34,724 bases of DNA, from assembly GCA_001898035.1 (NCBI GenBank), contig MKRX01000012.1, positions 1-34,724 of the forward strand, read 5' to 3'. This document shows positions 1 through 34,724 of this stretch, piece after piece. Both the position numbers and the translations under genes were made by a program. Below the pieces are notes generated by a model. It saw only the letters and a list, made by a program, of their open reading frames with translations. It had not been told where the DNA came from and ran no database searches. Positions within the stretch are counted from its first letter, which is position 1. Every line of letters begins with the position of its first letter. The stretch comes from Armatimonadetes bacterium 55-13. Lineage in GTDB: Bacteria > Armatimonadota > Fimbriimonadia > Fimbriimonadales > Fimbriimonadaceae.

Positions 1-65
1 TCATGAGCCTCCTTAACTGGAGACTCTACTAATTCAAACGATCCTCACAATGGGGGGCAGCTCAG
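1..65 (-). mobile_element. 5' end of a second IS3-type element (truncated by window edge)
   Basis: Read on the minus strand, this stretch ends in AAGGAGGCTC followed by ATG (positions 4-2), a strong ribosome binding site and start codon. It closely resembles the orfA start of the neighbouring element at 1200-1215 (AAGGAGATTC then ATG). Its outer part, TGAGCTGCCCCCCATTG on the minus strand, is laid out like the end of an IS3-family terminal repeat. I infer that another related IS lies mostly outside the window and abuts the complete element. Only about 65 bases are visible, so family and integrity cannot be judged. Confidence 0.45.
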
Positions 66-68
66 TGT

Positions 69-105
69 TGGTCTGCCCCCATTCGTGAAGACATTTTAAG
101 ATGAG
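69..105 (+). repeat. Left terminal inverted repeat of the IS3-family element
   Basis: This is a 37-base repeat beginning TGGTCTGCCCC. Its partner at 1233-1268 matches it in inverted orientation, apart from a one-base length difference and a few substitutions. The stop codon of the transposase frame (96-98) lies within it. Confidence 0.8.
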
Positions 106-902
106 ATCTCCGGGGTTGACGAAATGGGTTCTATCTGAAGTTTGGAATGGAGGGAGGGCTTAACCCGACCGGAGTTCCAGACTTGCGCGGCGACCCGAGG
201 GGGTAGATTTCCCAAACTGGAATGGGGACGAACCTCGTTGTGCCAGCGCCGCCAGATCGCAGCCTTAATCTGGGCATCAGCGACGTTTGCAAAGACCTCG
301 ACTCCCAAGTGTTCACGACGAAGCGTCGAGTGGAAAGACTCCACGAAGCCGTTTTGCCACAGCGAACCCGGAGCGACAAAGTGACTCGCCGAACCCAACT
401 CCGAGAGGAACACGGTCAAAAGCCGGGCGATGAACTCAGACCCATTGTCCGAGCGAACGAAGGCAGGAGCACTGCGTTCTTCAATAAGGCGAGCCACGAC
501 CTCGCGAACCCGGGCGGGTGTCCACCTCCAAAGCAAGGCACTCCCTGGTGAACTCGTCCATCACCGACAGGATCATGAGCTTCGAGCCATTCAGACACGC
601 ATCATGGATGAAGTCCACGCTCCAGACATGGTTCGGATGCTCGGCTTTGAGCGCGATGGAGTTACCTGTGCGTCGCTTGCGATACCGCTTCACTCGGCCA
701 AGCTTGAGTTCCCTCCAAACGCGATGCGTCCGCTTGACATTCAGCGGGTCGAACTCCTGTGTGACGAATGCATGCGCCATTCGGTAGCCCATATTGCCTT
801 CAATGGACCATCCTTGTCAGGCGCCGGATCCCGGTACGGCGCAGGGGACGATATCCCGACGATGAAGCAGGCACGTCTTGCCTTCACGAACTCAAGCATC
901 AT
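96..902 (-). pseudogene. IS3-family transposase OrfB (DDE integrase domain), frameshifted
   Basis: This is the catalytic half of an IS3-type transposase (rve integrase core). The first segment, starting at ATG 902, reads FVKARRACFIVGIS and then DKDGPLKA. The frame is lost near 790-800, where about ten expected residues before GYRMAH also seem to be missing. A second frame carries HVWSVDFIHD with the first catalytic Asp. A second shift near 500-520 leads into a third segment with VRSDNGSEF (second Asp) and NGFVESFHSTLRREHL (Glu). All three DDE residues survive, but in different frames. The lesions are read directly. The missing residues are inferred from the usual family layout. Confidence 0.85.
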
Positions 903-1203
903 CGGTTGCTCTCCCGCAGTTCGCTGGGAAGCGTCCAGGCGTTTTTTCGGAACACCTTCTTCACCGCAGATATCTCAATATCTCGCTCTGCAAGCAGGAT
1001 CTTGAACTGCTCGTTCTCGCGCTCCAACTCCCGAAGACGCTTCACGTCGTCCGTCTCCATGCCTGAATACTTGCGCTTTCACAAGTAAAGCGTGTTCTGG
1101 CTCACGCTATGGTCTCGGCAGACTTCTGCCCGCGTCTTCGGCCACTGGCCGCCTCCTGCAGAATCCGGACAATCCGCTCTTCGCTAAACTTCGACTTCTT
1201 CAT
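899..1203 (-). pseudogene. IS3-family transposase OrfA (HTH), frameshifted with internal stop
   Basis: This would be the DNA-binding OrfA partner of the IS3 transposase. The frame opens MKKSKFSEERIVRILQEAASG behind an AAGGAG ribosome binding site. It then needs a one-base shift near 1131-1142 to continue as RAEVCRDHSVSQNTLYL. The next codon, where the family has Trp (LYLWKRKYSG), is TGA at 1079-1081. The rest, a heptad-rich segment RLRELERENEQFKILLAERD, is open to a TGA at 899-901 that overlaps the orfB start. One shift plus one nonsense change make it non-functional. Confidence 0.85.
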
Positions 1204-1232
1204 GAATCTCCTTAACTTAAGGTCGAGGAAAA

Positions 1233-1268
1233 CTCATCTTAAAATATCTTCACCAACGGGGCAGACCA
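1233..1268 (-). repeat. Right terminal inverted repeat of the IS3-family element
   Basis: Inverted partner of 69-105. Read inward on the minus strand it starts TGGTCTGCCCC and ends TTTTAAGATGAG, just upstream of the orfA ribosome binding site. It marks the orfA-proximal end of the element. Confidence 0.8.
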
Positions 1269-1329
1269 GGTGATCATTCGGTCGATCGTGAACCGTGTCG
1301 TGATGATTGACCCGAGGGGAGTCTCAGAT

Positions 1330-3168
1330 TCACTGAGAATGATTGAGACAAGACTTGAGCGGCCAAAGGGTTAGGGATTTTATGAGGATGGGCCCGCCGG
1401 TGGCTTTTAGGAAGAGACCCTCCATGCTAGGTAGTGCGTAACGGGTGGAGGAGAGTTCTCCGGCGTTGACGAAGGTTTCGATGGAGCCCCGGTCGAGAAG
1501 AATCTCTACGCTCTGTATTCGATCGGTAAGGTGGCCGGTGGCGGCGCCGGAGACGAATCTATTTGGTAAGAGGACAACGGATTCGCCGCGGAGGGAGATC
1601 ACGAGGCTGGCGCCCTCGGGAATCTCCACTTCCGCTTTTAGGTGATAGAGGTCGCCGGATTCGGCGAGGGTTTGGGCGGCGCCTTCCGAGAGGCGGAGGT
1701 CTTTCCAGTTGGTGGGGGAAAGGTGGAGGGAAGCGATTTCTGGGATGGGGTTCCGGTACAAGCGAGGGCCCTTCGGCGAGGAATGAAGTGTCAGGTCACA
1801 AGGGAAACTGACTTGTTGGTTGAAGGGCATGCCCGGGAAGAAGGAGCCGCGCATCCAGGCGGCTTGGACTCTTCGGCCCTGGGGGGCATCATGCCAAGAC
1901 TGGGTGGCATAGAAGTTGGGGCCGAGGTCGCATGTCTTGCGCTCGCCTTCCTCCTTGTATTCGAATCCGTCGAAGGTTCCCACCGAGTAGACGCCATTGC
2001 CCTGGATGAGCACCCACTTCTTTTGGTTGGGATCGCCATCGAGGGGGAGTTCGAAGAAGTCGGGGCATTCGAAGGAGTTGGGGATGGGGTGGTGTTCGTC
2101 CTTCCAATGCAGAAGATCTGGGGACGTGAGGATGTGGTAGGCGCCATCTCCGTACATGATCATGACCCAGTGTCCGCCCTTCTTTGGTCCGTACCAGAAC
2201 ACCTTGGGGTCCCTTTCTGGACGGTTGAAGGTGGGGTTGCCGGGATAGCGGGTCCAGGTCCGGCCTTTGTCTAGACTGTAGGAAAGGCACTGGCTTCGGT
2301 TGTCGAACCGGGACCAGAAGGCAATCATCGGCGGATGCTTCGGATCTTTTCCTAGGCCGGAGGTGTTCTGCTCGTCTACAACGCACGTTCCAGACTGGAC
2401 TCCCGACTCCAGGGATTCCTCATAGAAGGCGGGCTCAAGTTCGGTCCAATGGATGAGGTCCTTGCTTACGGCGTGGAGCCAGCAGGTGGCCCAGCGTTGA
2501 GCGAAGAGGTGCCATTCTCCATCGTAATAGATCAGGCCGTTAAGGTCGTTGATCCAACCTTCCTGGTGTTCTTTAGGTTCCAGGCGATCCATGGTCCACT
2601 GGCGGGCGGTGAAATGGAATTGGGGGCGAAGAGGCTCTTGGTAGAGGGGCCATTTGCTGACGGGCATCCGCTCAGGGCGATCGGTCTGGACGATGCTCTC
2701 GACATTGATATGGCCCCAATCTCCGGAGGCTTGGTCGGTTATTTTTAGGGTTGCGCGCTGGCCATGCCATGGGCGGACGTCCCAGGTTTGAAGCTGTAGA
2801 TCGTCCGATCTTCGACCGGTGGCCCGCTTGACGGTCTTGCCATTGACGATGAGATCCATGCAGGTATATCCCTCGTAGTCTCCGCCGGCGATCAGGAAAG
2901 AGATGTAGTTTCGCTCAAGGGTGAATGCAGGTGAGGTGAGATGGCCCTGGGGTTTATCGCCTTCTTGTTCACTGCTGATGGTTGAACCGGCTCTGGAGCC
3001 CCGAATCTCCAGCTTGACCGCCACATCCGAATCTACGGGTCCATTCCCAAACGCCGTTCCATCCACTTTCCAGCCTCCAAAGTCGCTTTTTCCCAGTCTG
3101 GGAACTCCGATATCGGCCCGGTCCGAACCTAGCGGGCCGAGGAGCGCAGTGAGGAGGAGGGCGACCAT
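1330..3168 (-). CDS. Secreted glycoside hydrolase family 32 (levanase/fructosidase-like)
   Basis: Predicted to hydrolyse beta-fructosyl linkages (sucrose, levan or inulin type) outside the cytoplasm. The 612-aa protein starts with a short hydrophobic signal-like segment (MVALLLTALLG). Residues about 25-165 form a beta-rich N-terminal module (GGDYEGYTCMDLIVNG; DWGHINVESI), as in many bacterial GH32 enzymes of the fructan hydrolase type. The five-bladed catalytic domain follows: WINDLNG (205-211, nucleophile Asp208), RDPK (transition-state Asp320) and ECPD (acid/base Glu367), so the triad is intact. NDLNG departs from the usual NDPNG. The C-terminal beta-sandwich includes DRGSIETFVNAGE, a typical GH32 module. 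It is divergent from the ankyrin gene with 60 bp between. No strong ribosome binding site is seen, so the start is tentative. Confidence 0.9.
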   Translation of the reverse strand: MVALLLTALLGPLGSDRADIGVPRLGKSDFGGWKVDGTAFGNGPVDSDVAVKLEIRGSRAGSTISSEQEGDKPQGHLTSPAFTLERNYISFLIAGGDYEGYTCMDLIVNGKTVKRATGRRSDDLQLQTWDVRPWHGQRATLKITDQASGDWGHINVESIVQTDRPERMPVSKWPLYQEPLRPQFHFTARQWTMDRLEPKEHQEGWINDLNGLIYYDGEWHLFAQRWATCWLHAVSKDLIHWTELEPAFYEESLESGVQSGTCVVDEQNTSGLGKDPKHPPMIAFWSRFDNRSQCLSYSLDKGRTWTRYPGNPTFNRPERDPKVFWYGPKKGGHWVMIMYGDGAYHILTSPDLLHWKDEHHPIPNSFECPDFFELPLDGDPNQKKWVLIQGNGVYSVGTFDGFEYKEEGERKTCDLGPNFYATQSWHDAPQGRRVQAAWMRGSFFPGMPFNQQVSFPCDLTLHSSPKGPRLYRNPIPEIASLHLSPTNWKDLRLSEGAAQTLAESGDLYHLKAEVEIPEGASLVISLRGESVVLLPNRFVSGAATGHLTDRIQSVEILLDRGSIETFVNAGELSSTRYALPSMEGLFLKATGGPILIKSLTLWPLKSCLNHSQ

Positions 3169-3228
3169 TCGAATTTCAGCTTAGCCCGTGGTGGGTGGAC
3201 AAGTCCATTCTGGAGTAGCATCCAGGTC

Positions 3229-3822
3229 GTGAACTCCGAACTCATCGCGGCGGCCGAAGCGGGCGACTTGGCGCAGATTTCCATTCTTTTGGCGGGTGGG
3301 GCCGATATCAACCAACGGGATTCGCGGGGGAGAACCGCGGTTCTGGCGGCCACTCATGCGAAGCAGGTGGAAGCGGTTCGCACTTTGATCGAGGCGGGCG
3401 CCGATCTCGACTTACAAGATGAGCGTCGCGACAACGTTTTGCTGTATGCGGGGGCGGAGGGGCTTTTGGAGATCGTTCGGCTGGCCATCCAGGCGGGGGC
3501 GAATCCTCGGATTACCAATCGATACGGTGGGGTGGCGCTGATTCCGGCTTGCGAGCGCGGGCACTTGGATGTCGTTCGCGAGTTGCTGAACACGTCGGAC
3601 GTGGAGGTGAACCACGTCAACAACTTGGGCTGGACGGCGTTGATGGAGGCGATCGTGCTTTCCAACGGCGGGCCGGTTCACCAGGAAATCATTCGGTTGC
3701 TGATTGAGGCGGGAGCGGACGTGAACATTCCCGATAAGGAGGGTGTGAGCGCGCTTCGGCATGCCCAGGCGCGGGGTTTTCGGGAGATCGTGGCGATGCT
3801 GGAGGGGGCGGGTGGTCGTTAG
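3229..3822 (+). CDS. Ankyrin-repeat protein
   Basis: A 197-aa protein made almost entirely of ankyrin repeats, with units ending in patterns such as LLAGGADINQRDSRGRTAV, LIEAGADLDLQD, AIQAGANPRITN and LIEAGADVNIPDKEGVSAL. About five to six repeats are visible. There is no signal peptide, so it probably acts in the cytoplasm as a protein-binding scaffold; no partner can be named. The likely start is GTG at 3229. It is divergent from the GH32 gene and upstream of the DUF1905 gene on the same strand (39 bp gap), so those two could be co-transcribed. Confidence 0.85.
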   Translation: MNSELIAAAEAGDLAQISILLAGGADINQRDSRGRTAVLAATHAKQVEAVRTLIEAGADLDLQDERRDNVLLYAGAEGLLEIVRLAIQAGANPRITNRYGGVALIPACERGHLDVVRELLNTSDVEVNHVNNLGWTALMEAIVLSNGGPVHQEIIRLLIEAGADVNIPDKEGVSALRHAQARGFREIVAMLEGAGGR

Positions 3823-3861
3823 GACTAGGGTTCTTGGGCTTAAAGGGGGCATAGTAGAGAA

Positions 3862-4413
3862 GTGGAAAGAGTTCGATTCTCCGCCAACATCTTTCGTCCC
3901 GGTGGCACCGACGAGGGCGCGCCTTGGATGTTTTTGAACTTGCCTGACGATGCCAGTCAGAAGTTGCCCAGCCGCAGCATGGTTTCCGTGGAAGGGACGT
4001 TTGCGGGGACGGCGTTTTTCACCACGCTCATCCCGGATGGGAAAGGGGGGCATTGGCTAAAGGTGAAGCCGGAACTTTCTGAGGTTTCCGGAGTTCGGGC
4101 GGGCGATCTGGTTGAAGTGGAATTTACACCGATGGCGAAGGAGCCGGAGCCCGAGGTGCCGGACGACTTTCAGGAGGCGTTGGATTCCGCGCCCGAGAAA
4201 GCTCAAGAGACTTGGCGGTCGATCACTCCGCTGGCTCGGCGCGACTGGGTTTTCTGGGTGGTTTCGGGGAAGAAGGCGGAGACGCGCGTGAAGCGAATTT
4301 CTGTGGCAATCTCCAAGATGACCGCCGGAAACCGACGCCCTTGCTGTTTCGACCGGACGGGGATGTATGACAAGAGTCTGAGTAGCCCGATTCCTGATTT
4401 GGACGGCGGCTAG
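3862..4413 (+). CDS. DUF1905 and YdeI/OmpD-associated domain protein
   Basis: A 183-aa cytoplasmic protein. The N-terminal half (about 1-95) is a small beta barrel of the DUF1905 type: VRFSANIFRPGG, then PWMFLNLPDD, VSVEGTFAGTAFFTTLIPDGKGGHW and RAGDLVEVEF. The C-terminal part (about 115-160) is the YdeI/OmpD-associated helical segment: PDDFQEALDSAPEKAQETWRS, then RRDWVFWVVSGKKAETRVKRI. The two-domain arrangement is common in soil bacteria, and its biochemical role is not established. The start is GTG 3862 with a purine-rich AAAGGGGG stretch upstream. It is convergent with, and overlaps by a few bases, the gene ending at 4410. Confidence 0.85.
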   Translation: MERVRFSANIFRPGGTDEGAPWMFLNLPDDASQKLPSRSMVSVEGTFAGTAFFTTLIPDGKGGHWLKVKPELSEVSGVRAGDLVEVEFTPMAKEPEPEVPDDFQEALDSAPEKAQETWRSITPLARRDWVFWVVSGKKAETRVKRISVAISKMTAGNRRPCCFDRTGMYDKSLSSPIPDLDGG

Positions 4414-4763
4414 ACGGGGCGACCCTCGATGGCTACCACTCTGGCGAAGACGTTTTCTATTCCCACCCAGCCATTTACATGGCCCTTATTGTTCGATATC
4501 TGAAACAGCCAGCGTCCGCCTTCTTGTTTCTTTCCTGTAACGAGGTGGGTGAAGTGGCTGCCGCGAACCTTGCACCACACAATGTCTCCCTTTTGGACTT
4601 GGTCGGCGTCCGTCACAGGCGCGTATTCGCACTCCTGATTGCTATATATCTTAGGGACCATGGAGTTTCCTTTTTCTCGGAACTTCACATGCTGGCCGGA
4701 GGCTAGGCGCGCCTTGTAGGCTTCGCGACCGCGAAGCACTTCCTCTTTTCGGTTTTTAGACAT
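4410..4763 (-). CDS. Small S24/S26 (LexA/signal peptidase fold)-like protein
   Basis: A 117-aa protein. I chose ATG at 4763 because AAGGAG lies just upstream (reads GAAGGAGTCATAAGATG). After a basic N-terminus (MSKNRKEEVLRGREAYK) comes an S24/S26-like core: KFREKGNSMVPKI with the expected Ser, then QKGDIVWCKVRGSHFTHLV, and a terminal VFARVVAIEG strand. The position usually held by the general-base Lys carries His (THLV), as in the Ser/His-type members. There is no HTH domain and no membrane segment, so it is neither a classical repressor nor a standard signal peptidase. Proteolytic activity is unproven. Confidence 0.6.
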   Translation of the reverse strand: MSKNRKEEVLRGREAYKARLASGQHVKFREKGNSMVPKIYSNQECEYAPVTDADQVQKGDIVWCKVRGSHFTHLVTGKKQEGGRWLFQISNNKGHVNGWVGIENVFARVVAIEGRPV

Positions 4764-4992
4764 CTTATGACTCCTTCTCGCCGCGATCGGTCTAGGTTGT
4801 GGCGGCGTGGTTTGGTTTATCAGGGTTCCTTTCGATCGATCCCAGGTCAGGGGAGGGAGCAATGAGTTCGGAACAAGATTTTCTCGGAAGTGGCCGTTGG
4901 GCCGGTGCTTCCGATGGGTGAAATGTACCTTCTTTGCTATGGAGCGGAACGGGACGATCTATCCGCTGAAAGGTAACCTGCCATCACTGGCC

Positions 4993-5415
4993 ATGGAAAC
5001 CACGCTGTATGAACAAGTTGGTGGATTCGACCGAATCCTTGCGCTCACCGTTTGTTGGCATGAGCTCTGTTTGGCCGATCCGGGGGCGGCTCACCCTTTT
5101 GAGCATGAGCTGCATCCTCATCACGACGAGCGATTAGCGGCGTACTTGGCGGAGGCTCTGGGTGGACCTGCGCTTTATACGGCCGGATATGGGGACGAGA
5201 CGTACGTTCAGAGGCTCCATGCGGGAAATGGAGTTCATATCGAGTTGGACGAAGCCTGTTTACGGTGCTTCGATCAGGCCCTTTTGGATGTAGGCGTGCC
5301 TGCCGTTGCCGCCGAGTCATTTGCGGCTTACTTTCGAAGAGTGACAGAGGCGATGCGGATGTATGGCGATACGTCCGCGGCTGTCCCGGATGGATTACCG
5401 CTTCCGAAGGCGTAG
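4993..5415 (+). CDS. Truncated-hemoglobin-like (group II) globin
   Basis: A 140-aa heme-globin family protein, start placed at ATG 4993 (METTLYEQVGG); ATG 4939 is an in-frame alternative. The core TLYEQVGGFDRI, HPHHDERLAAYLAEALGGPALYT, YGDETYVQRLHAGNGVHIELDEACLRCFDQAL matches a globin family common in actinobacteria, with the proximal His expected in RLHAGNG. By hand comparison with mycobacterial GlbO, the usual distal Tyr B10 and Trp G8 positions appear to be Val and Cys. Oxygen or NO chemistry would therefore differ from classical trHbO. It probably acts in the cytoplasm. A short inverted repeat (5413-5436) follows its stop codon. Confidence 0.75.
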   Translation: METTLYEQVGGFDRILALTVCWHELCLADPGAAHPFEHELHPHHDERLAAYLAEALGGPALYTAGYGDETYVQRLHAGNGVHIELDEACLRCFDQALLDVGVPAVAAESFAAYFRRVTEAMRMYGDTSAAVPDGLPLPKA

Positions 5416-5436
5416 ATCGAATGTTGAGTCGATCTA
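5413..5436 (+). repeat. Short inverted repeat at the globin stop codon
   Basis: Arms TAGATCGA and TCGATCTA are separated by eight bases, and the first three bases are the globin stop codon. It can form an 8-bp hairpin but has no T-run, so it is at most a weak terminator or an operator for the next gene. Confidence 0.35.
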
Positions 5437-5493
5437 GGTTCACGGTCAATGGTCCTGATGCCCGGTCGGGACAATTGTTAATTCATTGCACCT

Positions 5494-6405
5494 GTGTCAA
5501 GATCGTGGCTTATGACCAGTTTGCTTTTTGCTGCACTTGTTTTTCAGGGTTCCACTGCTGTTTCCGGGCACACCCGTGAGGTTGCTTGCGTCGCGACCTC
5601 GCCGAAGGCGGCTTTGGCGGCGAGCGGGTCGGCGGATTTGACGGTTCGGTTATGGGATCTCGATTCGAAGAAGTTGCTCGTTTCTTTGGAAGGCCACGGT
5701 GGGGAAGTTGGGGCGGTGGCGTTTAGCCCGGACGGGAAGCTGTTGGCTTCCGGCGAGCGTTATAACAAGGTGAAGATTTGGGATGTCGCGGCTCGGAAGG
5801 AACTCCAGACCTACACCGACATTGAAGCTCCAGTTCAGAGCATCGTGTTTTCGACGGATGGCAAGCGGGTCATTGCAGCGTGTAAGGACAATGCGGTTCG
5901 GATTTGGACGGTAGGGGCCAGCGCTGGAGCCAAAAAGTTGGCCCTCAAGTATATGGCTAACGCGGTGACGGTCACTCCAGACGGAAAATCGATCATCTCG
6001 GGCGACGATGGCGGACACATTATCTTTTGGGACGCTACCACGCTCAAGCAGACTCGTGGCCTCGCTCACGGTTCGGCGGTCCGCACTCTTGCGATCTCCG
6101 GCGACGGCAAACTCCTTGCCTCTGGCGCTTGGGGAACGCTTAAAGTCTGGGATGCGGCAACGGGCAGCGAGAAGGCGTCGGCCAAGTGCGAGGCGAACTC
6201 GGTCTGCTTTGCACCGGACGGCACGAAGGTCTATGCGGGGACTCAGGACAACTTGGTGGTCTGCTTCAACACGTCGGACCTGAGTCAAGCTTGGAAGCAA
6301 GAATCTCACGATCGCCCGGTTACCGGGGTGGCCATTACCGCCGATGGGAAGACTCTGGTTTCCGGCAGCATGGATAAAACCTTGCGCCTTTGGCCGTTGA
6401 AGTAG
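5494..6405 (+). CDS. Exported WD40-repeat beta-propeller protein
   Basis: A 303-aa protein with an N-terminal signal peptide (MSRSWLMTSLLFAALVFQGSTA). About seven WD40 repeats follow, each with the SPDGKLLASG...VKIWD type pattern: LTVRLWDLDSKKLLVSLEGHGGEV, KVKIWDVAARKEL, AVRIWTVG, HIIFWDATTLKQ, TLKVWDAATG, and the closing TLRLWPLK strand. It is likely a periplasmic or secreted scaffold; no enzymatic motif is visible. I kept GTG 5494 because it gives the signal peptide a positive N-terminus; ATG 5512 is the alternative. A strong hairpin follows at 6426. Confidence 0.85.
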   Translation: MSRSWLMTSLLFAALVFQGSTAVSGHTREVACVATSPKAALAASGSADLTVRLWDLDSKKLLVSLEGHGGEVGAVAFSPDGKLLASGERYNKVKIWDVAARKELQTYTDIEAPVQSIVFSTDGKRVIAACKDNAVRIWTVGASAGAKKLALKYMANAVTVTPDGKSIISGDDGGHIIFWDATTLKQTRGLAHGSAVRTLAISGDGKLLASGAWGTLKVWDAATGSEKASAKCEANSVCFAPDGTKVYAGTQDNLVVCFNTSDLSQAWKQESHDRPVTGVAITADGKTLVSGSMDKTLRLWPLK

Positions 6406-6425
6406 GCGCGCTCAACCACTAAATG

Positions 6426-6464
6426 GCCCCCGGTTCCCATAGGAAACCGGGGGCGGTATTTTGC
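6426..6464 (+). terminator. Intrinsic terminator between WD40 gene and katG
   Basis: A perfect 10-bp stem (GCCCCCGGTT with AACCGGGGGC, 6426-6454) is followed by GGTATTTT. It sits between two convergent genes and could stop transcription from both sides, although the T-rich tail is better on the plus side. Confidence 0.75.
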
Positions 6465-6467
6465 CGT

Positions 6468-9097
<2,630 letters not shown>

Positions 9098-9103
9098 ATC
9101 GCC

Positions 9104-9112
9104 ATTATAGCA
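9104..9112 (-). promoter_or_regulatory. Extended -10 promoter of the fur-katG operon
   Basis: On the minus strand the sequence reads TGCTATAAT, a perfect consensus TATAAT preceded by TGn. The GTG start codon lies seven bases downstream, where transcription should begin, implying a leaderless transcript. There is no convincing -35 hexamer, as expected for extended -10 promoters. Confidence 0.6.
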
Positions 9113-9115
9113 TGA

Positions 9116-9136
9116 TATCTGTACAAAGTACAGATA
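9116..9136. promoter_or_regulatory. Palindromic operator upstream of fur-katG
   Basis: Perfect 9-bp arms, TATCTGTAC and GTACAGATA, are separated by AAA. The site ends three bases upstream of the extended -10, so a bound dimer would block RNA polymerase. It is not the canonical Fur box or PerR box, but its length and place suit a Fur-family dimer. Confidence 0.65.
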
Positions 9137-9227
9137 AGAGTTGGGTTCTTAAATTGGGATTCGGCAGGGAGTAGTGGGGAAGACGTATACTGGTCGCCGT
9201 CGTCACCGTGGATGGCAGTAGGTAACT

Positions 9228-10301
9228 GTGAAACGGGTCGGCATTCTTAATAGTGGGGGCGATTGCTCCGGTCTAAATGCGGTGATCGCTTCGGCGGTCA
9301 AAACGGGGCATGCGCTCGGCTACGAGCTCGTGGGATTCCTGAAAGGTTGGGAAGGAATTTTGGACCCGATGATGTACCGTGCTCTTACTCCCGAGTCCGT
9401 TCGCGGCATCAGTCATCTTGGGGGCACCATTCTGGGCACGGTGAACCATGGCCGTTTTGGGGCCAAGCAGGGAGCGGGAGACTCGCGCCGGATTCCGGCC
9501 GAGATTTTGAAGGCAGCGGCGGATAACCTCAAGAAAATCGAAATCGACGGATTGATCGTGATTGGCGGAGATGGGACGTTGAGCGGGGCGGTTCAGCTTC
9601 AGGAGCATGGGGTCAAGATCGTGGGGGTGCCGAAGACGATCGATAACGATTTGATGCTGACCGCCCGTACGTTTGGCTTTAGCACCGCCGTGCAGGTGGT
9701 GGTAGATGCGCTGGATCGCATTCATACGACGGCCACCAGCCACGAGCGTGTGATCTTTGTTGAGACGATGGGGCGTCACACGGGTTGGATTGCCTTCCGC
9801 GCAGGACTCGCCGGTGGGGCTCACGCGATATTGGTTCCGGAGTTTGAATTCAAGGTTGCGGATTTGGTCGAGTTCCTTCGGCAACGTCAGGCGATGTATC
9901 GGTCGTCGGTGATTGTGGTGGCGGAGGGGGCTCGCGTTGGGGCGAGCGAGGTCTATCAGAAGGCCGAGGCGGAACGGGAAATCAAACTCGGGGGGATTGG
10001 CAATCACCTGATGAATATGGTTGAGGCGATGGCTCCGGGTGAGTTTGAGATGCGCAACACGGTCCTGGGGCATATTCAGCGGGGAGGAACTCCCACGGCG
10101 GCCGACCGCGTGGTCGCCAAAGCCTACGGTTGCGAAGCCATGAAGGCATACCATCGAGGCGAATACGGCACGGTCGTCGCCTACGTGAACCAGCACATGG
10201 TTACCGTCCCCATCGAAGCCTGTACGGGCGCCCTCAAGGAAGTCACGAGCGACTCTCTAGAGTACGTCACGGCCCGAGACCTGGGCGTTTTCGTTCACTG
10301 A
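9228..10301 (+). CDS. pfkA: 6-phosphofructokinase (group III-like)
   Basis: Phosphorylates fructose 6-phosphate in glycolysis. The 357-aa protein has the full PFK core: LNSGGDCSGLNAVI (phosphate-binding loop), IGGDGTLSGA (113-122), VPKTIDNDL (135-142), VETMGRHTGWIA and HIQRGGTPTAADR. In the known scheme, Gly in GGDGT points to ATP and Lys in PKTIDND is typical of group III and PPi-type enzymes. This Gly/Lys combination is found in ATP-using group III enzymes, so ATP is the more likely donor, without certainty. The start is GTG 9228. It is divergent from fur-katG; the fur operator lies about 90 bp upstream and could only marginally influence it. Confidence 0.95.
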   Translation: MKRVGILNSGGDCSGLNAVIASAVKTGHALGYELVGFLKGWEGILDPMMYRALTPESVRGISHLGGTILGTVNHGRFGAKQGAGDSRRIPAEILKAAADNLKKIEIDGLIVIGGDGTLSGAVQLQEHGVKIVGVPKTIDNDLMLTARTFGFSTAVQVVVDALDRIHTTATSHERVIFVETMGRHTGWIAFRAGLAGGAHAILVPEFEFKVADLVEFLRQRQAMYRSSVIVVAEGARVGASEVYQKAEAEREIKLGGIGNHLMNMVEAMAPGEFEMRNTVLGHIQRGGTPTAADRVVAKAYGCEAMKAYHRGEYGTVVAYVNQHMVTVPIEACTGALKEVTSDSLEYVTARDLGVFVH

Positions 10302-10405
10302 TGAGGCGGGACCAGCGGAGAGGTTCCTTCCTCGTAAGTTCGGCTGGCCACTCCCTGGCATCTTGCCGCGCGTGCAGATCCGTCAAGGATGGGTATTCAT
10401 TCGTT

Positions 10406-11074
10406 TCAACCAGTTTGGGCTTCAACTGGCAAATCTGGCACGGCGTTCTGGCCCGGTCCCGCGAAAAGTAGAAGGTTCCCATCTGAGTCTTCCACGATAA
10501 AGGTCCTTGCTCCCCAAGGCTCGCGTCGAAGTTTTTGGAAAAACTCGACTCCCGAGTCAGTGAACTCCAGATAAAGCCTCTTGGCATCCGGGGTCAGAAG
10601 GGTGGCCGCTAAGAGCGAATCGGCTTTCATCACCTTAGGCGAAAACGGAAGCTGAGAAACAACCCGCAGGTTCAGCGAGACACCATCGCGCTGGACCTGA
10701 CCGTAGAAGGGTGGTTCGCCGTACTGAAAGGCGACCTGAAATCCCAATCGGCGGTAGAACGCCAGCGAGGCTTCCATGTCGGTCACAAACAGCTGGGGCT
10801 CCACTCCGGTGAATCCAACCAAAGACGAACTGGGTGAGGAATCACCTGTCTGAACGCCCTCAAGCATCGACTTCCAATTCTCAAAACCCTCCCGTCGGGC
10901 AACAACCTCCTGAGCCTCGGTCAAAGTGAAGGAACTCTCCAATATCTCGGAATCCGCACTGGATTCAAAACAGGAAAGGTAGGTGCGAAGAATCGCTGCA
11001 ACGGGATAGTGCTTCTGGCGATGCCAACGCACGATTTGCTTGGCTTGTTTACGAAGGTTTTCGAGGCTGGACAC
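10406..11074 (-). CDS. VOC (glyoxalase/bleomycin-resistance fold) protein with helical N-terminal extension
   Basis: A 222-aa cytoplasmic protein in two parts. Residues 1-75 (SLENLRKQAKQIVRWHRQKHYPVA, then FTLTEAQEVVARREGFENWKSML) resemble the helical segment often found at the N-terminus of bacterial ankyrin proteins. Residues about 88-210 form a vicinal-oxygen-chelate domain: VEPQLFVTDMEASLAFYRRLGFQV, GVSLNLRVV, LYLEFTDSGVEFFQKLRREPWGARTFIVEDSDGNLLLFAGP. The DSDGN(L)L ending is typical of bleomycin-binding or glyoxalase-like proteins, whose substrates cannot be predicted. It is convergent with pfkA. Confidence 0.8.
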   Translation of the reverse strand: MSSLENLRKQAKQIVRWHRQKHYPVAAILRTYLSCFESSADSEILESSFTLTEAQEVVARREGFENWKSMLEGVQTGDSSPSSSLVGFTGVEPQLFVTDMEASLAFYRRLGFQVAFQYGEPPFYGQVQRDGVSLNLRVVSQLPFSPKVMKADSLLAATLLTPDAKRLYLEFTDSGVEFFQKLRREPWGARTFIVEDSDGNLLLFAGPGQNAVPDLPVEAQTG

Positions 11075-11151
11075 AGCAGATCCTTGTAGGTGGGCATTGC
11101 CGTTCGGATCGAACCTTTGCTTCCTACCGTCGCAAAGTCACTCTATCACAT

Positions 11152-11643
11152 TTAGCCAGGTTTGGAGGCGTTAAGAACCGGCCAAAGGATGAAGTCGGTA
11201 TTGGTCGGGTCAATTCCGTGGAGTTTCAACAGGAGCGCAATTTGGCCCCTATGAAATGTTCCGTGGTTGGTTACCTGCATGAGGGTTTCTTCGACCGTCA
11301 AGTAGAAGGGGCCGATTCGGGTTTCGTGCGTGATCGTTTCGGCCAATCTCTGGGGAGTCAGCGCCTCGATGAGATCCTCGTATCGGGCGGCTACCTCGTA
11401 GTGATGCTCGATGATTTGTTGAGACGTTTCGAACTGCTCGACGGGGATATCGGGGGCGGGCTCCCCCATCAAGCGAGCTCGGTAGCGATCAGGTACCAGA
11501 ACCATGTGGGCGGCCTGTTGTCGGACGGAGCTAAATGGCCCGGCGAACTCCTGATGAAACTGAGCTTGAGATAGCTGACAGACTTGCTCCAAGGCTTGTA
11601 GAGTGGCCCATTGATCGTAACGAATCAGTCGGACGATATCCAT
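11152..11643 (-). CDS. DinB-family four-helix protein
   Basis: A 163-aa DinB/YfiT-superfamily protein, probably a metal-binding thiol-transferase-like protein. The N-terminus MDIVRLIRYDQWATLQALEQVCQL is the family's first helix. The His residues expected to bind metal appear in QQAAHMVLVPDRY and in TNHGTFHRGQIALLLKLHGI (HxxxH). A terminal TDFILW fits the family. The start is ATG 11643. A perfect 10-bp palindrome (11665-11674) lies 22 bp upstream, in the promoter region it shares with the divergent esterase gene. The specific function of DinB proteins is usually unknown. Confidence 0.85.
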   Translation of the reverse strand: MDIVRLIRYDQWATLQALEQVCQLSQAQFHQEFAGPFSSVRQQAAHMVLVPDRYRARLMGEPAPDIPVEQFETSQQIIEHHYEVAARYEDLIEALTPQRLAETITHETRIGPFYLTVEETLMQVTNHGTFHRGQIALLLKLHGIDPTNTDFILWPVLNASKPG

Positions 11644-11664
11644 TGCAAATGAGCATATCTAACA

Positions 11665-11674
11665 GGGAATTCCC
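11665..11674. promoter_or_regulatory. Possible operator in the dinB/esterase divergent region
   Basis: The perfect palindrome GGGAATTCCC lies between a candidate -35 (TTGTCA) and -10 (TAGATA) on the minus strand, spaced 19 bp apart. A 10-bp palindrome can arise by chance, so this is only a candidate. Confidence 0.25.
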
Positions 11675-11775
11675 GTTCCGTGACAATTTGACCTTCGGAA
11701 CATATTTTGCCAATATCGGGGAGCGAACGAGGCAGGATTTTCGGCTATGTAACAATGGCAGGGGAACTCTTGCCG

Positions 11776-12873
11776 ATGCCGATCACCACTCTAACTTTTG
11801 CCCTGTCCCTTGTCACGCTCCAAACTTCACCTATCGAAGCGGCAATTGAATACAGTCCCTATAACTGGTATCGATCTGCCGAATACTCGCAAACTGCAAA
11901 TCCGGGAGGGTATTTGAAGGTTGGCTTTACCGGGTCGCAGATTGCGGTGAATTTGGACGTTTCACCCCTTACGGCAGCCAACGTTCCGGCGAGCCAATAT
12001 CCGGTTATTCGGTATTCGGTCGACGATGGTCCACCAACGACTCAGCAACTGACGCCGACGACAAGGAGCATTCAGTGCGCGAAAGGGCTGGCAAGCGGCA
12101 GCCACCGATTCCAGTTGGAGTATGTGGCGGGCTATGTTTTTCTGGATTTCTGGACCCCAATCAACGTGGTGCGAGTTACTGGATTCACTCTGGATGCGGG
12201 CGCCTCCCTTGTCAAACCGAGTCGGGCTGAGATGAAGCCTTCCCGTTATGCGCTGTTTTTAGGGGACAGCATTACCAACGGAGACGACAATATCGCGACG
12301 TTTGCCGGGGGCATTACCAACAACGTCGATACGCAGGACGCAACGCTTGGATATCCGGTGGTGGTGGCGGCGGGAATTGGTGCGGAATATGGAATCGTCG
12401 CCTATGGTGGGGCATCCTGGGATCATCGCGCGGCGGATGGTCATACGCCCGGACTGATGACTTCCTTCTCGATGCTGGACAGCATTCATTCTCGTTTGGT
12501 GGAAGGAAAGTTCTCACCGATTCCTAACGACATCTTCATCAATATGGGAGAGAACTCTCCACCTTCGGGCGATGATGTGCCGAAGCTGCTCGGGGCGCTT
12601 CGGGCGGCGAGCGATATGCGTACACATATCTTCCTGATCGTGCCTTTTTCCGGGAGATCAAGGCCAGAATTGGTCGCGGGATTCAAAGCCTATCAGACCG
12701 CGTCGCCCGGGGACCGCCAGACTTATGTGCTCGATCTTGGCAACAATCCATATCTTCCGACCGGTCGAGCGACGACTTACTCGGTCGATGGCCAGCACCC
12801 GCTGGCTAGCCTTCACGCGATTTTGGGCGCGCAGCTGATTGCCGCAAGAGCGGAGAAGATTTCCGGTCGCTGA
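11776..12873 (+). CDS. Secreted SGNH/GDSL-type carbohydrate esterase
   Basis: A predicted exported esterase of 365 aa from ATG 11776, with a signal peptide (MPITTLTFALSLVTLQTSPIEA) and a GGGGAA ribosome binding site about 10 bp upstream. Residues 23-140 form a beta-sandwich module with VIRYSVDDG and SHRFQLEYVAGYV, as in two-domain acetylxylan-esterase-type SGNH proteins. The catalytic domain starts LFLGDSITNGD (nucleophile Ser165), then has NMGENS (oxyanion block III) and DGQHPLASLHAI (Asp338/His341, block V). It probably removes acetyl or similar groups from polysaccharides; the substrate is unknown. It is divergent from the DinB gene. Confidence 0.85.
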   Translation: MPITTLTFALSLVTLQTSPIEAAIEYSPYNWYRSAEYSQTANPGGYLKVGFTGSQIAVNLDVSPLTAANVPASQYPVIRYSVDDGPPTTQQLTPTTRSIQCAKGLASGSHRFQLEYVAGYVFLDFWTPINVVRVTGFTLDAGASLVKPSRAEMKPSRYALFLGDSITNGDDNIATFAGGITNNVDTQDATLGYPVVVAAGIGAEYGIVAYGGASWDHRAADGHTPGLMTSFSMLDSIHSRLVEGKFSPIPNDIFINMGENSPPSGDDVPKLLGALRAASDMRTHIFLIVPFSGRSRPELVAGFKAYQTASPGDRQTYVLDLGNNPYLPTGRATTYSVDGQHPLASLHAILGAQLIAARAEKISGR

Positions 12874-12876
12874 CGG

Positions 12877-13233
12877 CTACTGGATGGGACGGACTTCGAT
12901 TCCGAAGCCATATTGCTCACCAAAAAGTGCCGCCGGATGGAGGGAAGCGACTTCGACGGCTTCTTCGATGGTGTCGGCTTCCACGATAAAGAAACTGCCG
13001 AGCTGTTCCTTGGTTTCAGTAAAGGGGCCGTCCGTGACGCTGGGTTTGCCATTCTTCGGGCGAATTGACTTCGCCTGGTCGATGTGATGCAGCGCCTGCT
13101 CTTCCAGCACCTTTCCTGTTGCCCGGAACGGCTCACATTGGGCGAAGCATGCCTTCATGACCTCTTCTTTTTCGGCCGGGAGAACCCGGTCGAAGGCGTC
13201 CATATTTAAATAGCCTAGGCAAAGAAACTTCAT
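12877..13233 (-). CDS. YCII/DGPF-domain protein
   Basis: A 118-aa protein starting at ATG 13233 behind GGAGGAGG. It has the ferredoxin-like YCII fold with MKFLCLGYLNMDAFD, then VTDGPFTETKEQLGSFFIVEADTIEEAVEVA and HPAALFGEQYGFGIEVRPI. The DGPF-E-K-E-LGGF-type signature is the family hallmark. These proteins often sit near sigma factors, but none is present here. Role unknown. It lies 101 bp downstream of the lipocalin-like gene on the same strand and is convergent with the SGNH gene, whose stop codon is 3 bp away. Confidence 0.88.
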   Translation of the reverse strand: MKFLCLGYLNMDAFDRVLPAEKEEVMKACFAQCEPFRATGKVLEEQALHHIDQAKSIRPKNGKPSVTDGPFTETKEQLGSFFIVEADTIEEAVEVASLHPAALFGEQYGFGIEVRPIQ

Positions 13234-13334
13234 GTTTTGATCCTCCTCCGTCTTGCTCGCTTGGGTTGAAATTAGGCGGGCAGATATGAGTCGAATGATC
13301 GGATCGTTAATCGACCCAAGACTCGGAATACCTT

Positions 13335-13799
13335 TTAGAACTTCATCCGAACGCCTTGGCACACCGCTTTCCAAGTCTCACCGGCTTTACCTTTCGAGTC
13401 GAAAATGGTCATGGATAGATTCGACTTGTAGCTCTTTCCGTCCTTGCTCAGGGAAATCTTTTCTAGTAGGATGCCTTTTCCATCCGGCATCCATCCTCCG
13501 CCGGATGCGATCTCGTCGAATTTTGACGGCGCTTTGGTGATGTAGAAGACGTATTTGGCCTCGTAACGACCGACGCCGGTTTTTCGCCAAATGCCGTATG
13601 CAGGTGGGACGGGCGGGGCGGCGTCGTAGTTTGAGGATTCCACCATGGTTCCGCCTTGGTTAAACACCATCAGGAACTTGAGGTCCTTAACGCTTGAGAA
13701 GTCTCCGGTGGTGAACTGCACCTTCGTCTCCCAGGCGCCGACGAGATCTATCGGTTTGGCTTGGAGAGTCGCAACGACGAAGAGGGCGGAGGTGAGCAT
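13335..13799 (-). CDS. Secreted small beta-barrel (lipocalin-like) protein
   Basis: A 154-aa protein with a short signal peptide (MLTSALFVVATLQA). The mature part is beta-rich: IDLVGAWETKVQFTTGDF, LMVFNQGGTMVESSN, PPAYGIWRKTGVGRYEAKYVFYI, GILLEKISLSKDGKSYKSNLSMTIFDSKGK. This LVG-W...GTMVES...YGIWR-TG pattern recurs in bacterial proteins of unknown function that look like small lipocalins. The ligand is unknown. It could be co-transcribed with the YCII gene downstream. Confidence 0.7.
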   Translation of the reverse strand: MLTSALFVVATLQAKPIDLVGAWETKVQFTTGDFSSVKDLKFLMVFNQGGTMVESSNYDAAPPVPPAYGIWRKTGVGRYEAKYVFYITKAPSKFDEIASGGGWMPDGKGILLEKISLSKDGKSYKSNLSMTIFDSKGKAGETWKAVCQGVRMKF

Positions 13800-13887
13800 G
13801 GCAGTTAGGACGGATGAAGCGGCATAAGCGTCGCTACGCGAAGATTTGTATGAGAAATTCTACGTGTAAGAACGAAGAACGGTCAAA

Positions 13888-14478
13888 TCACTCGCCCATG
13901 TGGGCCAATCCATCAAAGACGCGTCCCAAGATTTCTTCAACCTTTTTATCGGTCAAAACATCCGGTTCTAGCTGTGATTCTAAGACCAGGGCAGGGAAGA
14001 TTCCTCCCAGCGCTTCGCCAGCGGCAGAGGCGGAAACGCCAAACAAGCGACTCCAAGCCCCTTCGATGCTGTGATTCGAATGGTCGTGAGATGGACGGAG
14101 TTTCTCTTTTGCTTCGGGGTTTCGGTGCATAAAGAGTTTCACTTCTAAAATCAATAATGCCCAATCCTTATCCTGCGCCAGGTCGAGATAGAAGCGACGG
14201 AACGAGTCGATCTTTTCTTGTTTCGTTGTCGAGCGATTCATCCGGTCGCGAAGTTGGCTTTCGTAGCCTTCCGACTTCATCTGAAAAAGCGCCAAGAAGA
14301 GATCTTCCTTGCTTTTGAAGTGAGCGTAAAGACCTCCCTTGCTGTACCCAGCCGCAGCCGCAATTTCCTCCATTTGGGCTCTTTCATATCCGACTTTGGC
14401 AAAAACAAGCTCGGCCGCCCTCAGGAGAGATTCTCGCGTTTGTAGGGACCGACTCTGCGGTTTGCGCAACCTATTCAT
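13888..14478 (-). CDS. TetR-family repressor
   Basis: A 196-aa regulator. The N-terminal HTH (about 15-62) is typical: TRESLLRAAELVFAKVGYERAQMEEIAAAAGYSKGGLYAHFKSKEDLFLALF. The C-terminal ligand-binding domain (about 75-195) is helical and not specific enough to name the inducer. The gene is divergent from an FAD monooxygenase, and the 73-bp gap contains a 24-bp site with perfect 11-bp arms. The simplest reading is that it represses the monooxygenase, and perhaps itself, until a substrate-like compound binds. Confidence 0.92.
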   Translation of the reverse strand: MNRLRKPQSRSLQTRESLLRAAELVFAKVGYERAQMEEIAAAAGYSKGGLYAHFKSKEDLFLALFQMKSEGYESQLRDRMNRSTTKQEKIDSFRRFYLDLAQDKDWALLILEVKLFMHRNPEAKEKLRPSHDHSNHSIEGAWSRLFGVSASAAGEALGGIFPALVLESQLEPDVLTDKKVEEILGRVFDGLAHMGE

Positions 14479-14519
14479 TTCCGCTCACAGCATAACTGAC
14501 TCATGGGTCTCTTATGATA

Positions 14520-14543
14520 TATATACCGACTGGTCGGTATATA
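14520..14543. promoter_or_regulatory. Probable TetR operator
   Basis: Arms TATATACCGAC and GTCGGTATATA flank a two-base centre (TG). The ACCGAC-TG-GTCGGT core is the kind of site bound by TetR-family dimers. It overlaps the TATAAT -10 of the monooxygenase gene and lies 42 bp upstream of the tetR start, so it could control both. Confidence 0.75.
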
Positions 14544-14545
14544 AT
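14540..14545 (+). promoter_or_regulatory. -10 element of the FAD monooxygenase gene
   Basis: A perfect TATAAT lies six bases before the ATG at 14552, so transcription should start at or next to the start codon, giving a leaderless mRNA. The right arm of the palindrome overlaps it. No clear -35 is visible. Confidence 0.5.
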
Positions 14546-14551
14546 TTAGAT

Positions 14552-16117
14552 ATGATCCATAATCGTCGGGGCAATGAAGACGTTATCGAGTCTTCCGACT
14601 ACGATGTCATCATCGCCGGAGCGGGGCCAGTTGGACTGTTTCTCGCTTGCGAACTAGCCCTTGGGGACTGTTCGGTCCTCCTCTTGGAGCGTACGACTGG
14701 GGCTGACTCTCCCTTGAAGCAAGTTCCATTTGGAATTAGGGGCCTGTCAACGCCCACGATAGAAGCATTTGACCGTCGCGGATTGCTGGACAGGCTGAAG
14801 CGTCACCTCGAACTTAAGAATCCTCATAAGACTTCGGCTCCTACGGAGGGGCCTCTTCGCCAAGTAGGGCATTTTGCAGGCATCCCACTCTTGGAAGGCA
14901 ATATCGATCGCTCCGCCTGGATCAATCGTCTTCCGAGTTCCACGCCGCCGAGCTTGATTTCTGATGTTTCAGAGTTGGAGACCGTTCTGGCGGAGAGGGC
15001 AGAAGAGCTCGGGGTTGAGGTACTCCGGGGAATGGAAGTGACCGGGTTTCGCCAGTCTGAGGGTGGAGTGAGGGTCTTTGCCGCAGACAAGTCGTTCAAC
15101 GGCAAGTGGCTTGTCGGCTGCGATGGCGCACGAAGCGTGGTCCGAAAAACTGGGGACTTCGAGTTTGCTGGAACCGAACCGGAATTCACTGGCTATTCGG
15201 TGTTAGCCGACCTCACCGACCCCGAAAAGCTGAGCGCCGGGAGAGTCCTCACGGCCCAAGGCATGTACTTTCAATCTCGACCCGGATATTTACTTATCGC
15301 CGATTTTGACGGAGGAGCGGGCCACCGAGCCGAGCCATTTGGGCTCAAGGAGTTGGAAGCGGTTCTTCAGCGAGTTTCAAACACGAACGTTTCTATTCAA
15401 AGACTTCACGCATTTACGTCTTGGACCGATCGGGCAAGACAAGCAACTCGATATGTCCAGGGCAGGGTAGTCCTTGCCGGTGATGCCGCCCATATTCACT
15501 CTCCGCTTGGTGGTCAGGGCTTGAACCTAGGGCTCGGCGATGCCATGAACTTGGGCTGGAAGCTTGCGGCAACCATACGAGGAACTGCTGCGAAAGGGCT
15601 TTTGGACAGCTACGAACAAGAGCGTATTCCAATTGGCGGCGAGATTTTGGACTGGTCGCGAGCTCAGGTCGCAATCATGCGGCCGGAATCGTCTTCTCGC
15701 GCGTTAAATCAGATTTTTCAGAAGTTGTTGAAGACTCGTGATGGCGCGACCTACGTTGCCGAACGAATCTGGGGCGTTAAACTCAGATACGGTTCTTTCG
15801 GCGATCATCGTCTTGCAGGTTCCAGCGTCCCCAATTTTGAGTATGAGAACAGACTCACGGTGGGCGAACTTCTGCGCGCGGGAAAGCCCTTGTTTCTCGA
15901 CTTCGAAGGGGACAATCGTCGGAAGGCGATTGTTCGTGAGTATGGGGACCAGATCAGGTGCGTCTCGGGACCCGCCCATGATTGCCTTGGCGTATCGGCG
16001 GCGCTTGTCCGTCCAGACGGAGTCGTTGCTTGGGCGACCGATGAGAAGTCAGACATCGAAGGACTTGGCGAGGCGATTAAACGGCTTTTTGTTCCGCCGG
16101 ATTCTATGCGTATTTAG
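14552..16117 (+). CDS. FAD-dependent aromatic monooxygenase (class A, PheA/TfdB and rifampicin-monooxygenase-like)
   Basis: A predicted NAD(P)H-dependent flavoprotein hydroxylase of 521 aa. The Rossmann motif YDVIIAGAGPVGLFLACEL (about 17-35) binds FAD. WLVGCDGARSVVRK (about residue 185) is the DG motif, and GRVVLAGDAAHIHSPLGGQGLNLGLGDAMNLGWKLA (from about 305) is the GD motif with the class A signature. The C-terminal part (about 420-521) resembles the thioredoxin-like tail of phenol-hydroxylase-type enzymes. Relatives act on phenols, polyketides, rifamycins or tetracyclines, so xenobiotic detoxification is plausible but the substrate is unknown. It is controlled by the divergent TetR through the 14520 operator. 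No ribosome binding site precedes ATG 14552, in keeping with a leaderless start. Confidence 0.85.
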   Translation: MIHNRRGNEDVIESSDYDVIIAGAGPVGLFLACELALGDCSVLLLERTTGADSPLKQVPFGIRGLSTPTIEAFDRRGLLDRLKRHLELKNPHKTSAPTEGPLRQVGHFAGIPLLEGNIDRSAWINRLPSSTPPSLISDVSELETVLAERAEELGVEVLRGMEVTGFRQSEGGVRVFAADKSFNGKWLVGCDGARSVVRKTGDFEFAGTEPEFTGYSVLADLTDPEKLSAGRVLTAQGMYFQSRPGYLLIADFDGGAGHRAEPFGLKELEAVLQRVSNTNVSIQRLHAFTSWTDRARQATRYVQGRVVLAGDAAHIHSPLGGQGLNLGLGDAMNLGWKLAATIRGTAAKGLLDSYEQERIPIGGEILDWSRAQVAIMRPESSSRALNQIFQKLLKTRDGATYVAERIWGVKLRYGSFGDHRLAGSSVPNFEYENRLTVGELLRAGKPLFLDFEGDNRRKAIVREYGDQIRCVSGPAHDCLGVSAALVRPDGVVAWATDEKSDIEGLGEAIKRLFVPPDSMRI

Positions 16118-16234
16118 GATGGGCTCCGTACGAGCTTTGCGATCCGAGTCCCTTGAGCTTTTTCCCTTCCCGTGTTAACCTTCTAGGTAAGTAATTTACC
16201 GGTAGATCAACATCCATTTTTCGAAGGAGAGACC

Positions 16235-16282
16235 ATGCCAATCTCGAAAGCCTGTCCGTCATTCATAGGAGGAAACTTGTGA
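16235..16282 (+). CDS. Possible 15-residue leader peptide upstream of the GH5 gene
   Basis: The ORF reads MPISKACPSFIGGNL and has its own strong ribosome binding site (GAAGGAGAGACC before ATG). Its TGA stop (16280-16282) overlaps the GTG start of the GH5 gene (16279), and the GH5 ribosome binding site AGGAGG lies inside the ORF. This layout is typical of translational coupling. It was recognised only from this sequence, with no homology support. Confidence 0.45.
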   Translation: MPISKACPSFIGGNL

Positions 16283-17376
16283 TCTCCCTCCTTGCCGCCA
16301 CTCTCATTTCCCTTGCTTCGCCGAATCCATCAAACGGTGTTCCGCAACCCTTGCTGAGCCGCTTGACCACCGGAGTCAACATCACACGTTGGTTCTGCTA
16401 CTTGGGAGCGGACGCCAACGATGCTCACTTTGCGAATTATCTGAAGGAAGCTGACTACAAGAACTTCAGCCGTATTGGCGCCAAGTTTGTGAGGCTCTGC
16501 GTCTCGCCCGATTTTATTTACTCCAATGGCAAGCCTTCAGCCAATCTCGCGAAGATCGACGTGGCTCTCTCGCAACTAAAACGCCGAAAGATTGCCGTTA
16601 TCTGGGATCTTCACGACAATGGTCAACTTGGGCTGGACAAGCCGGGGAGCAATGGGGCCGGTTTGGTCTCGTTCTGGTCGTCCCTAGCCAAGCACTACAA
16701 AGGGAAGTACGGCACGGACGTTGTCTTTGAGGTCGTCAATGAGCCCGTCTTTAGGGACAATCCGAACGATTGGTACAAGCTGCAGGCCAAGGTAGTGGCG
16801 GCAATCCGGAAGGAAGATCCGAAGCGAACGATTATGGTTTCGCCGACTTCTTGGAGCGGCATCGATAGCCTCAAAACCATGGCGGTACTTCCGGAGAAAA
16901 ATCTTGTTTACACCTTTCACTGCTACGATCCATTCCTGTTCAGTCACCAAGGGGCCGAGTGGGTGGGAGATATTCCGAAGAATTTGAATTCACTTCCGTT
17001 TCCGTCCAGTCCTGAGGCGGTTCAGGCGGTGACGGGAAAGAACGACGCAAAGTATGCGGGGACGTTGCAGGACTATGGCAAGCAGAGATTCGATGCCCAG
17101 TATTTGGACGCTCGGCTGAAAATCGCCGTGGACTGGGGCAACAGGAATCAAGTGCCCGTGCTTCTGGGCGAATTTGGAATCTATCCCAAGGTTGCTCCCG
17201 TCGATTCTCGGGCTCGGTGGTTCGAGGCGATGAAGGCGGCAATTTCGCGCTACAAGCTGCCCAACGCGATTTGGGGTTATGACGATGGATTGGGCTTGGG
17301 GCGAAGGCTCAATGCCGATGGCTCCGTATGGGTCGACGAGAACGTGCTCACGCATTTTTATAAGGTCAAGCCGTAG
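16279..17376 (+). CDS. Secreted glycoside hydrolase family 5 (cellulase-like)
   Basis: An exported beta-glycanase candidate of 365 aa. GTG 16279 is preceded by a near-perfect AGGAGGAAA, and the N-terminus MISLLAATLISLASPNP is a signal peptide. The (beta/alpha)8 barrel shows TTGVNITRWF at the first strand, FVRLCVSPDF, IAVIWDLHDN, and VVFEVVNEPVFRD with acid/base Glu155. VYTFHCYDPF and VLLGEFGIYPK supply the nucleophile Glu298. Catalytic residues and the YTFHCY strand are as expected for GH5, but cellulase, mannanase or other specificity cannot be told. No carbohydrate-binding module is attached. The first 15 residues of the upstream leader ORF are probably translated before it. Confidence 0.9.
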   Translation: MISLLAATLISLASPNPSNGVPQPLLSRLTTGVNITRWFCYLGADANDAHFANYLKEADYKNFSRIGAKFVRLCVSPDFIYSNGKPSANLAKIDVALSQLKRRKIAVIWDLHDNGQLGLDKPGSNGAGLVSFWSSLAKHYKGKYGTDVVFEVVNEPVFRDNPNDWYKLQAKVVAAIRKEDPKRTIMVSPTSWSGIDSLKTMAVLPEKNLVYTFHCYDPFLFSHQGAEWVGDIPKNLNSLPFPSSPEAVQAVTGKNDAKYAGTLQDYGKQRFDAQYLDARLKIAVDWGNRNQVPVLLGEFGIYPKVAPVDSRARWFEAMKAAISRYKLPNAIWGYDDGLGLGRRLNADGSVWVDENVLTHFYKVKP

Positions 17377-17511
17377 ATTCAGATCGCTGGCTTGTCATCG
17401 TTAAGTGATCATTGCCCCGGCTTCGCCTGGGGTTCTCATGCTGGTTAGCGCTTTTTTAGCGCACGTCATCTTTCATCTGATGGACTCAGTTCTTAGGGAA
17501 GAAGGTGAAAG

Positions 17512-19779
17512 GTGGCGGAATTTCTCAATCGGTCGATGTCTCGTCGAGAGTTCAATTTGGTGGCTCTCGCCATGGTTGGAAGCTCGGGCTTTCTCCTAGC
17601 CGGATGCGGCGGACTGTTTGGCGGGGGCGGGGGAGGTTCCAAGTTTTCTCTGACGACGGTGAGCGGTCAACTGGAATTGCCCGCAGGACTCGATCCGGCC
17701 GGGCTTCAGACAGTGGGGGGCGGCGGGTTTGGGGTGGTCGGCCCGACGGGTTTCACGGTCGAGGTGCAATCGCATATTCCCAGCTTGGCTCTTGTCTGGG
17801 ACGCGAACGGTCGCTTGGTTTTGATGGGAATGATCGATCCGACGGCGGGCGACCATCGGATCGATGCGGAGAGCACGGCAGCGGCCCTAATGTTCCTGGG
17901 TTTGGGGGGCATGGCATTGAATGCCGAGGACCGTCGCGGGTTGATGGGCCGAATCGCTGCCAGCTCGGAACTTACAACGTTGACCTCGGTGCTGACTTCC
18001 GCTCTGCAGAGCGATCCATTTGCCGTGACAACGGCGCCGCAAAACTTGAAAGACGCGATTGTGGCGGCTACGAATGGGTTTCAAACGACCTCGACGATTG
18101 CACGGGTCGGAGAGAACGGGACGAGTCCCAGGGCGGGACTTGCACCCTTACTTTCCCTTGAACCCGGTAACGAAGTGGACGGGCTTACCTTCGTGCAGTC
18201 ATCCAATCCCCTTGGATATCAAGTTCAAAACGTTCGGCGTCGATTTGGACGCGTGTTGACGTATGTGACGAGCCATGTGGACCAGGACAATGTTGAGACG
18301 CAAGAAACGCCACCACGTCTGGTTGGATCGCCACTGGATATTCCTCTGACGGTTGGTTTGTTGAACAGCTCCGGCACGGGATGGTCGCAGGTGACTTCCT
18401 CTCCGGTCCCCCTGAAAATCTTAGCGCAGGACAAGAAGACGAAGTACGAGATGATCGCGTTGACGCCGGTCTTTGGGAGCTACGTTCCGGCGGTTTACTC
18501 AGATTCACGGTTTCTGGGAGAGGTGGATAAGTGGAAAGACGAGTGTGGGAATCTTCGTCAATCAGTTCTGCTCGCCGGGTTTATGGAACTCGTGCTGGAG
18601 ATATTGGGGCTCGGCGGAGCGGCGATGTCGTACTCCACCGTGCAGGGGGCAATTGCCGGTCTCTTGACCACTACCCAAGTCATCCGAAACTCGATGACGG
18701 CCGCTTATCTTGGAAACGTGTTCTACAGTCAGGTCATTAGCGAACTTGCTTCGAGCATGACCTTTGAAGAGATCTTCCTGGCGGAACTTCCGCTCCTTGA
18801 AACGTTGACGGTGAAGATCAAAGCTGACGTTGCGGCGAACACCGTTCGCAATGCGTTCTTGCGGCCGCGATTGGTGGCGGCGAGAGCGGCTTTGGTGGCT
18901 TTGGTGGCGCTGGGCGTAATTGAACTCGTCGACATCTTTGCGATTGCGAAGGACACCACCACGGGTAGCGAAGCCAATCTCTGGACCGGACTCGTTTTCC
19001 AACCTGTCATTGGCCTGACGGCAACCAAGGAAACCTATTCGCCCGGGGGACAAGTGGTCTTTACCGCCCAAGCCCCTCCGACCACGGCGCCACTTATCTA
19101 TCATTGGAAGGCATCTGGAAGCAATTTGATGGTGCTGGACGACGGCGTCACTTTCGACAAACTGGAATTCGATAGTTCAAATAAGGTGGTTACCCTTAGC
19201 ACGACCCCTTCGACAGTAGGAGATTTGTCGGTTCGGTGCGAGGTCTTTGATGTAAGCAATGGGGGCAGGGTTTCTCTGGGTTCGGCCTCGAAGACTTTGA
19301 AACTGGATATTGGGGATCAAGCGTTTTCCTTAAGCGTGGCGCGGGCGACGCGGACGTTCGCTTCTGGTTTCACCGTGGTGCTGCAGTACATCGTCGTTGA
19401 GATAGCCGTTGACGAAGCCGGCTCGAAGGGAGTTAAGATCACCCGGCCCGACGGATCCGTTTGGACGTGGAAGGGATCTGCGTTTTCGGGAGTCACGGGC
19501 GCAGTGGACATTTACCATCCGGCAGTAGATATCAATGGCGACCTGGTTATCAACGGGAATTTCAGCTATTTCCATGGGGATCAGCAAACGGCGCTGTTGG
19601 CACGAATTGAGTCTGGTCGGGCTTATCTGCCCGGCTTTTGGAGCCCTCCACACTGGCGAGCAGAGGGGCTAACCCAGGAAGCGCTGGACGCTCAATTGGA
19701 GCAAGTCCAGCAGGAAATCGATCAAATTTCGGATGATTTGCGAGCGAATTTGAAGGTGCAATATCTGCCCGGATACTAG
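17512..19779 (+). CDS. Large Tat-exported lipoprotein of unknown function
   Basis: A 755-aa protein. The N-terminus has a twin-arginine motif (SRREFNLVAL, residues 10-19) followed by a hydrophobic stretch and the lipobox LLAGC (Cys32). It is therefore likely exported folded and lipid-anchored. A Gly-rich linker follows. Residues about 45-330 contain beta-strand-like segments (SGQLELPAGLDP, FTVEVQSHIPSLALVW). Residues about 350-485 are helical and hydrophobic (MELVLEILGLGGAAMSY, LVALVALGVIELVDIF). Residues 500-600 look like a PKD/Ig-like module (LTATKETYSPGGQVVFTAQAP, YHWKASGS). The C-terminus is a coiled-coil-like helix (EALDAQLEQVQQEIDQISDD). No enzymatic motif is seen. I do not recognise the family. 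Confidence 0.75.
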   Translation: MAEFLNRSMSRREFNLVALAMVGSSGFLLAGCGGLFGGGGGGSKFSLTTVSGQLELPAGLDPAGLQTVGGGGFGVVGPTGFTVEVQSHIPSLALVWDANGRLVLMGMIDPTAGDHRIDAESTAAALMFLGLGGMALNAEDRRGLMGRIAASSELTTLTSVLTSALQSDPFAVTTAPQNLKDAIVAATNGFQTTSTIARVGENGTSPRAGLAPLLSLEPGNEVDGLTFVQSSNPLGYQVQNVRRRFGRVLTYVTSHVDQDNVETQETPPRLVGSPLDIPLTVGLLNSSGTGWSQVTSSPVPLKILAQDKKTKYEMIALTPVFGSYVPAVYSDSRFLGEVDKWKDECGNLRQSVLLAGFMELVLEILGLGGAAMSYSTVQGAIAGLLTTTQVIRNSMTAAYLGNVFYSQVISELASSMTFEEIFLAELPLLETLTVKIKADVAANTVRNAFLRPRLVAARAALVALVALGVIELVDIFAIAKDTTTGSEANLWTGLVFQPVIGLTATKETYSPGGQVVFTAQAPPTTAPLIYHWKASGSNLMVLDDGVTFDKLEFDSSNKVVTLSTTPSTVGDLSVRCEVFDVSNGGRVSLGSASKTLKLDIGDQAFSLSVARATRTFASGFTVVLQYIVVEIAVDEAGSKGVKITRPDGSVWTWKGSAFSGVTGAVDIYHPAVDINGDLVINGNFSYFHGDQQTALLARIESGRAYLPGFWSPPHWRAEGLTQEALDAQLEQVQQEIDQISDDLRANLKVQYLPGY

Positions 19780-19789
19780 TCCTTAGCAA

Positions 19790-19841
19790 CGGGTGTACAA
19801 GGTGAGACGATGATGGGCGATCGGCTCACCTTGTACACCCG
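19790..19841. terminator. Long perfect inverted repeat between convergent genes
   Basis: Arms CGGGTGTACAAGGTGAG (19790-19806) and its exact complement (19825-19841) enclose an 18-base loop. It sits 10 bp after the lipoprotein stop and 14 bp before the stop of the convergent peptidase gene. A bidirectional transcription stop is likely, though neither side has a T-run. Confidence 0.55.
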
Positions 19842-19854
19842 GTGGCCGACGCGT

Positions 19855-20526
19855 TCAGGACGGTTGTGAGTTGAGAAGGGTCCACTTGCCTTCGGAAATG
19901 ACTTCGGTGGTGCCATCGACGACTTGGATGGCGGTTTCGTCATCGATGACGTAGGCAGGGTTGGTGAGTTTGGCGGCCCACTTTTCTGCGTTAGCCATGT
20001 GATTTTTCGGCAGGGCGATGTGATCCAGGTGAGGGAAGATGGAGAAATCGACAAGGCCCAGCGTCTGATCGTCACCGGATGGCGGTTTCCATCCGACGAA
20101 GTCTTGGCCGATTCGGGGAGCCATGATCATGCTGCCCGCGCTGAGGGCCACGTAAACACCGGGGAAGGAAGGGATGAGGTCAGCGAGTCCCGATTTTTGC
20201 ATCCAGTGGCACAAGTAGAGCGGATCGCCACCGTTGACGAGGAGGACATCCGTCTGTTGAACCGTTGGAACCCAGAGGTCTTTATCTATGCTGGGGAGGG
20301 CGGTTAGTTCTAGCACCCCGAGCGACTTCCAACCGAGCTCGCACATGGGGGTACTGGATTGACCAGAGATGAACTCATAGGCGAGCCGGGGACCGCCGGG
20401 GATGGCGTAGCTGGCGGTGGTGATGCATAGAGCGCTGGCCTCGGCGGTAGGTTTTCCGAGCAGGGCTAAGAGAGCGGCATGGATGCTGGGGTTTTTGACG
20501 CCCCCGGATGTGAGGAGAAGCTTCAT
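19855..20526 (-). CDS. Peptidase S51 family (peptidase E-like) protein
   Basis: A 223-aa cytoplasmic protein of the S51 (dipeptidase E/cyanophycinase) family. MKLLLTSGGVKNPSI opens the fold. VLLVNGGDPLYL (94-105) is the GGxx turn, and VALSAGSMIMAP carries the nucleophile Ser129. IFPHLDHIALPKN includes the candidate catalytic His166 (His169 nearby). Peptidase E cleaves Asp-Xaa dipeptides, but members vary in substrate. The gene begins 6 bp after the stop of the DHFR-like gene on the same strand, so the two form a likely operon. Confidence 0.85.
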   Translation of the reverse strand: MKLLLTSGGVKNPSIHAALLALLGKPTAEASALCITTASYAIPGGPRLAYEFISGQSSTPMCELGWKSLGVLELTALPSIDKDLWVPTVQQTDVLLVNGGDPLYLCHWMQKSGLADLIPSFPGVYVALSAGSMIMAPRIGQDFVGWKPPSGDDQTLGLVDFSIFPHLDHIALPKNHMANAEKWAAKLTNPAYVIDDETAIQVVDGTTEVISEGKWTLLNSQPS

Positions 20527-20532
20527 GCTAGT

Positions 20533-21126
20533 TTATTCTCCCACTCTTCCGGTTGCGGGTCGTCCCGATCTTCGATAGGTGGCCAAGACAACACCTTTGG
20601 ACGTGACGACGCTTTCGACCAAGCTGAAGGCGGTGGGAATGGAGTCCTGGCCGAATACCTTTTTGCCGGCGCCCAGGATGACTGGATAGGTTTTGAGCCA
20701 AAGCTCATCCACCAAATCATGCATCAGGAGCAGTTGGACGAGTTCACTACTGCCCCAGACCTGGAGGTCTGGACCGTCGGACGCCTTGAGCTTCTCGATC
20801 TCGGCAAGATCGGTGAGGAAGACGGTGTTCTGCCAATCGGACTTGCTTTGGGTTCTCGACAAGACGTACTTGGTTCCCGAGTTGATGCCCGGCCAGAAAT
20901 CGGCGTGGTTCGGCCAATAGGGTTCCCAGATGCGAAACGTCTTGCCGCCCAGGAGATAGTCTGCCGGTTCCATCTGCTTTTTCAGGACTTCAAGTCCCAA
21001 TTCGTCACCGCAAGGAGCCGTCCAGCCGCCCAATTGAAAATCTCCGGAGGGGTCTTCCTCGGGGCTTCCCGGAGCCTGCATCACTCCATCCAACGTGATC
21101 ATTTCTGCAACGATAATCTTTCTCAT
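20533..21126 (-). CDS. Dihydrofolate-reductase-like (RibD C-terminal fold) protein
   Basis: A 197-aa protein of the RibD_C/DHFR-like family, starting at ATG 21126 with AAGGCGAAATG as ribosome binding context. It shows MRKIIVAEMITLDGVMQAPG, then GLEVLKKQMEPADYLLGGKTFRIWEPYW (YDxLxxGRxTY-like) and DLQVWGSSELVQLLLMHDLVDELWLKTYPVILGAGKKVF. These motifs are characteristic of the NADPH-binding reductase domain found in stand-alone form in many soil bacteria. It is probably a reductase of unknown substrate, not a true housekeeping DHFR. First gene of the two-gene unit with peptidase E. Confidence 0.9.
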   Translation of the reverse strand: MRKIIVAEMITLDGVMQAPGSPEEDPSGDFQLGGWTAPCGDELGLEVLKKQMEPADYLLGGKTFRIWEPYWPNHADFWPGINSGTKYVLSRTQSKSDWQNTVFLTDLAEIEKLKASDGPDLQVWGSSELVQLLLMHDLVDELWLKTYPVILGAGKKVFGQDSIPTAFSLVESVVTSKGVVLATYRRSGRPATGRVGE

Positions 21127-21284
21127 TTCGCCTTTTTCCTTTCGAGTGTTCGTGGGTTAGTCGTATGGGGAGGATGGAATTCGACGGTTGACGTTGAAAA
21201 TTCTGGACGATTGGTTCTTGTCCTGCGACATTCAAGTTTGCGCGACTACAAAAGTCTTGTGATGACAGGGTACATGGTGATATC

Positions 21285-22316
21285 GTGGAGGCAATGCGTG
21301 TGGTTCAAAACGCCTTGATCTGTTCTTTGCTTTTTGGATTGGCCGGGGCTGCCGTTCAGAAACAGACTTTCGACATCGCCTCATATGATGCGCCGGCGGA
21401 GTGGACGGCAAAGAAAGGGGGGGATTACATCTCTTATTCCAAGACGGATGGGGAGAATTGGTGTCAGATCGCCATCTATCACCACCGGATCAGCAAGGGA
21501 AGCATCAAGGCCGACTTCGATAACGAATGGAAGGAACTGGTGGCGGAAGGGAAGACGATTTCTGAACCAGAGAAGACCGAACCGCAGATGGCTAACGGTT
21601 GGTCGGTGATGGCGGGCACGGGGCTTTGGAAGTACAACGGGGCCAATGTGGCTTCCGTCCTCACGGTCTACTCGAACAAGAAGGTTTGCGTATCCGTTCT
21701 GTGCAACACCACGGCGCAACCATATGTAAAGGATTACCAAACCCTTTTAGCTTCCTTGAGCCTGGATGCCAGTAAGGCATCTAACGCTCCTGTTTCAGCG
21801 GCCCCGGCCAACAAATCGTCTCTGGTTGGTCTGTGGGTGGACTACAAGACGGAAAACAATGGGTATCAGAACGGATCTCCCATGCTTACCGGCGGATACT
21901 TCCGGCGAGAATATTTGCTCAAGTCTGACGGGACGTATGTGTTTCGAGCAAAAGATTGGAGCGTCCTCGCCGGGGATATCCTGTTCATCTATGAGACCGG
22001 CAGTTGGAAGGTGAACGGGAACAAGATCACCATCACGCCGAAGAAAGGGAAGGGCGGATGGTGGGGAAAGACCCGCAGCACGAAAGAGTGGGGACCCCTC
22101 AAGCGCGCCTCGAGCTATAAATTGCAGCCTACAAGCTACACGTTCGAACTTCACTACGAATCACTCGTCAAAGAGACCTTTCTCGTCCTCTACAACGGCC
22201 AGGGGACGCAACGAGACCGAGGTACGTCCGGCGGCGGGCAGAATCGATGGAGCTATTCGCCCCGTGAACTGACGAAGTCCCTGATCGACAACCCGCCAGG
22301 CTTCAAGATTCCCTGA
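21285..22316 (+). CDS. Secreted protein with C-terminal lipocalin-like domain, function unknown
   Basis: A 343-aa protein with a signal peptide (RVVQNALICSLLFGLAGAA). Residues about 28-165 form an alpha/beta module (DIASYDAPAEWTAKKGGDYISY, GENWCQIAIYHHRIS, ANVASVLTVYSNKKVCVSVL). Residues about 180-330 form a beta-barrel-like domain (SLVGLWVDYKT, GGYFRREYLLKSDGTYVFRAKDW, FIYETGSWKVNGNKITITPKKG, YTFELHY, ETFLVLYNGQGTQRDRG). The second module resembles families of unknown function seen in other bacteria. GTG 21285 is used; ATG 21294 is an alternative, but its GGAGG is only two bases away. It is divergent from the DHFR-like gene. Confidence 0.75.
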   Translation: MEAMRVVQNALICSLLFGLAGAAVQKQTFDIASYDAPAEWTAKKGGDYISYSKTDGENWCQIAIYHHRISKGSIKADFDNEWKELVAEGKTISEPEKTEPQMANGWSVMAGTGLWKYNGANVASVLTVYSNKKVCVSVLCNTTAQPYVKDYQTLLASLSLDASKASNAPVSAAPANKSSLVGLWVDYKTENNGYQNGSPMLTGGYFRREYLLKSDGTYVFRAKDWSVLAGDILFIYETGSWKVNGNKITITPKKGKGGWWGKTRSTKEWGPLKRASSYKLQPTSYTFELHYESLVKETFLVLYNGQGTQRDRGTSGGGQNRWSYSPRELTKSLIDNPPGFKIP

Positions 22317-22552
22317 TCGTTATCTGGCGACTTGGAAGAACCTGAAGCATCGATACCAATCGCGGGGCGGGAATCCGTTCGTTGGGCCGCCTACCAGCGA
22401 TTGGCGGGGTCGCTGGTCAGTGCCGTGGCGTCGATTGATTTTCCTTGACGGGTTTTGCCGTTTGTTCTGACTCAATTGATGATTCGGCGTCAGGGGAGTT
22501 TGGTGCGGAGCGCAGGCGGGCACGTTTCGCTAGAAGTTGGCGAAGTAGGCGT

Positions 22553-22587
22553 GGGAGATGTTTGGCCGTGGTGGCCAAGCATCTCCC
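22553..22587. terminator. Hairpin between convergent genes
   Basis: GGGAGATGTTTGGCC pairs with GGCCAAGCATCTCCC, a 15-bp stem with one wobble position and a 5-base loop. It sits 13 bp before the stop of the DUF899 gene. It has no T-run but is a plausible transcription stop for that gene and for the plus-strand gene ending at 22316. The rest of 22317-22552 shows no gene I can support. Confidence 0.5.
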
Positions 22588-22600
22588 TTCCACCTGGACT

Positions 22601-23311
22601 CTATCCGTAGGTTGGTTTTTGAGGCCAGCCTTCGGGCGAATCTTCGAAGTCTTCTTGCCGACCGTAGGGAGTTAAGTCGAGGAAGCTGTAGGAGTCGGTG
22701 ATCGGCTCCAGGCCCCGGGCGTAGACCGAGTAGGTGTGGTAGATGTCGTCGCCCAGTCGGAAGAAGACGCTCATTCCCGGACCCTCGCCTTCGTCATCCC
22801 GGCCCCTCGGGGCGAAATTGTACTCGGCGTCCTTGTCGCCGGCTTGGAACGAGACGTGGTAATCGAAGTTGAAGTCGCTGCCGTTTGAGGAGTACCAGGG
22901 GAAGTCCCAGCCGTGGAGCTTGCGGTATGCCTCAAGTTTGTCAATGGGGGCGCGGGAAACGATGACGTAGCGTGTGTCTCGCTTTTCGAGCAGGGAGAGA
23001 TCGCCAATCTCGTCTACGTGGCCGGTGCAGCCTGGGCAACCCTTCTCCCAATCCGGGCCGAACATGAAGTGGTGGATGATGAGCTGCCGTTTGCCTTCAA
23101 AGAGATCAAGCAGACTGACGGGGCCATCAGGGCCTTGGAAGACGTAAGATTTGGTCACCTTCACCATGGGCAACCGACGGCGTTTTGCGTTGACTCGGTC
23201 TTTCAGTCGAGTCAGTTCTTTTTCTTCCGCCAGAAGCTTTCGGCGTTCGGCAAGCCATTCGTCGGGGGAGACAACTTCCGGGTGCGGAATCTGGTCCGTT
23301 TGTGTGGCCAT
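22601..23311 (-). CDS. DUF899 thioredoxin-fold protein
   Basis: A 236-aa cytoplasmic protein starting at ATG 23311, selected because AAAGGAG lies nine bases upstream; an earlier in-frame start lacks such a site. The N-terminus [43 protein letters not shown] is the family's hallmark helix. [39 protein letters not shown] carries the CPGC motif (92-95) of the thioredoxin-like fold. [23 protein letters not shown] and [10 protein letters not shown] complete the family pattern. Redox function is inferred from fold only. Confidence 0.9.
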
Positions 23312-23427
23312 GTTTTTCAACTCCTTTAGCCCTGCTACTCTGAGGGCCCTTTTATCTATTAGTCGAACGAATAAGGCCGAAATCGACAATAGCCAGGAAA
23401 AAAGTTGAGGGTTTGGCTATTTGTGGA

Positions 23428-24348
23428 TTATTTTCCAATGAACCCGTGCATCCGTAGCCAGGAAGCAAAAGCCTCAAACCATCCGGTGCTGGTGGTTTCC
23501 TTGTTGTACATTCCAAATCCGTGTCCGCCTTGCTCGAACAAGTGAAACTCTACCGGTCTTTTGGCCGCCTTCCAGCTATCGATCAAGCCGAACCCGGCGT
23601 TGGCAAAGAATGGATCGTCAGCCGCCAGAGCGATGAACAGGGGAGGAGCATCTTCAGGAGCTTTGACGGCATTGAGCGGGCCATAAATATTTCCAATGAA
23701 GGCGGGCTTCGCATCTTCTCCGTATAAGGCCGTGGAGAGAGTCAGCATGGCGCCCGCGGAGAAACCCACCATTCCAACTTTATTGGGATCGACGTTCCAC
23801 TCCTTGGCGCGGGACCGGACTACTTGGAAGGCGGCTCTGGCATCCGCGATTTGAGGGGCCAACGGCATTTGGGAACTGCTCGGAGTTGGGGGTCGCTTCG
23901 CGGTTCCTGAGAACATTTCGCGCATGGAAGCTTCAAAGCCTGCCATGTCCGGCGGAGTTGGGTTCAAACGGTATTTAAGCACGAACGCAGCCACGCCTTT
24001 CTTTACCAATGCCTTGGCTACATCCCAGCCTTCGTTTTCCATGGAGAGCGTTCGAAAGCCTCCTCCGGGCGCCACGATGACGGCCGTCCCCGTGGCGATT
24101 TCCTTGGGGGGCAGGAAAGGAGTTAGCGTGGCGATGCTTACGTTTCGTGCGAATCGGCTGCCGTACTGAGAGTGCCAAGATTCCTCGGCCGTGGCCTCGG
24201 GAAGTTTCCCGGTGTTCAGGGTTATGGCGTTTGGTTGGTCAGGGATCGGAATGGGTTTCATCTTATCGCCTTGGGCTCTCGCCCAGACGGGTGAGCTCAT
24301 CACGATGATCACTGCTGAAAGCACTGCGCTTGATCTCATCTCTTTCAT
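23428..24348 (-). CDS. Secreted alpha/beta-hydrolase (esterase/acetylxylan-esterase-like)
   Basis: A 306-aa exported hydrolase with a signal peptide (MRSSAVLSAVIIVMSSPVWARA). The catalytic machinery is visible: oxyanion loop IVAPGGGFRTL (about 91-101), nucleophile elbow VGFSAGAML with Ser197, acid LAADDPFF (Asp244/245) and base EQGGHGFGM (His276). The RSRAKEWNVDPNKVGMVGFSAG stretch matches BD-FAE/esterase-lipase proteins that act on acylated plant glycans. With GH5, GH32 and SGNH genes nearby, a role in polysaccharide deacetylation is a reasonable guess, not shown. Confidence 0.88.
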   Translation of the reverse strand: MKEMRSSAVLSAVIIVMSSPVWARAQGDKMKPIPIPDQPNAITLNTGKLPEATAEESWHSQYGSRFARNVSIATLTPFLPPKEIATGTAVIVAPGGGFRTLSMENEGWDVAKALVKKGVAAFVLKYRLNPTPPDMAGFEASMREMFSGTAKRPPTPSSSQMPLAPQIADARAAFQVVRSRAKEWNVDPNKVGMVGFSAGAMLTLSTALYGEDAKPAFIGNIYGPLNAVKAPEDAPPLFIALAADDPFFANAGFGLIDSWKAAKRPVEFHLFEQGGHGFGMYNKETTSTGWFEAFASWLRMHGFIGK

Positions 24349-24530
24349 TTCCCACGGTTTGCCGCTGTGATTGTCGGGGCCGTCTTTTAGTCAATTCGTG
24401 ACCGCCGACGCCCTCTCTCGTTGTTCTCTTTCGAATCCAAAGGCTACCGGATTTTTCGTTAAATTAAATAAATAATGCAAAAGAATGCAATCGTAAAATT
24501 CTATCTTGTTTTGATTGATGCCCGTCGCCT

Positions 24531-24959
24531 TCACTCCGATTCGATTGAGAACCCAAACCGAATCGCCGCTTGGAGGACCTCCAGATCGATATCTTTGACC
24601 GCCTTGAATCGAATGCAGTATCCGGTCACGGTCGCCTTCCCGATCGAGTCGCCGAACGTCTTGGCCAGGTAAGCCTTATCCTCGATCCCCAAAACATAAA
24701 CGGAGATTCCGGTCTTGTTTCCGCTCAACCCCACCCGATAAAACTCTCGACTCGTCCCATCCGCATACCGGATGGTGTACGCCCCGTACCCAATATTGGG
24801 ATTTGCCACGACTTTTCCATCCTCGTTCGTTCCGTCGGTAAACCAAAGTCTGCAACCAGGGGAGGTCTGGAGAGCCAGTTCATGCAGCGCTCGCAGATCA
24901 GTTTGCTTGGGCTCAGGATGACTGGCAAGATAGGATTCGATTTGTGTTTGGATATTCAT
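24531..24959 (-). CDS. DUF1801 (YdhG-like) protein
   Basis: A 142-aa cytoplasmic protein starting at ATG 24959 (CGGAGTGAAATG, good ribosome binding context). The segment IESYLASHPEPKQTDLRALHELALQTSPGCRLWF is the DUF1801 N-terminal helix-turn, and VVANPNIGYGAYTIRYADG, FYRVGLSGNKTGISVYV and AVKDIDLEVLQAAIRFG follow the family pattern. Function unknown. It is divergent from the DinB-like gene (65-bp gap) and followed, with a 182-bp gap lacking any other gene, by the alpha/beta-hydrolase on the same strand. That gap has an AT-rich stretch (24455-24500) that could hold a promoter for the hydrolase. Confidence 0.82.
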   Translation of the reverse strand: MNIQTQIESYLASHPEPKQTDLRALHELALQTSPGCRLWFTDGTNEDGKVVANPNIGYGAYTIRYADGTSREFYRVGLSGNKTGISVYVLGIEDKAYLAKTFGDSIGKATVTGYCIRFKAVKDIDLEVLQAAIRFGFSIESE

Positions 24960-25024
24960 TTCACTCCGAAGCTGAAGTGTACGACGGTATTTGCCTGCCC
25001 ATCGCGACTGGGTAAAAACCTGAA

Positions 25025-25525
25025 ATGGAGCTAAAGCGAGCACTGGTGGGGCAGTTTCGAGCGGGTCTCGCCATGTTGCGGGAGTGTGTGGAAAGGTGTC
25101 CGGACGATCTTTGGGAGTCGGTGGTAGACAAGCCGCCCCGAACATTTTGGCGGATCGCCTACCATGCGGCGTTCTACACCGAATTCTATTTGGGGCAAGA
25201 GCACACGGGCTTTGAGGCATGGGAGAAGCATGTGAATCACGCGATCATGACGTTTGCCGAGGAAGGCGAGGAACTGCCGCCCGAAGGAACGCTCTATTCT
25301 CAAAGCGAGCTTGTGGAGTACATCGATCTCTTGAGTGACCGGATGAGCGAGATCGTTGAAAGGCTCGATCTTGATTCCCCAGAAAGCGGCTTTCCCTGGT
25401 ACCCAAACTTTGCCAAGCTCGACCATGTGCTTTTGACCCTCCGGCATCTGGGCGTACATGTTGGGCAATTGCAGGAGCTTTTGTTTGGGCGGGGGATCGA
25501 GCCAGCCTGGATATCGAGGAGATGA
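25025..25525 (+). CDS. DinB-like family protein
   Basis: A 166-aa protein with the DinB superfamily layout: LKRALVGQFRAGLAMLRECVERCPDDLWE, then FWRIAYHAAFYTEFYL (first His) and LLTLRHLGVHVGQLQELLFGRGI (HxxxH pair). The usual role is metal-dependent thiol chemistry, but the substrate is unknown. The start is ATG 25025 and no convincing ribosome binding site is visible. It is the second clear DinB-type protein in the window (see 11152). Confidence 0.85.
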   Translation: MELKRALVGQFRAGLAMLRECVERCPDDLWESVVDKPPRTFWRIAYHAAFYTEFYLGQEHTGFEAWEKHVNHAIMTFAEEGEELPPEGTLYSQSELVEYIDLLSDRMSEIVERLDLDSPESGFPWYPNFAKLDHVLLTLRHLGVHVGQLQELLFGRGIEPAWISRR

Positions 25526-25585
25526 GTCGCGACCGGTTTCCGCAGCCCTTGGCGGAAACTGATCATTGATTTGTCTGGTGGGTCG

Positions 25586-25678
25586 TTAAAGGGTGACGGG
25601 AACCCTCGCGCCAATCCACGCCTTGATATCCGACATCACCTCTTCTCGCGTGTCAGAGCCGGTATCCAGGACTGCCAC
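25586..25678 (-). CDS. Possible small ORF downstream of the macro-like gene
   Basis: A 30-codon frame from GTG 25678 to TAA 25586 begins seven bases after the stop of the macro-like gene, with AGAAGG upstream. It contains SDIKAWIGARVPVTL. It may be a small protein or a decayed tail. Support is weak, and I see no homology. Confidence 0.25.
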   Translation of the reverse strand: MAVLDTGSDTREEVMSDIKAWIGARVPVTL

Positions 25679-25685
25679 GGACCTT

Positions 25686-26978
25686 CTATTCTTCGACAAT
25701 CAGCACGCGGCGGCCCGGCTCTTCCTCAACATATTGGGTTGCCGCTTCCATGGTCGCGGCCATCGCCTCGTCAAGTGGCCACCCTGCATCCAAACCTATT
25801 GGCTTCAATGCGACTGAAGATTCGGAGCCCATCCTTACCGCTTCAAAAGCCGAGAAGCAAGCATCTCGCAAGGCATCTCTTCCTAAAGCGGGACGGGGCT
25901 CGGCGACATGGATCAAGTCATGCTGGCGGAGATAGTAAGCGGGCGTTCTGCGGATTTCACCCGGTTCCGGGTTCCACTCACGGAGGTCGTCAGCAAGGTA
26001 GCCCCCGGCCAGATCTCGCAACTCTCGGACCCAAGTCGACTCCGAATGAGGCATGATGATGGTCCGAACGTCTAGCTCAGTCATGTCACCAGTTACAATC
26101 TCAATGGGAGGCAAAACCACCTCCTGCTTTTCGCGGCGTTCTGGACGCTGGAGTGACTCCAGGTCAAAAACGGCGGAGGGCTTGTGCGCCAAGAGGTCAG
26201 AAAGGCTATATCGGTAGACAACGCCAAGGCGCGCCACGACAAGCTGACCAAGAGAATCGTAGGTAGCCCACGAGACATGCTTATCAAGCAAGTCAGGATG
26301 CTCAGGTAGGTCCCACTCAAACACTCGCCCGCGATCGCTGAAGTACCCTCGGTATCGAACCCTTAACTCTGGGTGAGCCGAGGTCGGCCGAATAACCCAA
26401 CCAGGATCATCATCACAATAGACTGAGTAACCGTTCTTTTTGACAACCCGTTCTTGTCCAAAGGGGCCAACGCGCTTGTAGCCATCACGTTCCAATCTCG
26501 CATACAGAACGCCCTCGTCTTCTCCATAGCCAGGGTTATCCAATAGCCCGAATGAGAAGGGAAAGTCGGCCTCCGATTCGTTGATGGCTTTTTCGGCATC
26601 GCGGCCACCACGGCCCACATTGAGTTCAAGTTGAGTTGGCGAACGAAAGAGTCCCCCGCCATGCCACGTGCCGATGTTGGGCCAATCGATCTCGGTGCGC
26701 AAAAAAGGCGGACGGCAGATCCCATTCCATGTATCTCCTACGGCCCCCATTGCCAGGTAAATCATGTACTGGCCGTCAAAGGAAACATCGCTCCGACTCT
26801 CGTAGATCCGACCCGAGAACCAACTCCCGTGCTCCATCTCGTCGGTGAGAGTGTTGAGCTTCAAAATGTGCGCGACCTTACTGGGTTTGCGCCGGATGAC
26901 AATGACGCAAGGCGCCTCCTTCGCCACAAGCAAGTGAATCCTTGCCGGTGGGTCCACGTTCGTTTTGCTTTCCAGCAC
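25686..26978 (-). CDS. Two-part protein: beta-rich N-terminal half and macro-domain-like C-terminus
   Basis: A 430-aa protein. Residues 1-290 look like a beta-propeller-type domain (SFDGQYMIYLAMG at 66-78, and CRPPFL...W..GGGLF at 88-111, a motif I recall from uncharacterised bacterial proteins), with further strands such as VSWATYDSLGQLVVARLGVVYRYS. From 292 the pattern is that of a macro domain: IEIVTGDMTELDVRTIIMP, GEIRRTPAYYLRQHDLIHVAEPR (as GxAxITxGYxLPxxxVIHxVGP), RDALRDACFSAFEAVRMGSESSVALKPIG and LDEAMAATMEAA. The conserved NAAN and GGGV loop of active macro enzymes is replaced (MPHSESTWVRELRDLAGGYL), so ADP-ribose hydrolysis may be lost. No signal peptide is visible. Confidence 0.6.
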   Translation of the reverse strand: MLESKTNVDPPARIHLLVAKEAPCVIVIRRKPSKVAHILKLNTLTDEMEHGSWFSGRIYESRSDVSFDGQYMIYLAMGAVGDTWNGICRPPFLRTEIDWPNIGTWHGGGLFRSPTQLELNVGRGGRDAEKAINESEADFPFSFGLLDNPGYGEDEGVLYARLERDGYKRVGPFGQERVVKKNGYSVYCDDDPGWVIRPTSAHPELRVRYRGYFSDRGRVFEWDLPEHPDLLDKHVSWATYDSLGQLVVARLGVVYRYSLSDLLAHKPSAVFDLESLQRPERREKQEVVLPPIEIVTGDMTELDVRTIIMPHSESTWVRELRDLAGGYLADDLREWNPEPGEIRRTPAYYLRQHDLIHVAEPRPALGRDALRDACFSAFEAVRMGSESSVALKPIGLDAGWPLDEAMAATMEAATQYVEEEPGRRVLIVEE

Positions 26979-27476
26979 GAATCAACTATATCTCGATACT
27001 TTCTACCGTTCGCTGCTCAACTCAATTCGTGGACCTTCCATGAGGGCCACCAAACACTCCTTCATCGGCCAAGCTTCCAGTCCTTTGGGTAGGTGTGCGT
27101 TAACGGGTAACTAAGATCCACTGAGATCGGGAAACTCATGGATACTCATCTATCGTTTGACCGCTGCCGGACTTCCTTAGTCGCTATGGCAGACCAAGTA
27201 TAGGAGCAAATCGGACCACTCTTCTGTGCTCTAATGCCTTGTTTCCACCTCGCCTAAAACCAAGAAAGCTGACCTACCTTTAGCAGATCAGCTTTCTTGG
27301 TACACCGAAGTGGACGCACTTAGAACTTACTTGTCCGTCGCCTTGTGGAGTTCAACTGTAGATTCTCCCCGCTCGAGGGAACGATGACATCGCGGAACCG
27401 CATCATTCCTACCGAGGGTAGCTAAATAGAACATCGCCGATCTTGCTTCGGTCATCGGTACAATCATGGTCTCTCG
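26979..27476. other. Intergenic stretch with a hairpin, no gene I can support
   Basis: This 498-base region shows no convincing gene. On the minus strand there are very short frames (for example 27003-27065, opening MKECLVALMEG) that overlap or abut as if they were pieces of a lost gene, but none has good ribosome binding context. A hairpin occupies 27259-27301. Promoters for the genes on both sides presumably lie here. Confidence 0.5.
27259..27301. repeat. 14-bp perfect inverted repeat
   Basis: ACCAAGAAAGCTGA and TCAGCTTTCTTGGT flank a 15-base loop. It lies far from both neighbouring genes and has no T-run. It may be a terminator remnant, a small RNA hairpin or a protein-binding site. Confidence 0.5.
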
Positions 27477-28073
27477 ATGCCAGTACTCACTCTCGCCATA
27501 ATCATGAGTCTGCAGTCACCTCCTGACTTCACCCCTGCCGAACTCCATGTCAAAGAGCAGTTGCAAAGCGTGCGAGGCGCCATGGTTTGGGTGTCTCCTG
27601 ACCCGCGAGAATCGAAGGATAAGTGGGTGCTCAGTGTCGATATCGAAAACAAGGGCCGAAACTTTGACTGCACGATGATCAAACCACTCAATCGCCTTTA
27701 TGCCCTTCGAATTCTCGGAGGTAATACCGTGCGGAAGAGCCTTGCGGTACTTCCGCGCCTTCCTAAGCTTGACCTATTCGTGGCCACGGGAACCGGACTT
27801 GATGACGCAGATCTGATTCATATCGGGAAGTGCAAGTCGCTCAACAAACTGGATATTGGCGGAGAACACGTTTCGGGCGCCGGACTAAAGCAGATATCCG
27901 GTGTGCGCACACTTCGCCGACTCTTTCTATACAACACCAAAATTAAGGACGCAGATTTGGCTCCGCTAGAAAAGATGACCTTTTTGGATCAGCTGGTTCT
28001 TCCCAAGACCGTCACAGAGGGCGCACTTGAGGCTCTGGCGCATAAGTTAAAACACACGCAGGTTAGCCAATAG
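27477..28073 (+). CDS. Leucine-rich-repeat-like protein
   Basis: A 198-aa protein whose N-terminus (MPVLTLAIIMSLQSPPDFTPAELHV) may be a short signal sequence. From about residue 70 it carries imperfect leucine-rich repeats of bacterial type: LNRLYALRILGG, LPRLPKLDLFVATGTGLDDADLIHIGKCKSLNKLDIGGEHVSGAGLKQISGVRTLRRLFLYNTKIKDADLAPLEKMTFLDQLVL. Repeats of about 23-24 residues with L-x-x-L-x-L spacing suggest a binding scaffold. Its role is unknown. Confidence 0.75.
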   Translation: MPVLTLAIIMSLQSPPDFTPAELHVKEQLQSVRGAMVWVSPDPRESKDKWVLSVDIENKGRNFDCTMIKPLNRLYALRILGGNTVRKSLAVLPRLPKLDLFVATGTGLDDADLIHIGKCKSLNKLDIGGEHVSGAGLKQISGVRTLRRLFLYNTKIKDADLAPLEKMTFLDQLVLPKTVTEGALEALAHKLKHTQVSQ

Positions 28074-28308
28074 TGGCGGAGACTGAGCCAGATTCACCCT
28101 TCTCCAAATGACAAAACGGCTTGAGACACATCCCCCGGTGTCGGTCGTCATCTCCTACCAAAGTCTGGATAAAGCTGAGCTGACCGATGTGGCACCACAG
28201 GTGGAGCATCATGAACCGACACCGTTTGGAACGATCGGTTTGTGTTTGGTCAATCTTGATTAAATGGGCGATGATACTGGTGGCTTGTTCCACACGCATC
28301 TTAGCCAC
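28074..28308 (-). pseudogene. Possible remnant of a DinB-type gene
   Basis: On the minus strand an 81-codon frame from GTG 28308 (ending just inside the LRR gene at 28063) contains FMMLHLWCHIGQLSFIQTLVGDD, like the HxxxHxGQL helix of DinB proteins, after ATSIIAHLIKIDQTQTDR. It lacks the usual N-terminal half. It may be a relic or coincidence. Apart from this, 28074-28365 shows no gene. Confidence 0.25.
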
Positions 28309-28365
28309 AAACTGCTGTCACCCGAATTTGTTGCTCCTGCAACCTAAGAACTCAGAAAAGGGTGC

Positions 28366-28442
28366 TGGTACTCCGGACGGGATTCGAACCCGCGATCTTC
28401 GCCGTGAGAGGGCGATGTCCTAAACCACTAGACGACCGGAGC
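28366..28442 (-). tRNA. tRNA-Glu (anticodon CUC)
   Basis: On the minus strand the sequence folds as a cloverleaf: acceptor GCTCCGG pairs with CCGGAGT (one G-U at the first pair), the D-arm includes AGTGGTTTAGGAC, and the anticodon loop CTCTCAC gives anticodon CTC. The T-arm is CGCGGGTTCGAATCCCG, and CCA is encoded. The CUC anticodon reads GAG (Glu). A good promoter lies immediately upstream (28455-28483). Confidence 0.95.
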
Positions 28443-28454
28443 AGTCAGTGGGTT

Positions 28455-28483
28455 AAGATACCCCAAGCCCCCGAGAGTTTCAA
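28455..28483 (-). promoter_or_regulatory. Promoter of tRNA-Glu
   Basis: On the minus strand TTGAAA (28483-28478) and TATCTT (28460-28455) are separated by exactly 17 bases. The tRNA 5' end begins 12 bases after the -10. The GC-rich stretch between is unremarkable. Confidence 0.65.
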
Positions 28484-28504
28484 GCCCTTGGGACCGTTCG
28501 TCTC

Positions 28505-29059
28505 ATGAACACCCGCGATGCCATCACCAACCTCCTCTTCCTGAAAGACGAACCCACAAAAGTCGATCTCTGCTGCGTCCTCGGCAGCCGCTTCGAGACC
28601 ACCATGGACGGCGCCATCGATCTCTACCGAACCCAAAGAGCCCCCAAGATCCTGATCACCGGCCACGGTCCTGAGGAGGACCAGGAGAAAGAGGCGGACC
28701 TCTTCGCCGCCTACGCCCAAGCCCAAGGCATCCCCGCCGAGGACATCCTGCTGGAAAGGGAAGCCCGTCACACCAAAGACAACTTCGTTCTCACGAAAGG
28801 CATCATCCAAACCGCACTCGGTTGGGACACCATCAAGAAAGTCGCCATTGTCGGCAAACCCTTCCACATGAGAAGGGCCCTCATGACTGCCCGTCGCTTC
28901 TGGCCGGAGCATGTGGAACTCATCATGCTCCCCTCAAACGACCCTCGCGACCTCCAACCCGATACCTGGTGGCAAAGCGAATGGGGCCGCAATCGCGTCA
29001 TGGAGGAGGTCCGCCGGATTGGAGAGTACGCGGTCAAAGGCGATCTGGCCGACTACTGA
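28505..29059 (+). CDS. YdcF-like (DUF218) protein
   Basis: A 184-aa protein of the DUF218/YdcF/ElyC family. It starts ATG 28505 and has no signal peptide or membrane anchor. DLCCVLGSRFETTMDGAIDLYRTQRAPKILITGHG is the opening Rossmann-like unit, followed by EKEADLFAAYAQAQGIPAEDILLEREARHTKDNFVLTKGI with the conserved E...TxxN-type motif, and VAIVGKPFHMRRALMTARRFWP. Family members are linked to cell envelope or exopolysaccharide metabolism, but the soluble forms are not characterised. It is divergent from tRNA-Glu. Its stop overlaps that of the convergent acylase gene by seven bases. Confidence 0.88.
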   Translation: MNTRDAITNLLFLKDEPTKVDLCCVLGSRFETTMDGAIDLYRTQRAPKILITGHGPEEDQEKEADLFAAYAQAQGIPAEDILLEREARHTKDNFVLTKGIIQTALGWDTIKKVAIVGKPFHMRRALMTARRFWPEHVELIMLPSNDPRDLQPDTWWQSEWGRNRVMEEVRRIGEYAVKGDLADY

Positions 29060-31209
29060 CCGCGAAACCGCATCGGCTTGAACAGCCAAGCCCTCGCGAG
29101 AGGGACCTGGTCGAGAGCGTGGGCGCCGGTTTCGGAGACTCCGGGCGTTACCACGTCTCGGCCCTGGGGGCCGTCCTTTAGGAACTCCACCACTTGGATG
29201 TAGGTGCCGCGGTTGGAGTAGGGGATGGGCGGTTGGCCGGGGACGGGGATGCCGGGGGCGGAATAGGGGGTCTTGAATTCCGACCTTGCCTTGGCCAGCG
29301 CGGCCGCGATCAGCTCTTCTGGCTTGCGGCCCTGGAAATACTTCACCTTCGTCTTACCCTGGAGGGCGCGCAGCATGACGCTGGGCTGGGCAACCAGTTT
29401 GAAGTTGTCCATCGAAATGAAATTGCCGGTGGTGGTCAGGAACAGTTGCTCGCGCAAGGCATCGAAGAACAGTTGGTACAGCTTGGCCTCTCGGGAGCCG
29501 TCTAGCATCCAGCCCTCGAACGCGCCGAGGCCGTCTTTGACGAACGGTTTGAAGTAGGGCCAGGTTTCGTCTCGCCGGGCGATGGTCCAAGCGGCTAATT
29601 CGAGATCGCTTGCGGCCAGTTTGGGCTTGGCGAGAGCGTGAAGGATTTCGGTGTTTCGGAAGATTTCTCCCCAGACCGGGGTATCGGCATTGGTCCACCA
29701 GGAAACTGGCTTGTTATTCCAGTTCACGAGCAACCCGCTCCTTGGATTCTGGACGTGGGGCATCGATTCGAAGGGAACCAGGCCCTTCCAGACGGCATTC
29801 GGTTCGCCAGGGACGGGGAAGCGGGGATCGAAATTGGCGGAGCGCATGGGAATGGCGCCGGTGTACCGGTAGCCGATCTCGCCGGTTCGGGTGGCATAGA
29901 AGCAGTTGAAGTTGACGGAGGCCGGGCGGATGGCGTTTTCGACGTCGGCCACGCTGCTGGCGGCGTCCATGCCGACGATGCACTCGAACGACTGCATCTC
30001 TTTCATGCGCGAGGCGGAATGGCGGGAGAACGCAACCTTGGAGGATTTACTCTCGACAACAACGGGACCCCATTCAGTCCGTTTCTGGGCGATCTTTTGG
30101 GCGGCTCCGCCTTTGACTTTGAGTTCGAAACTCACGATGGAAAATGGTTTTTGAGTTCCGCCTACGCGGTAGGAGCTTTCGTCGCAGGAGTTGTAGAAAA
30201 TGTCGTCGGTATCCGCCACGCCACTGGTGAGGCCCCAGGCAAGGAAGCCGTTATGCCCGATGGCAACACCAGGGACGCCGGGAACGTCCATGCCCACCAC
30301 GCTCAATCCCGGTGCCTCGATGGACATTTCGTGGACGATGGAAGGGGTTCGGAATCCCATTTGCGGCGCGGATAGCAGGAGCGGATATCCGCTGCCGGAC
30401 CGGGCGGGGGAGACCACCATGCAATAGCTGCCCCATTTGTAGGGTGCGCTGACTTGCTCCGCGACTTTGGTCGATTCTTGGCGTTCGACGAGCCTCAATC
30501 CTGGCAGGAGTTCAAATAGGGATACCTTGGGGAGGGAAGCGACGTGCTTCTCGGTTACGGCCCGGGACGGGACGGGAAACTCAGGATGAGTCTTTTTGAG
30601 CGGATCGTCAACATCGGAAATGGTGCAGGTTGCCGTTTTGTCGTTTTGCCAGGCGAAGTCGTCGAGGACGTCCAAGACTTTGCCATCCAGTTCCTTTCTG
30701 CTTTGCAGGTAGCCGAGGAGAGCGAGATTTCGGATTTCTCCGGCGCCGCCCTTGCCGAACTGTTGGAAGAGGCGAATGGTGATGGCGACGGTGTCCAGGC
30801 GGGTCCAGGGTTCTGGCGCTAAGTCGTTCTCTTTGTATCCGGTGGGGAGGGAACCGTTCCTCTTGGCTTCGTCGATGTAGGCGTTGACGCCCTTGACGTA
30901 ATTGTCGATCGTAATCTTAGCTCGGGGGGAGAGGGCTTGGTATTGAGCCTCTAGTTCTTCATCGGTGTAGGCCTGGCCTAAGATCTCGCGGTCGGAAGCG
31001 ACGAAGGCCGATCCGAAGGCTTCCGCCATTTTGCCGCGCGCGACGCGGCGCGAGTTCTCCATTTGCCACAAGCGATCCTGGGCCACCGCGTACCCGGCTT
31101 GAAAGAACGCCTGTTCTAAGCTGGCGGCTTGAATGTGGGGAACGCCGTAGTCGTCGCGCTCAATGGGGGCGCCTTGGAGAAGGACCAGGCTCGCAAGTAG
31201 GGGGAGCAT
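29053..31209 (-). CDS. Exported penicillin-acylase family Ntn-hydrolase
   Basis: A 718-aa predicted periplasmic amidase starting at ATG 31209 (signal peptide MLPLLASLVLLQG). The family's opening IERDDYGVPHIQAASLEQAFFQAGYAVAQDRLWQMENSRRVARGKMAEAFG is clear. Autocatalytic cleavage should expose Ser261 in KWGSYCMVVSPARSGSGYPLLLSAPQMGF, the beta-subunit nucleophile (usually GSNNWV, so the second residue differs). Asn320 in AIGHNGFLAWGLTSG is the oxyanion residue. Substrates may be acyl-homoserine lactones, beta-lactams or other N-acyl compounds. No ribosome binding site is visible before the ATG; a terminator-like hairpin ends four bases ahead. Confidence 0.9.
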   Translation of the reverse strand: MLPLLASLVLLQGAPIERDDYGVPHIQAASLEQAFFQAGYAVAQDRLWQMENSRRVARGKMAEAFGSAFVASDREILGQAYTDEELEAQYQALSPRAKITIDNYVKGVNAYIDEAKRNGSLPTGYKENDLAPEPWTRLDTVAITIRLFQQFGKGGAGEIRNLALLGYLQSRKELDGKVLDVLDDFAWQNDKTATCTISDVDDPLKKTHPEFPVPSRAVTEKHVASLPKVSLFELLPGLRLVERQESTKVAEQVSAPYKWGSYCMVVSPARSGSGYPLLLSAPQMGFRTPSIVHEMSIEAPGLSVVGMDVPGVPGVAIGHNGFLAWGLTSGVADTDDIFYNSCDESSYRVGGTQKPFSIVSFELKVKGGAAQKIAQKRTEWGPVVVESKSSKVAFSRHSASRMKEMQSFECIVGMDAASSVADVENAIRPASVNFNCFYATRTGEIGYRYTGAIPMRSANFDPRFPVPGEPNAVWKGLVPFESMPHVQNPRSGLLVNWNNKPVSWWTNADTPVWGEIFRNTEILHALAKPKLAASDLELAAWTIARRDETWPYFKPFVKDGLGAFEGWMLDGSREAKLYQLFFDALREQLFLTTTGNFISMDNFKLVAQPSVMLRALQGKTKVKYFQGRKPEELIAAALAKARSEFKTPYSAPGIPVPGQPPIPYSNRGTYIQVVEFLKDGPQGRDVVTPGVSETGAHALDQVPLARAWLFKPMRFRGQ

Positions 31210-31212
31210 CAA

Positions 31213-31262
31213 TAAAAAAGTTCGTCGTGAGATGGGCGCAATCCTGCAACCTTCACGACGAA
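31213..31262 (-). terminator. Intrinsic terminator placed against the acylase start
   Basis: On the minus strand arms TTCGTCGTGA (31262-31253) and TCACGACGAA (31230-31221) are followed by CTTTTTTATT. It ends transcription of the small membrane protein gene (stop at 31282). The run of T ends only four to eight bases before the acylase ATG at 31209. Confidence 0.75.
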
Positions 31263-31281
31263 CCCTGAAATCTTAACGCGC

Positions 31282-31482
31282 TTACGGCAGAAATCTGCGA
31301 CCGCCGCCAAGGGCTTTTCGATCGATGGCCAAATAGATCACGTAGCCGATACCTAGAACGATCGCGAGGGGGACGACCAGCGAGAGAACGGTAGATATCA
31401 GACCCAAGAGGAGCTTGTAGACGATGACGATTCCAACGACAGCCGCCAGAATCATGAGTACGAGCTTTACGGTTCCCGACAC
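31282..31482 (-). CDS. Small membrane protein
   Basis: A 66-residue protein with GTG start at 31482 (AAGGAG about 11 bases upstream). It is almost entirely hydrophobic: VKLVLMILAAVVGIVIVYKLLLGLISTVLSLVVPLAIVLGIGYVIYLAI gives two probable membrane segments, ending in a basic tail DRKALGGGRRFLP. There is no recognised family. It is probably transcribed alone, because a terminator follows it and the divergent nadE gene is 167 bp upstream. Confidence 0.65.
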   Translation of the reverse strand: MSGTVKLVLMILAAVVGIVIVYKLLLGLISTVLSLVVPLAIVLGIGYVIYLAIDRKALGGGRRFLP

Positions 31483-31649
31483 GTTTATCTAATCTCCTTA
31501 ACCTGCTTCGTTGCAAGTTTTGTTAGGTAAGTCTTTTCGCCGATCACACGGTAATGTACAGCATCTTCGGCGATCTTGTTCGGCTCGTCTAGGTTCCTGG
31601 GGACTTTGGACCCCCAGTCCTACGCCGCCTTTGGGTGTAAAGTCTCGCT

Positions 31650-32510
31650 ATGGCCCTACCCGTTAGCCACGAGACCGCTTTCGATCCCCTCTCCGATAGT
31701 TGTCTTACCATAAACGCGCCGCTCGTTGCCGGATGGCTCGTTTCGTTTCTGCAGGATGAGGTGATTCGGCGACGTGGAATTCGCAAGGCCGTTTTGGGGC
31801 TCTCCGGTGGCGTCGACTCGGCGGTGGTGGCCTATCTCTGCGCCCGGGCGTTTGGACCGGAGAACGTTCACGTCTTCCGAATGCCTTACAAGATTTCTTC
31901 GCAAGAGAGCTTGGACCATGCTCAGTTGGTGGTGGACGACTTGGGAATTCAGGATCGCACCATCGAGATTACGGGGATGGTGGATGGCTATATTTCGGCG
32001 GAGCAAGAGATTTCTCCGGCTCGTTTGGGAAACGTCTGCGCGCGATCTCGAATGATCGTGATTTTCGATCAGTCAGCGAAGCTCAATGCCCTACCGATTG
32101 GAACGGGGAACAAGAGCGAGCGGCTTTTTGGCTACTACACCTGGCATGCGGACGATTCGCCTCCCATCAACCCGCTGGGCGATTTGTTCAAGACTCAGGT
32201 TTGGCAATTAGCGCGGGAGCTCGGGGTACCTCGGGCGATCGTGGATAAGCCGGCGTCCGCCGATCTCATTAAAGGGCAGACCGATGAGGGCGACTTTGGG
32301 ATTACCTATCTGAAGGCAGATCGGATTCTTCACTACTTGATCCAGGGGTATTCCAAGACGAAGCTGATGGAATTGGGCTTTGAGCAGGCGGATGTTGAGT
32401 TGGTTTGCCGAAAGGTGGATGGCACTCACTGGAAGCGAAGGATGCCCACGGTGGCGATGTTGAGCTCTACGGCGATTGGCGAATACTATCTCCGTCCGGT
32501 CGACTATTAA
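31650..32510 (+). CDS. nadE: NAD+ synthetase (ammonia-type)
   Basis: Catalyses the last step of NAD biosynthesis, amidating deamido-NAD. The 286-aa protein contains the PP-loop SGGVDS (52-57), then IGTGNKSERLFGYYTWHADDSPPINPLGDLFKTQVWQLARELGVP (substrate binding and dimer region) and KPASADLIKGQTDEGDFGITY. There is no N-terminal glutaminase (nitrilase) domain, so it should use free ammonia. A terminator hairpin follows at 32517. Confidence 0.95.
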   Translation: MALPVSHETAFDPLSDSCLTINAPLVAGWLVSFLQDEVIRRRGIRKAVLGLSGGVDSAVVAYLCARAFGPENVHVFRMPYKISSQESLDHAQLVVDDLGIQDRTIEITGMVDGYISAEQEISPARLGNVCARSRMIVIFDQSAKLNALPIGTGNKSERLFGYYTWHADDSPPINPLGDLFKTQVWQLARELGVPRAIVDKPASADLIKGQTDEGDFGITYLKADRILHYLIQGYSKTKLMELGFEQADVELVCRKVDGTHWKRRMPTVAMLSSTAIGEYYLRPVDY

Positions 32511-32516
32511 AAAGAA

Positions 32517-32550
32517 GATGGAGGTGGGGATGCCACCTCCATCTCTCTTT
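32517..32550. terminator. Bidirectional terminator after nadE
   Basis: Stem GATGGAGGTGG pairs with CCACCTCCATC around a 5-base loop, followed by TCTCTTTT on the plus strand and by TTCTTTTT on the minus strand. It separates the convergent nadE and metzincin genes. Confidence 0.8.
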
Positions 32551-32562
32551 TGAACGTCAAGA

Positions 32563-34724
32563 TCAGTCTTCGATCTTGAATGGGTTCAGCTTGACGTGGT
32601 CGCAGCCGCAGATGTCTCGATCTTTGAAGCCGAAGAGGGCAGAAAGATCGAATGAAGGCGCCGCGGGCTTATTGGTTTTGCCGTTCATGATCTTTTCGAT
32701 CTCCTTGCGACTGTCCGCCAGGTGAAGGGAAGTCATGCGGTCCGTGGTTTTGGGCAGGGCCTTGTCGATCCGTTTAGCGAGCGCGCGAAGGGTCTCCTTG
32801 GCCAGTAGGCGGACGTCGCTCGTTGCCGATCCGTTGACCTTTCCATCCATCACGGAGAGGTACTGGCGCTGGGTGGCTCGTCGATAGATATCGACCTTGG
32901 GAGACGCGGTTCCCAACTCCGACCAGACGCCGGAAGTGATATCGTCCAACATCTCATCCACGGTGTATGCGGCTTTGCCGTACTGAGCTTCGATATCGAA
33001 CATACGCCGAGTTCGACCATCGCTGAGGAGGGTGGTCATCAGCATATTCGCGCCTCCGCTGACCTGATTGACCAAGCCTTCCGGCGAGATGCGGTTGAGG
33101 ATGGCGGGGTCGGCGAGTTCTGGTTGGAGGCGGAAACCTTCTTCGACCAGGAATCGGACGCAGCGGCGCTGCTTTTCGGCATCGACGGGTTTGAACACCT
33201 CGCGACCGCGTCCGGCATGGTAGTCGGTCTCGATGATGCCGCCCACGTTCTTGGCGACGTGGAAGAGTTCCAACTGGCGCTGCCCCAGTAGCTCACCGTA
33301 GATTTCCTTCAGGTAAGAGTAGTCGTCTCCAAAGTTCGAAGTCGCGGGGATCAGGTTCTTGGCGATTCGCCGAATGTTTGCGATTCCGAATCGACCGGCT
33401 TCTTCAGCGTCCGCACCGATGTCCTCGCTCTGCGTGGTGGGATCCTGCGGATAGAGGTAGTTTCCGAATCTGAGATAAGGATTGGTCACCTGCCGAGCGG
33501 CAATGCGATCCAGTTCTCGAACCTCATCGTCGGGAGAATTGGCGTAGGGAACCGGTTTGTAGCCCCACTCAATGGCAAACATGTCATAGGGCCCGATCTT
33601 TCCGATCATGGGTACGTCGTCGCCGGGTTGCGCGATGTAGTTGAATCGGGAGTAGTCCATGATGGAGGCCGAGAGACCGTACTTGCTGACGAAGTCCTTG
33701 TCTCGCAGTTCCTTGGCGCTGTACCAGGCACTGGCCTTGAAGTTGTGCTCCAGACCCAGGGTGTGTCCGACCTCGTGACAGACGACATAGCGGATGAGTT
33801 TTCCAACCAGTTCATCGGGCAGAGGCAGCTTTTGGGCAGATTGATCGACGGCAGATGCCTGAACGAAGTACCAGCTTTGAACGAGGTCCAGGATGTTGTG
33901 CCAGACGATGATGTGGGCGGAGAGCGTTTCGCCGGACCGGGGGTCTTGGACGCTGGGGCCCATGGCGTTTGCAACGGGAGACGGCACCCATCTGATCACC
34001 GAGTTCCGTACGTCTTCAGGGTCCCACTTGGGATCTTCCTTCTCGCTGGGGGCGTCCTTGGCGACGATCGCGTTCTTGAACCCGGCTTGCTCAAAGGCGC
34101 CGGTCCAGTCTTCGACACCCATCTTGATGTACTTTCGCCACTTGTCCGGAACCTCTCGGGAGACGTAGTAGACGATTTGCTTCTTTGGTGGGCTTACCGC
34201 GGCGCTGGGGTCCTCTTTTTCAAGCCGGAAACGGCTGATGAAGGACTTGTCGATGACGCGTCCCTCTGGGCGTCCATAGATCGAAAATGGAGTGGCAAAG
34301 AATCCAATGCGGGAATCTCGGTAGCGGCCCATCATGGGCGTCTCGGGTAGCAGAACCAAACTGTAGTGGACCATGCCGATGGCCGCACCGCGGGGGCTGA
34401 TAAAGCTGAGTTGAGAACGGGTTTCGATGTTCTCCGGAAAAGCGGTGATTTTATCGACAAAGCTCTTGGAAGGATCGACACCGCCAGCTCCGAATAGAGC
34501 CTTCACGCTGAGGGCTTGGGGATCGCTGGTGAAGAGCCGGGTTACGTCTATGACGACGGATTTTTTCTTCTCGTCCGGGCCCTCGGCTTCAACACCGAAC
34601 GACTCTAGAATGGGCTCCATGTTGTTGAGTTTCAGCGCGCGGAGGAGACCATCTTTGGCGTCGGTTCGATTGGAGTAATCGACATCCCGCATGAAAATCG
34701 TGTTGTTTCTTCGCTCAAATCGGG
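32563..34724 (-). CDS. Zinc-dependent metalloprotease (DUF4953-type metzincin), 5' end cut by window
   Basis: The open frame runs to the right edge with no stop before it, so this is the C-terminal 720 residues of a longer protein. The visible part contains IVYYVSREVPDKWRKYIKMGVEDWTGAFEQAGFKNAI, then VVCHEVGHTLGLEHNFKAS (33745-33777), a complete HExxHxxGxxH zinc site. It ends with a Cys-rich SALFGFKDRDICGCDHVKLNPFKIED. It resembles large secreted metalloproteases of the DUF5117/DUF4953 type. A Met at 34692 (MRDVDYSNRTDAKD) may look like a start but lies inside the frame. Stop at 32563, next to the terminator at 32517. Confidence 0.85.
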   Translation of the reverse strand, partial: RFERRNNTIFMRDVDYSNRTDAKDGLLRALKLNNMEPILESFGVEAEGPDEKKKSVVIDVTRLFTSDPQALSVKALFGAGGVDPSKSFVDKITAFPENIETRSQLSFISPRGAAIGMVHYSLVLLPETPMMGRYRDSRIGFFATPFSIYGRPEGRVIDKSFISRFRLEKEDPSAAVSPPKKQIVYYVSREVPDKWRKYIKMGVEDWTGAFEQAGFKNAIVAKDAPSEKEDPKWDPEDVRNSVIRWVPSPVANAMGPSVQDPRSGETLSAHIIVWHNILDLVQSWYFVQASAVDQSAQKLPLPDELVGKLIRYVVCHEVGHTLGLEHNFKASAWYSAKELRDKDFVSKYGLSASIMDYSRFNYIAQPGDDVPMIGKIGPYDMFAIEWGYKPVPYANSPDDEVRELDRIAARQVTNPYLRFGNYLYPQDPTTQSEDIGADAEEAGRFGIANIRRIAKNLIPATSNFGDDYSYLKEIYGELLGQRQLELFHVAKNVGGIIETDYHAGRGREVFKPVDAEKQRRCVRFLVEEGFRLQPELADPAILNRISPEGLVNQVSGGANMLMTTLLSDGRTRRMFDIEAQYGKAAYTVDEMLDDITSGVWSELGTASPKVDIYRRATQRQYLSVMDGKVNGSATSDVRLLAKETLRALAKRIDKALPKTTDRMTSLHLADSRKEIEKIMNGKTNKPAAPSFDLSALFGFKDRDICGCDHVKLNPFKIED

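Follow-up and report, generated by a model that had tools for sequence, protein, structure and literature searches.

The region considered here is a window of 34,724 nucleotides from the genome of Armatimonadetes bacterium 55-13, a 4.5 Mb assembly in 27 contigs that is 99% complete. Its minus strand carries a frame of 430 codons that is free of internal stop codons between 25686 and 26978 and that is also picked by a codon-usage gene caller. The features of this gene are the following, in window coordinates:

25686 to 26978, minus strand: single open frame of 430 aa, with a GTG start at 26978 and a stop codon at 25688-25686
26112 to 26978, minus strand: N-part, residues 1-289, with a propeller-like domain at about 11-280 (from relatives, alignments, AF2 model and PDB matches)
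25686 to 26114, minus strand: C-part, residues 289-430, a divergent macro domain with its fold from about I292 (from profile, model and structure matches)
26119 to 26125, minus strand: AGGAGGT, Shine-Dalgarno-like, 4-5 nt upstream of TTG codon 289 (read from the sequence)
26112 to 26114, minus strand: in-frame TTG, codon 289, a possible internal or relic start of a 142-aa macro-like protein
26046 to 26060, minus strand: lost ADP-ribose/catalytic loop 1, with IIMPH in place of I-V-N-A-A(N), residues 307-311 (alignment columns 23-27)
25776 to 25808, minus strand: altered phosphate loop, with L-K-P-I-G-L-D-A-G-W-P in place of F-P-x-I-S-x-G-x-Y-G-x-P, residues 391-401 (alignment columns 157-168)

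With a per-codon caller score of 0.10, as compared to 0.2-0.3 for several neighbours, the gene ranks below most of the genes around it, and its GC3 is 0.60 where the neighbours show 0.63-0.76; both values would suit an accessory gene. The two halves are alike in GC3 (0.61 in the N-part and 0.59 in the C-part), and a synonymous-codon score came out no better for the C-part in its true frame than in a shifted frame and hence weighs neither way. A tRNA-Glu (CTC) is found about 1.4 kb away (28366-28442, minus strand), and a DUF1801 frame on the minus strand, the true start of which probably lies further inside, overlaps a DinB_2 frame on the plus strand by about 200 bases (24531-25525). Elsewhere in the window, a large gene that by eye resembles catalase-peroxidase adjoins a Fur/PerR-like regulator (6468-9097, minus strand).

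The first-pass annotation had described the N-part as an uncharacterised, propeller-like domain, and this description held up. Its quoted motifs CRPPFL (residues 88-93) and GGGLF (107-111) are present, and the relatives share the motifs RRxPSK, SFDG, CRPPF and GGG. The AF2 model is rich in strands, with pLDDT values of 75-96 over most of residues 11-170 and 235-280, and fits a circular array of beta blades, the number of which is not fixed since residues 171-230 are modelled with low confidence. All of the 50 PDB neighbours listed read as propeller-containing proteins (Z 8.9-11); the corresponding Foldseek TM-scores are low (0.13-0.27) and were hence not relied on alone. At the same time, no WD40 profile of Pfam or NCBIfam matched the 430-aa protein or its close relatives, and the family as a whole gave no convincing match in Pfam, NCBIfam, PADLOC or PHROGs.

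Relatives of the N-part align over residues 10-283, approximately, with E-values from 1e-97 to 1e-45, and in-family members are 37-58% identical to it. Of the 291 phylum genomes, 48 contain profile matches, the 43 named loci are spread over Armatimonadetes, Cyanobacteria, Planctomycetes, Verrucomicrobia, Proteobacteria, Actinobacteria and others, and further relatives reside on four Rhizobium plasmids. As such, the N-part points to a widespread propeller-like family that is unnamed in the four collections as tested. A search of genome contigs with the 430-aa sequence alone and a tblastn search of phages both gave no match. One locus (L017), by eye a part of an enolase-like protein, was discounted as a chance match. 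The host genome contains a second paralogue (G000:C1:137164-137571; L013/L152), which was matched through two stop codons and is probably a pseudogene, and a third one of 214 aa (G000:C6:452368-452805), and tandem copies are found in two other genomes (G102:C1:2507003-2508670 and G134:C452:2-1521).

For the C-part, the macro-domain motifs quoted in the first-pass annotation are all in place, namely GDMTELDV at residues 297-304, GEIRRTPAYYLRQHDLIHVAEP at 340-361, RDALRDAC at 367-374 and SVALKPIG at 388-395. A profile built from 17 macro domains that were taken from related genomes, with the 430-aa protein left out, matched residues 285-430 nearly end to end with 41.0 bits (E 2.4e-11), and the scores for macro homology of the C-part range from 36.6 to 41 bits; the best of 2,000 shuffled C-parts reached 5.8 bits and the best other frame of the window 5.6 bits. 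The protein has no PF01661 match at E-values up to 5 (curated cut-off 22 bits), no family was matched in Pfam and NCBIfam searches of the C-part, and phmmer against the PDB returned weak matches, the five best rows of which represent one MacroD-type protein (E 0.023). An AlphaFold2 model, whose input alignment included 45 macro rows from viral contigs, shows the three-layer alpha/beta/alpha macro fold with a pLDDT of 92.6 and a pTM of 0.86. In VIA-align, this model finds E. coli YmdB first (Z 19.6, rmsd 1.9 over 141 residues) within a list made up throughout of macro domains and of proteins fused to or designed from such domains, and the top Foldseek rows are almost all macro domains as well. 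In the other model, for which no macro rows or other homologues of the C-part were supplied, its first half is disordered, whereas its second half folds into the expected helix-strand-helix-strand unit at a pLDDT of about 50-76. Since the macro rows help to impose the fold of the first of these models, the independent sequence score is the main evidence. Residues 292-430, approximately, are a real, highly divergent macro domain, as the first-pass annotation had proposed, and the case illustrates that a lineage-specific profile can still detect a macro fold that has diverged beyond the reach of Pfam.

The same annotation was right in noting that the ADP-ribose-binding loops are replaced. When compared to the 45 macro rows, the C-part carries IIMPH at the NAAN position, its GGGV.G stretch following loop 1 is deleted (alignment columns 39-44), IHTVGP has become IHVAEP, and Asp397 replaces a phosphate-loop glycine that all 45 rows possess. 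Kept are D298, T300, G325, G340, T345, H357, P361, L370, A390, I394, G399 and P401, among which Asp298 belongs to the GDxT motif, where macro domains contact adenine. The domain thus lacks the features that mark a MacroD-type hydrolase, namely NAAN and GGGV in loop 1 and a glycine-rich phosphate loop, and most residues for contacts to the distal ribose and the phosphates are lost. Because NAAN, GGGV and the phosphate-loop glycine are gone, canonical binding of ADP-ribose appears unlikely, and the lost contact residues argue against ADP-ribose specifically as the ligand.

The joining of the two parts had been called unusual, and our searches bear this out. All N-part relatives are stand-alone proteins of about 206-346 aa (285-346 aa for the close ones), save for truncated copies and for frames extended upstream by read-through, and no second fusion to a macro domain was seen in the 48 phylum genomes or at the 43 loci, so that the fusion was found in the host genome only. 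Two apparent fusions, L112 (405 aa) and L129 (762 aa), were dismissed when their sequences were read: the extra residues stand ahead of the domain, contain no recognised second domain and derive, at least in part, from read-through of high-GC DNA that yields arginine/proline-rich stretches. The gene-called loci of N-part relatives that were looked at have no macro gene nearby, the host genome has no other PF01661 match, and no stand-alone close homologue of the C-part turned up in the 291 phylum genomes. The presumed two-gene ancestor is hence not seen. A conserved flanking gene (23428-24348) was found in only 1 of 40 relatives, which left no empty site for comparison.

The join coincides with the point at which stand-alone N-part proteins end. 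The three closest aligned stand-alone relatives of the N-part end at residues 280, 283 and 289, the codons at the junction read AAG CAG GAG GTG GTT TTG, and the TTG at codon 289 lies three residues ahead of the macro fold. The AGGAGGT-TTG combination at this point is the only one of its kind among 381 internal starts in the window, AGGAGG was found 4-9 nt before 8 of 6,498 internal in-frame starts (344 genes, about 435 kb of the genome), and the chance of meeting it given three starts near the boundary is roughly 0.4%. The arrangement is suggestive of a trace of a former gene start. AGGAGG is also found near the own start of only 5 of 344 host genes and is not the usual signal of the organism, which is why the internal start may be due to chance.

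From our point of view, these observations are best, and somewhat more probably than not, explained by a lineage-specific fusion of a propeller gene with a downstream macro gene, in which the macro half would serve as a non-catalytic module or be made as a free isoform. The ancestor would have possessed a stand-alone beta-propeller-like accessory gene followed by a macro-domain gene, and the first gene probably lost its stop codon, giving rise to one frame; this stop-loss route is probable because the join still shows the start signal of the second gene. The macro half retains its alpha/beta/alpha fold but has lost the loops for the distal ribose and the phosphates, and owing to this loss it is most likely not an ADP-ribosyl hydrolase. 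If functional, it could be a non-catalytic module on the propeller that serves in binding or dimerisation or, alternatively, act as a free 142-aa isoform that would start at codon 289. The fusion could be of recent date or even result from an error in one base; if it is real, it provides a fresh case of stop-loss gene fusion in which the old start signal is still legible.

A possible, if doubtful, alternative is that two separate genes are present, with the end of the propeller gene near codon 285 and TTG 289 as the start codon of the macro-like gene, and that the fusion represents a sequencing or assembly error or a stop loss that is very recent and has no functional consequence. The end points of the stand-alone relatives, the AGGAGGT-TTG at the boundary and the lack of other fusions in the relatives searched all agree with this, and a single base change in codon 285, from CAG to TAG, would turn one reading into the other. 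It has to be set against the uninterrupted frame in a high-quality assembly and the similar GC3 of both halves. The first-pass annotation had named evidence for two separate genes as a refutation, and its reading does not clearly escape this, given the position of the join and the start-like signal just ahead of the macro domain.

As the first-pass annotation proposed, the protein could also be a functional fused reader of a nucleotide-linked ligand; its degenerate macro domain would bind ADP-ribose, a nucleotide or an RNA end and would regulate the propeller. We regard this as unlikely. The macro fold is retained together with Asp298, G325, G340, T345, H357 and P361, and inactive macrodomains are known as readers, in which the activating residues are lost but the shape of the pocket is kept (PMC10789625). 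The C-part, however, has lost NAAN and GGGV as well as the phosphate-loop glycine that is otherwise invariant, and, judged by its alignment, it is unlike the known readers in that even residues that form the pocket are missing; in macroH2A, one Gly-to-Glu replacement in the pocket already suffices to abolish ADP-ribose binding (PMC8232725). One could speculate about a bifunctional gene with two products, a propeller-macro protein of full length and a free macro-like one that starts at the internal AGGAGGT-TTG, in which the degenerate macro domain has acquired a new ligand or partner after the loss of its ADP-ribose loops, an idea that we consider improbable.

Least probable of all is a role as polymorphic-toxin immunity or double-immunity protein, in which the propeller family and the macro domain would each neutralise a toxin: a Fusobacterium macro domain gene adjoins an immunity gene (PMC6397177) and N-part relatives lie among MafI-family immunity genes in two Rhizobium plasmids, but a Pfam scan of the adjacent genes in the window shows no toxin gene, toxin/immunity families are not enriched among 133 neighbours of N-part relatives, and the catalytic loops of the C-part are lost. 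Both Rhizobium relatives are annotated as 'hypothetical protein' (L132 5962-6897 and L133 5959-6897), and the latter adjoins a large hemagglutinin-repeat gene. An immunity role is possible for some members of the family, with the Rhizobium context being a lead and not a rule: no Pfam family occurs more than twice among the 133 neighbour proteins, toxin or immunity families are absent from the most frequent ones, and the search for conserved neighbours mainly recovered cyanobacterial synteny. A DarG antitoxin was rejected as well, as no DarT scored over the cut-off in the genome (best 14.4 as compared to 22.5 bits, on another contig).

Among known systems, the MacroD/YmdB-type macro domains (PF01661; E. 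coli YmdB 5cb3, O. iheyensis 5l9k) resemble the C-part in fold and length and share its scaffold residues D298, T300, G325, G340, T345, H357 and P361, whereas the C-part has no Pfam match, replaced or deleted loops, an Asp for the phosphate-loop Gly and no last helix. A stand-alone degenerate macro domain of 173 aa (L018 1384-1905, G024) is likewise weak on PF01661 and altered at NAAN (GSNT); unlike the C-part, it passes the Pfam cut-off (35.7 bits) and is unfused, and the two are 29% identical over about 106 residues. By eye, this gene adjoins an ArdC-type antirestriction-like gene. Altered ligand pockets in macro folds are also found in macroH2A1.2 and macroH2A2 (PMC8232725), which are, however, eukaryotic histone fusions with loop changes smaller than the deletion in the C-part. 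As for the N-part, members of the unnamed propeller-like family, such as Rhizobium WP_239789655.1 ('hypothetical protein'), show 22-58% identity over most of it and the same motifs, but are stand-alone in all other copies seen. The beta-propellers of S9 peptidases and WD40 proteins (8wt1, 5ov3) share the overall fold of residues 10-275, approximately (Z 9-11 over 150-228 residues), and differ by an rmsd of 3.5-5.5 and 6-13% identity, with the N-part having neither a WD40 or peptidase Pfam match nor a catalytic peptidase domain. Overall, the 430-aa gene looks like an unusual variant of familiar parts.
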